64,000 bases of DNA from contig NZ_AP018448.1 of NCBI RefSeq assembly GCF_030294945.1, positions 6,540,001 to 6,604,000 of the forward strand, in the 5' to 3' direction. The notes under the pieces were generated by a model. It saw nothing but the letters and a program-made list of their open reading frames with translations, did no database searches and was not told the DNA's origin. This DNA comes from Streptomyces graminofaciens (GTDB lineage Bacteria > Actinomycetota > Actinomycetes > Streptomycetales > Streptomycetaceae). A program made the translations under genes and the position numbers. This document shows, in pieces, positions 1 through 64,000 of this stretch; within the stretch, counting starts at the first letter, position 1, and every line of letters starts with the position of its first letter.

Positions 1-219
1 AATCCGTCACGCTTGACGACAGCTTGACGCAAAAGCCCGGATCGGGACCTAAGTCCTACGATGCCCCCCACGGACCTGTGCGTTGTGTCAAGCTCAGGCC
101 AAGAGTGGACAGTTCACCATGCTTCGGGCCTCCTGGAAAGCCTTTTCCTCAGGAGCCCCACAAGTCACAAATACGAACCGGGGGGCGGATCGGTTCAGAC
201 CGATTCGGTCAGGATCGGT

Positions 220-1062
220 TCAGTTGGCCGAGCGCCGGTCCCGGACCGCCCGCCACCGCTCCACGAGCCGCCCGTACGCCTCCGTGGCGGCCTCCTCGTC
301 CCCGCCGCGCAGCGCCTCGATGCCCTCGGCGACGTCCGCCGCCGAATGATCGCCGTCCAGCTCCGCCGCCGGCAGGACGTGCACCAGCCCGCCGTAGTCC
401 AGCTCGACCAGTGAGCGCGGGTGGAACTCCTCCAGCCAGCGGCCCACGTCCACCAGCCCGTCGATCAGCGGCCCCTCGTCGAGGCTCTCCCGCAGGGCCC
501 TCAGGCCCCGCGCCACCCGGCGCCGGGCCTGGACCATGGGCGTGCGGTAGCGAAGCACCGGCGAGGCCTCCGCCGAACCCTTCTCGTACGTCCGCTCCTC
601 GTCGGAGACGAGCACGAACCAGTTCAGCGGTACATGCCAGGTCGAGGTGCGGATCCAGGGGCGCGCGTCGGGGTTGCCGGCCAGCCAGCGCTCGTAGTCC
701 TGGCCGGCCTGGCGGCGTACGACCGGTGGCAGCACCGCGTCCAGGACCGGGGTGGGCAGTTCCTCGGCCAGACTTCCGAGCGCCTGCCAGCCGCGCAGCC
801 GGGTGCGCCAGGGGCAGACGCAGACCACGCCCTCGACATCCAGCACGAAGGCGTCGCCGCTCTCGTGCACCGGCACCGGGACCGGCGGAGTGGGCAGCAG
901 ATCGGCCAGCGAGCGGCGCAGCTCGTCCTGGTACGAGGGCCGGTCGGTGCGCCGGGCGTAGCGGCCCCAGTGGGTGCGCTCCGGTTCCGGGAAGGCGGCC
1001 AGTGGCTCGTACACACGCAGGTAGGACGCGTACGGGACGATCACCGAGGACACCTTGGGCAC
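220..1062 (-). CDS. Conserved protein of unknown function
   Basis: I do not recognise a domain in this 280-residue protein; it has no membrane segment, no signal peptide and no obvious catalytic motif. The reading frame stays open to 1200, but I start it at GTG 1062 because GGGGGAGGGAGCAGGG sits immediately upstream on the minus strand, and the residues before it look like translated promoter. It is transcribed divergently from vdh, sharing a 219-bp promoter gap. From memory, the gene in this position in S. coelicolor lies between bldC and vdh, so bldC should be just left of base 1. Codon use is typical of the neighbourhood, so the gene is real although its job is unknown. Confidence 0.8.
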   Translation of the reverse strand: MPKVSSVIVPYASYLRVYEPLAAFPEPERTHWGRYARRTDRPSYQDELRRSLADLLPTPPVPVPVHESGDAFVLDVEGVVCVCPWRTRLRGWQALGSLAEELPTPVLDAVLPPVVRRQAGQDYERWLAGNPDARPWIRTSTWHVPLNWFVLVSDEERTYEKGSAEASPVLRYRTPMVQARRRVARGLRALRESLDEGPLIDGLVDVGRWLEEFHPRSLVELDYGGLVHVLPAAELDGDHSAADVAEGIEALRGGDEEAATEAYGRLVERWRAVRDRRSAN

Positions 1063-1281
1063 CCCTGCTCCCTCCCCCGCGAGCCACCGGGGAAACCTGC
1101 CGAATCCGCTCACAAGCAGGCCCGAAAGCTGTACGGATCGAACGATCGCCGTACTCCAGGAGTGGGTGATCCTGAGCGTGTGCCGTTTTCGGGCCACCAC
1201 AGGCCCTAATCTCGTGCCACAGCCCCCGCCACCCTTACGGGAGCTGCTCCAACCGCCGCTACTTGCCCAGGAGTCACCACA

Positions 1282-2397
1282 GTGACCGAAGTATCAGCCG
1301 GCGTCCTGCACACCCTGTTCCACTCGGACCAGGGCGGTCATGAGCAAGTCGTGCTCTGCCAGGACCTCTCCAGTGGCCTGAAGGCCGTCATCGCCATCCA
1401 CTCCACCGCGCTGGGCCCCGCCCTCGGCGGTACGCGCTTCTACCCGTACGCGACCGAGGAGGAGGCCGTCGCCGACGCGCTGAACCTCGCGCGCGGCATG
1501 TCGTACAAGAACGCCATGGCCGGGCTCGACCACGGCGGTGGCAAGGCCGTGATCATCGGGGACCCGGACCGGATCAAGAGCGAGGAGCTGCTGCTCGCCT
1601 ACGGACGGTTCGTGGCCTCGCTCGGCGGCCGGTACGTGACCGCGTGCGACGTCGGTACGTACGTCGCCGACATGGACGTCGTGGCCCGCGAGTGCCGCTG
1701 GACCACCGGCCGGTCCCCGGAGAACGGCGGCGCCGGTGACTCCTCGGTCCTCACCGCCTTCGGCGTCTACCAGGGCATGCGGGCCAGCGCACAGCACGTG
1801 TGGGGCGACCCCTCGCTGCGCGACCGCCGGGTCGGCGTCGCGGGCGTCGGCAAGGTGGGGCACCACCTGGTCCAGCACCTGCGGGACGAGGGCGCCGAAG
1901 TCGTCATCACGGACGTGCGCGAGGACGCCGTACGGCGGATCCTCGACCGGCATCCGGAGGGTGTGACGGCGGTCGCCGACACCGAGGCGCTGATCCGTGC
2001 CGAGGGCCTCGACATCTACGCCCCCTGTGCGCTGGGCGGGGCCCTGAACGACGACTCCGTGCCGGTGCTCACCGCCAAGGTCGTCTGCGGGGCGGCCAAC
2101 AACCAGCTCGCGCATCCGGGCGTGGAGAAGGACCTCTCCGACCGCGGGATCCTCTACGCGCCGGACTACGTCGTGAACGCCGGCGGGGTCATCCAGGTCG
2201 CCGACGAACTCCAGGGGTTCGACTTCGAGCGGTGCCGGGCGAAGGCCGCGAAGATCTTCGACACCACGCTGGCAATATTCGCGAAGGCGAAGCGGGACGG
2301 AATTCCACCTGCTGCGGCGGCCGACCGGATCGCCGAGCAGCGGATGCACGAGGCGGCCGCCGCGCGCGGTCGCCGACCCGCCGCGGACGCCTCGTAG
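1282..2397 (+). CDS. vdh: Valine (branched-chain amino acid) dehydrogenase
   Basis: NAD-dependent oxidative deamination of valine and other branched-chain amino acids to 2-oxo acids, feeding short branched acyl-CoA starters and extenders in streptomycetes. The protein is 371 residues, close to the usual 360-370. The N-terminal Glu/Leu/Phe/Val dehydrogenase domain holds the glycine-rich segment [11 protein letters not shown], whose lysine (K88) is the catalytic residue of the family, and the upstream lysine in [10 protein letters not shown] (K76). The Rossmann fingerprint GVAGVGKVG is near residue 185. The GTG start at 1282 has CCAGGAG about 8 bases upstream. A compound hairpin directly downstream (2411-2455) probably ends the transcript. 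Confidence 0.95.
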
Positions 2398-2410
2398 AAG
2401 TCACGCCGGT

Positions 2411-2455
2411 ACCCGCCGATGGATTTCGAGAGAACTCTCACTTCCATCGGCGGGT
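2411..2455 (+). terminator. Probable vdh terminator (nested hairpin)
   Basis: A 12-bp outer stem (ACCCGCCGATGG at 2411-2422 with CCATCGGCGGGT at 2444-2455) encloses a second perfect stem GAGAG-AA-CTCTC (2428-2439). It starts 13 bases after the vdh stop. There is no U tract, as is common for GC-rich actinobacterial terminators. Confidence 0.65.
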
Positions 2456-2677
2456 CGCCCGCCAAGAACTGGTTAAAATCGCGGTTGACCAGCGGGGACA
2501 GGGCACCCCGAGGGTTCTGGGCACGGGCACGTCCTGCGGGCGACGTACCGTATGGGCGTGGGCTCAGGTACCGTGGAAGCCCTACGGACCGGTCTCTCCA
2601 CGGAGAGCCCGTTCCAGATCATGAACGCGTGTCAAGACTCTGGGGCCATCGAGCCCCGTATCCGAGGGGGTCGAGCC

Positions 2678-2932
2678 ATGGGGCGCGGCCGGGCAAAGGC
2701 CAAGCAGACGAAGGTCGCCCGCCAGCTGAAGTACAGCAGCGGCGGGACTGACCTCTCGCGTCTGGCCAATGAGCTGGGCGCTTCGACTTCGAATCAGCCG
2801 CCGAATGGCGAGCCTTTCGAGGACGACGACGAGGAAGACGACCCGTACGCCCAGTACGCGGATCTCTACAACGACGACGATGAGGACGAGGACGACCAGT
2901 CCGGTCCCACGTCGCATCGTCGCGGAGCTTGA
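2678..2932 (+). CDS. DUF3073 family small acidic protein
   Basis: 84-residue conserved actinobacterial protein. A basic N-terminus (GRGRAKAKQTKVARQLKY) is followed by a very acidic tail with runs of Asp/Glu (residues about 48-72), the usual layout of DUF3073. The function is unknown; the charge split suggests nucleic acid or protein binding, but that is inference. The start is ATG 2678 with CGAGGGGG upstream. The open frame extends further upstream without a plausible start signal. It stands alone between vdh and the convergent purM gene and is followed by an intrinsic terminator. Confidence 0.88.
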   Translation: MGRGRAKAKQTKVARQLKYSSGGTDLSRLANELGASTSNQPPNGEPFEDDDEEDDPYAQYADLYNDDDEDEDDQSGPTSHRRGA

Positions 2933-2950
2933 CGCTCTAGCTGCGCTTCA

Positions 2951-2988
2951 CCCGGTCCGGGTGGGTCACCCCCGCCGGACCGGGTTTT
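2951..2988 (+). terminator. Intrinsic terminator after the DUF3073 gene
   Basis: Perfect 10-bp stem CCCGGTCCGG (2951-2960) with CCGGACCGGG (2975-2984), followed by TTTT. It lies 18 bases after the stop codon, in the gap to the convergent purM. Confidence 0.85.
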
Positions 2989-3033
2989 GTGCTGCCGTCG
3001 GTCGCGAACCTCAGCTCGCGTACTCCGCGAACC

Positions 3034-4101
3034 TCAGCTCGCGTAGTCGCCGACCAGCTCGGCACCCGTGGCGTGGTCGCCGCGCTCGGTGATCTCGCCG
3101 GCGACCCATGCCTCGACCCCGCGGTCGGCCAGGGTGGTGAGTGCCACGTCCGCGGACTCCTGCGGGACGATGGCGATCATGCCGACGCCCATGTTGAGGG
3201 TCTTCTCCAGCTCCAGGCGCTCGACCCGGCCGGTCTTTCCGACGAGGTCGAAGATCGGATCCGGGGTCCAGGTGGAGCGGTCGACCGTCGCGTGCAGCTG
3301 GTCGGGGATCACGCGGGCCAGGTTGGCCGCGAGACCGCCGCCCGTGACATGGCTGAAGGCGTGGACCTCGGTCGTGCGGGTGAGGGCCAGACAGTCCAGC
3401 GAGTAGATCTTGGTGGGCTCCAGCAGCTCCTCGCCGAGGGTGCGGCCGAGGTCGTCGATGTGCGCGTCAAGAGCGAGACCGGCCTGGTTCAGCAGGACGT
3501 GCCGGACGAGCGAGTACCCGTTCGAGTGAAGACCGGAGGCCGCCATCGCGATCACCGCGTCACCCGTCCGGATACGATCCGGGCCGAGCAGGTGCTCCGC
3601 CTCCACCGCGCCCGTACCGGCGCCGGCGACGTCGAAGTCGTCCGGGCCCAGGAGACCCGGGTGCTCGGCCGTCTCGCCGCCTACCAGGGCGCATCCGGCC
3701 AGCACACAGCCCTCGGCGATGCCCTTGACGATGGCGGCGACGCGCTCGGGATGCACCTTGCCGACGCAGATGTAGTCGGTCATGAACAGCGGCTCGGCGC
3801 CGCACACCACGATGTCGTCCATGACCATCGCGACCAGGTCGTGGCCGATCGTGTCGTAGACGCCCAGCTGACGGGCGATGTCGACCTTCGTGCCGACGCC
3901 GTCCGTGGCGGAGGCGAGCAGCGGGCGCTCGAAGCGCTTGAGGGCGGAGGCGTCGAAGAGTCCGGCGAAACCGCCGAGGCCGCCGAGGACCTCGGGGCGC
4001 TGGGTCTTCTTCACCCACTCCTTCATCAGCTCGACGGCGCGGTCGCCCGCCTCGATGTCGACGCCCGCCGCTGCGTAGCTGGCACCAGTTGTCTCAGACA
4101 T
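3034..4101 (-). CDS. purM: Phosphoribosylformylglycinamidine cyclo-ligase (AIR synthase)
   Basis: Fifth step of purine synthesis: ATP-dependent ring closure of FGAM to AIR. The 355-residue protein has the AIRS N-terminal motif LLASATDGVGTKVDIA, the metal/ATP region MVMDDIVVCGAEPLFMTDY, the GGETAEHPGL segment, and the C-terminal signature SHVTGGGLAANLAR. Length is normal. It lies 61 bases downstream of purF on the same strand, so the two are almost certainly one transcript. The 3' end faces the DUF3073 gene and its terminator. Confidence 0.97.
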   Translation of the reverse strand: MSETTGASYAAAGVDIEAGDRAVELMKEWVKKTQRPEVLGGLGGFAGLFDASALKRFERPLLASATDGVGTKVDIARQLGVYDTIGHDLVAMVMDDIVVCGAEPLFMTDYICVGKVHPERVAAIVKGIAEGCVLAGCALVGGETAEHPGLLGPDDFDVAGAGTGAVEAEHLLGPDRIRTGDAVIAMAASGLHSNGYSLVRHVLLNQAGLALDAHIDDLGRTLGEELLEPTKIYSLDCLALTRTTEVHAFSHVTGGGLAANLARVIPDQLHATVDRSTWTPDPIFDLVGKTGRVERLELEKTLNMGVGMIAIVPQESADVALTTLADRGVEAWVAGEITERGDHATGAELVGDYAS

Positions 4102-4162
4102 GACGGTGAGAACTTTCGTGTCGTTACTGCAGATAAGCAGGTGTTACGGGCTGGCCGGTCGG

Positions 4163-5692
4163 CTAGGGACGACGGATCGCGTCGGTCGCGGCCGTGGCGG
4201 CGGGTCCGGCGGCCAGCTCGGTCTCCAGGAGCTGCTTGCCGAGCAGCTCGGGGTCCGGCAGCTCCATCGGGTACTCGCCGTCGAAGCAGGCGCGGCAGAG
4301 GTTCGGCTTGGCGATGGTGGTCGCCTCGATCATGCCGTCGATGGAGATGTACGCCAGGGAGTCGGCGCCCAGGGACGTGCCGATCTCGTCGATCGTCATG
4401 CCGTTGGCGATGAGCTCGGCGCGGGTGGCGAAGTCGATGCCGAAGAAGCAGGGCCACTTCACGGGCGGAGAGGAGATCCGGATGTGGACCTCGGCGGCGC
4501 CCGCCTCGCGGAGCATCCGGACCAGCGCGCGCTGGGTGTTGCCGCGCACGATCGAGTCGTCGACGACGACCAGGCGCTTGCCCTTGATGACTTCCTTCAG
4601 CGGGTTCAGCTTCAAGCGGATACCGAGCTGGCGGATCGTCTGGGAGGGCTGGATGAACGTACGGCCGACATACGCGTTCTTCACCAGGCCGGCGCCGAAC
4701 GGGATGCCGGAGGCCTCCGCGTAGCCGATGGCGGCCGGGGTGCCGGACTCCGGCGTCGCTATGACCAGGTCGGCGTCGGCCGGGGCTTCCTTGGCCAGCT
4801 TTCGCCCCATCTCCACCCGGGAGAGGTACACGTTCCGGCCGGCGATGTCCGTGTCCGGGCGGGCCAGGTACACGTACTCGAAGACACAGCCCTTGGGCTT
4901 CGCTTCCGCGAATCGGGAGCTGCGCAGACCGTTCTCGTCGATGGCGATGAACTCGCCCGGCTCGATCTCGCGGACGTAGGAGGCGCCGCAGATGTCGAGG
5001 GCGGCGGACTCGGAGGCCACGACCCAGCCACGCTCCAGACGGCCGAGGACCAGCGGGCGGATGCCCTGCGGGTCACGGGCCGCGTAGAGGGTGTGCTCGT
5101 TCATGAAGACGAGGCTGAAGGCGCCCTTGACCTGCGGGAGGACCGTGTGGGCGGCCTCCTCGACGGTCAGCGGCTTGTCGTCCTCGTCCGTCTGGGCGGC
5201 GAGGAGGGCGGTGAGGAGGTCGGTGTCGTTGGTGGCCGCGACGCGCGGCGTCCGGCCACCCTCCTTCTTGGGCAGGTCGGCGACCATCTCGGCGAGCTGC
5301 GCCGTGTTGACCAGGTTGCCGTTGTGGCCGAGCGCGATGGAACCGTGCGCGGTGGCGCGGAACGTCGGCTGGGCGTTCTCCCACACGGAGGCACCCGTGG
5401 TCGAGTAGCGGGCGTGACCGACCGCGATGTGACCCTGGAGCGAACCGAGAGAGGTCTCGTCGAAGACCTGGGAAACGAGGCCCATGTCCTTGAAGACGAG
5501 GATCTGGGAGCCGTTGCTGACCGCGATACCCGCGGATTCCTGGCCCCGATGCTGGAGGGCGTAGAGCCCGAAGTACGTGAGCTTGGCGACCTCTTCACCC
5601 GGGGCCCAGACTCCGAAGACGCCGCAAGCGTCCTGGGGGCCTTTCTCGCCGGGGAGAAGGTCGTGGTTGAGTCGTCCGTCACCACGTGGCAC
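4163..5692 (-). CDS. purF: Amidophosphoribosyltransferase
   Basis: Committed step of purine synthesis: converts PRPP and glutamine to phosphoribosylamine. 509 residues. The Ntn-type glutaminase nucleophile is Cys23 in QDACGVFGVWAP, so a 22-residue propeptide must be removed, as in Bacillus-type PurF. The PRPP loop VVVDDSIVRGNTQ and the C-terminal cysteine cluster of an Fe-S type enzyme (PCFFGID, CRACFDGEYP) are visible. The start is a GTG at 5692 with only a weak ribosome binding site. It is first gene of the purF-purM pair; feedback control by nucleotides is known for the family. Confidence 0.97.
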   Translation of the reverse strand: MPRGDGRLNHDLLPGEKGPQDACGVFGVWAPGEEVAKLTYFGLYALQHRGQESAGIAVSNGSQILVFKDMGLVSQVFDETSLGSLQGHIAVGHARYSTTGASVWENAQPTFRATAHGSIALGHNGNLVNTAQLAEMVADLPKKEGGRTPRVAATNDTDLLTALLAAQTDEDDKPLTVEEAAHTVLPQVKGAFSLVFMNEHTLYAARDPQGIRPLVLGRLERGWVVASESAALDICGASYVREIEPGEFIAIDENGLRSSRFAEAKPKGCVFEYVYLARPDTDIAGRNVYLSRVEMGRKLAKEAPADADLVIATPESGTPAAIGYAEASGIPFGAGLVKNAYVGRTFIQPSQTIRQLGIRLKLNPLKEVIKGKRLVVVDDSIVRGNTQRALVRMLREAGAAEVHIRISSPPVKWPCFFGIDFATRAELIANGMTIDEIGTSLGADSLAYISIDGMIEATTIAKPNLCRACFDGEYPMELPDPELLGKQLLETELAAGPAATAATDAIRRP

Positions 5693-5776
5693 GCCACCGA
5701 GTGTAGGCGAGATCGCGCACCGGTCCGAATCCGGTGATGTCGCCCGCCCCGCTCCCCGACTGCGCCCGGCCGGACG

Positions 5777-6595
5777 TCACTTGTCGGCCACCGCACTGAT
5801 TCCCAGGTCGTTTTCGCTGGTCAGCGTGATGGTGCGGTGATCGATCCGATACTCCAGCGTGCTCTTGAAGAGCTTGAGGAGGCTCTTCTCGGCGGCCATG
5901 AGTGAGTCGGAGCACATCCGGCGCGTGGTGCCCGGGTTGCCGAGGGTGATCCTGTCCTTGCTCACGGTCGCCTCGGCGGTGACGCGGTTGCAGCCGAGGC
6001 TGCCGGTGAGCTTGCCGCTCTTCTCGTCCAGGGTGAACCAGGCCTTGTCACCCACCTCCTCGGGGAGCGACTGGGCGACCTCGTGGTCCATGAGCGAGTT
6101 GATCTGCCACTTGGTGCCGTACAGCTCGGCGGGCTTCTCCTCGCTGAGCTTGACGGTGGCGCCCTTCTTCGAGGTGAGGGTGAGCTTGCCGTCGGCCCGC
6201 TCGGCCGTGAACTCGCCGTCGGTGAGCGTGCCGGCGAAGGCCTCCTCGAACTCCATCGGGGTACCGAGGCAGGCCATGTCGGTGGACTGGGCGGTGCCGA
6301 AGGCGATCGTGTCGCCCTTGACGGTGGCGGTCGTGCCGAAGCCGTTGCAGCCGTAGTTGCCGTTGACCTCGCCGTCGTCGGCGATCTGCAGATACGCGCT
6401 GTCGGGGGCCTTCTCGGTCTTCCCGTCGACGGTGAGGCTGTCGACGTTCCAGTGGACGCCGGTGACGGTCGTCTTCGTCGAACCGGAACCGACGGAACCG
6501 CTGCCGGAGTCGCTGCCCGACTCGGTGCCGCAGGCCGCGAGGAGCGGGAACGGGAGGAGGATCAGGGCGGTGAGGGCCAGTCGCTGCTTGTCCAT
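5777..6595 (-). CDS. META-domain (HslJ-like) lipoprotein
   Basis: Secreted lipoprotein of 272 residues. The signal peptide ends in the lipobox FPLLAACG, so it should be lipid-anchored on the outside of the membrane. After a Ser/Gly linker there are two META domains (roughly residues 40-140 and 155-265), each with the cysteine-containing YGCNGFG / LGCNRV core of the family. HslJ-type META proteins are linked to heat-shock and novobiocin tolerance in E. coli; here the role is unknown. I start at ATG 6595, which gives a compact signal peptide. A GTG at 6631 with AAGG upstream would add 12 residues and remains possible. It follows the isomerase-like gene by 48 bases and may be co-transcribed with it. 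Confidence 0.88.
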   Translation of the reverse strand: MDKQRLALTALILLPFPLLAACGTESGSDSGSGSVGSGSTKTTVTGVHWNVDSLTVDGKTEKAPDSAYLQIADDGEVNGNYGCNGFGTTATVKGDTIAFGTAQSTDMACLGTPMEFEEAFAGTLTDGEFTAERADGKLTLTSKKGATVKLSEEKPAELYGTKWQINSLMDHEVAQSLPEEVGDKAWFTLDEKSGKLTGSLGCNRVTAEATVSKDRITLGNPGTTRRMCSDSLMAAEKSLLKLFKSTLEYRIDHRTITLTSENDLGISAVADK

Positions 6596-6643
6596 GCCGG
6601 TGGGACGGGTGGGGTGGGTGGGCGGTTCCACCGGCCTTGCGGC

Positions 6644-7441
6644 TTACGCCATGAGGGGGAGCAGCTTGCTGAGATCGGCCCGTTCCCCGCTCGCGCTGAC
6701 CTTGGCGTCGTCGAGGGCGGTGGCCCAGTCGAGGCGGCCGGTGGCGAGCCGGATCCAGGTCAGCGGATCGGTCTCGACGACGTTCGGCGGGGTGCCCCGG
6801 GTGTGCCTCGGCCCCGCGACGCACTGCACCACGGCGTACGGCGGGATCCGCACCTCGGTCGAACCGCCGGGGGCCTTGGCGGCGAGCGCGTCCGCGAGGA
6901 GGCGGGTGCAGGTGGCGAGGGCGTGCCGGTCGTACGGGAGGTCGAGGCCAGGGACGGCCGCGTTCAGGTCGTCGGTGTGGACGACGAGTTCGACGGTACG
7001 GGTGACCAGGTAGTCCTCCAGCGTCATGGCGCCGGTACGGGCGGCGAGGAGACGGTCGCCGGGTGCGCCGGCGAGGGCCTCGGTGAGGCGCCGCTCGGTG
7101 CGGGCGTAGAGGGCGTCGAGGTCGGGGTGGGCCGCGGCGAGGTCCCGGGTGCCCTCGGCGATGTCGCCGGCCCGGACGGCGGTGGCGAAGGGCCAGTCCA
7201 GCAGGGTCAGATCCGCCTTGGGCGGCTCGTCCCGGTCGAGATTACGGCTGACGGTCTCCACGGCCATGGTGAGGTGCGCGGCCAGGTCCCGCACGGCCCA
7301 GCCGCCGAGCCGCGTGGGCAGGGCGAGCTGCTCGGCGGTGAGGGCGCCCACCGCCTCCCGTACGGTCCCGAACTGGGCCAGCACGGCCTTGCGGGTCTTG
7401 GCGGGGTCGTAGGCGCGGGGGCGCTTCTTGGCCGGGGGCAT
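6644..7441 (-). CDS. Mycothiol-dependent maleylpyruvate isomerase-like protein with SCP2-type C-terminus
   Basis: 265 residues. The N-terminal half has the DinB-like four-helix metal-binding pattern of mycothiol-dependent enzymes (LGGWAVRDLAAHLTMAVE, and TVELVVHTDDL supplying a conserved histidine). The C-terminal segment DPLTWIRLATGRLDWATAL is the sterol-carrier-like domain that accompanies these enzymes in actinobacteria. The substrate cannot be deduced. It sits between purL and the META lipoprotein gene on the same strand, but the terminator at 7471-7505 separates it from purL. The ATG at 7441 is the only good start. Confidence 0.85.
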   Translation of the reverse strand: MPPAKKRPRAYDPAKTRKAVLAQFGTVREAVGALTAEQLALPTRLGGWAVRDLAAHLTMAVETVSRNLDRDEPPKADLTLLDWPFATAVRAGDIAEGTRDLAAAHPDLDALYARTERRLTEALAGAPGDRLLAARTGAMTLEDYLVTRTVELVVHTDDLNAAVPGLDLPYDRHALATCTRLLADALAAKAPGGSTEVRIPPYAVVQCVAGPRHTRGTPPNVVETDPLTWIRLATGRLDWATALDDAKVSASGERADLSKLLPLMA

Positions 7442-7470
7442 GGGGTGAGCCTATGCGGAGGGGCACAGTC

Positions 7471-7505
7471 GAAGACCCCGCCCGAAGAAGCCGGGCGGGG
7501 CCTTC
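7471..7505 (-). terminator. Terminator of the purSQL operon
   Basis: GC-rich hairpin with a perfect 9-bp core (CCCCGCCCG paired with CGGGCGGGG) extended by GAAG/CTTC across a one-base bulge. It is 17 bases beyond the purL stop on the minus strand. Confidence 0.75.
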
Positions 7506-7521
7506 AGTGGTGCCACGGGTG

Positions 7522-9780
7522 CTACGCCAGCAGCGCCGGGATCGTGCCCTCGTGGGCGGTGCGCAGCTCCTCCAGGGTGAGCGCGAACTCGCCCTGGATG
7601 TCCACCGAGTCGCCGTCGACGACGCCGATGCGCGTGACCGGGAGGCCCCGGGCGCCGCACATGTCGTTGAAGCGGACCTCCTCGGAGCGGGGGATGGCCA
7701 CGACCGCGCGGCCCGCCGACTCCGACAGCAGGAAGGTGAACGCGTCCAGGCCGTCGGGGACGATCAGGCGCGCGCCCTTGCCTCCGAGCAGCGCCGACTC
7801 CACGACCGCCTGGATCAGACCGCCGTCGGACAGGTCGTGCGCGGAGTCGATCATGCCGTCGCGGGAGGCGGAGATCAGGATCTCGGCCAGCAGGCGCTCG
7901 CGCTCCAGGTCGACCTTCGGGGGCAGCCCGCCGAGGTGGTCGTGGACGACCTGCGACCAGGCCGAGCCGCCGAACTCCTCCTGGGTGTCGCCGAGGAGGT
8001 AGAGCAGCTGGCCCTCCTCCTGGAAGGCGACCGGCGTGCGCCGGGCCACGTCGTCGATGACGCCCAGGACCGCGACGACCGGGGTCGGGTGGATGGCCGC
8101 CTCGCCCGTCTGGTTGTAGAGCGAGACGTTGCCGCCGGTCACCGGGGTGCCCAGCTGCAGGCAGGCGTCCGCCAGACCGCGTACCGCCTCCGCGAACTGC
8201 CACATGACAGCCGGGTCCTCGGGCGAGCCGAAGTTCAGGCAGTCGGAGACGGCGAGGGGCTTGGCGCCGGTGGTGGCGACGTTGCGGTACGCCTCCGCCA
8301 GGGCCAGCTGGGCGCCGTGGTACGGGTCCAGCTTCGCGTAGCGGCCGTTGCCGTCCGTCGCGATGGCGACGCCGAGGCCGCTCTCCTCGTCGATGCGGAT
8401 CATGCCCGAGTCCTCGGGCTGGGCGAGGACCGTGTTGCCCTGCACGAAGTGGTCGTACTGGCTGGTGATCCAGGACTTGGAGGCCTGGTTCGGGGACGCG
8501 ACCAGCTTCAGGACCTGCTCACGCAGCTCCTCGCTCGACGCGGGCCTCGGCAGCTTGTTCGCGTCGTCCGCCTGGAGGGCGTCCTGCCAGGACGGGCGGG
8601 CGTACGGGCGCTCGTAGACCGGGCCGTCGTGCGCGACCGTGCGCGGGTCGACGTCGACGATCTTGCCGCCGTGCCAGTAGATCTCCAGGCGGTCGCCGTC
8701 GGTCACCTCACCGATGACCGTGGCGATGACGTCCCACTTGTCGCAGATCGCGAGGAAGCGGTCGACCTTCTCCGGCTCGACGACGGCGCACATGCGCTCC
8801 TGCGACTCGCTCATGAGGATTTCCTCGGGCGAGAGGGTCGAGTCGCGGAGCGGGACGTCGTCCAGGGTCACGCGCATGCCGCCGGAGCCGTTGGACGCCA
8901 GCTCGCTCGTCGCGCAGGACAGGCCTGCCGCGCCGAGGTCCTGGATCCCGACGACCAGCTTCTCCTGGAACGCCTCCAGGGTGCACTCGATGAGGAGCTT
9001 CTCCTGGAAGGGGTCGCCGACCTGCACGGCCGGGCGCTTCGACGGCTTGGCGTCGTCGAAGGTCTCGGAGGCGAGGATCGACGCGCCGCCGATGCCGTCG
9101 CCGCCCGTGCGGGCCCCGTAGAGGATGACCTTGTTGCCCGCGCCGGACGCCTTCGCGAGGTGGATGTCCTCGTGCCGCATGACGCCGATGGCACCGGCGT
9201 TGACCAGCGGGTTGCCCTGGTAGCAGGCGTCGAAGACGACCTCGCCGCCGATGTTGGGCAGGCCCAGGCAGTTGCCGTAGCCGCCGATGCCCGCGACGAC
9301 GCCCGGGAGGACGCGCTTGGTGTCGGGGTGGTCGGCGGCGCCGAAGCGCAGCGGGTCGACGACCGCGACCGGACGGGCGCCCATCGCGATGATGTCGCGC
9401 ACGATGCCGCCGACGCCCGTGGCCGCGCCCTGGTAGGGCTCGACGTACGAGGGGTGGTTGTGCGACTCGACCTTGAAGGTCACCGCGTAGCCCTGGCCGA
9501 CGTCCACGACGCCGGCGTTCTCCCCGATGCCGACGAGGAGGGCGTCCGACTGGGGCGCCTTCTCGCCGAACTGGCGGAGGTGCACCTTCGAGGACTTGTA
9601 CGAACAGTGCTCGGACCACATGACCGAGTACATGGCCAGCTCGGCACCCGTGGGCCTGCGGCCGAGGATCTCGACGACCCTCTCGTACTCGTCCTTCTTC
9701 AGACCGAGTTCGGCCCAGGGCAGCTCGACGTCGGGGGTCGCGGCCGCGTTCTCGACCGTGTCCAGAGGCGTCCGGCTCAT
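7522..9780 (-). CDS. purL: Phosphoribosylformylglycinamidine synthase subunit PurL
   Basis: ATP-dependent synthetase subunit converting FGAR to FGAM. At 752 residues it is the small PurL form, which needs separate PurQ (glutaminase) and PurS subunits, and both genes are directly upstream. Motifs seen: [12 protein letters not shown] near residue 55, [23 protein letters not shown] and the C-terminal [10 protein letters not shown]. The start ATG overlaps the purQ stop by 4 bases (9777-9780), giving translational coupling. Followed by a terminator hairpin. Confidence 0.97.
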
Positions 9781-10457
9781 GCGTTGACCAGCTTCTTGAG
9801 GATCGAGGTGAAGAAGGGGAGGCCGTCGGTGCGGCCGGTGCCGATGAGCGGCTCCACGGCGTGCTCGGGGTGCGGCATGAGGCCTACGACGTTGCCCGCC
9901 TCGTTGGTGATGCCGGCGATGTCGTTGAGCGAGCCGTTGGGGTTGAAGTCGAGGTAACGGAACGCGACCCGCCCCTCGGCCTCCAGCTTGTCCAGCGTGT
10001 ACTGGTCGGCCACGTACCGGCCGTCCATGTTCTTCAGCGGGATGTGGATCTCCTGGCCGGCGCTGTAGTCAGCGGTCCAGGCGGTGTCCGCGTTCTCCAC
10101 CCGCAGCTTCTGGTCGCGGCAGATGAAGTGGAGGTGGTCGTTGCCGAGCATCCCGCCCGGGAGGAGGTGGGCCTCGGTGAGGATCTGGAAGCCGTTGCAG
10201 ATGCCGAGGACCGGCAATCCCGACTTCGCCTGCGCGATCACGCTCTCCATCACCGGGGAGAAGCGCGCGATGGCACCGGCACGGAGATAGTCGCCGTAGG
10301 AGAAACCACCGCACAGCACCACGGCGTCGACCTGCTTGAGGTCCTTGTCCTTGTGCCAGAGCGCGACGGGTTCGGCACCGGCGAGCCTGATCGCCCGCTG
10401 TGTGTCCCGGTCGTCGAGGCTGCCCGGAAAAGTGACGACGCCAATACGAGCGGTCAC
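9777..10457 (-). CDS. purQ: FGAM synthase glutaminase subunit PurQ
   Basis: Class I glutamine amidotransferase that supplies ammonia to PurL. 226 residues. The nucleophile Cys87 is in [10 protein letters not shown], and the catalytic His/Glu pair is in PHPEHAVEP near the C-terminus. It overlaps purS upstream (10454-10457) and purL downstream (9777-9780) by four bases each, so the three subunits are translationally coupled in purS-purQ-purL order. Confidence 0.97.
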
Positions 10458-10717
10458 TTTCCTGCCTCCACGACTTCCTCCACCTTGACGGTGAAGTCCT
10501 CGATCACGGTGTTGGCGAGGAAGGATTCCGCCAGTTCATGGATGCGGGCGAGCGCGGCGTCGTCCACCGGTCCGTCCACTTCCAGTTCGAATCGCTTTCC
10601 CTGACGTACGTCGGAGACGCCTTCGAAACCGAGGCGCGGCAGCGCGCGCTGCACCGCCTGGCCCTGGGGGTCGAGGATCTCCGGCTTGAGCATGACGTCG
10701 ACTACGACGCGTGCCAC
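10454..10717 (-). CDS. purS: FGAM synthase subunit PurS
   Basis: 87-residue bridging subunit of the PurLQS complex. The fold-typical segments [18 protein letters not shown] and [18 protein letters not shown] are present. Two GTG codons are possible. I choose 10717 because GGGAG lies 5 bases upstream; for the GTG at 10723 the same GGGAG would have no spacer. First gene of the purSQL operon; its promoter lies in the AT-rich gap shared with lsrL. Confidence 0.93.
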
Positions 10718-10723
10718 TGGCAC

Positions 10724-11059
10724 TCCCGGTGTGTGGTGCTGAGCAGGTTCCTTCAGACTACCCGTACAAAATTTCTACGCGAGTAGATTCGTAGGAAACT
10801 ACGGGAGGCACGCGTGAGCGCCGTCACGATCAGGTATCGGCCGGGTGGCGCGGCGAAAATTTCTGGGAAAGATCCCCGACAGCTATTGCGCGCGAGACAC
10901 GCGGACGGTTTAAGTCTGTCTTCACATTGCAATGCCAAGCACTGTACAAATGAATTGGCAATAGCCGATACTTTACCCAATAACAGGCGGACAGTCGGCA
11001 TCTCCGGGACGTCTTGGCACGTCAACCGCAGCAGATGTCGCACGAAGGGACCGATATTC
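10724..11059 (+). promoter_or_regulatory. AT-rich divergent promoter region between purS and lsrL
   Basis: 336 bases, clearly richer in A+T than the rest of the window (AAAATTTCT occurs near both 10768 and 10856). It contains the hairpin CGTAG-GAAA-CTACG at 10790-10803 and the palindrome CTAC-GCGA-GTAG at 10775-10786. The lsrL frame is open upstream to a GTG at 10814 preceded by GGGAGG, but that stretch has two TTA codons and low third-position GC, so I read it as non-coding regulatory DNA. Lsr2 proteins bind AT-rich DNA, so autoregulation here is a reasonable inference. Confidence 0.6.
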
Positions 11060-11377
11060 GTGGCGCAGCGTGTCGTAGTCACTCTCTTTGACGACATCGA
11101 CGGCTCGGAAGCGGCGGAAACGATCGCCTTCGGACTCGACGGCAAGTCGTACGAGATCGACCTGAACCAAGCCAATGCCGAGAAACTGCGCGAGGCCCTG
11201 GAGCCCTACGTGGAGGCCGGCCGCAAGAGGTCGAAGTCGGGCAAGGCGTACAAGCAGACTCAGGTGGCCCCGGACCCCGCGGCCGTCCGCGCCTGGGCCC
11301 AGGCCAACAAGATGGACGTCCCCGCGCGCGGCCGGATCCCCAAGAAGGTCTACGAGGCGTTCGCCGAGGCGCAGTAG
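11060..11377 (+). CDS. lsrL: Lsr2-family nucleoid-associated protein LsrL
   Basis: Small histone-like xenogeneic silencer, 105 residues. The N-terminal dimerisation domain begins AQRVVVTLFDDIDGSEAAET. The C-terminal DNA-binding domain ends VRAWAQANKMDVPARGRIP, where the R-G-R AT-hook-like element inserts into the minor groove of AT-rich DNA. Streptomyces carry two Lsr2 proteins; from memory the copy next to purS is LsrL (SCO4076), the minor paralogue of Lsr2 (SCO3375). The GTG at 11060 has GAAGGGA 10 bases upstream. It is transcribed away from purSQL and followed by tRNA genes. Confidence 0.92.
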   Translation: MAQRVVVTLFDDIDGSEAAETIAFGLDGKSYEIDLNQANAEKLREALEPYVEAGRKRSKSGKAYKQTQVAPDPAAVRAWAQANKMDVPARGRIPKKVYEAFAEAQ

Positions 11378-11551
11378 CAGGCGGTGGCATGCGGTGTCCT
11401 CAGGGTTCGTCAGCGAGCCCTGCGGGCACCCGACTTGGGCCCTCGCCCCGTCCCGGGAACAACCGACTTGCGTTGCACCCCACCTGGTCAGCTAGAGTCT
11501 GGAGCACGCCGAGGGGCAAGGACAGAAAAGTCCCGGCCCACGGAGTGTCAC

Positions 11552-11623
11552 GCGGGTGTAGTTCAGTAGTAGAACATCCCCCTTCCAGGGGGAAGGCGCA
11601 GTGTGCAATTCCTGTCACCCGCT
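11552..11623 (+). tRNA. tRNA-Gly (TCC)
   Basis: Full cloverleaf of 72 bases: acceptor GCGGGTG pairs with CACCCGC (11616-11622), and the anticodon stem TCCCC/GGGGA encloses loop CTTCCAG with anticodon TCC. The CCA end is not encoded. Confidence 0.95.
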
Positions 11624-11703
11624 CTGCATCGCCGATCGAACCACTGTTGTGGATCAGGTAGGCTGATGCTCGCGCCGATCGGTGGGAGCCGGTCGGAAGC
11701 AAT

Positions 11704-11776
11704 GCGGACGTAGCTCAGTTGGTAGAGCGCAACCTTGCCAAGGTTGAGGTCGCGAGTTCGAGCCTCGTCGTCCGCT
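11704..11776 (+). tRNA. tRNA-Gly (GCC), copy 1
   Basis: 73 bases: acceptor GCGGACG pairs with CGTCCGC, and the anticodon stem CAACC/GGTTG encloses TTGCCAA (anticodon GCC). Identical base for base to the copy at 15713-15785. It lies 80 bases after tRNA-Gly(TCC) and is followed by a terminator. Confidence 0.96.
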
Positions 11777-11783
11777 CTTGAAT

Positions 11784-11814
11784 GAAGGCCCCGGTCATCA
11801 CGACCGGGGCCTTC
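11784..11814 (+). terminator. Terminator after the tRNA-Gly pair
   Basis: Perfect 13-bp stem GAAGGCCCCGGTC (11784-11796) / GACCGGGGCCTTC (11802-11814) with a 5-base loop, 7 bases after tRNA-Gly(GCC). Confidence 0.85.
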
Positions 11815-11923
11815 GTCGTGCTCCGCACTTCCCCTGCGCTTCTCCGGGCGTTCTGACATTTGTCATGTGCAGTGATGACACCGCGCACTGCCGCGTGCGC
11901 CGAACCGCCGGGACGCTTGGGTC

Positions 11924-12907
11924 ATGGAAACGAACGGGCGCGAAGGCGTGATTGAGGTCACCGACCTGCGGCGCGTGTACGGGGGCGGTTTCGAGGCCGT
12001 GCGGGGGATCACGTTCTCCGTCGGCCGGGGGGAGATCTTCGCGCTCCTGGGCACCAACGGCGCGGGCAAGACATCGACGGTCGAGCTGCTGGAGGGACTC
12101 GCGGCGCCGTCCGGCGGCCGGGTGCGGGTCCTCGGGCACGACCCCTACAGGGAACGGGCGGCCGTGCGGCCCCGGATCGGCGTGATGCTCCAGGAGGGTG
12201 GCTTCCCCTCCGAGCTGACCGTCGCCGAGACCGTACGGATGTGGGCGGGCTGCACCAGCGGGGCCCGGCCCACCGGGGAGGCCCTGGAAATCGTCGGGCT
12301 CGGGCGCCGGGCCGGCGTACGGATCAAGCAGTTGTCCGGGGGTGAGAAGCGGCGTCTGGACCTGGCGCTCGCGCTCCTCGGGCGGCCCGAGGCGCTGTTC
12401 CTCGACGAGCCGACGACCGGGCTCGACGCCGAGGGCCGCCGGGACACGTGGGAGCTGGTACGGGAGTTGCGCGACGGGGGTACGACCGTGCTGCTCACCA
12501 CGCACTACCTGGAGGAGGCCGAGGGGCTCGCCGACCGGCTGGCCATCCTGCACGAGGGGCGCTTCGCGGCGACCGGCACACCGGCCGAGGTGACCGCGTC
12601 CCAGCCGTCCCGGATCTCCTTCGAACTGCCCGCCGGGTACTTCCTCGGCGACCTGCCGCCCCTCGCCGAGCTGGGCGTCATCGGACACGAGGAGAACGGC
12701 CGCGCGATCGTGCTGCGCACCGGCGAGCTCCAGCGGGCCGCCACCGCGCTGCTGCGGTGGGCCGAGGACGCCCACGTCGAGCTGGGCCGCCTGGAGGTGC
12801 GGTCCGCCTCGCTGGAGGAGGCGTTCCTGCGGATCGCGCGGGAGACGGCTGCCGAGTCCCGTACCGAGTCCCCTACCGAGTCGCACCAGAAGGAGTCGGC
12901 CGTATGA
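11924..12907 (+). CDS. ABC exporter ATP-binding protein
   Basis: 327-residue ATPase of the drug/lipid-type (DrrA/CcmA-like) ABC exporters. Walker A GTNGAGKTS (residues 43-51), signature LSGGEKRRLDLALAL, Walker [12 protein letters not shown] and the switch histidine in LLTTHYLEEAEGLADR are all present. A C-terminal extension after residue 220 is typical of this class. Its stop overlaps the permease start (ATGA at 12904-12907), so the two are coupled. The pair is followed by a two-component system, suggesting the sensor controls the exporter, as in DesKR/LnrJK-type modules. Confidence 0.93.
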   Translation: METNGREGVIEVTDLRRVYGGGFEAVRGITFSVGRGEIFALLGTNGAGKTSTVELLEGLAAPSGGRVRVLGHDPYRERAAVRPRIGVMLQEGGFPSELTVAETVRMWAGCTSGARPTGEALEIVGLGRRAGVRIKQLSGGEKRRLDLALALLGRPEALFLDEPTTGLDAEGRRDTWELVRELRDGGTTVLLTTHYLEEAEGLADRLAILHEGRFAATGTPAEVTASQPSRISFELPAGYFLGDLPPLAELGVIGHEENGRAIVLRTGELQRAATALLRWAEDAHVELGRLEVRSASLEEAFLRIARETAAESRTESPTESHQKESAV

Positions 12908-13692
12908 GTGCCGTCGTGAACACCGGTCGTACGACGGTCACGAGCCGGATGGCCGCCCTCGCCAGGGCCGAGCTGACCCTGCTGGGGCGCAGCCGGGCCA
13001 CGCTGGTCACGGTGGTGCTCGTACCGCTGCTGCTGCCGCTCAGTGTGCGCTCGGCGACCGAGGAGATGGATCTGGAGAAGGCGGGGCTCAGCCTCGGCAC
13101 CGTGCTGCTGCCCGCCGGCATCGGCTTCTCGCTGCTCTTCGCGATCTACAGCGCCCTCACCAACGTCTACGTCGTACGCCGTGAGGAACTCGTCCTCAAG
13201 CGGCTGCGCACCGGGGAGCTGCGCGACCCCGAGATCCTGGCCGGGGCCGCGCTGCCCGCCGTCGGCATCGGGCTCACACAGTGCGTGCTGCTGGCCATCG
13301 GCTCCACGGTCCTGCTCGACCTGGGGGCCCCGGCCGCGCCCCAACTCGCCGTACTGGGAGTGCTGTCGGGCGTCGTGATGTGCGCCGCTCTCGCGGCCGT
13401 CACGGCCTCCTTCAGCAAGACGGCGGAGAGCGCCCAAGTGACCGCCCTGCCGCTGATGTTCGTGTCGATGCTCGGCTCCGGGATCACCGTTCCGCTGGAG
13501 GTCCTGCCCGAACGGGTCGCCTCCGTCTGCGAGTTGCTGCCGCTCTCGCCCGTCATCACGCTGGTGCGCGGCGGCTGGACCGGTGACCTGTCCGTGTACG
13601 AGACCCTGGGCGCCGTCGCGACCGCGCTGGTCTGGACCGTGCTCGCGGTGTTTGCTGTACGGCGGTGGTTCCGCTGGGAACCGCGGCGCTGA
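12904..13692 (+). CDS. ABC-2 type transporter permease
   Basis: 262-residue integral membrane protein with about six hydrophobic segments (first near residue 30, TLVTVVLVPLLLPL; others around residues 60, 115, 150, 175 and 235), the topology of ABC-2 permeases. The segment GSGITVPLEVLPERVASVCELLPLSPV is the typical conserved region before the last membrane helix. It overlaps the ATPase gene by four bases. The substrate is unknown; lipid, antibiotic or lantibiotic export would fit the family. Confidence 0.9.
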   Translation: MSAVVNTGRTTVTSRMAALARAELTLLGRSRATLVTVVLVPLLLPLSVRSATEEMDLEKAGLSLGTVLLPAGIGFSLLFAIYSALTNVYVVRREELVLKRLRTGELRDPEILAGAALPAVGIGLTQCVLLAIGSTVLLDLGAPAAPQLAVLGVLSGVVMCAALAAVTASFSKTAESAQVTALPLMFVSMLGSGITVPLEVLPERVASVCELLPLSPVITLVRGGWTGDLSVYETLGAVATALVWTVLAVFAVRRWFRWEPRR

Positions 13693-13705
13693 GGGGAGTC
13701 GGGGA

Positions 13706-15061
13706 ATGCGGGGGCCGGGGGCCTGGTGGCGGGGGAAGACCACTCCTGCCAAGGTCGAGACATACACGAGGTGGTCGTTCCACTTCTTCGCGGTGGCCGA
13801 GGTCGCCGCGGTCGGGCTGCAGGCCGCCAGCCAGGTGGGGCCCTGGGTGAGGATCTGGCTGCTGCTGATGGTGTGCGCGCACGCCGTGGTTCTCGCGGTG
13901 ACCTCCTCTCGGGCGCTCGACTGGACGCGCGGCCGCCGGGAGAAACCCGTACGGCAGCTGTGGACGCTCGCCGTGGTCACCGTGCTGATCGCCGTCATCG
14001 CCATCGGGATCGCGGAGCACGGCCCGGCCGGCGACGATGTCGACACCATCGCGGGCGCGACCTTCGGGACCGTGCTGGTCTTCGGCGTCGGCACCCTCGC
14101 GCTCGGTGTCCGCGACCGGCGGCGGGTGTACGCGCTCGTCGCCGGCTTCACCGCGGGCGCCGGACTCGTGGGGTTCCCCCTGGGGGTCCCCGGGCCCGAG
14201 GCGCTGGCCACCTCGGTGTTCGTGGGGATCGGCGCAAGCATCCTCGCCTGGACGGCCGCCTTCTCCGTCTGGCTGCTCAACGCCGTCTACGAGCTCGACG
14301 AGGCCCGCGAGACCCGGGCCCGCCTCGCCGTCGCCGAGGAACGACTCCGCTTCGGCCGCGATCTGCACGACGTGATGGGCCGGAACCTCGCCGTGATCGC
14401 CCTGAAGAGCGAGCTGGCCATCCAGCTGGCCCGGCGCGAGCGACCCGAGGCCGTGGACCAGATGATCGAGGTCCAGCGGATCGCCCAGGAGTCGCAGCGA
14501 GAGGTGCGCGATGTCGTACGGGGGTACCGCGAGGCCGATCTGGGGGTCGAACTCGCCGGTGCGCAGGGCGTGTTGGCGGCGGCAGGCATCGACTGCTCGG
14601 TGGACGGGGCGGACGCCGCCGGGCTGCCGAGCGAGGTGCAGTCCGCGCTCGCCTGGGTGGTGCGGGAAGGAACGACGAACGTGCTGCGGCACGGGAACGC
14701 CGGGCAGTGCTCGGTGGTGCTGAAGGTGAGCGAGGGGCAGGTGGTACTGACCGTGGAGAACGACGGGATACGGGTGGCCGGGGGTGCCGGGGCTGTGGAC
14801 AGCGCCGGAGGCGACGGTGTCGGGCAGGAGCCCGGCGGTGGTGGGTCCGGGCTCGCCGGACTGCGGGAGCGGCTCGCGGCGGTGGACGGGACGTTGGAGG
14901 CCGGGCCGGTGGCGGGCGACGCGTTCCGGGTGACGGCTCGGGTGCCGGTGGCCCGTACGGGGGCGATGTCCGGTGGGCGCGCGGCTGGGGTGTCCGGCGG
15001 GCGCGCGGGTGGGGCGTCCGGCGGGCGCGCCGGTTCGGTCGTCGGCGAGGGCGCGTCATGA
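13706..15061 (+). CDS. Sensor histidine kinase, DesK/NarX (HisKA_3) type
   Basis: 451 residues. About five membrane helices occupy residues 25-190, with no large extracellular domain, so it probably senses membrane state or a membrane-bound ligand. The HisKA_3 dimerisation motif GRDLHDVMGRNLAVIALK carries phosphoacceptor His221. The HATPase region includes WVVREGTTNVLRHG, VENDGI and GSGLAGLRERL. A Gly-rich insertion lies between the N and G boxes, and the C-terminal tail repeats GGRAGGASGG-like units. The start is ATG 13706 with GAGGGGAG upstream. It overlaps the response regulator by four bases. Recalled S. coelicolor counterpart: SCO4073. Confidence 0.92.
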   Translation: MRGPGAWWRGKTTPAKVETYTRWSFHFFAVAEVAAVGLQAASQVGPWVRIWLLLMVCAHAVVLAVTSSRALDWTRGRREKPVRQLWTLAVVTVLIAVIAIGIAEHGPAGDDVDTIAGATFGTVLVFGVGTLALGVRDRRRVYALVAGFTAGAGLVGFPLGVPGPEALATSVFVGIGASILAWTAAFSVWLLNAVYELDEARETRARLAVAEERLRFGRDLHDVMGRNLAVIALKSELAIQLARRERPEAVDQMIEVQRIAQESQREVRDVVRGYREADLGVELAGAQGVLAAAGIDCSVDGADAAGLPSEVQSALAWVVREGTTNVLRHGNAGQCSVVLKVSEGQVVLTVENDGIRVAGGAGAVDSAGGDGVGQEPGGGGSGLAGLRERLAAVDGTLEAGPVAGDAFRVTARVPVARTGAMSGGRAAGVSGGRAGGASGGRAGSVVGEGAS

Positions 15062-15690
15062 CGGCCGTACCCGGGGCGGCGGGGCCCGTGCGGCTGCTGC
15101 TCGCCGACGACGAGCATCTGATCCGGGGTGCGCTGGCCGCGCTGCTGGCCCTGGAGGACGACCTGGTCGTCGTCGCGGAGGCGGCGAGCGGGCCGGAGGC
15201 GCTGGCGATGGCGGTCGCGCACCGGCCGGACGTGGCCGTGCTGGATCTGGAGATGCCCGGCGCGGACGGTGTGAGGGTCGCCACATCGCTGCGGGCCGAA
15301 CTTCCTGGCTGCCGGGTGCTGATCGTCACCGGTCACGGGCGGCCCGGGCATCTGAAGCGGGCGCTTGAGGCGGGTGTGCGAGGGTTCGTCCCCAAGACGG
15401 TCAGTGCGCAACGGCTCGCCGAGATCATTCGTACGGTGCACGCGGGAAGTCGTTATGTGGACCCGGAGTTGGCCGCCGACGCGATCTCCGCCGGGGACTC
15501 GCCGCTGACCGCGCGCGAGGCGGAGGTGCTCGAATTCGCCGCCGACGGGGCACCTGTGGCGGAGATCGCCGAGCGCGCCTCCCTGTCCCAGGGGACCGTG
15601 CGGAACTATCTGTCGTCGGCCGTCTCGAAGCTCGGGGTGGAGAATCGGCACGCGGCGGTGCGGCTCGCGCGGGAGCGAGGTTGGGTATAG
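15058..15690 (+). CDS. Response regulator, NarL/LuxR family
   Basis: 210 residues. Receiver domain with acidic pocket DDE (17-19), phosphoacceptor Asp63 in VAVLDLEMPG, the conserved Thr in LIVTGHG and Lys in GFVPKTV. The C-terminal LuxR-type helix-turn-helix runs from LTAREAEVLEFAADG to GTVRNYLSSAVSKLG. Coupled by a four-base overlap to the kinase. The likely target is its own exporter operon. It ends 22 bases before tRNA-Gly copy 2. Confidence 0.94.
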   Translation: MTAVPGAAGPVRLLLADDEHLIRGALAALLALEDDLVVVAEAASGPEALAMAVAHRPDVAVLDLEMPGADGVRVATSLRAELPGCRVLIVTGHGRPGHLKRALEAGVRGFVPKTVSAQRLAEIIRTVHAGSRYVDPELAADAISAGDSPLTAREAEVLEFAADGAPVAEIAERASLSQGTVRNYLSSAVSKLGVENRHAAVRLARERGWV

Positions 15691-15712
15691 TTGGCCTCGC
15701 GCCACGGCGCAT

Positions 15713-15785
15713 GCGGACGTAGCTCAGTTGGTAGAGCGCAACCTTGCCAAGGTTGAGGTCGCGAGTTCGAGCCTCGTCGTCCGCT
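15713..15785 (+). tRNA. tRNA-Gly (GCC), copy 2
   Basis: Exact duplicate of the tRNA at 11704-11776, including the two bases before it (AT). The identity stops just after the gene, so the duplication is limited to the tRNA. The two copies bracket the ABC/two-component cassette as direct repeats. Confidence 0.96.
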
Positions 15786-15790
15786 CCATT

Positions 15791-15828
15791 ACGCGAAGGG
15801 CCCCCGGTTTCCCGGGGGCCCTTCGCGT
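15791..15828. terminator. Bidirectional terminator between tRNA-Gly and purC
   Basis: Perfect 17-bp stem, ACGCGAAGGGCCCCCGG (15791-15807) with its complement at 15812-15828 and a TTTC loop. It lies between the tRNA (plus) and the purC stop (minus) and probably serves both. Confidence 0.85.
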
Positions 15829-15841
15829 TGCCCGTCTCCTG

Positions 15842-16741
15842 CTACGACCAGGCCATGCCCGTCAGGCGTTCATACGCCTCGATGTACTTGGCGCGGGTCG
15901 CGGTGACGATCTCCTCGGGCAGCGCCGGCGGGGGCTGCTCGCTCTTGCGGTCCCAGCCGGACTCCGCGGAGGTCAGCCAGTCGCGTACGTACTGCTTGTC
16001 GAAGGACGGCTGGGCGTGGCCCGGCTCCCACAGGTCGGCCGGCCAGAAGCGGGAGGAGTCGGGGGTGAGCACCTCGTCGGCGAGGATCAGGCTGTCGCCC
16101 TCGTAGCCGAACTCGAACTTGGTGTCGGCGAGGATGATGCCCCGGTCACGGGCGATGTCACGGGCCCTGCCGTAGACCGCGAGGGTCGTCTGGCGCAGCT
16201 GGGCGGCGGTCTCCGCGCCGACCTGGCGGGCGACCTCCTCGTACGACACGTTCTCGTCGTGCTCGCCGACGGCGGCCTTGGTGGCCGGGGTGAAGATCGG
16301 CGCGGGCAGCTCGCTGCCGTCGACCAGGCCCTCGGGGAGGGCCAGGCCGCAGACCGTACGGGAGTCGTTGTACTCCAGCAGGCCCGAGCCGGTGAGGTAG
16401 CCGCGGGCCACGGCCTCCACCGGGACCATTTTGAGCGACTTGCAGATGAGGGTGCGGCCGGCCCAGTCGGCGGGGGCGCCCTCCGGGAGTTCGGTGCTCA
16501 GGACGTGGTTCGGGACCAGGTCGGCGAGCTGGTCGAACCACCAGAGAGAGAGCTGGGTGAGCGTGCGGCCCTTGTCGGGGATCTCCGTGGGGAGCACCCA
16601 GTCGAAGGCCGAGATGCGATCGCTGGCGACCATCACGAGGTCGCCCGCCTCGTTCTGGTACAGGTCGCGCACCTTGCCGGTGTGCAGATGTACCAGGCCC
16701 GGAACCTGGAGCGGCTCGGGCTTTTCTACGAATCCGGACAC
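15842..16741 (-). CDS. purC: SAICAR synthetase (phosphoribosylaminoimidazole-succinocarboxamide synthase)
   Basis: ATP-dependent condensation of CAIR with aspartate in purine synthesis. 299 residues. Typical motifs are HTGKVRDLY, MVASDRISAFDWVLPTEIPDKG, KMVPVEAVARGYLTGSG, and LADTKFEFGYEGDSLILADEVLTPDSSRFW. The open frame runs to 16786, but GTG 16741 has GGGGAGGAACC 5 bases upstream and yields the normal N-terminus SGFVEKPEPLQVPG. It is a single gene, separated from the other pur genes by the tRNA/ABC cassette. Confidence 0.96.
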   Translation of the reverse strand: MSGFVEKPEPLQVPGLVHLHTGKVRDLYQNEAGDLVMVASDRISAFDWVLPTEIPDKGRTLTQLSLWWFDQLADLVPNHVLSTELPEGAPADWAGRTLICKSLKMVPVEAVARGYLTGSGLLEYNDSRTVCGLALPEGLVDGSELPAPIFTPATKAAVGEHDENVSYEEVARQVGAETAAQLRQTTLAVYGRARDIARDRGIILADTKFEFGYEGDSLILADEVLTPDSSRFWPADLWEPGHAQPSFDKQYVRDWLTSAESGWDRKSEQPPPALPEEIVTATRAKYIEAYERLTGMAWS

Positions 16742-16895
16742 GGTTCCTCCCCGTGGTGATGTCCAAGTGGCTCGATTGTCCCGCATCGGGGAGGTTGGTC
16801 TTGGCCAGGGTTGGGTTGGTCCTGGCCGGCGTCGGGGTGAGCGGGTTCGGGCCTGTGGGGGCGGGTGGGCAGGGGCGGGGGGGCGTGTCGAGGTG

Positions 16896-16995
16896 GGTGG
16901 CCTCAGGGCTGTGGTGGCGTGTGGGCTGTGGTGGCCTCAGGGCTGTGGTGGCGTGTGGGCTGTGGTGGCCTCAGGGCTGTGGTGGCGTGTGGGCT
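16896..16995. repeat. 34-bp tandem repeat, three copies
   Basis: The unit starts GGTGGCCTCAGGGCTGTGG and recurs at 16896, 16930 and 16964, with the third copy losing its last two bases. It lies in the 276-bp gap between purC and the 17018 gene; no gene is seen in this gap. Confidence 0.9.
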
Positions 16996-17017
16996 CGGGT
17001 CTGTTGCGGGAGGGGGC

Positions 17018-18730
17018 TCAGTCGCGTTTGCAGATGCGGTCCAGGAGGTTGGCGGTGGCTCGTTGGACCCGGGTGTCCACGTGGCCCGGACGGTCCAGGG
17101 CCGGGGACCAGGCGAACGTCCCGGATGCGAAGACCAGGGCGCCGGAGGGGGAACGGTAGAGGGAGGTCTCCTGGTGGCGCAGGGCGCCCTCGCTGTCGCG
17201 GTACGGGGAGTGGGCGAGGAGTATGCGGCCCTGGTGCTCGGGGAGCGGGGTGCGGGGGAAGTAGCGGTCGGCCTCGCCGGCGACCATGCCCTCCAGCTCG
17301 TCGCCCTCGTGGGCGCCGGTCGCCTCCCAGAGCCAGTGGTCGGCGTTGCGCACGACCAGGGGGTGGGGGTCGGGGACCCGGCCCGCGTACTGGATGCCCA
17401 TCAGCTGCTGCTCGGGGCGGTCGATTTCGCGCCACAGTGCGGGTTTGCCGGGTCCCCTGCGTTTCAGGCAGGTGAGGAGGCGGTCGGGGGTGCCGGACGG
17501 GGACGGGCTCAGCTCCACCTGCCAGTACATGGTGTTGGAGGAGAGGAAGACGAGCGAGGTGCCCTGGTCGCGGGCGAGCTCCGCGGTGCGGCGCATCGGG
17601 GACGACCAGTACTCGTCGTGGCCGGGGAAGACCAGGCCTCGGTAGCGGCTGGGGTCGACGCGGCCGGAGTGCAGGTCGCGGGCGTCGGCGTAGGCGAGGT
17701 CGTAGCCGTAGCGCTCGGCCCAGCGGATGAAGTCGTAGGCGTGGCCGACGTGGAGGGGGAGGCCGGCGCCGGCGTACGGGCGGTCGAAGGACACGGTCGT
17801 CGCGGCGTCGGACTCGCCGAGGAGCCGGCCCTCCTCGTCCCACGCGTGGTAGAGGCTGGCGCCGAGGCGGCCGTCCTCCGGGTAGAGGTTGTACGCCTGC
17901 CAGGTGATGTCGGGCAGGACGAGGAGCAGGTCGGCCGGGTGGTCGTCGCGGATGGTGAACGGGATGTGGGAGCGGTAGCCGTCGGCGGTGGTGAGGACCG
18001 CCACGTAGGCGCCGATGTTCCAGTAGCTCGGGATCTGCAGGCGCCAGGAGAGCCACCAGTGGTGGCAGGAGACCGTGCGGTCGGCGGTGAGGGGCGGGGG
18101 CTGGACGATCCCGGAGAGGCGGGGGCTGGTGGTGATCTTGGCGGCGCCGTCGCCTCCGTAGTGGCCGACGCGGTAGATGTCGACGCCGAATTCCTGGGGC
18201 GGGTCCACGGTGATGTGGAAGTCGATGGACTCGCCGGGTGAGGCGGCGCCGGTGGCGGTGAACCCCTTGATCTGGCGGTGCACGTCGTCGGCCGAGCGGG
18301 GGCCTCCGGCGGCGGGGCGGGGGCCGGGGACACGGGGCCCTTTGGCGGCGCCGCGCGGCGGGGGCAGGGCCGGGTCCACGTACCAGGGGACGACCTGGCC
18401 GGTGTCGTCGAAGTACGTGACGTTGCCCCGCAGCCAGGGGACGGGGCCCTGGCCGAAGGGGTCGGTCACGGCGTGGGCTAGCGCACCGGACTCCCAGCGG
18501 GGGATGTGGGCGCCTCCGGCGGTGGGGCGGGGTGGGGCGGGCGTGTGGTCTGTGGAGGGTGTGTGGTCTGGGAGGTCTGTGGGGGCCGCAGGGTTTGTGG
18601 GGGCCGCGTGGTCTGTGGGGGCCGCGTGGTTTGAGTCGTTCTGGTGGTCCCGGTGGTCCGTGTGGTCTGGGTGGTTCAGGTGGTCCGGGTGGTCCGGGCT
18701 GACTGAGTAGTTCAGGCGGTCCGAGCCCAT
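17018..18730 (-). CDS. N,N-dimethylformamidase large-subunit-like protein with His/Asp-rich N-terminus
   Basis: 570 residues. From about residue 140 onward it matches the C-terminal domain of the N,N-dimethylformamidase beta subunit family (IYRVGHYGGDGA, WRLQIPSYWNIGAYVAVL, ITWQAYNLYPEDGRLGASLY, VFPGHDEYWS). Related Streptomyces proteins are widespread, and their substrate is not established; amide hydrolysis is inference. The N-terminal ~70 residues are low complexity: a run of PDH/NDH-type triplets followed by AAPTD repeats, with nine or more histidines. No signal peptide is visible. The ATG at 18730 has GAGGGAGGGG upstream. Recalled as conserved between purC and purD in Streptomyces. Confidence 0.78.
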   Translation of the reverse strand: MGSDRLNYSVSPDHPDHLNHPDHTDHRDHQNDSNHAAPTDHAAPTNPAAPTDLPDHTPSTDHTPAPPRPTAGGAHIPRWESGALAHAVTDPFGQGPVPWLRGNVTYFDDTGQVVPWYVDPALPPPRGAAKGPRVPGPRPAAGGPRSADDVHRQIKGFTATGAASPGESIDFHITVDPPQEFGVDIYRVGHYGGDGAAKITTSPRLSGIVQPPPLTADRTVSCHHWWLSWRLQIPSYWNIGAYVAVLTTADGYRSHIPFTIRDDHPADLLLVLPDITWQAYNLYPEDGRLGASLYHAWDEEGRLLGESDAATTVSFDRPYAGAGLPLHVGHAYDFIRWAERYGYDLAYADARDLHSGRVDPSRYRGLVFPGHDEYWSSPMRRTAELARDQGTSLVFLSSNTMYWQVELSPSPSGTPDRLLTCLKRRGPGKPALWREIDRPEQQLMGIQYAGRVPDPHPLVVRNADHWLWEATGAHEGDELEGMVAGEADRYFPRTPLPEHQGRILLAHSPYRDSEGALRHQETSLYRSPSGALVFASGTFAWSPALDRPGHVDTRVQRATANLLDRICKRD

Positions 18731-18961
18731 GAGTTGTCCCCTCCCTCGTGCCCCCGTGAGCTGTCGCAGGCCCTTGCTACGTACGCGATCGGTCCCAGCA
18801 CATCACATTACGCACGCACTCCGTCACCGTTCGTTGCTATTTGATGCGCGGGGGAAGAACGGAACGAGGGGCTCCGGGTGGGCGGTTGGGGGTGGACCGT
18901 CGGCGGGCCCGTCGGCGCACTCGTCGGTGGGCCCGCCGCGGGAGGTCGGTGGTGGGTGTGG

Positions 18962-20995
18962 TCAGACCAGGCGGACCGGCTTCTCGGGGCGGACGCCGAG
19001 GTGGCGGAGCCAGTCGCGGAGGGGGGCGGGGTCGCCGTCCTCGACGAGGGTGAGGACGCGGGGGGCGAGGTCGGCGGCCCGTTCTCCGTTGACCAGGAGG
19101 GAGGGGCCGTCCAGCCAGTCGAGGCCCGGGGTGGCGCCGGCCGTGTCCATCGCGGCGCAGCACACCATCGCGGTGACGTGCTCGGCGAGGAGTTCGCGGC
19201 CGGTGCGGGGTGGTTGCAGCGGGAAGAGGGGGAGCAGATCGTCGTCCCACAAGGCCCGGTCGGGGCCCTGCGCCTCGGCGCCGCCCGGCTGCGGCGTGGC
19301 CGGGGTGGCGGCTTCCTCGCGGGCCAGCTCGGCGGTGAGGGCGGTGGTGAGGGCGGCCGTGTGGGGGGTGGGTGGGGGTGGGTCTTCGTCGGCGTCAGGA
19401 TGGAGCGGGTCGGGGTCGGGGTCGGGGAGCGGGGCCCGGGCGGGCGGCGGCCCGGCGTCGGGGAGCGGGGCGGCGCCGAGGTGCGGGGCGGCGCCGGATA
19501 TGTTCCGTTTCTCCGCGTCTGGTCCTGCCTGGGCTGCTGCCGCCGTCTCCGCCTCGGTCTCGGTCTCGGGCTCGGGCTCGGTCTCGGCCTCGAACTCGTC
19601 GTGGTGCAGCCGGTCGTCGTCGGAGCCCTCCGAGGCCGCCGTCAGGTGGTCCATCACTCGGGCCAGGGTCGGGCCGCCGGGGGCCGGGTTCGCCGAGCTT
19701 GTCGTGCCTGTGGCGCGTTGGACTCCGAGGGCGTCCAGGACGCGGTGGAGGCGGGCCGCGTCGGTACGCCATTTACGGTCGACGACTTCGTCCGGGTACT
19801 CGTCCCAGTCCACCGGGGCCCAGTCGGGGCCGGGCTCGGCGGGCCCACCGTGGAAGAGGCGGGCGGCGAGAAGGGACGCGGCCTCGTCGACCGTGCCGGG
19901 CTCTTCGAGCAGGTCACAGGCGGGGCGCTCGCCGAGCCGGGAGGTGAAGCCCTCGGCGAGGCGGTCCCGGCGCGACAGCTCCGTGAGGGCGGCGACCACC
20001 CCCGCGTCGAGCCGCGACGGCCAGCGGCCCATCCGCCAGGCGGGCAGGGCCACGCGCGTGAGGAGCCGGTCCCAGCCCGCGTAGGCCAGGCCGACCTGTT
20101 CCTGGGCGACGATCCGCAGACCGTAGTCCACAGCCTGTGCACGCTCGGCCGCCCCGGCGGCCACACCCCGCTCCATCTCGGCCGCGTGCTCCCGGCAGCT
20201 GCGCAGAAGCAGCCGGGTCACCCAGCCGACACCGGCCAGGACCGTCCGAGAGGGCGGAATGCGCGAGGGTGCCGAGGTGACGGCCACGGCCGCGTCCAGC
20301 CCTCGTACGAAACGACGGGCCGCGGCTATGTCCGGGTGTGCCGACGGTCCCGTACCGGCGACGACCGGGGCCAGCACCGCGCGCAGCTCGCCCACGCGCA
20401 TCCACCACAGGAACGGCGAGCCGATGACGAGCACGGGCGCGGTGGGCGGGCGATGCCGCCGGGGCGGCGACAGGCCACGTACGCCGGACATCTCGTCACT
20501 GTTGCTGTCGGAGGCGGTGTCCCTGTCGGTCTCGGAGTCGGTCGACGAGGGTGCGGCGGAGTTGTTGTCCGGGCGGCTCTGGGCCGGGTGCGTGCGGTCC
20601 TCCAGCCAGCTGTCGCAGTCCGGAGTGAGGGCTATCGCGGAGGGCGGCGGGACGTCCAGACGGTCGGCCAGGTCCCGCACCAGGCGGTAGAGGTCGGGGG
20701 CGGCCTCCTCGGTGACCGGGACCGTGGGGCTCACGGCGGGCCGGGCGCGGGCCACGACGAGCGCGACGCCGACGGCACAGAGAAGGACGACCACGGCGAC
20801 GCCGGTCATGACCCAGGCGGCCGCGGACCAGCCGGGGCCGGTGAGGTGGCCCGTGGAACCGCCGGCGAGCAGGACCACGGCGACGGCTGCGGGCAGCAGG
20901 GCCACGGCCAGTGCCCGACTGCGCACCCGTAGCACGGCGAGCGCCCGGGAACGCGCGGCCTGCGCGCCCGCCTCCTCACCACCCATGCCGGTCAC
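18962..20995 (-). CDS. Membrane protein related to M48 peptidases but lacking the zinc motif
   Basis: 677 residues. Two membrane helices lie at about residues 28-47 and 58-82, followed by a segment resembling the M48 (HtpX-like) peptidase domain: LYRLVRDLADRLDVPPPSAIALTPD, later VLVIGSPFLWWMRVGELRAVLAPVV. In active M48 proteins the last part reads ELRAVLAHELGH; here the HExxH histidines are replaced (APVVAGT), so no protease activity is expected. The second half is a Pro/Ala/Glu-rich low-complexity stretch and a C-terminal region of unknown fold. The start is GTG 20995, or ATG 20986 just inside. Function unknown; a scaffold or pseudo-enzyme role is inference. Confidence 0.75.
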   Translation of the reverse strand: MTGMGGEEAGAQAARSRALAVLRVRSRALAVALLPAAVAVVLLAGGSTGHLTGPGWSAAAWVMTGVAVVVLLCAVGVALVVARARPAVSPTVPVTEEAAPDLYRLVRDLADRLDVPPPSAIALTPDCDSWLEDRTHPAQSRPDNNSAAPSSTDSETDRDTASDSNSDEMSGVRGLSPPRRHRPPTAPVLVIGSPFLWWMRVGELRAVLAPVVAGTGPSAHPDIAAARRFVRGLDAAVAVTSAPSRIPPSRTVLAGVGWVTRLLLRSCREHAAEMERGVAAGAAERAQAVDYGLRIVAQEQVGLAYAGWDRLLTRVALPAWRMGRWPSRLDAGVVAALTELSRRDRLAEGFTSRLGERPACDLLEEPGTVDEAASLLAARLFHGGPAEPGPDWAPVDWDEYPDEVVDRKWRTDAARLHRVLDALGVQRATGTTSSANPAPGGPTLARVMDHLTAASEGSDDDRLHHDEFEAETEPEPETETEAETAAAAQAGPDAEKRNISGAAPHLGAAPLPDAGPPPARAPLPDPDPDPLHPDADEDPPPPTPHTAALTTALTAELAREEAATPATPQPGGAEAQGPDRALWDDDLLPLFPLQPPRTGRELLAEHVTAMVCCAAMDTAGATPGLDWLDGPSLLVNGERAADLAPRVLTLVEDGDPAPLRDWLRHLGVRPEKPVRLV

Positions 20996-21251
20996 GACCC
21001 GACGTCACCCCCTGCTGTCCCACGCGGCGCCTGCTGCGACGGTGTCTCGTCGCAGTGGCCCCCGCCGACTGCCCTGACGTTGCTCACTCCCCCACTGTGG
21101 CACCCACCCCTGACATCGCAATGCCGGTGGGCCAAGTGCCGGAACACTTGCGCCGCACCCTAGTTGGGGCCTCGGCCCACGTCAGCCGTATGGGCCATCG
21201 CTCACTCGATGGAATGGCTTTGGGGAGAGGTGGATGACGCTGGGGAAGGGT

Positions 21252-21285
21252 CGGGCCCCGGATTCCCAAGGGATTCCGGGGCCCG
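21252..21285 (-). terminator. Terminator downstream of purD
   Basis: Perfect 11-bp stem CGGGCCCCGGA / TCCGGGGCCCG around a 12-base loop, about 90 bases past the purD stop. The 380-bp gap 20996-21376 otherwise holds a small palindrome (CAAGTG-CCGGAA-CACTTG, 21133-21150) and GGCAGGCGG-like short repeats near 21340-21375; I see no gene in it. Confidence 0.7.
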
Positions 21286-21376
21286 GGAGGCGTACCCGTC
21301 GGGGGCGGCACTGGAGGTCGGCCGGACGGGCGGGCATGCAGGCAGGCCGGCAAGCGGGCAGGCGGGCAGGCGGGGA

Positions 21377-22630
21377 TCAGGCTCCGGCGGCCGCCTTCGC
21401 CGCGATGTCCGTACGGTGCTGGGAACCGTCCAGGTCGATACGGCCGACGGCGGTGTACGCGCGGTCGCGGGCCTGGTGGAGGTCCTTGCCGATGGCCGTG
21501 ACGGACAGGACGCGGCCGCCCGCGCTGACCACGTCGTCGCCGTCGCGCCTGGTTCCGGCGTGCAGGACGTACGCGTGCGGGGCGTCCTCTGCGGCCACCG
21601 CGTCGAGACCGGTGATGGGATCGCCGGTGCGCGGGGTGCCGGGGTAGTTATGGGAGGCCACGACCACGGTGACGGCCGCGTTGTCGCTCCAGCGGAGGGG
21701 TTCGAGGTCGGCCAGGGTGCCGTTCGCTGCGGCGAGCAGGACGCCGGCCAGCGGGGTCTTCAGGCGGGCGAGGACGACCTGGGTCTCCGGGTCGCCGAAG
21801 CGGGCGTTGAACTCGATGACCCGTACGCCACGGCTGGTGATCGCGAGGCCGGCGTAGAGCAGGCCGGAGAAGGGGGTGCCGCGGCGGCGCATCTCGTCGA
21901 CGGTCGGCTGCAGAACGGTCTGGAGAACCTCGTCGACGAGCTTCGGGTCGGCCCACGGGAGCGGCGAGTACGCGCCCATGCCGCCGGTGTTTGGGCCCTC
22001 GTCGCCGTCGAGCGCCCGCTTGAAGTCCTGGGCGGGCTGTAGCGGGAGGACGGTCTCGCCGTCGGTGATGGCGAAGAGGGAGACCTCGGGGCCGTCGAGG
22101 AACTCCTCGATGACGACCCGGCCGCAGGCGAGCGCGTGCTCGCGGGCCTCGGCGAGGTCCGGCGTCACCACGACGCCCTTGCCGGCGGCCAGCCCGTCGT
22201 CCTTGACGACGTAGGGCGCGCCGAAGGCGTCGAGGGCCTCGTCGATCTCCTCCGGGGTGGTGCAGACGTACGACCGCCCGGTGGGCACGCCGGCGCCGGC
22301 CATGACCTCCTTGGCGAAGGCCTTGGAGCCCTCCAGCTGGGCGGCCTCCCCCGACGGTCCGAACACCGGGATGCCGGCCGCGCGTACGGCGTCGGCGACA
22401 CCGGCGACGAGCGGGGCCTCCGGCCCGACCACCACCAGCTCGGCTTCGAGCCGGGTCGCCAGCGCGGTCACGGCGGCGCCGTCGAGCGCGTCGACCGCGT
22501 GCAGCTCGGCCACCTCCGCGATGCCCGCGTTGCCGGGTGCGCAGTGGAGTGCGGTGACGTCGGGGTCGAGGGACAGAGAACGGCACAGCGCGTGCTCGCG
22601 AGCACCGCTACCGATGACAAGGACCTTCAC
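21377..22630 (-). CDS. purD: Phosphoribosylamine-glycine ligase
   Basis: ATP-grasp ligase making GAR from phosphoribosylamine and glycine, the second step of purine synthesis. 417 residues: N-terminal [17 protein letters not shown]-grasp segments including [15 protein letters not shown] and [16 protein letters not shown], the family signature [12 protein letters not shown], and a small C-terminal domain. The frame is open far upstream, but GTG 22630 gives the canonical N-terminus. It is alone, preceded by a 710-bp repeat-rich gap and followed by a hairpin terminator. Confidence 0.96.
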
Positions 22631-23340
22631 GGGGTTCAGCCTAACCGGCCGGGGTGGGTCTGTTTGTGGGGGCTTCCGAGGGGTGGGACGAGTGGGGGTT
22701 GTGGGATCGCACGAGGGGTGGGGGGTGAGGGGGAAAGGGAAGGCGGCGGACGAGGGGGAGGGGCGGGGCTTGGGGAGGCATTTGGCTGGGGGGTCGGTGG
22801 TGCGCGTGGCCGGGCTTGGGGCGGCACTTGGCTGGGGGCAGGCGGTGCGCGCGTTCGGGCGGTCCATGCAGGGTGGGCGTGGGCGGGGCTCGCGGCTGCG
22901 GAGGAGGGCAGGCCCGTGCGGACTGTGGGGCACGCGGGGACTTTGAGGGGGGTGAGGGCGTGCGGCTGGCGGGGGTGGGTCGGCCGGGCCGCCGGGTAGC
23001 TCGTCGGGGCGTCGCAGCTCGCGGCGGCTACGCGAAGCGTCCGTGCGGGTGAGCGGCGGGCAGCACGTACGGCGGCCGGGCGGGGCGGAGCGGCCAGGCC
23101 ACGGGGCGAAAGCCACAGGGCGAAAGCCACGGGGCGAAAGCCACAGGGCGAAGGCCAGGTCTCGGTTAGCCCGTCCCCGGGGCGTCGCAGCTCGCGGCCG
23201 CTACGCGAAGCGTCCATGCGGGTGTGCGCCGGGCAGCACGTGCGGCGAGCGGGGCGGGGTGGGGCCGTAGGGCGTAGGTCAGGTCGTAGGCACGGGGCGG
23301 GTGTGTCGAGCGGCGGCGGCACAGTGGTCGCCCCCGCCCG
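22631..23340. other. G-rich intergenic region with repeats, no gene recognised
   Basis: 710 bases between purD and dnaX (both minus strand). The plus strand is strongly G-rich and includes a four-run G-quadruplex motif at 22754-22775 (runs of 5, 4, 4 and 4 G). An imperfect ~41-bp tandem pair lies at 22766-22806 and 22811-22851. Open frames across it have repeat-driven, low-complexity translations and no ribosome binding sites, so I do not call a gene. The purD promoter must lie at its left end. Confidence 0.7.
23006..23248. repeat. Two ~70-bp direct repeats flanking a 14-bp tandem array
   Basis: Copies at 23006-23075 and 23179-23248 agree at about 64 of 70 positions; both contain CAGCTCGCGG and CTACGCGAAGCGTCC. 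Between them the unit CCAC(G/A)GGGCGAAAG occurs four times in a row (23099-23154), with G and A alternating at position 5. Confidence 0.9.
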
Positions 23341-25860
23341 CTACTCGTTGGCGATCTCCTCCACCACCGTCGCGCCCAGTTCCCGCACGATCAGTTCGTG
23401 GCCGGAGAGTGCGGACTCGTCGAGGTCGGGGTCGTCGTCCTCGGGGGTGTCGTCCTCGGGGGAGACGGGGGGCGGCTCCGGGGCCGGAGGCGGGGTGGGC
23501 GCGGAAATGGGCGGGGCCGTCGAGGCCGAGTGCTGGTGCGGGGCTTGTCCCGGGGACGCCGGGCCGGGCGCCGGAGCGGAGGGGGGCGCGGCAGGGCGCC
23601 CGGCCGGGGCGGACGACCCGCCACCGTAGCCACCGGCACCGCCTCCGCCGTAACCGCTGCCGCCGCCTGCGCCGTAACCGCTGCCGTAGCCACCGGTGGC
23701 GGGAGCGGCACCCCCGTAACCGCCGGGAGCACCCGCGCCGCCGCCGGAGGTGTCGATGACGGCCTCGATCTTCCAGTTCACGCTGAACTGCTCGGTCAGC
23801 GCCGCCCGCAGGACGTCCTCGCTGCCACTGCTCGCGAAGTTGTCCCGGGCGCCCGCGTTCACGAAGCCGATCTGAAGTGTCGTGCCGTCGAAACCGGCGA
23901 CGTGCGCGTTCTGGCTGAGCAGGATCCAGGTGAAGCGGCGGCGGTTCTTGACCGCCTCCAGGACGTTCGGCCACAGCACGCGCGGGTCGAGGCCACCGGC
24001 GACGGGAGCGAAGCCGGAGGGAGCCGGGGCAGCGGCGGCGGGGCCGGGCCCCGCCGGGGCGGCCGCGGCGGCAGCCGGTGCCGCCGGTGCCTGGCCTCCG
24101 CCCGGGGCCCCACCACCGGCAGGCGTGGCCGTCGGCCACCCGCCGGGACGCCGCCCACTGCCCGCGGCTGCGGGTGTGGGCCAGGCGCCGGGGGCGGCGG
24201 AAGTGGGAGCGGGAGCGGCAGGGGCTCCCGGCCCGGGCGCGGGTGCCGGTGCGTTCGCCGGCGGGACTGAAGCGGCAGGCACGGCGGGCCCAGCCTGCTG
24301 AGCCTCCGCCGGAGCGCCCGCAACCGGGGGCGAAACAGGCCCGGACACAGGTGCGTGCCCGGGCGCGGGCGCAGGTGCGGGCGCAGGAGCCGCAGGCGGC
24401 CTCGCCTGCCCAGCGCCGTACGCATCCGCACCCGGAGCAGCCGCCGTACCGGGAACACCAGGAACACCAGGTGCGCCCGCCGCACCCGGCACACTCTGCG
24501 GAACACCCGCGCCCCCGCCCGGCGCCCCGCCCCCTCGCACAGCAGCCCGAGCCGCGGCGGCACCGCCCCCCGGCGGCACCATGCCCGCCGCCTGAGCCCC
24601 GCCACCAGGCACCCCACCGGCCATTCCGCCGGCCATGGCGCCATGCACATCAGGCGCGGGCACGTAGCCCATGGCGGGCCCGGGGCCGCCATGGGAGAAG
24701 TTGACGCCCCGCTCCAGTCGGTCGAGGCGGGCCATGACGGAGCGCTCGTCGCCGTATGTCGCGGGGAGAAGCACGCGTGCGCAGATGAGTTCGAGCTGGA
24801 GTCGGGGCGAGTTCGCGCCCCGCATCTCCGTCAGCCCTTCGTTGACGAGATCGGCGGCCCGGCTGAGTTCGGCCGCGCCGAAGACCCCGGCCTGGGCCTG
24901 CATGCGTTCGAGGACCTCGACGGGCGCGTCGATGAGCCCCTTCTCGACGGCATCGGGCACGGCGGCCAGGATCACCAGATCCCGAAGCCGCTCCAGCAGA
25001 TCGGCGACGAACCTGCGTGGGTCGTTCCCGCCCTCGATCACCCGGTCCACGACCTCGAAGGCCGCCGCCCCGTCCCCCGAAGCGAAGGACTCGACGACGG
25101 AGTCGAGCAGCGACCCGTCCGTGTACCCCAGCAGGGACGTGGCCATGGCATACGTCACACCCGCGTCGGTCGCGCCCGCCAGCAGCTGGTCCATGACGGA
25201 CATCGAGTCACGCACGGAACCGGCGCCCGCCCGCACGACCAGCGGCAGCACACCCTCCTCGACCGGGATCTTCTCTTTCCCGCAGACCTCGCCGAGGTAT
25301 TCACGAAGCGTCCCGGGCGGCACGAGCCGGAACGGATAGTGGTGCGTACGCGACCGGATCGTCCCGATGACCTTCTCGGGCTCGGTGGTCGCGAAGATGA
25401 ACTTGAGGTGCTCCGGCGGCTCCTCGACGACCTTCAGCAGCGCGTTGAAACCGGCCGACGTGACCATGTGGGCCTCGTCGATGATGTAGATCTTGTACCG
25501 ACTGCCGGCGGGCCCGAAGAACGCCTTCTCGCGCAGCTCACGGGCGTCGTCGACACCACCGTGAGACGCGGCGTCGATCTCGATGACGTCGATCGACCCC
25601 GGGCCGTTCCGCGCCAGGTCCTGGCACGACTGGCACTCACCGCACGGCGTCGGCGTGGGCCCCTGCTCGCAGTTCAGACACCGCGCCAGAATGCGCGCAC
25701 TCGTCGTCTTGCCGCAGCCGCGCGGCCCGCTGAACAGGTACGCGTGATTGACCCGGTTGTTCCGCAGCGCCTGCTGCAGCGGGTCGGTGACATGCTCCTG
25801 CCCGATGACCTCGGCGAATGACTCCGGGCGATAGCGGCGGTACAGCGCGAGAGACGACAC
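23341..25860 (-). CDS. dnaX: DNA polymerase III subunits gamma/tau
   Basis: Clamp-loader ATPase of the replicative polymerase, 839 residues. Walker A GPRGCGKTTSAR near residue 45, the zinc module CLNCEQGP...CGECQSC, the DEAHMVTSAGFNALLK motif and sensor FATTEPEKVIGTI are clear. After about residue 365 comes a long Ala/Pro/Gly-rich linker (GGGAGAPGGYGG-like repeats near residues 690-760) and an acidic C-terminus (PEDDTPEDDDPDLDES), the tau part that contacts polymerase and helicase. I start at GTG 25860 (VSSLALYRRYRPESF); an upstream GTG at 25890 would add 10 residues that do not look conserved. Confidence 0.95.
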   Translation of the reverse strand: MSSLALYRRYRPESFAEVIGQEHVTDPLQQALRNNRVNHAYLFSGPRGCGKTTSARILARCLNCEQGPTPTPCGECQSCQDLARNGPGSIDVIEIDAASHGGVDDARELREKAFFGPAGSRYKIYIIDEAHMVTSAGFNALLKVVEEPPEHLKFIFATTEPEKVIGTIRSRTHHYPFRLVPPGTLREYLGEVCGKEKIPVEEGVLPLVVRAGAGSVRDSMSVMDQLLAGATDAGVTYAMATSLLGYTDGSLLDSVVESFASGDGAAAFEVVDRVIEGGNDPRRFVADLLERLRDLVILAAVPDAVEKGLIDAPVEVLERMQAQAGVFGAAELSRAADLVNEGLTEMRGANSPRLQLELICARVLLPATYGDERSVMARLDRLERGVNFSHGGPGPAMGYVPAPDVHGAMAGGMAGGVPGGGAQAAGMVPPGGGAAAARAAVRGGGAPGGGAGVPQSVPGAAGAPGVPGVPGTAAAPGADAYGAGQARPPAAPAPAPAPAPGHAPVSGPVSPPVAGAPAEAQQAGPAVPAASVPPANAPAPAPGPGAPAAPAPTSAAPGAWPTPAAAGSGRRPGGWPTATPAGGGAPGGGQAPAAPAAAAAAPAGPGPAAAAPAPSGFAPVAGGLDPRVLWPNVLEAVKNRRRFTWILLSQNAHVAGFDGTTLQIGFVNAGARDNFASSGSEDVLRAALTEQFSVNWKIEAVIDTSGGGAGAPGGYGGAAPATGGYGSGYGAGGGSGYGGGGAGGYGGGSSAPAGRPAAPPSAPAPGPASPGQAPHQHSASTAPPISAPTPPPAPEPPPVSPEDDTPEDDDPDLDESALSGHELIVRELGATVVEEIANE

Positions 25861-25869
25861 ACATACGAG

Positions 25870-25875
25870 GTTATA
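25870..25875 (-). promoter_or_regulatory. Putative -10 element of dnaX (near-leaderless)
   Basis: On the minus strand TATAAC ends 9 bases before the GTG at 25860 and no purine-rich ribosome binding site lies between, so the mRNA may start at or within a few bases of the start codon. No convincing -35 box is present at 17-18 bases. Confidence 0.4.
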
Positions 25876-25946
25876 GGCGCCCACTGACAACCCGGGGCCG
25901 CGGCGGAACCAGAGCCCACGCTCCCCCGCCCCGGAGCACGCAAAGA

Positions 25947-26030
25947 CCCCTCACGCACCCGCCAGAGCCAACCTACCCTTGCTGCCTTCCGGCCCTGGGG
26001 GAGTTCAGTCAGATAGCGCCGCGTGAGGGG
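25947..26030 (-). ncRNA. ffs: Signal recognition particle RNA (4.5S type)
   Basis: The minus strand carries the SRP RNA apical core GGCCGGAAGGCAGCAAGGG, with the GGAA tetraloop and the asymmetric internal loop that binds Ffh. The ends pair as CCCCTCACGC with GCGTGAGGGG (26021-26030 with 25947-25956), giving a rod of about 84 bases, the normal length of the small bacterial SRP RNA. It lies 86 bases upstream of dnaX on the same strand; the SRP RNA gene is also next to dnaX in Bacillus. Exact ends are uncertain by a few bases. Confidence 0.9.
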
Positions 26031-26153
26031 CTGCCCCCAGCCTACCCGATCCGCCGGGGCACCCGACCCGCGTCCCCCACCTCCCCTCCCTCTTGATCAC
26101 CCACCCTCGAACGAGTTCGCAACCACTCCCCGCCGTCATGTAATGTTCCTGGC

Positions 26154-26238
26154 GGAGGATTCGCCTAGAGGCCTAGGGCGCACGCTTGGAAAGCGTGTTG
26201 GGGGCAACCCCTCACGAGTTCGAATCTCGTATCCTCCG
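26154..26238 (+). tRNA. tRNA-Ser (GGA)
   Basis: 85-base class II tRNA with a long variable arm. Acceptor GGAGGAT pairs with ATCCTCC (26231-26237), and anticodon stem CACGC/GCGTG encloses TTGGAAA (anticodon GGA). Followed by a strong terminator. Confidence 0.95.
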
Positions 26239-26263
26239 CCAGTGCCTCACCGGGCACGATGTC

Positions 26264-26295
26264 GAAGGGCCCCACCGTTCGCGGTGGGGCCCTTC
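26264..26295 (+). terminator. Terminator after tRNA-Ser(GGA)
   Basis: Perfect 14-bp stem GAAGGGCCCCACCG / CGGTGGGGCCCTTC with the stable loop TTCG, 25 bases after the tRNA. Confidence 0.9.
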
Positions 26296-26386
26296 GTCGT
26301 TGTCCGTCTCAGTTTCCGTCTCAGTTGGCCGCCCGCCGCTTGCTCGGGATCGGGGACGACCGGCTTCGATGCGGAAGGATGAGCGG

Positions 26387-26743
26387 GTGAGTCTCATAGA
26401 CATGAGTGAGCGTGAGTACTGGGCCTTCGTGTCCGAGGGCCCCGAGGTGTTCGTGGGTCAGGCCACACTCGCCCGGGTGGAAAGCTTCTTGATCGGCTAC
26501 CACGCCCACGCCCGGCGGCACGGCGGCCCCGGGCTCGACGGCTGGCGTGACTGGCTGGTGGCCAGGCGCGGCCGGGAATGCAACCACGCCTGGATGGGGC
26601 TGGTCCGTCACATCGCCCTCCCTGATGAGAGCTGGGATCACTGGCAGCTCTCACCGGAGCAGGAAGAACGTGTCATCACGACCCTCTTCGCGCTGCTCGA
26701 TGACTTCCTCTCGGAGCGGGAAGAGGAGACCCACACACTCTGA
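26387..26743 (+). CDS. Conserved hypothetical protein
   Basis: 118 residues, no domain that I recognise. The sequence is acidic and Trp-rich with a conserved-looking centre (GGPGLDGWRDWLVARRGRECNHAWMGLVRHIALP) and a C-terminal Leu/Phe-rich helix ending in a run of glutamates. No membrane segment. GTG 26387 is preferred because GGAAGGA lies 8 bases upstream; ATG 26402 is an alternative. I recall similar short proteins in other Streptomyces, so it is probably a real gene and not part of the decayed element that follows. Confidence 0.65.
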   Translation: MSLIDMSEREYWAFVSEGPEVFVGQATLARVESFLIGYHAHARRHGGPGLDGWRDWLVARRGRECNHAWMGLVRHIALPDESWDHWQLSPEQEERVITTLFALLDDFLSEREEETHTL

Positions 26744-26769
26744 CCTCGCATAGAGCTTCAGTCCGCCTG

Positions 26770-26900
26770 ATCGAGTCGATCACGACGTCGGGGACGCCGA
26801 GGATCAGGAGGACGGTCGCGGCGGTGTGGCGAGGGTCATGGAGACGGCCGTCCCGTACGCCCGCGTCCCGAAGCAGCCGGGTCTGCTCCCGCTTGGGGCA
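26770..26900 (-). pseudogene. Remnant of a tyrosine recombinase (integrase), C-terminal part
   Basis: The minus strand reads LLRDAGVRDGRLHDPRHTAA and then TVLLILGVPDVVIDSI. This is the box II region of Streptomyces phage/ICE integrases, with the catalytic His and Arg in HDxRHT. Upstream it reaches a stop codon after about 30 more residues, and downstream the catalytic Tyr region is missing, so only about 45 residues of the enzyme remain. It sits about 0.55 kb after tRNA-Ser(GGA), a typical integration site class, but I find no copy of the tRNA 3' end to mark an attachment site. Confidence 0.65.
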
Positions 26901-26972
26901 GTAGCCCGCCTTACGGCCACACGGATTGGTGCCGCAGCTGTGCGCCTAACTTGGGGCGGAGCCGGTTCTTAC

Positions 26973-27315
26973 GGATGCGGTCAGCGCCACCGGCCGCCCC
27001 TCCACCCGGACTTCGAAGCGCGCGGTGTCCGGCTCCACCGCGCCGACCCGCAGTACCGCGGGCTCCGCCGCGCCGTCGGCCCTCTTGGACCTGCGCGGCA
27101 ACGCCCGGACCCGCGCGGTCAGTTCGCGGGGACTGTACGGCTTGGTGAGGTAGTCGTCGGCGCCCAGGTCGAGGCCGAGGAGCATGTCCTCCTCGGTCGT
27201 GCGGGCGGTGAGCGGCAGAATCGGGACGTCCTACTCGGTGCGCAGAATGCGGCACACATCGAGCCCGTCGACCAACGGCAGCATCACATCGAGAACGATG
27301 AGATCAAGGCCCGCG
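26973..27315 (-). pseudogene. Broken OmpR-type response regulator
   Basis: In one frame the minus strand reads LDLIVLDVMLPLVDGLDVCR, then ILRTE, an in-frame TAG (27231-27233), then [20 protein letters not shown] and [20 protein letters not shown]. That is the receiver domain from the phosphoacceptor Asp to the conserved Lys and the linker. The first ~45 residues and the DNA-binding domain are gone: similarity ends at RPVALTA, where a winged-helix domain should begin. Both truncations plus the stop make it non-functional. Confidence 0.8.
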
Positions 27316-27538
27316 CATCCCAGAACCGTAATGCGGAAGCAGCCGGGAATTCCCGCGCAGAACTTCGGCGCAGTCGCGAACAGTTGCTGCTCGCGCCGCG
27401 GTTGAGGCGGCCCTGCGAAGAGGAGCGCTGCTGCCGTACTCGCAGATGGCCGAGGCGCTGGCGGCAACTGGGGTCCCGCCTCGTGCGAGGCGGCGTCGGT
27501 GCCGAGATGTCGTCCGCGCCCCGGTCATGCCGCCCCGG
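27316..27538. other. Decayed sequence, no intact gene
   Basis: Between the broken response regulator and the phosphatase gene. Two short plus-strand stretches look like former coding DNA, AEAAGNSRAELRRSREQLLL near 27330 and LLPYSQMAEALAATGVPP near 27430, in different frames. I cannot assign a family; a recombinase or transposase remnant is possible. With the neighbouring pseudogenes it marks a site of past insertion and deletion. Confidence 0.45.
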
Positions 27539-30043
27539 TCATGCCGCCTCGGCCGACGCCGGCCCGTCGGGCCGGTTCGGCTCGGTCTCGGTCGGCAGGG
27601 CCTGCTCGCACCAGATCGTCTTGCCCGTCGAGGTCTGCCGCGTCCCCCATCTCTGCGTCAGTTGTGCGACCAGCAGCAGACCTCGGCCGCCCTCGTCGAA
27701 CACCCGCGCCCGCCGCAGGTGGGGCGCGGCACTGTTCGCGTCCGAGACCTCGCAGGTCAGCACCTGGTCATGGATCAGCCGCAGTTGGATCGGGGAACCG
27801 CCGTACCGGATGGCGTTCGTCACCAGCTCACTGACCACCAGTTCGGTCACGAACGCGGCCTCCTCCAGGCCCCAGGACACCAGCCTGCGCACGCTCTCCG
27901 AACGCACCCGCGACACCGCCGCCGCGTTCGCCGCCACGTCCCACGCCGCGACTCGCCGCCCGTCCAGCGCCTGAGTCCGCACCAGCAACAGCGCCGCGTC
28001 ATCGGCGGGTCCGTGCGGGAGCACCGTCCTCACCACGTGTTCGCACACGTCCTCCAGTGCGTCGGCAGGCTCGGTCAGTGCCCTTCGCAGCACTTCCAGG
28101 CCGACGTCCAGATCGTGCTGCCGGGACTCGACCAGGCCGTCGGTGTACAGCGCCAGCAGACTCCCCGGCGGCAGCGTCACCTCCACCGACTCGAACGGCA
28201 CACCTCCCAGGCCGAGCGGCGGCCCGGCGGGGAGCTCCAGGAACCCGGCCACCCCGTCCGGTGCCACCAGAACGGGCGCCGGATGACCGGCCCGGGCCAG
28301 CGAACACCGCCCCGACACCGGGTCGTACACCGCGTACAGACACGTCGCACCGATGTCCGCGGCCGGATCGCCGCCCGGGTCGCCCCCCGCCTCCTCGGAC
28401 AACTGGATCACCAGGTCGTCCAGCCGGGTCAGCAGTTCGTCCGGGGTCGGATCGACGTCGGCGAGCGTACGCACGGCGGTCCGCAGCCGCCCCATCGCCG
28501 CCGCCGCGTGGATCCCGTGCCCCACCACGTCCCCGACCACCAGGGCCACCCGCTCGCCCGACAGCCGGATCACGTCGTACCAGTCGCCCCCCACTCCAAT
28601 GCTTGGTGACGCGGGCAGATAACGCGAGGCCACCTGCACCGCCGACTGGTGCGGCAGTCGCTGCGGAAGCAGACTTCGCTGAAGCGCGAGTGCCGCCGCG
28701 CGCTCCCGTGTGAACCGCCGCGCGTTGTCCAGACTCACCGCCGCACGGGCCACCAGGTCCTCGGCCAGGGAGAGGTCACCGGGCTCGAACGGCTCGGGGG
28801 TCTCGCGGGTTCGGGTGAACATGACCACACCGAGAGTCGCTCCCCGGGCCCTGACCGGCACCAGCATCCACGAGTGCGTCCCGAACCGGGCGATCTTCGC
28901 CTGCCGGGCCGTGCTCAAGGCCTCCCAGGCGCGGATCACCGGGTCCTCGGTCCGGTACACCGCCGAGCGTCCGCTGGCCAGGCAGAGCGCCGCGGGTGAG
29001 TTGGCGAGATAGACGTCGGAGTCGCCGGCGGTGGTCTGCGCCTCCAGGACACCCTCGAACAGGTTCAGCTCCGCGATCCGGCGCAGCCGGACGGCCCCGA
29101 CGATCGGCCCGGGGGCGGGCTCGTCGCCCCTGAGGAGGTTTTCCAGCAGGTCGACGCGGGCGAAGTTGGCGAACCTGGGCACCACCACCTCGGTCAGCTC
29201 CTGGCCGGTCCGGGTCACGTCCAGGGTGCTGCCGATGCGGACGCTCGCGTCGTTCAGCAGGGCCAGGCGCTCTCGGTCACGGCTGGCGCGGCTCACATCC
29301 GTCACGGTGGTGCAGACGCCGAGTGTCTGGCCCCGGTCGTCCTGCAACGGTGTCGCGGAGACACTGAAGATCCGGGAGGCGGACCCCGCCAGGAAACTGC
29401 CCTTGACTTCGCCGACCTGCTCCTCGCCCGTCAGCAGGGCCAGCCGCATCCGCTCCTCCCACTCCACGGCGTCCGGGCCCGTCAGAACCTCGGTGAGGCG
29501 GCGCCCGCGCCGTTGCTCGTCGGAGATTCCGCTGAGGCGGCGCATCCGGTCGCTCTGCCACACGCAGCGCAGGTCGGTGTCGTAGACCGTGAGCGCCATC
29601 GGCGAGGCTTCGAGAGTCCAGGCCGCCAACGCCTCGCGCTCCCGGAGCGCGGACCCGATGGGCGGCGGGCCGACCACCAGGACCGAACCGGGCCCGATTT
29701 CGCACCCGGCCGGGTCGGCGGCCAGTGGATAGCGGGAGACCGGCAGCGTCAGCAGGCTGCCGTCCCTGTGCCGCACCGCGAGCGCCATGTGCCGCACCGC
29801 GAGCTCCATGTGCTGTTCCTCGGTCGTCATGTGCTGCTCCTCGGGCGCCATGTGCTGTTCCCCGGGCGCCATGTGCTGTTCCCCGAGCCGATCGGCGTCC
29901 GTCAGGCCCAGCAGCTCCGCGACCGGCTGCCCCACGGCCTCCGCGGCCGTGTGGCCCAGCAGGCGTGCTGCCCCCGGGCTCCACCCGGTGATCAGCCCCC
30001 GCCGGTCGGTCACGACCAGTCCGAGGAGGTGCGACGTGTCCAT
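27539..30043 (-). CDS. PAS-PAS-GAF-PP2C (SpoIIE/RsbU) phosphatase with C-terminal HATPase
   Basis: 834 residues, soluble. Order: PAS-like (about 1-115), second PAS (135-245), GAF (265-450), SpoIIE/RsbU PP2C phosphatase (460-690; metal motifs VGGDWYDV, VGDVVGHG, LYTDGLVE, GPADDAALL) and an anti-sigma-type HATPase (700-820; VSELVTNAIRYG, DEGGRGLLLV). Having both phosphatase and kinase-like modules in one chain is common in Streptomyces and usually means control of an anti-sigma-factor antagonist. Residues 54-92 are a tandem array based on EQHMAPx, inserted in the first PAS. It lies 32 bases after the HD gene and could be the last gene of that operon. Confidence 0.9.
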   Translation of the reverse strand: MDTSHLLGLVVTDRRGLITGWSPGAARLLGHTAAEAVGQPVAELLGLTDADRLGEQHMAPGEQHMAPEEQHMTTEEQHMELAVRHMALAVRHRDGSLLTLPVSRYPLAADPAGCEIGPGSVLVVGPPPIGSALREREALAAWTLEASPMALTVYDTDLRCVWQSDRMRRLSGISDEQRRGRRLTEVLTGPDAVEWEERMRLALLTGEEQVGEVKGSFLAGSASRIFSVSATPLQDDRGQTLGVCTTVTDVSRASRDRERLALLNDASVRIGSTLDVTRTGQELTEVVVPRFANFARVDLLENLLRGDEPAPGPIVGAVRLRRIAELNLFEGVLEAQTTAGDSDVYLANSPAALCLASGRSAVYRTEDPVIRAWEALSTARQAKIARFGTHSWMLVPVRARGATLGVVMFTRTRETPEPFEPGDLSLAEDLVARAAVSLDNARRFTRERAAALALQRSLLPQRLPHQSAVQVASRYLPASPSIGVGGDWYDVIRLSGERVALVVGDVVGHGIHAAAAMGRLRTAVRTLADVDPTPDELLTRLDDLVIQLSEEAGGDPGGDPAADIGATCLYAVYDPVSGRCSLARAGHPAPVLVAPDGVAGFLELPAGPPLGLGGVPFESVEVTLPPGSLLALYTDGLVESRQHDLDVGLEVLRRALTEPADALEDVCEHVVRTVLPHGPADDAALLLVRTQALDGRRVAAWDVAANAAAVSRVRSESVRRLVSWGLEEAAFVTELVVSELVTNAIRYGGSPIQLRLIHDQVLTCEVSDANSAAPHLRRARVFDEGGRGLLLVAQLTQRWGTRQTSTGKTIWCEQALPTETEPNRPDGPASAEAA

Positions 30044-30075
30044 GGTGTCCAGCGTGGTGCGCTATATGTTCGTAA

Positions 30076-30786
30076 TCAACCTGAATGGCCGCCGCTCACC
30101 CATGAGTACCGACCGCTGATCGCCGGCCGCTGCGGGCCGCTGTCGAGCCCCGTACAGGCGACCAGCGCTCGGGCGATCGCGCGGCCCGTTCCGGTGAGCA
30201 GCCGGTCGTAGGTGTTCGACAGGACCATTCGCAGCGTCTGCTCGGTGTCGAGGCAGAACCAGGAGCCGACGGTCCGCAGCCCGTGCGGGGTGAGCCGCCA
30301 CAGCTTGTCGGCGTCCTTGACCACCGCGTCGTCGGCGTTCAGGGCGTACCGCCGGGTGTCATGGCCGTCGACGATCTCCATGATCCGCGCGGTGTCCTCC
30401 TGCGGGTACCCGATGGCGGTGAGGATGCGGCCGGCGATGACGGCGCCTGCCGTCTCGTGTCTGCGGACGGTCTCGGGGTCGTGGGAGCCGGGGGCGATGG
30501 CGGGCAGGATGCGTGCCGGGTCGACGGTCTTCCAGCCGGTGTCGTGCAGCAGGATCGCCGGGAGCACGACGTCGGCACGGGCCTGTGGCACCGCGGTCAG
30601 CAGCGCGACGGCAAGTCCGTGGGCGCAGAGCGAGTGCGCGTCGTTGTCCCGCACGTCGAGATACGGCTGGGCGCGGCCCCAGATCTCCTGTTCGACCCCG
30701 GTCAGGCACCCCAGTGCGGGCACCTCGTCCGCCGGCGGGATCAGCGAGGGGGCGAGCGGGAGGACGGGAAGGGGTGTGGGGACCAT
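30076..30786 (-). CDS. HD-domain phosphohydrolase
   Basis: 236 residues. The metal ligands of an HD domain are visible: His56 in LCAHGLAV, the His-Asp pair at 81-82 in ILLHDTGW, and a later DGHDTRRYAL motif. HD proteins hydrolyse phosphate esters or nucleotides; the substrate here is unknown. ATG 30786 has AAAGGAGA 6 bases upstream. It lies 26 bases downstream of the PEP-utilising subunit gene, so it is probably made together with the split phosphotransferase and may remove the phosphate that this enzyme adds; that is inference. Confidence 0.85.
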   Translation of the reverse strand: MVPTPLPVLPLAPSLIPPADEVPALGCLTGVEQEIWGRAQPYLDVRDNDAHSLCAHGLAVALLTAVPQARADVVLPAILLHDTGWKTVDPARILPAIAPGSHDPETVRRHETAGAVIAGRILTAIGYPQEDTARIMEIVDGHDTRRYALNADDAVVKDADKLWRLTPHGLRTVGSWFCLDTEQTLRMVLSNTYDRLLTGTGRAIARALVACTGLDSGPQRPAISGRYSWVSGGHSG

Positions 30787-30812
30787 GCCGGTCTCCTTTC
30801 GGTACGAGCGAC

Positions 30813-32732
30813 TCAGTCGAGGAGGGTGACGGTGCCGGCCGTGCCGTCCACCCGGATCCGCTGCCCCGTCCTGATACGCGTGGACGCCGACCCGGTCCCC
30901 GTCACAGCGGGCAGGGAGTACTCCCGGCAGACGATGGCGGCGTGCGACATCACCCCGCCGATGTCGGTCACCGTGGCCCGTATCCGGCTGAACACCGGGG
31001 CCCAACTGGGCGCCGTGACCGGCGCGACGAGGATCTCCCCCTCCTGTACGAGGTCCAGCTCGGCGGGACTGTGGACGATCCGGGCCGGGCCGTCCGCACG
31101 TCCGGGCGAGGCGGCCAGGCCGGTCAGGCCGGTCAGGTCGCCGGTGGTGGAGTGGCCGGCCAGCCAGGACCTGACCCGTTCGCTGGTGATGCCCCACAGC
31201 ATGATGCTGAACGGTTCCGTGACGGCGGCGGGCGGCCGGTTCAGCGCCGGCTCCGGGCGCCGGGACGCGAGGGCGTGCACGATCCGCCGCCGCCGTTCCA
31301 CCTCGGGCGGCCAGTGGTCGGGGCCGATCGACGGGGAGCCCCGCGCCCAGCCGGCCGCGAAGTCGAACAGCGCGCCGCGGGCCTCGTCGCGCGTGAGGTA
31401 CACCAGGTCGTTCTCACCGGGCCAGAAGCCCGCCCGGTGCAGGAGCGCGGACAACTGCCGGGTCTTGCGCCAGAAGACGCCCATGGACCAGTGCTCGATG
31501 TAGAAGTTGTGGTTCTCCACGTACGGGTAGACCTGTCGGGCGAGCCGCAGTTTGGCCTCGAGGTCCGTGCGCTGGGCGGGGTCGAGCAGCGCGGCGTACT
31601 CGCCGGTGATCCGGTCTCGTTCGGCGACGAGTTCGGACACGCGCCGGTCGATGTTCTCGCCCCGGCGCAGCCGCAGGACATAGTCGCGGATGTAGCCCAG
31701 GGGCAGGGCGGGGTGGTCCCGCCAGTACCGGTCGTCGGCGTAGAAGCCGTTGCCCGAGGTGAAGTTGAACCACGGGTCGCGGGCTGTTCGCCAGGCATCC
31801 AGCCAGTCCCGGCCCCTTGGCGCGAGTGCGACGGCGTCGAGGGTGTGCTGTCCGGGGCCGGGGACGGTCAGCAGGTGCTCCAGGCCCAGTTCGACGGCGA
31901 GCTTCGCCAGCCGCTTCAGCTCGTCGTCCGGGCGGAACAGCTCCATGTCCACGCCTTGGACCATGGCCGCGACGGCCTGGTCCGGGATGGCGGGGAACCA
32001 TTGTCTGCACGCTTGGAAGAGGTCCAGGTAGGCCGCGTAGCCGAGGTTGAGGAACTCGAAGTGGTACTGCCATGCCCGGTGGCACAGCGCCAGGAGCTGG
32101 TCGTACCCGCCTAGCAGGGCGTCGGTCGCGTCCAGCCCGACGCCGCGCTCGATCTCCTCGTACGGCTGGACGTCGGGCAGTTCGGCGAACCGGAGCGCCT
32201 CCAGCTCCCGGATCGTGGCGAGGACCTTGCGCTTCCAGTTGTCCAGCAGCGTGTCCCAGTGCTCGAAGTAGTATCCGGCGCGCCGGAGGAACTCCGGCAC
32301 CCGCGCCACCGTCTCGTCCCGGTCCACCGCGACCGGGCTGAGGTAGACGTAGCCATGGTGGACGCGGCATTCCATGCCGTTGGCCGGCGGCATGAGGAAG
32401 TACCGGGTGTTGAACTGGCCCAGGCACTTCGCCGCCAGTTCGGGGCCGATCGTCTCGAACGGTTTGAGCACCGTGGGCCAGTGCTGGTTGTCGCAGAACC
32501 AGAACTTCGTCTCCTCCACGGCACGCCGCTCGGGCTGAAAGAGCACGTGGTACGGATACAGGCTCCGCCAGTCCTCGGCCCCGGCGGGCGGCGGCTGCTC
32601 ATAGGGGCTGGGGAAACTCGTGCGCTGTCCGGACGGCGTGGGCTGTCCGGACGGCGTGCGCTGTCCGGACGGCGTGGGCTGTCCGGACGGCGTGCGATGT
32701 CCGGACGGCGTGCGCTGCTGCTGGGTCGCCAT
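30813..32732 (-). CDS. PEP-utilising enzyme, substrate and phosphohistidine subunit (phenylphosphate-synthase-like)
   Basis: 639 residues. The C-terminal 90 residues are the swivelling phosphohistidine domain of PEP synthase/PPDK enzymes: ATVTDIGGVMSHAAIVCREY with the catalytic His597, then a short beta-rich tail. The preceding ~500 residues are a large Trp/Tyr-rich helical domain resembling the larger subunit of phenylphosphate synthase and the substrate domain of rifampin phosphotransferases. No PEP-binding barrel is seen. The N-terminus has six TPSGQ-type five-residue repeats. The missing ATP-grasp part is encoded by the adjacent upstream gene (52-bp gap), so the two should form one enzyme. 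The phosphorylated substrate is unknown. Confidence 0.85.
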   Translation of the reverse strand: MATQQQRTPSGHRTPSGQPTPSGQRTPSGQPTPSGQRTSFPSPYEQPPPAGAEDWRSLYPYHVLFQPERRAVEETKFWFCDNQHWPTVLKPFETIGPELAAKCLGQFNTRYFLMPPANGMECRVHHGYVYLSPVAVDRDETVARVPEFLRRAGYYFEHWDTLLDNWKRKVLATIRELEALRFAELPDVQPYEEIERGVGLDATDALLGGYDQLLALCHRAWQYHFEFLNLGYAAYLDLFQACRQWFPAIPDQAVAAMVQGVDMELFRPDDELKRLAKLAVELGLEHLLTVPGPGQHTLDAVALAPRGRDWLDAWRTARDPWFNFTSGNGFYADDRYWRDHPALPLGYIRDYVLRLRRGENIDRRVSELVAERDRITGEYAALLDPAQRTDLEAKLRLARQVYPYVENHNFYIEHWSMGVFWRKTRQLSALLHRAGFWPGENDLVYLTRDEARGALFDFAAGWARGSPSIGPDHWPPEVERRRRIVHALASRRPEPALNRPPAAVTEPFSIMLWGITSERVRSWLAGHSTTGDLTGLTGLAASPGRADGPARIVHSPAELDLVQEGEILVAPVTAPSWAPVFSRIRATVTDIGGVMSHAAIVCREYSLPAVTGTGSASTRIRTGQRIRVDGTAGTVTLLD

Positions 32733-32784
32733 GCGAGGTCCCTTCGTCGGGCCTGGGGGTGACCGGGCCTGGGGCTCGGGTCGC

Positions 32785-33870
32785 TCAGGTGGGGAGATTC
32801 CCGAGGCCGAGCATGGTGTCGGCGATGCTGGAGACGCCCGCTCCGTGCACCACCGCGGCTCTCGCGCGTGGCCTGCGGCTCCAGAACGTCTCGGGCCGCG
32901 CCTGGAGCAACAGCACCCGGGGTCCGCCGCCGTCCGGGGCCGCCGTCGGGGCACGGGCGATGGCCCACTCGATGTCCTGCGGGTAGCCGTAGTGGCGCTC
33001 GACGTCCTTGGCCAGCCCGGCGACCGCGATGACCTCGGCGGGCTCCAGGCAGACCCTCCTCCGGCGGGCGTCCTCGACCGAACGCCGGACGAGCCCGCGC
33101 CCGTCCGGAGCCACGACCAGTTCGTGGTGCTTCGGCGACACGGTCGTCCGTACGGGGACGAGCAGCACCTTGTCCACGACGTAGTTGTCGGGGGTCATCT
33201 CACCGGACACCACCGGTTCGCCGAGTCCCCAGCCGGCGTCGATGACGATCTTCGAGGGGTCGCCGTCGGCCGGGTTCACGGTCAGGGCCACCCCTGCCGT
33301 GCGGGCGTCGACCATTCTCTGCACGCCGACTCCCATGCTCAGCTCCCGCTCGGGCACACCGTTGGCGGCGCGGTAGGTGATCGCTCGCGCGGTCCACAGG
33401 CTCGCCCAGCAGCGGCGCAGGGCGTCGACGACGGCGTCGGCCCCCCGGACCCACAGATAGGTGTCGTACTGCCCGGCGAAGCTCACGGTCGGCAGGTCTT
33501 CCATTTCGGCGCTCGACCTTACGGCCACGGGGACGTCCCCGGCGGCCCCGAGGACCTGGTAGGCCGCGGTGACGGCCGTCGCGACCGGGGACGGCACGGG
33601 CCGCTCGGTGACCAGTCGGCGGATCTCGGCGGCACGCGTCTCGGTTCCGGCCGTGTCGGAGATGTCGAGCCCGGCGAGGACGGAGGCCACCTCGGCGCGA
33701 AGTCCGTCGCCGTCGACCAGGGCGTCGAAGGCGTCGGTGGTCACCGCGAACCCGGGCGGCACCGGTATCCCGAGGCCGGTCATCCTCAGCAGACCGGCGC
33801 ACTTGCCCCCGACCCGGGCGGTGGACGGATCGGCACCGGAGTCGAATGTGACGGTGTACTGGCAGGTCAT
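32785..33870 (-). CDS. PEP/pyruvate-binding ATP-grasp subunit of a split phosphotransferase
   Basis: 361 residues, matching only the N-terminal ATP-grasp domain of PEP synthase/PPDK: GGKCAGLLRMTGLGIPVPPGF near residue 21, VAVRSSAEMEDLPTVSFAGQ near 115, GVALTVNPADGDPSKIVIDA, and the closing LLLQARPETFW. The chain stops where the mobile His domain would follow; that domain is in the next gene. This two-subunit layout resembles phenylphosphate synthase of Thauera (about 40 and 70 kDa subunits) and a rifampin phosphotransferase cut in two. First gene of the minus-strand operon; a perfect 9-bp-arm palindrome lies about 110 bases upstream. Confidence 0.87.
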   Translation of the reverse strand: MTCQYTVTFDSGADPSTARVGGKCAGLLRMTGLGIPVPPGFAVTTDAFDALVDGDGLRAEVASVLAGLDISDTAGTETRAAEIRRLVTERPVPSPVATAVTAAYQVLGAAGDVPVAVRSSAEMEDLPTVSFAGQYDTYLWVRGADAVVDALRRCWASLWTARAITYRAANGVPERELSMGVGVQRMVDARTAGVALTVNPADGDPSKIVIDAGWGLGEPVVSGEMTPDNYVVDKVLLVPVRTTVSPKHHELVVAPDGRGLVRRSVEDARRRRVCLEPAEVIAVAGLAKDVERHYGYPQDIEWAIARAPTAAPDGGGPRVLLLQARPETFWSRRPRARAAVVHGAGVSSIADTMLGLGNLPT

Positions 33871-33978
33871 GGGACGGCTCTCCGCACTGGCACGGCCGCT
33901 CGGCACATCCCCTCCACCGAGCCTACGGCGTCCTGTGCGGCGACGGCGGTCGGCGGCCCGGCGGCCGTCGTGCCCTCC

Positions 33979-34000
33979 GACGTCGTCCGATGACGACGTC
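33979..34000. promoter_or_regulatory. Palindrome upstream of the phosphotransferase operon
   Basis: GACGTCGTC (33979-33987) and GACGACGTC (33992-34000) form a perfect inverted repeat with a 4-base centre, in the divergent gap between the minus-strand operon and the DUF2975 gene. Possible regulator site; no protein can be assigned. Confidence 0.4.
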
Positions 34001-34065
34001 AGGAACGCCGACCCCGCCCGGCGCCCGCCGTGACATGTGGGGTTGCTTCGCACACCCGACCGGCC

Positions 34066-34096
34066 TATCGTTTATCGATAACATCGATAAACGATA
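34066..34096. promoter_or_regulatory. Perfect 14-bp-arm palindromic operator
   Basis: TATCGTTTATCGAT (34066-34079), AAC, ATCGATAAACGATA (34083-34096). It is strongly AT-rich against its surroundings and ends 16 bases before the DUF2975 start codon, where a bound repressor would block transcription or initiation. The Xre-type regulator encoded downstream is the obvious candidate to bind it. Confidence 0.75.
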
Positions 34097-34112
34097 AGCG
34101 AGGCGGGGCGCC

Positions 34113-34733
34113 ATGACCGAAGACCGGAAGATGCTCGAACCGATGGCCACGGTCGTGTCCGTCGCCCTGCGCATCCTGCTGGGCCTGCTGACGGTAGGGG
34201 TCGTCGTCTCGATCGTCCGTGGCAGTTGGGGCGGCTCCTTCGTCTGCATCACCGACGAGTCGACCACCAGCTCCGTCACCCCCCTCCCTGCCGCCACCGA
34301 GATCGGGGCGCAGGTCGACTCGATCCCCCGCTACTGCGCCGAAGAGCCCGGCGCATACCTGCGCTTCCTCGACGAACTCACCGGACTGCCATCGACGTTG
34401 CTCCTGATCAGCAGCCTCTTCCTGCTGCACCGGCTGCTGCAGGGAGCGGCGCGCGAGGGTGTCTACACCATGCGGACGGCTGCCCGGTTCCGCCTGCTCG
34501 GCTGGTGGCTGCTCGTCGGGAGCCTGGTCGTCGAGATCACCGAGGCCAACGCCAGAGCGGCCCTGCTCGCGGAACTGGCCAAGAGCGTTGACTTCACGGC
34601 CTGGGCCTGGCTGGAGCAGGACATGTGGACATTTCCCTCCCTGGCCGTACTGATCGGTCTCGGCCTGCTGAGCTTCGCTCGGATCACCCGCGCGGGCACG
34701 TCGATGCGCGAGGACCTCGAAGGGGTCGTCTGA
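34113..34733 (+). CDS. DUF2975 family membrane protein
   Basis: 206 residues with four membrane helices (about 12-36, 90-110, 128-146 and 172-190) and an extracytoplasmic loop between the first two that holds two cysteines (FVCITD and RYCAEE). DUF2975 proteins are typically encoded with a small YozG-type Xre regulator, exactly as here (TGATG stop/start overlap with the next gene). Function is unknown in the family. The ATG follows GCGAGGCGGGGCGCC and the palindromic operator. Confidence 0.85.
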   Translation: MTEDRKMLEPMATVVSVALRILLGLLTVGVVVSIVRGSWGGSFVCITDESTTSSVTPLPAATEIGAQVDSIPRYCAEEPGAYLRFLDELTGLPSTLLLISSLFLLHRLLQGAAREGVYTMRTAARFRLLGWWLLVGSLVVEITEANARAALLAELAKSVDFTAWAWLEQDMWTFPSLAVLIGLGLLSFARITRAGTSMREDLEGVV

Positions 34734-34993
34734 TGGCGCCCGCCGACGACCACGAGGGGCACGACATCGAGGTGCACCTCGACAGGCTCCTCAGCGAGCG
34801 CGGCATGACCCTCACCGAACTCGCCAACCGCGTCGGCGTCACCAACGTCAACCTCTCCGTGCTCAAGAACGGCCGCGCCAAGGCGATCCGGTTCACCACC
34901 CTCACCCGGATCTGCGAAGTCCTGCAGTGCCAGCCGGGGGACCTGCTCAGCCACCGGCCCGGTGCGTCCTCCGAAGGCCCCCGGAAATCCTGA
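34733..34993 (+). CDS. Small Xre-family (YozG-like) transcriptional regulator
   Basis: 86 residues. The Cro/C1-type helix-turn-helix spans LLSERGMTLTELANRVGVTN to NGRAKAIRFTTLTRICEVLQ and ends with the CQPGDLL motif typical of the YozG class. Its ATG overlaps the DUF2975 stop codon by one base, so the two are coupled. It probably represses the operon through the palindrome at 34066-34096; that is inference from position and symmetry. Confidence 0.88.
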   Translation: MAPADDHEGHDIEVHLDRLLSERGMTLTELANRVGVTNVNLSVLKNGRAKAIRFTTLTRICEVLQCQPGDLLSHRPGASSEGPRKS

Positions 34994-35036
34994 CCCGCAC
35001 GACCAGCCACTCATCACCTTTCTGAAGGAGACCCGC

Positions 35037-35141
35037 ATGTTCAACGTCATGGACACAGGCGCGAAGATCGCGATCGCCGTCGTACTGGTCGTTCTGATCA
35101 CCGCGGTGGTCGGCGTGGGCCGCTGGCTCACCCGCCGCTGA
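35037..35141 (+). CDS. 34-residue single-span membrane microprotein
   Basis: ATG 35037 is preceded by a near-ideal TGAAGGAG at 6 bases. The product is a short N-terminus (MFNVMDTGAK), a hydrophobic helix rich in Ile/Val/Leu (residues 11-27) and a basic end (GRWLTRR), so it should span the membrane once. It starts 43 bases after the Xre gene and ends 18 bases before the convergent rhamnosidase gene. Probably the third gene of the DUF2975 operon, perhaps a partner of that membrane protein. Confidence 0.7.
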   Translation: MFNVMDTGAKIAIAVVLVVLITAVVGVGRWLTRR

Positions 35142-35159
35142 GACGGCCCCGTCTGCCGG

Positions 35160-38100
35160 CTACCCCTTCAGCGCCACCGTCGTGGTCCCCGAGCCCACCG
35201 GCCCGACCCGTAGGACCGTTCCCGTCAGGTCGGTGGACGACGTCACCTTGGGGGCTGAAGTGGTTCCCGGGGCGCATGACGTGACCTCGTAGGCCGTCGG
35301 GGGCGTGTCCCCGATCTCCAGTTCCAGGACGGCTCGGGTGTTGGGGGGCAGGGTCACGCGGAGGGCGTGGGTGTCGGTGGTGCGGTGTACCGAGACCTTG
35401 ACCGGGCCGCGCAGGGACGGGACCGTGCCGGTAGCCCGGGTCAGGGGGCCCGTTCGGGGGCGGATGCGGAAGGCGGCGGCGCCCGGTTCCGTGATCTGGA
35501 CGCCCAGGATGTGGCGGGCGACCGCGTTGGCGGGGGCCGAGGCCCAGGCGTGGGAGAAGGTCGTGTTCGACTTCAGGGACGGGTCCCAGGCCTCGGTGAC
35601 GATGGTGGCCTTCAGGTCGTCCAGCATGTGCAGCCAGGAGTTCGTGGACCTGGAGGTGAGCAGGGCCAGCGCGGCGTCCGCGCGACCCAGGCGGAACAGG
35701 GCGTCCAGCAGGAACTGAGACCCGTACACGCTCACCTTCATGCCGCCGGAGGCGAGCGTGGCGCCGAGTCTCGTCAGTACGTCGGCGTCCAACGCGTCGG
35801 CCACTCCGAGCGCCACCGGGAACGCCGTGGCGTGCTGGGCGCTGTGGGTCGTGCCGGTGCCGTCGAGGAAGGCGCCGGCCCCGCTGTCCAGCAGGGTGTC
35901 GCGCATGGCCGCGGCGAGGGTGTCCGCCTGCGTGCGGAGTGTTGTCGCTTCGTCCGGCCTGTCCAGGGCCTTGGCGCAGTTCGACAGGGCGTCGAAGGCC
36001 GCGTACTGGAAGGCGTTGACGACCGTGTTGACGTTCGTGAAGACATAGCCGTCACGGCTGGCGGTGGGCCAGTCGACGAGGTCGCCGAGGTTCTGGCTGG
36101 TGTTGCCGGGGGACTTGTGTACCAGGCCGTCGGAACCCAGGTAGGAGGTGAGGTTCTTGGCGGTCAGGAGGTCGTAGTCCTTGGCGAGTTGGCGGTCGTC
36201 GCCGGTCGCCAGGTAGTCCTCCCAGGCCGATATCGCGCACATCAGGCGGTACTCGGTGGGCCAGGTGCCCTGCCGGACCAGGTAGTCGTTGGACCAGCGC
36301 CCCAGGGCGTAGGAGCGCTGGACTCCGTACTCCGAGAGCTGGTTGATCAGGGCGTCGCCCTCGTAGGGGCCGCGTTCGCGGGTCGGGGTGTCCTGGTAGA
36401 GGTCGCCGCGGGTGGCCTCGATGGAGTAGCGGCAGAGGTCCCAGACGCGGTCGAGGTCCGGGTCCGAGCTGGTGAAGGAGGAGTCGGAGTCGGTCCAGTC
36501 GAGCTTCCAGGCGCGACCCTCGACACTCGCCCCGGCCAGGTCCAGCGACGTGCGCAACTCGGCCCAGCGGAAGCCTCGGTAGCCCCAGTGTTCGAAGCGC
36601 TGGGCGCCGTCGCGCAGGGTCCACACCTCGCGGTACGTGTTCGTGGCGCGCAGTTGGTACCTGACCGTGCCGTCGGTGTTCAGCTCCTCGCCGAGGCGTA
36701 CTTCCACCGTGTCGCCCGCGCTGCCCGTGATCTCCAGGGACAGTCCGCCGACGATCTCCCGGCCCAGGTCCACCAGCCAGCGGCCGTCGGCCACCTTGGT
36801 GACGGAGGCGGGGGTGACGGAGTGCAGGCGTACGGGTTCGATCGGGGCCGGGACCAGGCCGTCGATCGCGGTGCGGGACGCCGGGGTGAGCCAGTCCGTG
36901 TCGTCGAAGTCGGGCTCGGTCCAGCCGGTGGGCTCGTAGCGCAGGTCCCAGTACTCCTGGGGCGCGGTGAAGTAGCTGCTGCCCGCGCTGCCCTTGGCGG
37001 GGAGCAGGCCGGCCTGGCGGTGGGCCTTCCAGTCGCCGCCGGAGGCGATGGTGGTGCGGCTGCCGTCGGTGTGGGTGATCTCCAGCTGGGCCAGGAACTT
37101 CTGCTGCGAGGTGGTGTGGCAGAGCGCGGCCAGGGCGTTGGTCCCGCCGCTGCGCAGGGTGCCGGTGATGTCGAAGGACTGGTACGCCACACCGGTGCCG
37201 GAGCGGACCGACGCGTAGCCGACGACGCTGCCGTTGCTCCACACCTTCGCCACGTACTGCCGGGCGGGGGTCGCGGAGGTCGCCGCGACGTGCAGTACGG
37301 CCGCCGCGATGCCCTTGCCGTCGCCGGCCTCCAGCTCGTACTCGTGGCGCAGCAGCGCCCAGGTGTCGTCGGCGCCGTAGGAGGAGAGGGAGGAGGCGCC
37401 GGTGGGGAAGGTGAGGACGCCTCCGGAGACCGTACCGGCGGCGAACGTGCCCTTGTCGGAGGCGAAGTCGTCGTCGAGCAGCACGGTGCCGTCGGCCGCC
37501 GTGAAACGGACGCTGTCGTAGACCTGCGACTCGGTGAGGCCGTTGCGCAGGCCGATGTTGCCGGAGGTGTAGCGGGTGTGGGTGGTGGTGTCGACGGCCG
37601 TGCCGTTCACGGTGGTGGTGAAGGTGGAGCCCGTCATGGTGATCGAGAGGTCCAGCCAGTCGCCGGTGGTGACCGGGAAGGGCAGTGTGACCTCGCCCAG
37701 GACGCTGTACGTGCCGTTCACGCAGACGTGTTTGCGGAGGACGCCGGCCGTGCTGCCGGCGCGCAGCTGCCACATGTAGTTGTTGGCGGTGCTCGTGGCG
37801 CGGAACCACACGCCGGCCGCGACCGCGGTGATCTTCAGCCGCGTGGTGAGGGTGCCGTCGGTCATGGTCGGCCCGGCCGGGGCCCAGATCGGCTCCGCCT
37901 GCCACTCGTCCTCGACCGCCGTGGCCATCAGCACCGGCTTCGACCAGGACGACCGCTTGTTCCGGTCCGACCAGCTGCTGACCCGCCACCAGTAGGCGGT
38001 ACGGGGCTGGAGTGCCGGGCCGTCGTAGGCGACGGCGGTGGAGGCGGCGGAGGTCACCTTGCCGCTGTCCCAGATCAGGTCGTCGGCCTCGAATCCGGCC

Positions 38101-38378
38101 GGGGTGGCGGCGAGTTGCAGCTGGTAGGCCCGTTGGAGGGTGCCCGCGCCGAAGTCGGGGACCTGCCAGCTGAACCGGGGGCGCCGCCCGGCGGTGCTGC
38201 CCAGGCCCTGCGGCAGCAGATCGGTCAGCATGCCGGTGGGGGCCGGGGGCGCGCCCTTGCCCCGCGTGGCGGCTGCCGCCACCGGGACGGGTCCGGCGCC
38301 GGGTCCGCCGAGGACGACGGAGGCGGCCGCGACGCCGCCCAGCTGGAGAAGTCTCCGGCGCGGCAGGGGTGTGGTCAT
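35160..38378 (-). CDS. Secreted alpha-L-rhamnosidase, GH78 family
   Basis: 1072 residues with a Tat signal (RRRLLQLGGVAAASVVLGG). Order: a fibronectin-like N-terminal domain (about 45-150, PRFSWQVPDFG), a concanavalin/laminin-G-like insert (about 170-320), a beta-sandwich, then the (alpha/alpha)6 catalytic barrel from about 620. GH78 acid region: DLYQDTPTRERGPYEGDALI; the likely base Glu is in VTEAWDPSLKSNTTFSHAWA. A C-terminal beta domain ends the chain. It should release L-rhamnose from plant or bacterial glycans outside the cell. Two LacI-like operator sequences lie upstream, fitting sugar-induced control. Confidence 0.92.
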   Translation of the reverse strand: MTTPLPRRRLLQLGGVAAASVVLGGPGAGPVPVAAAATRGKGAPPAPTGMLTDLLPQGLGSTAGRRPRFSWQVPDFGAGTLQRAYQLQLAATPAGFEADDLIWDSGKVTSAASTAVAYDGPALQPRTAYWWRVSSWSDRNKRSSWSKPVLMATAVEDEWQAEPIWAPAGPTMTDGTLTTRLKITAVAAGVWFRATSTANNYMWQLRAGSTAGVLRKHVCVNGTYSVLGEVTLPFPVTTGDWLDLSITMTGSTFTTTVNGTAVDTTTHTRYTSGNIGLRNGLTESQVYDSVRFTAADGTVLLDDDFASDKGTFAAGTVSGGVLTFPTGASSLSSYGADDTWALLRHEYELEAGDGKGIAAAVLHVAATSATPARQYVAKVWSNGSVVGYASVRSGTGVAYQSFDITGTLRSGGTNALAALCHTTSQQKFLAQLEITHTDGSRTTIASGGDWKAHRQAGLLPAKGSAGSSYFTAPQEYWDLRYEPTGWTEPDFDDTDWLTPASRTAIDGLVPAPIEPVRLHSVTPASVTKVADGRWLVDLGREIVGGLSLEITGSAGDTVEVRLGEELNTDGTVRYQLRATNTYREVWTLRDGAQRFEHWGYRGFRWAELRTSLDLAGASVEGRAWKLDWTDSDSSFTSSDPDLDRVWDLCRYSIEATRGDLYQDTPTRERGPYEGDALINQLSEYGVQRSYALGRWSNDYLVRQGTWPTEYRLMCAISAWEDYLATGDDRQLAKDYDLLTAKNLTSYLGSDGLVHKSPGNTSQNLGDLVDWPTASRDGYVFTNVNTVVNAFQYAAFDALSNCAKALDRPDEATTLRTQADTLAAAMRDTLLDSGAGAFLDGTGTTHSAQHATAFPVALGVADALDADVLTRLGATLASGGMKVSVYGSQFLLDALFRLGRADAALALLTSRSTNSWLHMLDDLKATIVTEAWDPSLKSNTTFSHAWASAPANAVARHILGVQITEPGAAAFRIRPRTGPLTRATGTVPSLRGPVKVSVHRTTDTHALRVTLPPNTRAVLELEIGDTPPTAYEVTSCAPGTTSAPKVTSSTDLTGTVLRVGPVGSGTTTVALKG

Positions 38379-38393
38379 GGGGCGCCCTCGGGG

Positions 38394-38405
38394 TGAAAGG
38401 TTTCA
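38394..38405 (-). promoter_or_regulatory. LacI-like operator upstream of the rhamnosidase gene
   Basis: TGAAA-GG-TTTCA, symmetric arms with a 2-base centre, 16 bases upstream of the start codon. Similar to the TGAAACGTTTCA-type sites of LacI-family regulators; no LacI gene is in this window. Confidence 0.45.
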
Positions 38406-38478
38406 GGGGTGCCCGGAGGTTAGAGGGTGGCTGGAAATTCGGTCAACGGGTGGGGCGAAAGTGACGGGGGGATAGTGA

Positions 38479-38490
38479 TGAAACGTTTTA
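38479..38490 (-). promoter_or_regulatory. Second LacI-like operator (TGAAACGTTTTA)
   Basis: One base from the symmetric LacI-family consensus with the diagnostic central CG, about 100 bases upstream of the rhamnosidase start. Together with the site at 38394 it may permit looping or cooperative binding. Confidence 0.55.
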
Positions 38491-38575
38491 GGGCGCTTGC
38501 GGGCGGTTCGTGGTGGCGGCCCGCCGTGGTGCTTGGGCGGCTGCCGTTGACTCGGCTCGGCTGACCTCGGCACGG

Positions 38576-38727
38576 CTGGCCCAGCACCGGGCTGGCCCAG
38601 CACCGGGCTGGCCTCAGCCGGGCTGGCCTCAGCCGGGCTGGCCTCAGCCGGGCTGGCCTCAGCCGGGCTGGCCTCAGCCGGGCTGGCCTCAGCACGGCTG
38701 GCCTCAGCACGGCTGGCCTCAGCACGG
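38576..38727. repeat. 15/16-bp tandem array, ten units
   Basis: Two 16-bp units (CTGGCCCAGCACCGGG) are followed by eight 15-bp units, five CTGGCCTCAGCCGGG and three CTGGCCTCAGCACGG. All frames through it stay open because the unit is a multiple of three, but there is no start signal. It fills most of the 382-bp gap between the rhamnosidase and dehydrogenase-like genes. Confidence 0.92.
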
Positions 38728-38759
38728 CTCGGCACGGCCGGCTCAACTCGGCCTGCAAC

Positions 38760-39914
38760 TCAGCTCAGCTCGACGGAGATGTGTTCGGACAGGGCCCGCA
38801 GGAAGTCGGGGGCGTCGAAGAGCGCGCCTGCGGAGGTGACGCCGAGCGGCCCGGTCTCGCCGAGCGACTTGGCCTCGCCTGGTGTCCTGGCCTCGCCTGG
38901 CGTCCTGATCGCGCCCGTGAGGATGCGATGGACCGCTTCCACCGCCAGCGGCGCGCTGACCGCGTAGATGTCACGGCCCCTCGCCACCGCGCGCCGTTCG
39001 GTGCCGCCCGAGCGTACGACGGCGTCGACGAGGAAGGTCTGGGCGGAGCGGCCGTGGTCGTCGGCCGGGGTGGGGGGCGGGGTGTCCGGGGACGCGAGGT
39101 CGCCTGCCGCCTCCGTCGTCATGTGGGTGCGCACTTCGGGAATGGAGAGGTGACTGGGGACGGTGACCACGTCCGCCATCGTGAAGTCGGCGATGACGGG
39201 CCGGGTGCCCAGCGGGGCCGGGAAGGGCCAGTCCATGGAGGTCGGGGTGGCGTGGCCGTACTCCAGCCGTCCCTTGGTGTGGCGGACGTGACGGCCGTCG
39301 CGCCGGGCGCGGGAGACGCTGCCCGCGGCGCGGGTCCCGGGCGTGGGGTGCCAGCCGCTCAGCCCGTACGCGATGTGCGCCTCGTCGGCCTCCGTCCAGT
39401 CGCCCATCGCGGCGGTGACCAGCAGGTCGCCCAGGCCTCCGTAGAAGGCCATCGCGGGGACGATCAACGTTCCCTCGGCCCGGGCGCGGTCCGTGAAGTG
39501 CGCGAACGTGTCGACGTTGGCCTCGATCTCGGCTGCCACGTCCACGTACGGGATCCCGGCGCGCAGGGCCGCCTCGATCAACGGGGCCGCCGTCATCGCG
39601 AAGGGACCGGCGCAGTTGATCACGGCTGCCGCGCCCTCGAGCGCGCGGTCGAGTGCGGCCGGGTCGTCCACCGAGGCCGGCCGGATGTCGTCGAGGCCGG
39701 GAGCGGACGCGGCCAGCGTCTTCAACTGGTCGGCGTCGCGGCCGGCGAGGACCGGGACGTATCCGCGTCTGCGCAGCTCCGCGACGACGAACCGGCCGGT
39801 GTGGCCGTACGCGCCGTACACCGTCACCGTCGCTGTCCCCGTCGCTGCCGGTGTCGCCGCCGCTGTCTCTGCGGCAGTCGCTGTCGCCGTCGCCTGTTCC
39901 GGGTTCGTGCCCAT
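38760..39914 (-). CDS. Saccharopine-dehydrogenase-like NAD(P)-binding protein
   Basis: 384 residues. A Thr/Ala-rich N-terminus precedes the Rossmann motif VTVYGAYGHTGRFVVAELRR (about residue 30), followed by VINCAGPFAMTAAPLIEAAL and GIPYVDVAAEIE, as in trans-acting enoyl reductase/saccharopine-dehydrogenase-like proteins. The substrate is unknown. Near the C-terminus RTPGEARTPGEAKSLGE is a short in-frame repeat. ATG 39914 has GGTGGGGGAACC upstream. It is divergent from the AraC-type regulator, which probably controls it. Confidence 0.82.
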   Translation of the reverse strand: MGTNPEQATATATAAETAAATPAATGTATVTVYGAYGHTGRFVVAELRRRGYVPVLAGRDADQLKTLAASAPGLDDIRPASVDDPAALDRALEGAAAVINCAGPFAMTAAPLIEAALRAGIPYVDVAAEIEANVDTFAHFTDRARAEGTLIVPAMAFYGGLGDLLVTAAMGDWTEADEAHIAYGLSGWHPTPGTRAAGSVSRARRDGRHVRHTKGRLEYGHATPTSMDWPFPAPLGTRPVIADFTMADVVTVPSHLSIPEVRTHMTTEAAGDLASPDTPPPTPADDHGRSAQTFLVDAVVRSGGTERRAVARGRDIYAVSAPLAVEAVHRILTGAIRTPGEARTPGEAKSLGETGPLGVTSAGALFDAPDFLRALSEHISVELS

Positions 39915-39998
39915 GGTTCCCCCACCGTGCTCGAATGTTTGCCCGACCTGTCTGGTCCGTTGCGACCATCCTTCCAACCACCGCGCTCCGCCACTAGT

Positions 39999-40031
39999 GT
40001 CCGGAACGACCTGCCCCATACAATTCCGGAC
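39999..40031 (+). promoter_or_regulatory. Inverted repeat and likely leaderless promoter of the AraC-type gene
   Basis: GTCCGGAA (39999-40006) and TTCCGGAC (40024-40031) are perfect 8-bp arms; the second arm abuts the ATG at 40032. TACAAT at 40019-40024 is a good -10 box, 7 bases before that ATG, and no ribosome binding site is present, so the transcript is probably leaderless and the site autoregulatory. Confidence 0.55.
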
Positions 40032-41000
40032 ATGAATCCTGGCACCGTCGCCCTCGCCGTCACCGACGGGATGCTGAACTTCGAGTTGGGCATCGCGTAC
40101 GAGGTGTTCGACGCCGCCCCTGCCGGGGTGGACGGGCCCTGGTACGACATGGCCGTCTGCGGGGCGGGCGCCGTGCGGGTCGGGCGGTTCCGGCTGGAGC
40201 CCGAGCATGGGCTCGACCGGCTCGGGCGGCTCGCGCCCGGCGACACGCTGATCGTCCCGGGCTGGGCGGACATCGACGAGCCCCCGCCCGCCGAGCTGGT
40301 CGACGCGGTGCGGGCGGCCCATGCGGCGGGGGTACGCGTGGCCTCGCTGTGCACGGGCGCGTTCGTGCTGGCCGCGGCCGGGCTGCTGGACGGGAGGCGC
40401 GCGACCACGCACTGGGCGCACACCGAGGTCCTGGCCGCCCGCCACCCCGGAGTGGAGGTCGACCCGGACGTCCTCTACGTGGACAACGGCAGCGTGCTCA
40501 CGTCAGCGGGCAAGGCCGCCGCGCTGGACCTGTGCCTGCATCTCGTACGCCTCGACCTCGGCTCGGCGGTCGCCAACGCCGTCGCCCGCCGGCTGGTCGT
40601 ACCGCCGCACCGGGCCGGTGGGCAGGCCCAGTTCGTGGCCGCCCCGGTGCCCGCCCGGGACGACCATCCGCTCGCCGCGTTGCTGCCGTGGGTGATCGAG
40701 CGGTTGGACGAGCCGCTGACCGTGGAGGATCTGGCCCGCCGGGCGAACATGAGTTCGCGCCATCTGGGCCGCCAGTTCAGGGCGGTGACCGGCACCACGC
40801 CGCTGCAATGGCTGCTGACCCAGCGGATCCGCCGCGCCCAGGAGTTGCTGGAGACCACCGACGACAGCGTCGACGCCATCGCGACGGCCACCGGCATGGG
40901 CACCGCCACGACACTGCGCCGACACTTCAACCGCACGGTCGGGGTACCTCCGGACAGCTACCGCCGCACTTTTCGCCGCACGGGACAGCCGGACTTCTGA
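40032..41000 (+). CDS. AraC-family regulator with DJ-1/PfpI domain (GlxA-like)
   Basis: 322 residues. The N-terminal DJ-1/PfpI domain (1-190) contains the nucleophile-elbow region [19 protein letters not shown] and [10 protein letters not shown]. Two AraC helix-turn-helix motifs follow (about 215-315: [20 protein letters not shown], and [20 protein letters not shown]). These regulators usually act on adjacent genes, here the divergent saccharopine-dehydrogenase-like gene. Start ATG 40032 lacks a ribosome binding site and probably begins the mRNA. Confidence 0.92.
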
Positions 41001-41007
41001 GGACCGC

Positions 41008-41104
41008 CGGGCGCGGAGCCTTTTGGGGACCCGGGTGCGGAGCCTTTTGGGGATCCGGGTGCGGAGCCTTGTAGGGGACCCGGGCGCAGAGCCTTTTGGG
41101 GACC
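41008..41104. repeat. 24/25-bp tandem repeat, four units
   Basis: Units begin at 41008, 41032, 41056 and 41081, based on CGGGTGCGGAGCCTTTTGGG plus GACC. They lie directly after the AraC-type gene in the 207-bp convergent gap. Each unit contains TTTTGGGGA, but no stable terminator stem is evident. Confidence 0.85.
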
Positions 41105-41207
41105 CGGGCGCCTCGCCTTCCGACGCGCGAGGCGCGCCGCCCTACTGAGACCCCGGGCGCCCCCAAAGCGCCAAAGCCCCCAGGCTCCCAGCCCCCAGGG
41201 CTCCCCC

Positions 41208-43634
<2,427 letters not shown>

Positions 43635-43771
43635 CGCGGCTCCCTCGTCGTGATTCCCCATGGCCTCACGCTAGGTGCCCGAGAGGGGTCCGCGCTTCTC
43701 GAATACTGATGGGTCAGAGGGAGGTCCATGGCACTGTGTCGGCAGAGACCCTTCCAGGAAGGACCGACAGC

Positions 43772-44068
43772 ATGTTCATCATCTTTGGCACCAAGGGGTA
43801 CCTGTACCAGCTCGCGATACTGACGCTGGTCTGCGGCCACTGCGGCAACCCCGCCGCGCACACGCTCAGGAAGCGCGTCACGAAGTTCACGCTGTTCTTC
43901 GTGCCGCTGTTCCCGGTCTCCACGAAGTACGTCACCCAGTGCACGTTCTGCGGCGTGGAGCAGAAGGTCGACAAGGAGCAGGCGGAGCGGCTGGAGGCCC
44001 AGGCCCAGGGCGGCGGCCACGGCGGCCAGACCCACGGGCAGCCGCAGCAGCAGCCGTACCAGTCCTGA
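43772..44068 (+). CDS. Zinc-ribbon membrane-associated protein
   Basis: 98 residues. Two CxxC pairs (CGHCGNPAAH and CTFCGVEQKV) frame a hydrophobic stretch (KFTLFFVPLFPV), the pattern of small zinc-ribbon proteins. The C-terminus is Gln/Gly/His-rich. AGGAAGGA precedes ATG 43772. It ends 4 bases before the SBD-HNH nuclease gene, so the two are probably one transcript, although a functional link is not established. Confidence 0.82.
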   Translation: MFIIFGTKGYLYQLAILTLVCGHCGNPAAHTLRKRVTKFTLFFVPLFPVSTKYVTQCTFCGVEQKVDKEQAERLEAQAQGGGHGGQTHGQPQQQPYQS

Positions 44069-44072
44069 AGCC

Positions 44073-45002
44073 GTGTCCTTGGACTGGCTGGAGCGCACCG
44101 CGAACTTACGGCAGTGGAGCAGAAGCGGTGCCCGGGCCCCGCACAAGCCGTTGCTGCTGCTGTACGCGCTCGGGCGGTTCCAGGAGGACGCCGAGGGCGA
44201 GCTGCGGTACAGCGCGGTGGAGGGCGACCTGAAGCGGCTGCTGGCCGAGTACGGCCCCGGCAACAGGACGTCGCCCTCCTACCCGTTCCACCACCTCGTG
44301 AACGACGGCGTCTGGGAGGTGCGCACCGACCTCGGAGCGGGCAGCCCCGGCACCGGGGTGCGGGAGCTGCGCGGGACACGGGCCGCCGGGCGGCTGGCCC
44401 CCGACCTGCGGGCCAGGCTGCGGCGGGAGCCCTCGCTGCTCCCCCGTATGGCACGCGTCCTGCTCGACCAGCACTTCCCGCCCTCCCTGCACGGCGACTT
44501 GTGCGAGGCCGTGGGCCTGGACCTGGACCTGGAGCGGACGGAGGCCGGAGGGCGGACAGCCGCGCGCAGACAACGGGACCGCCGTATGCGGGAGCTGGTC
44601 CTCACCGCGTACGAGTACCAGTGCGCGTTCTGCGGATACGACGGTGTCCTCGGCGGTGGCGCGGGCGGCGGGCTCGGCGCGGTGCCGGTCGGGCTGGAGG
44701 CGGCGCATGTGCGGTGGTGGGCGTTCGAGGGGCCGGACGAGGTCGAGAACGGGCTGTGTCTGTGCTCGTTGCACCACAAACTCTTCGACAAGGGCGTCCT
44801 CGGTGTGGACACCGGCCACCGCGTCCTCGTCTCGCAGGCCTTCGTCGGCCGCAGTGCCGCCGCCCGCGAGCACGTCACCGCGCTCGCCGGCCGCCCGCTG
44901 ATCGGCCCCCAGCCGGGGGCGCGGCCGGTCGCGGCACCCCACATCGCCTGGCACACCGCACAGGTCTTCCACGGAGAGCCACGCCCGACCACGACCGCCT
45001 AA
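44073..45002 (+). CDS. Phosphorothioate-dependent (SBD-HNH) restriction endonuclease
   Basis: 309 residues. The N-terminal sulfur-binding domain of ScoMcrA-type type IV enzymes is recognisable: LRQWSRSGARAPHKPLLLLY, then GNRTSPSYPFHHLVNDGVWE, the pocket that reads DNA phosphorothioates. The C-terminal HNH nuclease has zinc CxxC (CAFCGYDG), the catalytic AAHVRWW histidine and LCSLHHKLFDKG. The expected role is to cut DNA carrying Dnd-type sulfur modification from other strains; it implies this host does not use the same modification. GTG 44073 follows the zinc-ribbon gene by 4 bases. Family assignment is from recalled motifs. Confidence 0.83.
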   Translation: MSLDWLERTANLRQWSRSGARAPHKPLLLLYALGRFQEDAEGELRYSAVEGDLKRLLAEYGPGNRTSPSYPFHHLVNDGVWEVRTDLGAGSPGTGVRELRGTRAAGRLAPDLRARLRREPSLLPRMARVLLDQHFPPSLHGDLCEAVGLDLDLERTEAGGRTAARRQRDRRMRELVLTAYEYQCAFCGYDGVLGGGAGGGLGAVPVGLEAAHVRWWAFEGPDEVENGLCLCSLHHKLFDKGVLGVDTGHRVLVSQAFVGRSAAAREHVTALAGRPLIGPQPGARPVAAPHIAWHTAQVFHGEPRPTTTA

Positions 45003-45928
45003 GGCCTGTCTGATGCAGCCGAGGGGCTGTCTGATGCAGCCGAGGGGCTGTCCTCCTCGAAGCTCGCGAAGTACGCGGCGGCCATGTCCTCGTCGCCGTG
45101 CCCCTGCGCGGCGGCCCGCTCGAAGCGCTCGGCGCTCGCGGCGGCCACGTCCAGGCGTACGCCGTTCCGCTCGCCCGCCTCGACGATCAGCCGGGCGTCC
45201 TTCGCCGCCGTCGCCACCGCGAAGGAGGCCGGGGAGAGCTTGCCGTCGAGGACGAGTGCGGACTTGGCGCGCAGATAGCCCATGTCGAGGGGGCCGCCCG
45301 CGATGACGTCGAAGAAGCTCTGCGGGTCGACGCCGAGCGCCTGCGACAGGGCGAGGACCTCACCGGCCGCGTTGGTGGCGGCGAGCACCCAGCTGTTGGC
45401 CACGAGCTTGAGCCGGGTGGCGGTGCCCGCCGCGCCGTCCTCGCCGGTCCACACCGTACGGGCGCCGACTGCGTCGAAGACCGGGGTCACCGTCGCCCGG
45501 TACTCGCCCGGCCCCGCCGCGAGGACGGTCAGCTGCCCGGCCTCGGCGGGCTGACGGGTGCCGAGCACGGGGGCGTCGTAGAAGACGAGTCCGTGCTCGT
45601 CGGCGAGTGCGGCGAGGTCGGCGACCGCCTCGACGCCGGCGGTGGTCGACTGCACCCAGACGGTCCCCGGGCGCAGGGCGGGCGCGGCCCGCCGTACGAC
45701 GTCGAGGGCGGCCGGGCCGTCGTACAGCATGGTGAGGACGACATCGGCGCCCTCGACGGCCTCGGCGGGGGTGTCGGCGACGCGGACGCCGTCGGCGGCC
45801 AGCGGCTCGGCCTTGTCACGGCTGCGGTTCCAGGCACGGACGGTGTGCCCGGCGCGGGCGAGGTTGCGGGCCATCGCGGCACCCATGATGCCGGTGCCCA
45901 GGACGCTTACGGTGAGCTTGTCGGTCAT
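44999..45928 (-). CDS. NAD(P)-dependent beta-hydroxyacid-type dehydrogenase
   Basis: 309 residues of the 3-hydroxyisobutyrate dehydrogenase/6-phosphogluconate dehydrogenase-like family. Cofactor motif VSVLGTGIMGAAMARNLARA at residues 8-27, substrate motif DAPVLGTRQPAEAGQL (variant of DAPVSGG), catalytic lysine in RLKLVANSWVLAATNAAGE. The C-terminus ends in a duplicated SPSAASD unit encoded by a 21-bp DNA repeat at 45010-45053. It overlaps the convergent nuclease gene by four bases. The substrate is unknown. Confidence 0.9.
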   Translation of the reverse strand: MTDKLTVSVLGTGIMGAAMARNLARAGHTVRAWNRSRDKAEPLAADGVRVADTPAEAVEGADVVLTMLYDGPAALDVVRRAAPALRPGTVWVQSTTAGVEAVADLAALADEHGLVFYDAPVLGTRQPAEAGQLTVLAAGPGEYRATVTPVFDAVGARTVWTGEDGAAGTATRLKLVANSWVLAATNAAGEVLALSQALGVDPQSFFDVIAGGPLDMGYLRAKSALVLDGKLSPASFAVATAAKDARLIVEAGERNGVRLDVAAASAERFERAAAQGHGDEDMAAAYFASFEEDSPSAASDSPSAASDRP

Positions 45929-46095
45929 GACCCCATCTTCCCGCCGGACCCGGCGGCGGCACCCGACCGGACCCTCCGGCCACGCCTGGTGGCCGTTGAG
46001 CATCGTGCCGCGCGGGGCTGCACGGGCCTGGTGACGGGGTAGGCAGTCGGACGGGAGTGGATCAGGAAGCCGGACGGAAACGGAAGGGCACACCG

Positions 46096-47124
46096 ATGAG
46101 CGTCAACGCAGAGGAACCGACCGGCGGACTCGACGGCCGACTCGACGGCCGACTCGACGACGGACTCGACGTACGGCCCGCCGCCGGGCACATCGGCGCC
46201 GAGATCCACGGAGTGGACCTCTCCGGCCCCCTGGACGACACGACCGTCGCGGGCATCCGCGCGGCGCTGCTGCGCTGGAAGGTGCTCTTCTTCCGGGAGC
46301 AGCGGCTCGGCCACGCGGGCCAGATCGCCTTCGCGCGCCGCTTCGGCGAACCGATCCGGCTCCGCTCGCGGGGCTCGGTGTCACCGCCCGACTTCCCCGA
46401 GATCGAGACGACCGCCGACCGCCACGAGCTGGGTCGCAAACACGGCATGGACCAGTCCGAATGGCTGGAGCGCCGCCGCCATTCCACGCTGCGCGGCTGG
46501 CACGCCGACCACACGGCCCGCATCGACCCGCCCGCCCTGACGCTCCTGCGGGCCGAACGCGTGCCCCCGTACGGCGGCGACACCACCTGGGCCAACCTGG
46601 CCACCGCCTACGCGCACCTGTCCGAGCCGGTACGCCGCCTCGCCGACGGCCTGCGCGCCGAACACCGCCTGGGCGTCGGCTACCTGGCCCGCTCCGGCCC
46701 CGACCCGTACCTCCGCCACCTTCAGGACCACCAGGTCGCCTCCGTGCACCCGGTGGTCCGCGTCCACCCGGAGACCGGCGAGCGCGTCCTCTACGTCAAC
46801 CCGTACTACGTCGAGAACATCGTCGACGTCACCCGGGCCGAGAGCCGCCTACTCCTCGAACTGTTCATCGAGCAGATCACCCGACCCGAGTACACGGTCC
46901 GCTTCCGCTGGGAGCCGGGTTCCGTGGCGCTCTGGGACAACCGCGCCACCGTCCACCTCGCCCCGAGCGACACGGCTCATCTGGACTTCCCGCGCGTCAT
47001 GCACCGCGTGATGGTCGCCGGGGACCGGCCGGCCGGCGTGGACGGCACCCCGTCGAAATCACTCGCCGGAGCGCCGCTGCATCAACCCCGTCAACCCGCT
47101 GACGCGCCCGGGGACGCGCCCTGA
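46096..47124 (+). CDS. TauD/TfdA-family Fe(II)/2-oxoglutarate dioxygenase
   Basis: 342 residues. Metal-binding HxD is His136-x-Asp138 in GWHADH, the distal histidine is in WDNRATVHLAPSD, and the 2-oxoglutarate arginine follows in RVMHRVMVAGD. The VLFFREQ segment is typical of the family, which cleaves taurine, alkylsulfates or aryloxyacids. The N-terminus carries LDGRLDGRLDDGLD, an in-frame repeat. ATG 46096 is chosen because the conserved domain starts soon after; the frame is open upstream to 46057. The 3' end overlaps the convergent copper gene by 34 bases. Confidence 0.9.
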   Translation: MSVNAEEPTGGLDGRLDGRLDDGLDVRPAAGHIGAEIHGVDLSGPLDDTTVAGIRAALLRWKVLFFREQRLGHAGQIAFARRFGEPIRLRSRGSVSPPDFPEIETTADRHELGRKHGMDQSEWLERRRHSTLRGWHADHTARIDPPALTLLRAERVPPYGGDTTWANLATAYAHLSEPVRRLADGLRAEHRLGVGYLARSGPDPYLRHLQDHQVASVHPVVRVHPETGERVLYVNPYYVENIVDVTRAESRLLLELFIEQITRPEYTVRFRWEPGSVALWDNRATVHLAPSDTAHLDFPRVMHRVMVAGDRPAGVDGTPSKSLAGAPLHQPRQPADAPGDAP

Positions 47125-48992
47125 GCGACCCGTACGGTCTTCTCCACGGTCACCTGGTCGATGTCGGTCGTACGCACCGTGACCCGCATCGTCCAGGTGC
47201 CCGCCAACGGCAGCTGAAGGGTGTCGGTCCCCCAGTACCCGCCCAGGTTCTTGAGCTTGGCGTCGATCGGGCCGATCTTCCGTGCCTTCAGCACGAAGGA
47301 GAGCCGCAGTTCGGGCACGGTCGCGATGCCGCCGTCCGGCCCGAACAGCACCGCCTGCACGGAGTTCTTGCCGACGCGGCCGGGGGAGAGGTCGATCTGC
47401 ACCTTGCCGTGACCGTTCGGGGTGCCGACGTCGAACGGGACCGTCGTGGAGGACGCGGTGATCTCCCCGGGCGCCACCGCACCGGAGGCCTCGGCCGCCT
47501 TGGCGCTGTCCGCCTCCGCCCGCCCCGGAAGGGTGCCGGTCAGCACGGTGGTGACGACGAGCACCACGACCCCGACGGTGAACTCGGCGAGCACGGAGCT
47601 GCGCAGGGCGGTACGGCGCCGGGCGAACCCGGGGTCCGGGCCGTCGGCCGTGCCCTCCGGGGCCACCCCCTCGGCGTCGTCCCGCGCCGCCACGGCCCCC
47701 ACGGGCTCCGGCACCCGCGCGGGCACAGCGACCGCCGGGGCCTCCTCCGCGACCATCCGCCCGGTCCACCGCCGGGACACCCCCGCAGCGGCAAGCAGCA
47801 GCACCACGGCACCCAACTTGGCGACGAGGATCTGCCCGTACGACGTATCGGTGAACGCGGACCAGGAGCCGAGGCCGCGCCAGGACATGTAGACGCCGGT
47901 GACGACGAGGACGGTCACGGCGGCGAAGGCGAGCCGGGAGAAGCGGGCGACCATGGCGGCGGACAGCGACTCGGGGTCGCGGTACAGCACGGTGAGCAGG
48001 GCCGTGAGTCCGCCCAGCCAGACCGCCATGGCGCCGAGGTGCAGCACGGAGGAGGTCATCGCCACCGGCACCTGGATACCGGCGGAGGCGTGCTCGGCGA
48101 CCGCCCAGGTCAGGGCCAGCCCCAGAGCGACGAGCCCCCCACCGGCGAGCAGGCCCTTGCCGGCCCGCTTCCTCATTCGCACGAGCACGAGGGCGGCCGC
48201 CGCGAGCAGCACCAGCCGGGCGAGCAGGGCCAGCCCCGGCCTGCTGGTGGCCGTCGCGCGCAGCACGGCCGGGTCGAGGGCGGCGCCGAGGCCGGTGCCC
48301 CGCTCGTACGGTCCCCGGAGCAGCAGCAGGGCGGCGGTGGCCAGCACGAGAACGGCCCAGCCGCCGAGGAGGGGCTTGCGCAGGGCGTCGGTGTAGGCGC
48401 CCAGGACATACGCCATGAAAACGACCAGGCCGATGAGGAGGGCGAGGCCGCCGTACGCGAAGTAGCGGGTGATGTCGTAGAAGGAGGAGGCGAGGGGGTC
48501 CTCGGTGAGGTCGGCGGGGAGCGCGGCGGCGGTCGCGGAGGGTTCGCCGACGGAGAAGATGAGGGCGCCGGAGACGGGGTGGCTGTCGGCCGAGACGACG
48601 CGCCAGGCGATGGTGTACGTGCCCTCGGCGAGACCGTCCGGAAGCGTCACACGGACGGTCTCGGACCGCCCCTTCACCCGCCCCGGCTCTCCGACGTCGA
48701 CGGCCCGCTGCTCCGGATCGATGACACGGACGGAGTCGTCGAGAAGGCTCACCGACTCGGTGAAGGAGAGGGTGATGTCGCGGGGGGCGGAGTCGAGGAC
48801 GGCTCCGTCGGCGGGGGTGCTGTTCGTAAGGGCCGCGTGTGCGGATGCGGGGCTTGCGCCGCCGAGGAGGAAACCGAGCTGGAACAGGACCAGCACGGCG
48901 CCCGACAACATCAGACGCCGCCGGCCTCTGGTCCCGCCACGCCGTTCCCCGTCGTCCCTGCCTCGGCCCACGTTCGCGCTCCGGATCCACAT
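47091..48992 (-). CDS. CopC-CopD fusion, copper uptake/resistance membrane protein
   Basis: 633 residues. The signal peptide is cleaved at about ASA-HAALT, leaving His52 as the N-terminal residue, the copper ligand of CopC. The CopC domain continues to about 150 (VSADSHPVSGALIFSVG). Eight membrane helices of a CopD domain follow (about 175-430), including HLGAMAVWLGGL. After a cytoplasmic linker and one further helix (about 470-490) a C-terminal extracytoplasmic FixH/YtkA-like domain ends the chain. ATG 48992 has AGGAGA 6 bases upstream. It should bind copper outside the cell and pass it through the membrane. Confidence 0.9.
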   Translation of the reverse strand: MWIRSANVGRGRDDGERRGGTRGRRRLMLSGAVLVLFQLGFLLGGASPASAHAALTNSTPADGAVLDSAPRDITLSFTESVSLLDDSVRVIDPEQRAVDVGEPGRVKGRSETVRVTLPDGLAEGTYTIAWRVVSADSHPVSGALIFSVGEPSATAAALPADLTEDPLASSFYDITRYFAYGGLALLIGLVVFMAYVLGAYTDALRKPLLGGWAVLVLATAALLLLRGPYERGTGLGAALDPAVLRATATSRPGLALLARLVLLAAAALVLVRMRKRAGKGLLAGGGLVALGLALTWAVAEHASAGIQVPVAMTSSVLHLGAMAVWLGGLTALLTVLYRDPESLSAAMVARFSRLAFAAVTVLVVTGVYMSWRGLGSWSAFTDTSYGQILVAKLGAVVLLLAAAGVSRRWTGRMVAEEAPAVAVPARVPEPVGAVAARDDAEGVAPEGTADGPDPGFARRRTALRSSVLAEFTVGVVVLVVTTVLTGTLPGRAEADSAKAAEASGAVAPGEITASSTTVPFDVGTPNGHGKVQIDLSPGRVGKNSVQAVLFGPDGGIATVPELRLSFVLKARKIGPIDAKLKNLGGYWGTDTLQLPLAGTWTMRVTVRTTDIDQVTVEKTVRVAQGASPGASAG

Positions 48993-49076
48993 CCGCCGTC
49001 TCCTGACTCCCGGATACGTACGGAAGGGACGTACGCCGCGTTCAGGGGCGCGGGGAACTGCGCGAGCAATCGCAAC

Positions 49077-49132
49077 GCACCCGCACCCGCACCCGCACCC
49101 GCACCCGCACCCGCACCCGCACCCGCACCCGC
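49077..49132. repeat. Hexanucleotide (CGCACC)n microsatellite
   Basis: About nine perfect copies of a 6-bp unit in the gap between the copper gene and the acylase fusion. Just upstream, 49043-49065 is an exact copy of the 23-base element that forms the hairpin at 53436-53513. Confidence 0.9.
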
Positions 49133-49180
49133 CACCACACCCTCACCCTCATCCGCCGAGCTCCAAAAGACCCCGGCTCC

Positions 49181-51922
49181 TTAGACCCGCTCCCTCCGCA
49201 GGAACGCCAACCGCGCCCGCTTCTCCGGCAGATACACATCCGGCAGATCGACCTCGGGCAGCACGACCACCGGCCCCTCCTCGAACCCCTGCCGCAAGAA
49301 CCGCTCGACGGCCTTCACATTCCGCTCGTCCGGATCGACGACGACCCTCCGCCGCCCCAGCCCGACCAGCACATACGACGCGAACACCGAGAGCAGCGAG
49401 GACGACCACCCGGCCCGCACGCCCCCCACGCCCGCAGGCGCGAGCAGCACATGCACACCGATGTCCCCGGGCTCGACGTCGTACACCTCACCGACCCGGT
49501 CCGCCTCCGGCTCGTACGTCTGCAAGAGCCCGACGGGCTCCCCGTCCAGCACCGCGAGAAACGCATGGTGCGTATCGAGCGTGTCCAGATGGGCGTAGAC
49601 CTCCGCGACCTCCTCCTTCGTGAGCCCGTTCATGCCCCAGAACTCGGCACGAGGTTCCCGAACCCACGCGTGCACCACCTCCGCGTCGGCCCCGGCATCC
49701 AGCGGCAGCAGCCGCACCACCCCGAACCCGTCGACCACCTGCTCATGAACGGCCACACGCGCGGCGTACCCCCCGGCTCCCCCCGGTTCGTCCCGTTCGA
49801 TCTCGAGCAGGTCCCAGTCGGTGACGACCGGAACGAGTCCCCCCTCGACCCACAGGGGAAGCTGGTCACGGTGATGGGCCGACCCGGGAACCCCCGACGC
49901 CCCGAACGGCACCACCCACCGGCTGTCCTCCCGCCGCCCCAGATCCCAGACGTACCGAGCGGCAGGCCCCCGCGCGCTCAGCTCGGTGATCCCGGGCACG
50001 GCGGACGTGCACAGCACGCAGTCGTGGTCACCGGACAACCCGGGTTCGCCGTACGGCGTGTCACCGAGAGCACGCCAGGGCGCGAGCCGATGCCGGTCCC
50101 CCCACGGCGTACGCCCCTCGCCCTCGGCCGCCACCTCCTCCACCGCCGCCCGCACGACCACGCCCCGGTCGATGCCGAACAACTCCTCCGCCCGCAGCAG
50201 ATGTTCGAGCGCGAACCCGACCCGGACCGTGAGGGAGAGCCAGGGCCGGAAGACCTCGGGGTAGGCAGGCGGAACCGCCAGCGCGCCCCACACGGGCTGC
50301 GCCACCAGCCCCCGTACGACCGCACCCCGCACCGCCGCGTACTCCGCCGCCTCCACACTCCCGGCGTCCATCCGCCGGTCCCAGCCCAGCAGCCGCGCCC
50401 GGAGGGCGGCCGCCGCCGGGGTCAGATCGTCGAGGGCGGCCAGGTGGTCCAACAGCGGCCCGGCGGACGCCAGATGCGTGTCCATGTGGATGGCGGCCAT
50501 GTCCCCCGCCGACCACACCCGCTTCTCACCCAGCAGCTCCCGGATCCGGTCGGCGCGGTGCGGCGGCGCGAACTCCACGCCCAGCGGGCTCGCCGGACCC
50601 CGCTGGTTGGCCATGACGGCGACCCCGTCCTCGACCATGCCGTACGGCGTCTCGTGCCAGCCCTCCCACTCGTGGCCCGGCACCCACGCGTCCACGATCC
50701 GCGTCCGGTTGGCCTCGCCGCGCACCGGCACCCGGCCCGCCACGCGGTGCAGCAGCCCGCCCCGGGTGTCGGCGGCCTGGACGACGTTCACGGGCTCGGC
50801 CCACCGGTCGAACGCCCGGTCCACATCGCCCACTACACGTGCCCGGAGGAGAGGGAGCAGGGCGCTGAGGCCGAGGTCCCCGGTGACGCGCGGCGGGTAA
50901 CGAAGGCTGATGGGACCGGGGCCCTCCGTCGTGACGCCACCGATGACGACCGGTCCGCGGGGAGTCTCGACCACCTCCACCTCGACCGGATCCCCACCCG
51001 CGACCTCGACCGTCTCCACATGCCGACGGGCGGCCCGCCACTCCCCGTCCGGGTCGAGCGCCTCGACGCCCCCCTCGGCATCGGTGCGACGCAGCCGCTC
51101 CCGGTAGAGGTCCTGGTAGTCGGCCATGGCGTTGGTGATCGCCCAGGCGACCGTCCCCGTGTGACCGAAGTGCGCGATGCCCGGCAGCCCCGGCACCGCC
51201 AGCCCCACCACGTCGAACTCGTCGCACGACAGCCGGATCTGCTGGTACACCCCCGGCTCCTCGATGAACCGGTGCGGATCCCCCGCGATCACCGCCTGCC
51301 CGGTGTCCGTACGGTCCCCGCCGACCAGCCATCCGTTGCTGCCGGAGGTCGCGGGCCCGTCGGTGGCGAAGAGGCCGACCGCGTCGGCGCCGAGATGCCG
51401 TACGGCCTCCTCGCGCCAGAGCTTCGCGGGGAACCCGGCGAAGAGGATGTGTGTGGCCAGCCAGACCCCGAGCGGGTGCCAGGGCTCCCAGCGCCCGGGC
51501 GCGAGCCCGACACGCGCGAACTCTGGCGTGCGCCCGGCGCCCTCCCCGAGCCCTTCGTTGACCCCCTCGACGTACGCCCGGACCCAGTCGGCGGTCTCCG
51601 GATCCCGTCGCTCCAGCTCGGCGAAGCAGCGTCTGGCGGTGTCGTCGAGTCTGGCCCGTCTCGCGAACAGGTCCCAGCCGAGGGCCTCGGTACCGAGGAA
51701 GGCGGCCGAGGTGCCCTGGGCACGATGGCGTTCGACCTCCAGCTGCCAGGCGCGGTCGAGCGCGGTGACCCGGCCCTGGGCACGGGCGAGCGCGTGGGCG
51801 TCGGCGGCGCGGAGGTGGGGGATGCCCCAGGCGTCCCGGTAGGTCCCGTGCGCGGGGTGTGCGGGACTTTCCGGATGTGCCGGGCGTACGCCGTAGCGGT
51901 TCTCAGTGCTCGCAGTGCTCAT
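49181..51922 (-). CDS. Penicillin acylase fused to a siderophore-type N-acyltransferase (GNAT)
   Basis: 913 residues. Residues 1-725 form an Ntn-hydrolase of the penicillin acylase family: the beta-subunit nucleophile is Ser195 in TSGSNGWLVGG, followed by AGDPHRFIEEPGVYQQIRLS and the GLPGIAHFGHTGTVAWAITN segment. No signal peptide is visible, so it is probably cytoplasmic, unlike secreted acylases. Residues 735-913 are a GNAT domain of the IucB/MbtK class: EFWGMNGLTKEEV, AVLDGEPVGLLQTYE, YDVEPGDIGVHVLLAP. It acylates hydroxamate amines in siderophore assembly. An iron box 39 bases upstream ties it to iron starvation. It may trim and rebuild acyl groups on siderophores; that is inference. Confidence 0.87.
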   Translation of the reverse strand: MSTASTENRYGVRPAHPESPAHPAHGTYRDAWGIPHLRAADAHALARAQGRVTALDRAWQLEVERHRAQGTSAAFLGTEALGWDLFARRARLDDTARRCFAELERRDPETADWVRAYVEGVNEGLGEGAGRTPEFARVGLAPGRWEPWHPLGVWLATHILFAGFPAKLWREEAVRHLGADAVGLFATDGPATSGSNGWLVGGDRTDTGQAVIAGDPHRFIEEPGVYQQIRLSCDEFDVVGLAVPGLPGIAHFGHTGTVAWAITNAMADYQDLYRERLRRTDAEGGVEALDPDGEWRAARRHVETVEVAGGDPVEVEVVETPRGPVVIGGVTTEGPGPISLRYPPRVTGDLGLSALLPLLRARVVGDVDRAFDRWAEPVNVVQAADTRGGLLHRVAGRVPVRGEANRTRIVDAWVPGHEWEGWHETPYGMVEDGVAVMANQRGPASPLGVEFAPPHRADRIRELLGEKRVWSAGDMAAIHMDTHLASAGPLLDHLAALDDLTPAAAALRARLLGWDRRMDAGSVEAAEYAAVRGAVVRGLVAQPVWGALAVPPAYPEVFRPWLSLTVRVGFALEHLLRAEELFGIDRGVVVRAAVEEVAAEGEGRTPWGDRHRLAPWRALGDTPYGEPGLSGDHDCVLCTSAVPGITELSARGPAARYVWDLGRREDSRWVVPFGASGVPGSAHHRDQLPLWVEGGLVPVVTDWDLLEIERDEPGGAGGYAARVAVHEQVVDGFGVVRLLPLDAGADAEVVHAWVREPRAEFWGMNGLTKEEVAEVYAHLDTLDTHHAFLAVLDGEPVGLLQTYEPEADRVGEVYDVEPGDIGVHVLLAPAGVGGVRAGWSSSLLSVFASYVLVGLGRRRVVVDPDERNVKAVERFLRQGFEEGPVVVLPEVDLPDVYLPEKRARLAFLRRERV

Positions 51923-51960
51923 TGCCGTGCCTGTGCCTGTTCCTGTCCGCGACCTGTGAT

Positions 51961-51979
51961 TTAGGTTAGCCTCACCTAA
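51961..51979. promoter_or_regulatory. Iron box (DmdR1/IdeR operator)
   Basis: TTAGGTTAGCCTCACCTAA differs at one base from the actinobacterial iron box TTAGGTTAGGCTCACCTAA. It is centred between the divergent acylase fusion (ATG 51922) and the siderophore-interacting protein (ATG 52020), about 40 bases from each, so both should be repressed by Fe-DmdR1. Confidence 0.92.
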
Positions 51980-52019
51980 GCAACCCGTGGTGGAAGCGTA
52001 CGTGAAGGGTGAAGAGGAC

Positions 52020-52724
52020 ATGGGGCAGGGGCACGGCTGGGAGGGAGCGGTCCTCAGACTGCTGCGCGCGAAGGACTTCGTGTGCACGGTGACCGGCGCC
52101 GAGGACGTCACCCCGCACTACCGGCGGCTGCACCTCACCGACGGCGGCATGCTCGCCACCACCGGGGTCCATCCGACGATGTGGGTCCGCCTCTGGTTCT
52201 CCGACGCGGGCAAGCCGCACCAGCGGGCGTACACCCTGGTCGACCCGGACCCGGCGGCCGGCACCTTCAGCCTGGAGTTCGCCCTCCACGAGGGGCGGGC
52301 CGGCGACTGGGCGAGGACGGCGAAGCCGGGCGACACGATCGAGGCGACGGTCCACGGCACGGGTTTCGAGCGCCCCGACCCGGAGCCCACCCACGTCTTC
52401 GCGATCGGCGACCCGGCCTCGCTCCCCGCCGTCAACTCCCTGCTGGAAGCGCTGGACTCGTCGCCGGCGACGATCTGGTTCGAGGGCGGCACCGACGGCC
52501 TCCCCTTCCGCACCGACCCCGCCCGCCACGAGATCCGCGCCGGCGACCGCCTCGTCGCCCGGGTGAAGGCGGACCTCCCCGACCTGCTGAAGGCCCACCC
52601 GGACGCCTACGTCTGGATCGCCTGCGACACCGCCACGACCCGCACCCTCTCCGCCTACGTCCGCAAGGAACTGGGCGTCCCGAAGCAGCGCCTGCACGCG
52701 CTGGGGTACTGGCGGCCGGCCTGA
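52020..52724 (+). CDS. Siderophore-interacting protein (ferric reductase, ViuB/SIP family)
   Basis: 234 residues. FAD-binding motif RAYTLVDPDPAAGTFSLEFALH (R-x-Y-T), the HGTGF turn, and an NAD(P)-binding SIP domain with FAIGDPASLPAVNSLLEAL and YVWIACDTATTRTLSAYVRK. It reduces ferric siderophores in the cytoplasm to release iron. I prefer ATG 52020 (GAAGAGG upstream) over a GTG at 51987 that lies 8 bases from the iron box. It forms a divergent iron-regulated pair with the acylase fusion. Confidence 0.92.
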   Translation: MGQGHGWEGAVLRLLRAKDFVCTVTGAEDVTPHYRRLHLTDGGMLATTGVHPTMWVRLWFSDAGKPHQRAYTLVDPDPAAGTFSLEFALHEGRAGDWARTAKPGDTIEATVHGTGFERPDPEPTHVFAIGDPASLPAVNSLLEALDSSPATIWFEGGTDGLPFRTDPARHEIRAGDRLVARVKADLPDLLKAHPDAYVWIACDTATTRTLSAYVRKELGVPKQRLHALGYWRPA

Positions 52725-52790
52725 CGGCGGCGGACACGGGCCGGCACGGGCTGACGGGCGACCCGCCGCCCCACGCGGCATGATCGGGCC

Positions 52791-53384
52791 ATGGACGTCA
52801 CCCTTCACCTCGCCCAGGACCCCGAGGCCGACGAACTCCTCGGGCGCTCGCCGCTCGCCGCGCTCGTCGGGATGCTGCTGGACCAGCAGGTGCCGATGGA
52901 GTGGGCGTTCAAGGGGCCGCGCACCATCGCGGACCGGCTCGGCGCGGACGACCTGGACGCGCACGAGATCGCCGCGCAGGACCCGGAGGCCTTCGCCGCG
53001 CTGCTCTCCGAGAAGCCGGCCGTCCACCGCTACCCCGGTTCGATGGCCAAGCGCGTCCAGCAGCTCTGCCAGTACCTCGTCGAGCACTACGACGGAAACG
53101 CCGAGCTGGTCTGGAAGAGCGTCGCCGACGGCCGCGAACTCCGCCGCCGCCTGGAGGAACTCCCCGGCTTCGGCAGACAGAAGGCCCAGATCTTCCTGGC
53201 CCTGCTCGGCAAACAACTCGGCGTACAGCCGGAGGGCTGGCGGGAGGCCGCGGGCGCCTACGGCGAACCGGAGTCCTTCCGCTCGGTCGCCGACATCACG
53301 GGCCCTGACTCCTTGGCGAAGGTCCGTGCCCACAAGCAGGAGATGAAGGCGGCGGCGAAGGCGGCGAAGGCCTCCGGCAAGTAG
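52791..53384 (+). CDS. HhH-GPD-type base excision DNA repair protein
   Basis: 197 residues, small member of the endonuclease III/AlkA-like superfamily. The helix-hairpin-helix is in RRRLEELPGFGRQKAQIFLALL; upstream ALVGMLLDQQVPMEWAFKGP is the conserved pocket segment. No Fe-S cysteine cluster. The C-terminus is a Lys/Ala-rich helix (KAAAKAAKASGK). It lies 66 bases after the siderophore-interacting gene but is unlikely to share function with it. Confidence 0.88.
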   Translation: MDVTLHLAQDPEADELLGRSPLAALVGMLLDQQVPMEWAFKGPRTIADRLGADDLDAHEIAAQDPEAFAALLSEKPAVHRYPGSMAKRVQQLCQYLVEHYDGNAELVWKSVADGRELRRRLEELPGFGRQKAQIFLALLGKQLGVQPEGWREAAGAYGEPESFRSVADITGPDSLAKVRAHKQEMKAAAKAAKASGK

Positions 53385-53435
53385 ACGGGTGGGTCGCACG
53401 GGCCGGTTGTTCGTCTGCGGGCCGGTGGGGGCGTG

Positions 53436-53513
53436 TCGCGCAGTTCCCCGCGCCCCTGAAGACAAAAGCAAGGGGCGCAGCCCCTGCTTCCAGGGGCGCG
53501 GGGAACTGCGCGA
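53436..53513. repeat. 23-bp-arm inverted repeat, recurrent Streptomyces-type element
   Basis: 53436-53458 and 53491-53513 are perfect reverse complements (core GCGCAGTTCCCCGCGCCCC), with a second small hairpin (AGGGGC-GCA-GCCCCT) in the loop. The right arm recurs exactly at 49043-49065, and diverged pieces are at about 55846-55861 and 60653-60690. It sits after the repair gene and could end its transcript. The rest of the 324-bp gap 53385-53708 shows no gene. Confidence 0.85.
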
Positions 53514-53708
53514 GGAACCACGTCGTACCCGCACCCGCCAACGCACCCGACCCACCCGAGCTCTCCCGCGCACACGGCCCACCCACCCGCGCTTCACCCC
53601 TTCGAGTCGCCCTAAAAAACCCAGAAAATCCGCTTTGCTCGGCCTTTCCGAGGTCGCACTCCGGCGCCATGGCTGCGCCCGGAACGTCTCGACCGGTAGG
53701 CTTTCCGT

Positions 53709-54005
53709 GTGATCTTCAAGCGCATCGGAAACGGCCGGCCGTACCCCGACCACGGCCGGGAAAGCACCCGGCAGTGGGCGGACGTCGCGCCGCGCCCGGT
53801 CCGCCTCGATCAGCTCGTGACGACCAAGGGGCAGCTCGATCTGGAGACCCTCCTCGCCGAGGACTCCACGTTCTACGGCGACCTCTTCGCACACGTGGTG
53901 AAGTGGCAGGGCGACCTGTATCTGGAGGACGGCCTCCACCGCGCCGTACGCGCGGCCCTCCAGCAGCGCCAGGTCCTGCACGCCCGCGTCCTCGAACTCG
54001 GCTAG
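53709..54005 (+). CDS. Conserved small protein, sometimes labelled VapB-like
   Basis: 98 residues, GTG start. The sequence VRLDQLVTTKGQLDLETLLA and the tail HRAVRAALQQRQVLHARVLE are, as I recall, nearly invariant across Streptomyces. Automatic pipelines often call it a type II antitoxin of the VapB family, but no toxin gene lies beside it (the neighbours are a DNA repair gene and a LytR_C gene). I therefore treat the toxin-antitoxin label as unproven. The motif DGLHRA resembles ParB-type nuclease sequences, a weak hint only. Confidence 0.75.
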   Translation: MIFKRIGNGRPYPDHGRESTRQWADVAPRPVRLDQLVTTKGQLDLETLLAEDSTFYGDLFAHVVKWQGDLYLEDGLHRAVRAALQQRQVLHARVLELG

Positions 54006-54105
54006 GACGCGTCGCCCGTCGCCGGTTGGCCCTTTCGGGTTGGACCCCGGCCCGGTCAATGATCATCTAGTAGGCATCACCGCCCAACGGCACTACGCTG
54101 CGCCC

Positions 54106-54747
54106 ATGAGCATGCTGACTCCTCCCGGCATGGGCGGCCAGTACCGGATCACGGGGGACAAGTACCCGCGACTGCGCCGCCCCAAGAGGCGCCGCAGGCT
54201 CGTACTCGCGATCGTCGCGTCCTCGGCCGCCCTGGGACTCGTCGGCTACGGAACACTCCAGCTCGTCGACGTGTTCTCGGGCGACGACGACAAGGTCGCC
54301 GCGGCCGGCCCCAAGGCGGACTGCGGGGCCAGGGTCACCCCCTCCCCGTCGGCCTCCGCCAAGGCGCTCCCGGCCCCCGGCGCGATCACCGTCAACGTCC
54401 TCAACGCCACGCCCCGCAGCGGCCTCGCCAAGGACACCGCCGACGAGCTGAAGAAGCGCGGCTTCCGGATCGGCGACGTGGGCAACGCGACCGCGAAGTA
54501 CGACAAGAAGGTCGACGGCACCGCGCTCCTGCTCGGCGCGAAGGCGGCCGAGGCGGCGGCGCTGCCGGTCCTCGGCACCCAGCTCACCGGCGCCGAGCTG
54601 AGGACCGACGGCCGTGAGAAGGCCACCGAGGTCGACCTCATCATCGGCACCGGTTTCAAGGCCCTCACGAGAAAGGCGGACGCCGACAAGGCCCTGGCCG
54701 CCCTGACCAGTCCCGAGCCGACGCCCACCGCGTCGAAGACCTGCTGA
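54106..54747 (+). CDS. LytR_C-domain membrane protein
   Basis: 213 residues. A basic cytoplasmic N-terminus (RLRRPKRRRR) is followed by one membrane helix (about 32-52) and an extracytoplasmic LytR C-terminal domain (about 92-195), starting AITVNVLNATPRSGLAKDTA. Such domains occur alone or behind LCP cell-wall ligases and are thought to act at the cell wall. The ATG at 54106 is chosen; the open frame upstream has no start signal. It is convergent with upp. Confidence 0.87.
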   Translation: MSMLTPPGMGGQYRITGDKYPRLRRPKRRRRLVLAIVASSAALGLVGYGTLQLVDVFSGDDDKVAAAGPKADCGARVTPSPSASAKALPAPGAITVNVLNATPRSGLAKDTADELKKRGFRIGDVGNATAKYDKKVDGTALLLGAKAAEAAALPVLGTQLTGAELRTDGREKATEVDLIIGTGFKALTRKADADKALAALTSPEPTPTASKTC

Positions 54748-54793
54748 ACCGAACCCGCGGGGACCACCCCCGTGAGGGAAGCCCCGTGGGGAA

Positions 54794-55429
54794 CTACTCG
54801 GCGGCCCCGTACATCCGGTCGCCCGCGTCCCCCAGGCCCGGCACGATGTAGCCGTGCTCGTTCAGGCGCTCGTCGACCGACGCCGTCACGACCGTCACCG
54901 GCGTGTCCGCCAGCTCACGCTCCATGACCTCGACGCCCTCGGGCGCGGCGAGGAGCACCACGGCGGTCACGTCGTCCGCGCCACGCCGGATCAGCTCGCG
55001 GATCGCGGCGACGAGGGTGCCGCCGGTGGCGAGCATAGGGTCGAGGACGTACACCTGGCGCCCGGAGAGGTCCTCCGGCATGCGCGTGGCGTACGTGGAC
55101 GCCTCGAGCGTCTTCTCGTTGCGGATCATGCCCAGGAAGCCCACCTCGGCGGTCGGCAGCAGCCTGACCATGCCGTCGAGCATGCCGAGGCCGGCCCGCA
55201 GGATGGGCACGACCAGGGGGCGCGGGTGGGAGAGCTTGACGCCGGTCGTCGACGCCACCGGCGTCGTGATGTCGACCTGCTCCGTGCGCACGTCCCGCGT
55301 GGCCTCGTAGGCGAGCAGGGTGACCAGCTCGTCGGCGAGACGACGGAAGGTCGGGGAGTCGGTGCGCTGGTCGCGCAGCGTGGTGAGCTTGTGGGCGACC
55401 AGGGGGTGGTCGACGACGTGGAGACGCAT
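54794..55429 (-). CDS. upp: Uracil phosphoribosyltransferase
   Basis: Pyrimidine salvage: uracil plus PRPP to UMP. 211 residues, the normal length. Motifs: [15 protein letters not shown] at the N-terminus, [16 protein letters not shown], the PRPP loop [17 protein letters not shown], and the C-terminal uracil-binding [18 protein letters not shown] 55429. Single gene, convergent with the LytR_C gene and divergent from the small basic protein at 55569. Confidence 0.97.
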
Positions 55430-55568
55430 GACCACAACAGTAACCGGGGCAACAGCAGGGGGCTCCCGCACGGTTCGCACACCACTTACGCCGCAGTTCA
55501 CCCGCTCGGTGGCATCAAACCCCCCGTCGGAGGGAAAGTGGGAGGGACGCAACCGAGGTGGTGAGCCT

Positions 55569-55778
55569 ATGCGCGACATGCGGGGCACAGCCGACGAACC
55601 GTCCGACGCGTCCGGGTCCCCGGAGCAGCGGGAGGCCGAGACCGAGCGGCGGCGGCGCCGCGCGCAGTTCCTGCGCGACCTGACCGAGGCCCGGGAGCTG
55701 CGCGACCGCGTCCAGCCCCGCCGCGCCAAGGCCGCCCGTCTCCGTCACGCCATGCGCATGCGCACCTTCCGCTGGTAG
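55569..55778 (+). CDS. Small Arg-rich conserved protein
   Basis: 69 residues, about one third Arg/Lys, with a predicted long helix ([20 protein letters not shown]) and a basic C-terminus. No family recognised. GAGGTGG precedes ATG 55569. The position between upp and the tadA pair and the good codon use support it; nucleic acid binding would fit the charge but is inference. Confidence 0.68.
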
Positions 55779-56077
55779 CCACGCCCTCGAAGGCGGGGCC
55801 GCGCGGGCTCTCCCGGGGGCTCCGGCGGGGTGGCCGTGCGGATACGGCGGGGAACTGCGCGTACGATCCGCTGGTGGCGGCAACAGACGTACTGGTGAGC
55901 GCCGGGCCGACCGGCGATCAAAACAGCCAGACACAGGGGGCCGAAGACGTCCCCTGGACGCTCTGTTTCTGCCACGATTCCGAGTGGGTGGGGCTCGGCG
56001 CGACTAGCCTCCCCGCCCATCAGCCTCCGCCGGGGGGACCCCCAACCGGCACGCCTATGACCAGTGGGAGAGTCACG

Positions 56078-56614
56078 GTGTACTTCGCCGCACTGCTCGC
56101 GCGCACCGAAGACGGGTGGGAAGCGAGCGACACAGAGCTCGACGATGTGGAAACCCTGTCGGATCTGGCCGAACTGGCCCGTGAAGCCTCGCCCGAGGAC
56201 GACACGGTGCTGGTGCTCATCGAGCAGGAGGACGCCTGGTTCGGCGTCGTCCGGATCGACGGCGAGGACGACCCTCGTATCTACGTCTCGGACGCCGCCG
56301 CCGCTGCCCGCAGCAGCTACGGCGAGATCCTGCTCACCGACGAACTGCTCGGAAGGGAGCCCGGTGACGACATCCCCGACCTGGACTCCCTGGACCTCGA
56401 CGGAACGGAGGACGGTGAGTCCGAGTCCGACGGCGACGAGGACGACAGCTCCGCCGCCGCCGACGCCGTACCGCACAGCCCGGTCGGTGACACCGAGATC
56501 CTCGACGACCTCGGCGTCAGCGAGAAGGAGCTGCGCGCTCTGGACGCCGACGACGCACTCGGCACGATCGCCGAGGCCCTGGGAGCTTCGGAGGTCCTGG
56601 AAACGGTCCGTTAG
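56078..56614 (+). CDS. tRNA adenosine deaminase-associated protein
   Basis: 178 residues, the conserved partner encoded just upstream of tadA in actinobacteria. It starts YFAALLARTEDGWEASDTEL, has a compact N-terminal domain (1-105) and an acidic linker (GTEDGESESDGDEDDSS), then a short C-terminal helical part (DLGVSEKELRALDADDAL). I choose GTG 56078 because GGGAGAG lies 6 bases upstream; ATG 56057 lacks such a site. It ends 6 bases before tadA. The biochemical role is unknown. The ~300 bases before it hold no gene. Confidence 0.87.
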   Translation: MYFAALLARTEDGWEASDTELDDVETLSDLAELAREASPEDDTVLVLIEQEDAWFGVVRIDGEDDPRIYVSDAAAAARSSYGEILLTDELLGREPGDDIPDLDSLDLDGTEDGESESDGDEDDSSAAADAVPHSPVGDTEILDDLGVSEKELRALDADDALGTIAEALGASEVLETVR

Positions 56615-56620
56615 GCCACG

Positions 56621-57229
56621 GTGACCGAAGCGACCGAAGCCGACGACACGCCCGGCCCGAACGTGTCGGCAGACTCGACCGGCGCAGGGGCACCGGACCC
56701 CCGGGCACCGGGCCCCGACCCCGTACGCGACCGCTGGCGGGCCGCGATGCGGCTCGCCCTGGACGAGGCCGGGCGGGCCGCCGAGGGCGGGGACGTGCCC
56801 GTGGGTGCCGTCGTCCTCGCGCCGGACGGCACGACCGTCCTCGCCACCGGCCACAACGAGCGCGAGGCGACGGGCGATCCGACCGCCCACGCCGAGGTGC
56901 TGGCGGTCCGTCGCGCGGCGGCGGCATTGAATGCAGCGGCGCGAAGCGCCTCCGGCAAGGATGGTGGCGGGAGACGGGTGGGAGAGTGGCGGCTGACCGG
57001 CTGCACACTCGTCGTCACCCTGGAACCCTGCACGATGTGCGCGGGCGCCCTCGTGCAGTCCCGGGTCGACCGGGTCGTCTACGGCGCCCGCGACGAGAAG
57101 GCCGGCGCCACCGGCTCCCTCTGGGACGTCGTACGCGATCGGCGGCTCAACCACCGCCCCGAGGTGGTGGAAGGCGTCCTCGCGGAGGAGTGCGCCGGGC
57201 TCCTCACGGACTTCTTCCGCACTCGCTGA
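56621..57229 (+). CDS. tadA: tRNA-specific adenosine deaminase
   Basis: Converts A34 to inosine in tRNA-Arg(ACG). Zinc site: His90-Ala-Glu92 in DPTAHAEVLAVRRAA, Cys137 and Cys140 in LEPCTMCAGAL; Glu92 is the proton shuttle. 202 residues, longer than the usual ~150 because of about 38 disordered N-terminal residues and a ~20-residue Gly/Ser/Arg-rich insert (SASGKDGGGRR) between the two zinc motifs. The GTG start at 56621 is taken from spacing to the partner gene; a start nearer residue 43 cannot be excluded. Followed by tRNA-Ser(CGA). Confidence 0.94.
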   Translation: MTEATEADDTPGPNVSADSTGAGAPDPRAPGPDPVRDRWRAAMRLALDEAGRAAEGGDVPVGAVVLAPDGTTVLATGHNEREATGDPTAHAEVLAVRRAAAALNAAARSASGKDGGGRRVGEWRLTGCTLVVTLEPCTMCAGALVQSRVDRVVYGARDEKAGATGSLWDVVRDRRLNHRPEVVEGVLAEECAGLLTDFFRTR

Positions 57230-57296
57230 GGACCTCTGGCGGCGGCGCCGAATACGGATTTCAAACCACGCCCCACCTTGCTGTAAGGTCTCCCTC

Positions 57297-57381
57297 GGTA
57301 GCGTGTCCGAGCGGCCGAAGGAGCTCGCCTCGAAAGCGAGTGTGGCGCAAGTCACCGAGGGTTCAAATCCCTCCGCTACCG
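57297..57381 (+). tRNA. tRNA-Ser (CGA)
   Basis: 85-base class II tRNA: acceptor GGTAGCG pairs with CGCTACC (57374-57380), anticodon stem CTCGC/GCGAG encloses CTCGAAA (anticodon CGA), long variable arm. Confidence 0.95.
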
Positions 57382-57386
57382 CCGAA

Positions 57387-57416
57387 GAAGGGCCCCGTCG
57401 CAAGACGGGGCCCTTC
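57387..57416 (+). terminator. Terminator after tRNA-Ser(CGA)
   Basis: Perfect 13-bp stem GAAGGGCCCCGTC / GACGGGGCCCTTC with a GCAA tetraloop. Confidence 0.9.
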
Positions 57417-57552
57417 GTGCTGCCGTAGTCGCCGTCGGGTCGTGCTTGCCGCCCGTGCCGCCCGTGCCGCGATCTTGCCCCATTCCTGCGAACACATGGC
57501 CGGGTTACACTCACCGCCGGAAATTGGGACGCATGTGACGGGGGAGGCCGCG

Positions 57553-57729
57553 GTGGCGGTGCAGGGAAAGAAGATCGCGGTGTTCGTGCTCGTGATCTTC
57601 GCGCTCTACGTGATCATCACCGATCCGGCCAAGGCCGCGGACTATGTCCAGATAGGGTTCGAGGGCATCTCGAACGCCGCCTCGTCCATCGGCGACTTCA
57701 TGACCTGGATCGCCAACGGCGGCGACTGA
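57553..57729 (+). CDS. 58-residue single-span membrane protein
   Basis: GTG 57553 lies 5 bases after GGGGAGG. One membrane helix (KIAVFVLVIFALYVIITD, residues about 7-23) is followed by an amphipathic C-terminal segment (FEGISNAASSIGDFMTWIANGG). No family recognised. It starts about 140 bases after the tRNA-Ser terminator and ends 31 bases before the Dabb gene. Confidence 0.7.
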   Translation: MAVQGKKIAVFVLVIFALYVIITDPAKAADYVQIGFEGISNAASSIGDFMTWIANGGD

Positions 57730-57760
57730 CCCCGTACCGCCGCACCGCCCGGGAGCGCCC

Positions 57761-58054
57761 ATGATCCGCCATCTCGTCCTCTTCAAGCTCAACGAGGGCG
57801 TCCAGCGCGACGACCCCCGTGTCGTGGCGGGCGCGGCCGCCTTCCGCGCCCTCGAAGGCAAGATCCCCGAACTGCGCCACTGGGAGCTGGGCTGGAACAT
57901 CAGCGACCGGCCCATCGCGTACGACTACGCCATCAACTCCGCGTTCGAGGACGAGGCCGCGCTCAAGACGTACGTCGAGCACCCCGCGCACCAGGCGGGC
58001 GTCGCACTGTGGCGCGAGTTCGCCACGTGGGTGATCGCCGACTACGAGTTCTGA
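57761..58054 (+). CDS. Dabb-family (stress-responsive A/B barrel) protein
   Basis: 97 residues, dimeric alpha-beta barrel family. It begins IRHLVLFKLNEGV, with the conserved ELRHWELGWNISDRP and DYAINSAFEDEAALKTYVEH, and ends near VIADYEF. Family members include cyclases and stress proteins; function here is unknown. Terminated by a strong hairpin. Confidence 0.9.
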   Translation: MIRHLVLFKLNEGVQRDDPRVVAGAAAFRALEGKIPELRHWELGWNISDRPIAYDYAINSAFEDEAALKTYVEHPAHQAGVALWREFATWVIADYEF

Positions 58055-58074
58055 GCCGTACGGCTGCACGGCCG

Positions 58075-58104
58075 ACCCCGCACCCGAGCGGTGCGGGGTT
58101 TTTT
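58075..58104 (+). terminator. Intrinsic terminator before sigF
   Basis: Perfect 9-bp stem ACCCCGCAC / GTGCGGGGT followed by TTTTT, one of the few terminators here with a clear U tract. Confidence 0.93.
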
Positions 58105-58238
58105 GCGCCTTCTACCCCAACTCTTGGTTCAACACGGCGTTATGCGGTGCTTGCAAACAGTACACATGTCTTGTGATGCTATGACCGCTTTTGACGGATG
58201 AGTTGATTGAGTTGACGGATCACGAGGTGGAGTTGACC

Positions 58239-59183
58239 GTGCCGGCCAGTACTGCGCCTCAAGCACCACCCCAGGAAGCTCCACCCCAGGAAGTCCCACC
58301 CCAGGAAGTCCCACCCCAAGAGACCACGCCCCCGCTCCAGGAAGCGCCGCTCCAGGAAGCCCCGCTCCAGGAAGCGCCGGCACAGGAAGCGCCGGTCGAG
58401 GAGCCCGCGCCTCCGCGCAGTCGAGGCGCCGACACCCGGGCCCTCACCCAGGTGCTCTTCGGACAGCTCAAGGTGCTGCAGCCGGGCTCCCCCGAGCACA
58501 ACCGCGTACGTGGAGCGCTCATCGAGGCGAACCTCCCGCTCGTGCGCTACGCGGCCGCCCGCTTCCGCTCCCGCAACGAGCCCATGGAGGACGTGGTCCA
58601 GGTCGGGACCATCGGGCTGATCAACGCCATCGACCGCTTCGACCCCGACCGGGGCGTGCAGTTCCCGACCTTCGCGATGCCGACCGTCATCGGCGAGATC
58701 AAGCGCTACTTCCGCGACAACGTCCGTACGGTCCATGTCCCGCGCCGACTGCACGAGCTGTGGGTGCAGGTGAACACCGCGACCGAGGACCTCACCACCG
58801 CGTTCGGGCGCGCACCCTCCACCGCCGAGATCGCCGAGCGGCTGCGCATCGGCGAGGACGAGGTCCTCTCCTGCATCGAGGCCGGACGCTCGTACCACGC
58901 GACCTCGCTGGAGGCCGCCCAGGAGGGCGACGGACTGCCGGGGCTGCTCGACCGGCTCGGCTACGAGGACCCCGAGCTCGACGGCGTCGAACACCGCGAC
59001 CTCGTGCGGCACCTCCTCGTCCAGCTTCCCGAACGCGAGCAGCGCATCCTTCTGCTGCGCTACTACAGCAATCTGACGCAGTCCCAGATCAGCGCCGAGC
59101 TCGGCGTCTCCCAGATGCACGTCTCCCGGCTGCTCGCCCGCAGCTTCGCCCGGCTGCGCTCGGCCAACCGCATCGAGGCGTAG
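58239..59183 (+). CDS. sigF: RNA polymerase sigma factor, SigF (SigB/F/G family)
   Basis: 314 residues. Sigma region 2 ([59 protein letters not shown]), region 3 and region 4 ([20 protein letters not shown] and [15 protein letters not shown]) are complete. By synteny it is the S. coelicolor SigF (SCO4035, recalled), a late sporulation sigma factor. The N-terminus is unusual, about 45 residues of PQE/LQEAP repeats. Start choice: GTG 58239 with GGTGGAG upstream. A TTG at 58191 in the same frame would add 16 residues. Tandem with sigN. Confidence 0.87.
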
Positions 59184-59634
59184 GCGACTTCGGCCGCCCG
59201 GCACAGCCGGCTTCATCCGCCTCGGCGGGGTTCCCGCGGGCGTGACCGTCGGTAACTGGCGAACTCCCGCAGAGTCGCTGATGGACCATGGGGCACACGG
59301 GGCGCACAAAGGCAGGCGGGGCGCACAGAATCGGCCAGCGGTGCGCGTGCCCAGGCCATGGCCGTAAACGAATGCGCTGTCGAGGTATCACCTGCGAGGG
59401 CGAATCGGTTACCACGCCTCTTTCCGACAGTTCTCTGCCGAAACGACGTCAGACCGTCTGTTTCCAGGGCCGATTCACCCCTGCCATGTCGACATGTCAC
59501 TACATCGCGTTGCCGACGTGTGACATTCTTCCGGAAGCGCGTTTGCCGTGGCCTCGCCGCCGGTATTCAGGTGGAGGCTGCGTTCCTTACGACGGAGCGT
59601 CCGCCGCGACCGTCCGCGACCCAAAGGGGGTGGC
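59184..59634 (+). promoter_or_regulatory. Intergenic region upstream of sigN
   Basis: 451 bases between two sigma genes, relatively AT-richer than its flanks around 59480-59540. No hairpin terminator directly after sigF was found. It should hold the sigN promoter; a weak GTT-like plus GGTAAC pair (59230 and 59250) resembles SigB-type promoters, but I would not assign it. No gene seen. Confidence 0.4.
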
Positions 59635-60555
59635 ATGTCCGCAGACCAGGGCAGCTCGAAGGTGCTCACGCTCGCCAAGGGCGAGATCGCGCCCGACGCT
59701 CTCCAGGCCCCTCAGGACATTCAGGAACTTCCGGACCTGCCCGGTCCCGAGGCTCCTCCGGCCGCTGAGATCCCGGCCTTGCCGGTGTCGGGGAACATCG
59801 ACACCCGCACCCTGTCCCGCTCCCTCTTCCTGCGGCTGGCCGCGCTCGACGAGAACAGCCCCGAACGTGCCTACGTCCGGGACACCCTCATCGAGCTCAA
59901 CCTCCCGCTGGTGCGCTACGCAGCCGCTCGTTTCCGGTCACGGAACGAGCCGATGGAGGACATCGTCCAAGTCGGCACGATCGGCCTGATCAAGGCGATC
60001 GACCGCTTCGACTGCGAACGGGGCGTGGAGTTCCCGACGTTCGCGATGCCGACGGTCGTGGGCGAGATCAAGCGGTTCTTCCGCGACACGTCATGGTCGG
60101 TCCGGGTCCCGCGCCGCCTCCAGGAGCTGCGCCTCGCCCTCACCAAGGCCAGCGACGAGCTGTCCCAGAAGCTGGACCGCTCCCCGACGGTCACCGAACT
60201 CGCCGCCGTACTGGGCGTGTCGGAGGAGGACGTCGTCGACGGCCTGGCCGTGGGCAACGCCTACACGGCCTCGTCGCTGGACTCTCCCGCTCCCGAGGAC
60301 GACGGCGGCGAGGGCTCGCTGGCGGATCGCCTCGGCTACGAGGACACGGCACTGGAGGGTGTCGAGTACCGCGAGTCGCTGAAGCCGCTGCTGGCCAAGC
60401 TGCCGCCCCGCGAGCGCCGGATCATCATGCTCCGCTTCTTCGCGAACATGACGCAGTCGCAGATCGGTGAGGAGGTCGGCATCTCCCAGATGCACGTCTC
60501 CCGCCTCCTGACCCGCACGCTGGCGCAGCTGCGGGAGGGGCTCATCTCCGACTGA
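59635..60555 (+). CDS. sigN: RNA polymerase sigma factor, SigN (SigB/F/G family)
   Basis: 306 residues, close paralogue of the upstream sigma factor: region 2 [20 protein letters not shown] and [20 protein letters not shown], region 4 RIIMLRFFANMTQSQIGEEV with the shared [14 protein letters not shown]. By synteny it is SigN (SCO4034, recalled), active in aerial hyphae and controlling nepA in S. coelicolor. The N-terminal 50 residues are Pro/Glu/Ala-rich but not repeated. ATG 59635 has AAAGGGGG upstream. No anti-sigma gene is adjacent. Confidence 0.87.
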   Translation: MSADQGSSKVLTLAKGEIAPDALQAPQDIQELPDLPGPEAPPAAEIPALPVSGNIDTRTLSRSLFLRLAALDENSPERAYVRDTLIELNLPLVRYAAARFRSRNEPMEDIVQVGTIGLIKAIDRFDCERGVEFPTFAMPTVVGEIKRFFRDTSWSVRVPRRLQELRLALTKASDELSQKLDRSPTVTELAAVLGVSEEDVVDGLAVGNAYTASSLDSPAPEDDGGEGSLADRLGYEDTALEGVEYRESLKPLLAKLPPRERRIIMLRFFANMTQSQIGEEVGISQMHVSRLLTRTLAQLREGLISD

Positions 60556-60738
60556 TCCAACGATCACGTGTGACCGCCGGGTGCCGTTGACGAACGTGCG
60601 CGCCGGCGGTCGGGCGTTTCCTCGCCCCTGCCGCCCCCGCCGCCCCGGCCCATCTGCGGGCCGGTGGGGCTGGTCACGCAGTTTCCGCGCCCGCCGGACA
60701 GCCCCACCCACCCGAGCTCTCCGGCGCAGCGGGTTCGC

Positions 60739-60945
60739 CTACTTCAGCGCCAGCCAAGCCACCGCCGCGACGATCGCCACCGCGACGACCACGCCGATGA
60801 TCACGCCTACACGGGGCCCTCCGGAGGCCGCCGCCGTCGGCCGAGCCGCCTGCGGGCTCTCATCGACGAAGGCACGGAACATCTGAGTGCTGCCCGCGGG
60901 GTCGTAGTTGCCCTGGTTGCCCTGGGGGCCCTGGTTGTTAGCCAT
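60739..60945 (-). CDS. Small tail-anchored-type membrane protein
   Basis: 68 residues. A Gln/Asn/Gly-rich N-terminus (ANNQGPQGNQGNYDPAGS), a short polar middle and one C-terminal membrane helix (GVIIGVVVAVAIVAAVAWLA) ending the protein, so the bulk should face the cytoplasm. No family recognised. ATG 60945; convergent with sigN, and a diverged copy of the recurrent intergenic element (60653-60690) lies in the gap. Confidence 0.7.
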   Translation of the reverse strand: MANNQGPQGNQGNYDPAGSTQMFRAFVDESPQAARPTAAASGGPRVGVIIGVVVAVAIVAAVAWLALK

Positions 60946-61053
60946 GGCCCGAGACCCTAGCGAATGCGGGTTTCAGTACCAAGCGGGGTTGTCCACAGCC
61001 CCGCCCCACACTCCTCCTTTGCCAAGACTTGAGCCATGAACGCCCGAATTAGT

Positions 61054-61103
61054 TTGCCTGTAGCAACCAATCACCTCTATGGTCTTATGGTTGCCCTAAG
61101 CAA
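61054..61103 (+). promoter_or_regulatory. Paired MarR-type operators
   Basis: TTGCCTGTAGCAAC (from 61054) and TTGCCCTAAGCAAC (from 61091) are two copies of a TTGC-N5-GCAA palindrome, 37 bases apart, in the promoter of the MarR gene. Likely binding sites of that regulator, bracketing the promoter. Confidence 0.75.
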
Positions 61104-61127
61104 CAAAGAGGGAGGCGGGCCACAGGC

Positions 61128-61667
61128 ATGGCGGAGCAGACGTACTACGGGGAACTGGCCCGCCAGCTCAGCGCCGTAGGAGCCGTACGCCGGGAACTCA
61201 CCCGGAGCCTTCCCCCCGAGTGCGCGGGCGCCTCCGCAGGCGTCCTGTCCCTCCTCGCCCGGCACGGCGAGATGCGTATGAGCAGGCTCGCCGAACTGCT
61301 CGCGGTGGACATGTCGGTGACCAGCCGCCATGTCGCCCATGTGGCCGACCGGGGCTGGATCGACCGCCTCCCCGACCCGGCGGACAAACGCTCCCGCATC
61401 CTGCGCCTGACCCCCACGGGCCTGGCCATGGTCGACGAGCTCCACCGCCGCAGCACCCGGATGATGACCGACCGGCTGAACGACTGGCCCGCCGAGGAGG
61501 TCGCGGAACTCGCCCGCCTCCTGGCCCGGCTGCGCGAGAGCTTCGACGACTGCCGGGCGGACCCACGAGCCCCGTACTCCGAGGACACGACAAGCACCAC
61601 CGGAACCACAGGCACCACCGGCATTGCCAGAACCACCGACACCACCCCCACCCGTACACCCGCATAG
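61128..61667 (+). CDS. MarR-family transcriptional regulator
   Basis: 179 residues. Winged helix: MRMSRLAELLAVDMSVTSRH (recognition helix), wing DRLPDPADKRSRILRLTPTG with the conserved DxRS/R pattern. The C-terminal 30 residues are a Thr/Gly repeat (TTGTTGTTG). It lies 22 bases upstream of the MFS exporter gene and probably represses both through the paired palindromes upstream. The ligand is unknown, perhaps the exporter substrate. Confidence 0.93.
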   Translation: MAEQTYYGELARQLSAVGAVRRELTRSLPPECAGASAGVLSLLARHGEMRMSRLAELLAVDMSVTSRHVAHVADRGWIDRLPDPADKRSRILRLTPTGLAMVDELHRRSTRMMTDRLNDWPAEEVAELARLLARLRESFDDCRADPRAPYSEDTTSTTGTTGTTGIARTTDTTPTRTPA

Positions 61668-61689
61668 GACAGAGAAGAAAAGGAAGACC

Positions 61690-64000
61690 ATGGCAACGAC
61701 CACACCAGCCGGTGTGCGGGCTGCTCACGCCAAGCACGGAGGAGACGCCGCCAAAGGCGCCGGCGGCGGCGACCACGCCCCGATGACGCACCGGCAGATC
61801 ATGGAGGCCCTGACCGGCCTGCTGCTCGGCATGTTCGTGGCGATCCTGTCGTCCACGATCGTCTCGAACGCCCTGCCGGACATCATCAACGACCTCGGCG
61901 GCGGCCAGAGCGCCTACACCTGGGTCGTCACGGCCTCGCTGCTGACGATGACGGCGTCCACCCCCCTCTGGGGCAAGCTCGCCGACCTGCTCTCCAAGAA
62001 GCTGCTCGTGCAGCTGGCGCTCGTCGTCTTCGTGGCGGGCTCGGCGGCCGCCGGTCTGTCGCAGAACACGGGCATGCTCATCGCGTTCCGCGCCGTGCAA
62101 GGCATCGGCATGGGTGGCCTGACGGCCCTCGCGCAGATCATCATGGCCGCGATGATCTCCCCGCGCGAACGTGGCCGGTACAGCGGCTACCTCGGCGCCA
62201 CCTTCGCGACCGCGATGGTCGGCGGCCCGCTGATCGGCGGTGTCATCACCGACACCAGCTGGCTCGGCTGGCGCTGGTGCTTCTACGTCGGCGTGCCCTT
62301 CGCCGTCCTCGCCCTGATCGTGCTCCAGAAGACCCTGAACCTCCCGGTGATCAAGCGAGAGGTCAAGGTCGACTGGGCCGGCGCCTTCCTCATCACCGCC
62401 GGGGTCTGCCTGCTGCTGATCTGGGTGACCTTCGCCGGCGACAAGTACGACTGGCTGTCCTGGCAGACGTACACGATGGTCGGCGGCACGATCGCGCTGT
62501 TCGCGCTCTTCTGCCTGGTCGAGACGAGGGCCAGCCAGCCGATCATCCCGCTGCGCCTGTTCCGCAACCGGACCATCACCCTCGCCTCCGTCGCCGCGCT
62601 GTTCGTGGGCACCGCGATGTACGCGGGTGTCATCTTCTTCAGCCAGTACTTCCAGCTGGCCCGCGACGAGTCGCCGACCATGTCCGGCGTCATGACCATC
62701 CCGATGATCGGCGGCCTCGCCGTCGCCTCGACCGTCTCCGGTCAGTTCATCTCCCGGACGGGGAAGTGGAAGGCCTGGCTCCTGGCCGGTGGCGTGCTGC
62801 TGACGGCCGGCCTTGGGCTCCTGGGCACGATCCGGTACGACACCCCGTACTGGCGGGTCGCGATCTTCATGGCGCTGCTCGGTCTGGGCGTCGGCATGAT
62901 GATGCAGAACCTGGTCCTGTGCACCCAGAACCAGGTGGACCCGACCGACCTCGGCGCCGCCAGCTCCACGGTCAACTTCTTCCGCTCGCTCGGCTCCACC
63001 ATCGGCATCTCGGCCCTCGGCGCGGTCCTCACCCACCGGATCACGGAGTACGTCAAGGACGGCCTCACCGGCCTCGACCCCAAGTACGCCGCCGGCCTGT
63101 CCGGTTCCTCCGACAGCATCCCGGACATGGACTCCCTGCCCGCCCCGCTGCGGACGGTCCTGGAGAGCGCGTACGGCCACGGCATCGCCGACATCTTCTT
63201 CTACTCCGTGCCGGTCGCCGTCCTCGCCCTGCTCTTCTCCTTCTTCATCAAGGAGGTCCCGCTGCGGACGAAGGGAGCGATGGCCCAGGCGGCGGAGGCC
63301 GCCGGAACGCCGGGCACCGAGACCCCGGCCGTGGCTCCGGCGGTGGCTCCGGCCGTGGCTCCGGCTCCGGTCGCCGTGGAACAGACGCCCGCGCCCGTCA
63401 CCGGCATCCCCGTACGGGGACACGTACGCGGCGCCGAGAACGCCCCCGTCCCCAGCGCCGCCGTCACCCTGATCTCCCTCGGCGGCAACCAGCTCGACCG
63501 CTCGGTCGCACAGCCCGACGGGACGTACGAGGTGGACGCGCCCGGCACGGGGTCGTACGTCCTCATCGCCTCCGCCGACGGCTTCCAGCCGCAGGCCTCC
63601 ACGATCGTCGTGAACGCCGAGCCGCTCGCGTACGACATCCTCCTCAGCGGTACGAGCGGCCTGAGCGGTGTCGTACGGGCCGCCGGAGCCGCACTGCCCG
63701 TCAAGGACGCCATGGTCGTCGTGACCGATGTGCGCGGGGAGGTGCTGGCCACCGGGAAGAGCGGTGAGCAGGGCGAGTTCGGCTTCGGCGAGCTGGTCCC
63801 GGGTGCCGTCACCGTCGCCGTGAACGCCGCCGGGTACCGCCCGCGCGCCCTGCCCGTCGAGATCGGCGGCGCCGGGGTCACCCGTGTCGAGGTCGACCTG
63901 GAGGCCGGGGCCCGGCTCCAGGGGGTCGTACGGGCGCCGGGCGGGCCGCTGGGCGACGCCCGCGTCACCCTCGTCGACGCGGCGGGCAACGTGGTCGGCA
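61690..64000 (+). CDS. MFS drug exporter (DHA2-like) with C-terminal CnaB-type repeats, 3' end missing
   Basis: Starts ATG 61690 behind AAAGGAAG and is open to the window end (770 codons seen). Residues 1-560 form a 14-helix DHA2 multidrug transporter: PDIINDLGGGQSAYTWVVTA (motif near helix 1/2), LWGKLADLLSKK (motif A), RAVQGIGMGGL and FRSLGSTIGISALGAV. After an Ala/Pro linker (AVAPAVAPAVAP) come at least three ~80-residue carboxypeptidase-regulatory/CnaB-like beta domains (starting near residues 571, 654 and 740), each with a VxGxVR...AxVTL pattern. With the last helix odd/even count these may be cytoplasmic. Regulated by the adjacent MarR gene. Confidence 0.9.
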   Translation, partial: MATTTPAGVRAAHAKHGGDAAKGAGGGDHAPMTHRQIMEALTGLLLGMFVAILSSTIVSNALPDIINDLGGGQSAYTWVVTASLLTMTASTPLWGKLADLLSKKLLVQLALVVFVAGSAAAGLSQNTGMLIAFRAVQGIGMGGLTALAQIIMAAMISPRERGRYSGYLGATFATAMVGGPLIGGVITDTSWLGWRWCFYVGVPFAVLALIVLQKTLNLPVIKREVKVDWAGAFLITAGVCLLLIWVTFAGDKYDWLSWQTYTMVGGTIALFALFCLVETRASQPIIPLRLFRNRTITLASVAALFVGTAMYAGVIFFSQYFQLARDESPTMSGVMTIPMIGGLAVASTVSGQFISRTGKWKAWLLAGGVLLTAGLGLLGTIRYDTPYWRVAIFMALLGLGVGMMMQNLVLCTQNQVDPTDLGAASSTVNFFRSLGSTIGISALGAVLTHRITEYVKDGLTGLDPKYAAGLSGSSDSIPDMDSLPAPLRTVLESAYGHGIADIFFYSVPVAVLALLFSFFIKEVPLRTKGAMAQAAEAAGTPGTETPAVAPAVAPAVAPAPVAVEQTPAPVTGIPVRGHVRGAENAPVPSAAVTLISLGGNQLDRSVAQPDGTYEVDAPGTGSYVLIASADGFQPQASTIVVNAEPLAYDILLSGTSGLSGVVRAAGAALPVKDAMVVVTDVRGEVLATGKSGEQGEFGFGELVPGAVTVAVNAAGYRPRALPVEIGGAGVTRVEVDLEAGARLQGVVRAPGGPLGDARVTLVDAAGNVVG

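Follow-up and report, generated by a model that had tools for sequence, protein, structure and literature searches.

A fused desG-desH gene beside an iron box in Streptomyces graminofaciens and its probable role in favouring desferrioxamine B over desferrioxamine E

Streptomyces produces the iron-chelating drug desferrioxamine B (DFOB), and before the discovery of desGH there was no explanation of how cells choose it over desferrioxamine E (DFOE). A role for desG, in phenylacetyl-capped desferrioxamines, was reportedly first proposed by Cruz-Morales in 2017. According to a 2025 study (PMC12161575), the desJGH locus of S. coelicolor, in which desG and desH are SCO4049 and SCO4050, is controlled by DmdR1. 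Loss of desG lowered DFOB about 1000-fold and loss of desH about 16-fold, with DFOE increased in both cases, and these effects were backed by knock-outs and complementation. Its authors proposed that DesG desuccinylates N-hydroxy-N-succinylcadaverine and that DesH acetylates the freed hydroxylamine; succinyl would thus be replaced by acetyl on the monomer, before assembly by DesD, and this exchange would set the DFOB/DFOE ratio. Considering that DesC also acetylates N-hydroxycadaverine in vitro and that the desH mutant retains some DFOB, DesH is not strictly required (PMC12161575). We found no in vitro proof of the DesG or DesH reaction in the literature. Fused desGH genes have already been named in S. 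atratus and in Micrococcus spp. CH3 and CH7 (PMC12161575), so that a fusion as such is not new. What we add are counts of the co-occurrence of DesG and DesD, the fraction of fused genes, a tree of fusion and split states, and the nearest named solved acylases.

The window, a 64-kb stretch of the Streptomyces graminofaciens genome, carries both genes in one open frame (table 1). The first-pass annotation had described a penicillin-acylase-type hydrolase joined in one chain to an IucB/MbtK-type GNAT domain, and Pfam confirmed this: the 913-aa chain matched Penicil_amidase (PF01804; 513.9 bits) and, at residues 744-886, Acetyltransf_8 (PF13523; 138.1 bits against a gathering cut-off of 27). The rule by which the published work recognizes desGH, namely PF01804 and PF13523 within 1 kb (PMC12161575), therefore applies to a single protein here. 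When fused and split junctions were compared, the in-frame ATG of a former separate desH start was absent from the linker. The fusion is a real observation, and one that is largely already explained, in outline, by the published work on desG and desH.

Table 1. Features of the fused desGH locus (positions within the window).
Feature	Position	Strand	Basis or remark
Fused desGH gene, 913 codons plus stop	49181..51922	-	Open frame; PF01804 and PF13523
DesG-type Ntn acylase half, residues 1-712	49787..51922	-	PF01804 at residues 28-704; glutaryl-7-ACA acylase and D-succinylase are the closest solved chains that bear a name
Codon of Ser195, predicted to be the nucleophile and the site of cleavage	51338..51340	-	Aligned to beta-chain residue 1
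Linker, residues 713-735	49718..49786	-	Junction comparison
DesH-type GNAT half, residues 736-913	49184..49717	-	
Iron box (DmdR1/IdeR-type) between two divergent genes	51961..51979	.	1 mismatch, sequence only
desJ-type siderophore-interacting reductase	52020..52724	+	SIP and FAD_binding_9; alternative GTG start at 51987
HhH-GPD protein, counterpart of SCO4047, synteny marker	52791..53384	+	PF00730, 26.8 bits (cut-off 26.2)

Between the fused gene and the divergent reductase, a sequence scan found a site one mismatch away from TTAGGTTAGGCTAACCTAA, which we take to be the consensus palindrome of the iron box. No comparable site occurred in 100 shuffles of the window, and the whole 11.6-Mb genome contained only two sites this good, the other lying upstream of a desA-like gene; with the reversed pattern, the genome yielded none. 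A chance match was ruled out by these two controls, and the earlier claim of a near-perfect iron box common to the fusion and the reductase was upheld. Iron regulation of the fusion in S. graminofaciens is suggested by the site itself. The divergent reductase contains SIP (PF04954) and FAD_binding_9 (PF08021), as expected of desJ, and probably starts at the ATG rather than at the alternative GTG. An HhH-GPD neighbour is also named at the S. coelicolor locus (PMC12161575), and the SIP and HhH-GPD neighbours of the fusion match the gene order given for SCO4047-4050. Among 80 related named loci, the best-scoring of a longer list and hence no sample for frequencies, 67 had a divergent copy of the reductase and 64 the HhH-GPD neighbour. 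The desABCD genes that belong with a desJGH locus have their likeness elsewhere in the genome, where proteins with PF00282, PF13434, PF13523, and PF04183 are encoded in a row.

Ser195, which the first-pass annotation had named as the nucleophile of the acylase, fell, in the alignment with solved relatives, on the first residue of their mature beta chains (SNGW vs. SNNW/SNAW) and was Ser in 100 of 101 alignment rows, the remaining row having a gap. Together with the pocket residues H217 (100 rows) and N439 (101 rows), Ser195 gives the set expected of a MEROPS S45 Ntn hydrolase, and the acylase half presumably cleaves itself before Ser195. Roughly the first 70 residues held no hydrophobic N-terminal stretch (the highest Kyte-Doolittle mean over 15 residues was 0.25); therefore the cytoplasmic location that had been called apparent is plausible for the fusion protein. 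Among solved relatives that bear a name, glutaryl-7-ACA acylase and D-succinylase came nearest by sequence, and they also headed the fold matches in structure searches. The nearest solved chain overall by sequence, 35sz, is named only "Penicillin acylase family protein" and was not among the structure-search matches listed for this half (structure library to April 2026). Weaker matches included penicillin G acylases, PvdQ, and MacQ, a lactone acylase, and so the substrate cannot be read from the fold by itself. Identity with PvdQ was rejected, as NCBIfam NF051460 scored 34.2 bits against an equivalog cut-off of 950.

For the N176 cephalosporin acylase, simulations showed R24, Y32, H57, and N242 stabilising the productive pose of the substrate (PMC6712217). 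By hand mapping on the alignment, these residues correspond to R218, Y226, H251, and N439 of the fusion, each kept in all 101 rows or in all but one. The pocket differs from that of N176 in that H70 is replaced by N264, H178 by N379, and Y467 by R651, and a glutaryl-contacting Arg described for another acylase is His in the fusion. Structure prediction, proposed earlier as a check, gave a model (mean pLDDT 73.4) that is weak around the active site of the acylase (pLDDT <50 at residues 187-195 and 216-267); therefore the model says nothing on substrate fit, channelling, or the distance between the two sites.

In sequence, the GNAT half most resembled DfoC and NcdE, which are enzymes of hydroxamate siderophore pathways. 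Aminoglycoside acetyltransferases matched it weakly, below the cut-off. The conserved His and Asp of PF13523 were found as His824 and Asp865, each kept in 100 of 101 rows, and we take them to be the catalytic residues. Its acyl donor and hydroxylamine acceptor would be those of the published proposal.

The distribution of these genes was investigated in a draw of 199 Streptomyces genomes, from which all frequencies given here were taken. All 113 genomes with a strong DesG also had DesD, compared with 42 of the 86 others, a co-occurrence whose Fisher test ignores the relatedness of the genomes. The fused gene was found in 18 of 108 resolved genomes, where local open frames served to call a gene split. 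Some genes in draft assemblies seem broken, with acylase frames 855-1311 bases long in four of the genomes. A wide protein search, which served for an alignment only, gave 3731 proteins at E <= 1e-100; many of the 120 matches listed contained both Pfam domains. The 101-row tree, a quick tree with SH-aLRT support only, requires 10 changes between fusion and split, counted without direction. In this tree the fusion of the window groups beside eight split relatives and therefore probably has an origin separate from that of the other fused clades in the sample. Outside Streptomyces, desC, desD, desG, and desH stand in a row in two genomes; in a third, desC and desD are together with fused GH, and in a fourth fused GH lies about 5 kb from desCD. 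In two further relatives desG adjoins desC and desD but has no desH close by; thus DesG is not always paired with a DesH-type GNAT.

This genome shows the two domains with their expected catalytic residues, an iron box, the neighbouring genes, and an operon resembling desABCD. How either gene shifts the DFOB/DFOE balance has been established by others in S. coelicolor. We therefore consider it very probable that the protein is a DesG-DesH fusion at a DmdR1-controlled desJGH locus, which exchanges the succinyl group of the monomer for acetyl and so favours DFOB rather than DFOE. In low iron, repression at the iron box would be lifted, and DesA, DesB, and DesC would make N-hydroxy-N-succinylcadaverine. 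The DesG half, self-cleaved to expose Ser195, would then hydrolyse the succinyl group, and the DesH half would acetylate the freed hydroxylamine ahead of re-succinylation by DesC. The resulting N-hydroxy-N-acetylcadaverine would serve DesD as a chain end, giving DFOB and not the ring of DFOE. Iron regulation in S. graminofaciens, the substrates of the fusion, its self-cleavage, and the hand-over from one half to the other are what we infer in this scheme.

MbtK-type relatives of the GNAT half accept long acyl groups, and DesH might use fatty or aryl acyl-CoA donors to make other capped desferrioxamines, which is compatible with acetyl use too. Fatty-acyl and aryl caps do occur among desferrioxamine producers, but the product affected in S. 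coelicolor is DFOB, with its acetyl cap, and arylated desferrioxamines are reported not to have been identified there (PMC12161575); we regard such donors as rather unlikely. The first-pass annotation had also proposed an exchange of acyl groups in hydroxamate siderophores, or re-acylation after iron release. The exchange agrees with the genetics of the split genes (PMC12161575), although most likely on the monomer and not on the finished siderophore. Re-acylation, by which the reductase would free the iron, the acylase open the hydroxamate, and the GNAT re-acylate a finished desferrioxamine, fits the chemical class of both halves and the iron box common to the fusion and a reductase-type gene. 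However, DFOB falls and DFOE rises in the desG and desH mutants, as a precursor effect predicts, the desJ mutant has more DFOB, and the exchange proposed in PMC12161575 involves no such recycling; desG, moreover, adjoins the assembly genes desC and desD in other genera. Recycling thus finds no support in the present data and seems quite improbable.

The genome also has six PF04183 matches at about four places, one of them next to a further PF13523 gene near 4.26 Mb, and the fusion could in principle serve one of these NIS siderophores instead of desferrioxamine. Against this, no iron box with <=3 mismatches was found in the 18 kb around 4.26 Mb, strong DesG never occurred without DesD in the draw, and the genes stand in the order reported for S. 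coelicolor (PMC12161575). We consider this the least probable explanation, scarcely to be credited.

Returning to acyl exchange on the monomer, a further and doubtful extension may be offered. The repeated fusions were perhaps selected because N-hydroxycadaverine must be channelled from the site that removes succinyl to the one that adds acetyl before DesC can take it up again; invariant Arg651 (Tyr in the N176 cephalosporin acylase), Arg218, and His251 might read the succinyl carboxylate; and differences at an unlinked desGH locus might account for the production of DFOE by S. globisporus bja209 and of DFOB by strain 4-3, whose desferrioxamine clusters are identical. The repeated fusions are a natural test of whether channelling matters, and single-chain DesGH is a simple protein for studying desuccinylation and re-acetylation in vitro.

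Compared with known systems, the fusion has the Ntn fold and N-terminal Ser in common with glutaryl-7-ACA/cephalosporin acylases (4hsr, 3s8r) and D-succinylase (7eby), and its pocket Arg, Tyr, His, and Asn with the N176 enzyme; differences lie in at least three pocket positions and in the attached GNAT. Its GNAT half resembles DfoC, NcdE, MbtK/Rv1347c, and SidF in its fold and in the conserved counterparts of His824 and Asp865, but unlike them it is joined to an acylase, which is probably the source of its substrate. With DesG and DesH of S. coelicolor, likened by families and by the description of the locus, it shares the two families, the iron-regulated locus, the SIP and HhH-GPD neighbours, and a separate desABCD, although what are two genes there form one chain here. 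The fused DesGH of S. atratus and Micrococcus spp. CH3 and CH7, likened by description, join the same two genes and presumably have the same role.

The first-pass annotation had described a two-domain fusion that shares an iron box with a divergent siderophore gene, and we found this description to be correct: a PF01804 acylase is joined to a PF13523 acyltransferase (table below), the divergent neighbour encodes a siderophore-interacting protein (SIP), and an iron box with one mismatch lies between the two genes. Across the 11.6 Mb genome, one-mismatch boxes were found only here and upstream of a desA-like gene, and the reversed control pattern gave 0 matches.

Features and iron-box-like sites in Streptomyces graminofaciens (window coordinates unless a contig is named)
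Feature	Position	Strand	Remarks
desGH fusion gene	49181-51922	minus	913 residues; PF01804 28-704 + PF13523 744-886
Hexamer repeat	49076-49156		~13.5 copies of CGCACC, between desGH and a CopC/CopD-type gene
Further iron-box-like site	G000:C1:666546		3 mismatches
Further iron-box-like site	G000:C1:9906465		3 mismatches
Further iron-box-like site	G000:C1:11226161		3 mismatches

In S. coelicolor, SCO4048 (a desF paralogue) has been named desJ, SCO4049 (penicillin amidase family) desG and SCO4050 (DesC-like acyltransferase) desH, with SCO4047 as the HhH-GPD gene; desG-desH fusions were named for S. atratus and for Micrococcus spp. CH3 and CH7 and were suggested to keep the intermediate at high local concentration (PMC12161575, PLoS Biol 2025). 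By families and gene order, SIP is followed by HhH-GPD both there and in the window. Because the window locus has the SCO4047-4050 gene set and such fusions have been published, the window gene is a fused DesGH, likened on the same grounds to SCO4049/SCO4050. Both the function of DesGH and its fusion are thus already in print, in outline. According to the same paper, desferrioxamine B (DFOB) drops ~1000-fold in the desG mutant and ~16-fold in the desH mutant, desferrioxamine E (DFOE) rises in both, and complementation restores the phenotype; it was proposed that DesG desuccinylates N-hydroxy-N-succinylcadaverine (HSC) and that DesH acetylates the product. Acyl exchange on finished siderophores, or re-acylation after iron release, had been suggested from the sequence. 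These mutants and their DFOB loss support the kind of reaction, but the stage was probably misplaced, since the published proposal concerns HSC.

The genome also carries a desABCD-like operon (PLP decarboxylase, lysine monooxygenase, PF13523 acyltransferase and IucA/IucC synthetase), which adjoins SIP and binding-protein genes and has two iron-box sites. A second PF13523 + PF04183 pair lies near 4.26 Mb, where no iron box was found in the 18 kb scanned. Six PF04183 (IucA/IucC) matches occur at about four places on the contig, near 1.17, 3.54, 4.26 and 8.23 Mb, and represent several putative NIS siderophore clusters within a single genome.

The enzyme is genuine and well conserved, and its gene has an iron box. 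We sampled 199 Streptomyces genomes, one of them the window's own. DesG matches at E <= 1e-30 occurred in 120, which we divided into a strong class of 113 (best E <= 5.5e-93) and a weak class of 7 (2.7e-73 to 8.7e-31). The assembly synthetase DesD (E <= 1e-180) was present in 155/199 genomes: all 113 with strong DesG, none of the 7 with weak DesG, and 42 of the 86 genomes that lack strong DesG (strong DesG versus DesD, Fisher p 2e-20 in a test that ignores relatedness). The strong class included 18 fused and 90 split genomes, with 5 not assigned to either state (3 contig ends, 2 without a GNAT gene found nearby). An iron box with <=3 mismatches preceded desG in 108 of the 110 strong-DesG genomes with upstream DNA. 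The exceptions were G106 (locus L170), with no box within 400 bases upstream and a best site of 9 mismatches, and G043, where desG follows desD at a distance of ~1.6 kb, both on one contig and one strand. In the 80 named loci, a biased sample of the best-scoring ones (30 fused, 50 split), the box (up to 3 mismatches) was found in 78, a divergent desJ in 67 and HhH-GPD in 64; a control stretch inside the gene had no box at up to 4 mismatches in any of the 80.

In a phylum-wide draw of 396 genomes, 17 had matches at E <= 1e-60; 8 of these 17 were non-Streptomyces, and 7 of the 8 had an IucA/IucC synthetase, the most distant one (G208) being without it. Consecutive desC, desD, desG and desH were found in G447 and G533, desC and desD with fused GH in G458, fused GH on the opposite strand ~5 kb from desCD in G395, and desCD ~9 kb from desG in G488. 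Two genomes of another family of the class, G247 (L143) and G426 (L144), have desC, desD and desG; no desH (PF13523) was found near desG, and another acyltransferase may perform the second step. Gordonia has been reported to carry desG without desH (PMC12161575). Three rows from other genera in the iron-box scan had 5, 9 and 9 mismatches, thus no box at <=3. Judged by gene order, the desG-desCD linkage ties the acylase to predicted desferrioxamine-type assembly, independently of S. coelicolor genetics.

A junction comparison of 110 loci gave 39 fused and 71 split. Of the 71 split loci, 68 have an ATG in the desH frame that overlaps the desG end (as ATGTCTGA in 48), an arrangement that fits translational coupling. 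A tree built from 34 fused and 67 split sequences (101 distinct rows; quick method, SH-aLRT support only) required at least 10 changes between the fused and split states, and well-supported branches force 8 of these. The group that holds the window protein (support 99) otherwise consists of eight split genes, from S. adelaidensis, the S. scabiei group and others. An in-frame ATG within 25 codons before the GNAT match was present in 12/39 fused genes. In L035, L042, L046, L047 and L049 it coincides with the desH start point of split relatives and has a ribosome-site-like stretch ahead, which suggests that the split state came before fusion there; these genes may yield the fusion plus free DesH. 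The window linker has no in-frame ATG of this kind.

DesGH also bears on a puzzle in S. globisporus, where strain bja209 makes DFOE and strain 4-3 makes DFOB from identical desferrioxamine clusters, with the ratio of succinyl-CoA to acetyl-CoA suggested as the cause (PMC12525621). The words desG, amidase and acylase do not occur in the main text of that paper. An open fused gene (L095) is present in S. globisporus 1912-4Crt, and we predict that bja209 and 4-3 differ at the unlinked desGH locus or in its expression.

DfoC and NcdE are the best sequence matches to the GNAT half. In fold it comes nearest to NcdE and 2qml, the latter from an uncharacterised Bacillus protein; SidF, Rv1347c and EryM rank next. 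For the acylase half, the nearest by sequence were 35sz, then glutaryl-7-ACA acylase (4hsr) and D-succinylase; fold searches placed cephalosporin/glutaryl acylases and D-succinylase at the top, whereas MacQ, penicillin G acylases and PvdQ ranked further down in at least one of the two lists. The glutaryl and succinyl amide substrates of these relatives would suit a desuccinylase role, fold being no proof of it. Glutaryl is said to be contacted by Arg255 in a related acylase (PMC8197700); this position, beta57 by our count, is His in DesG and in the N176 cephalosporin acylase. Simulations of the N176 enzyme have R24, Y32, H57 and N242 holding the productive pose (PMC6712217); mapped by hand on the alignment, these residues correspond to R218, Y226, H251 and N439 of the fusion, each kept in at least 100 of the 101 rows. 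Y467 of the N176 enzyme aligns with R651, which is Arg in 101/101 rows and which we infer to be a carboxylate contact.
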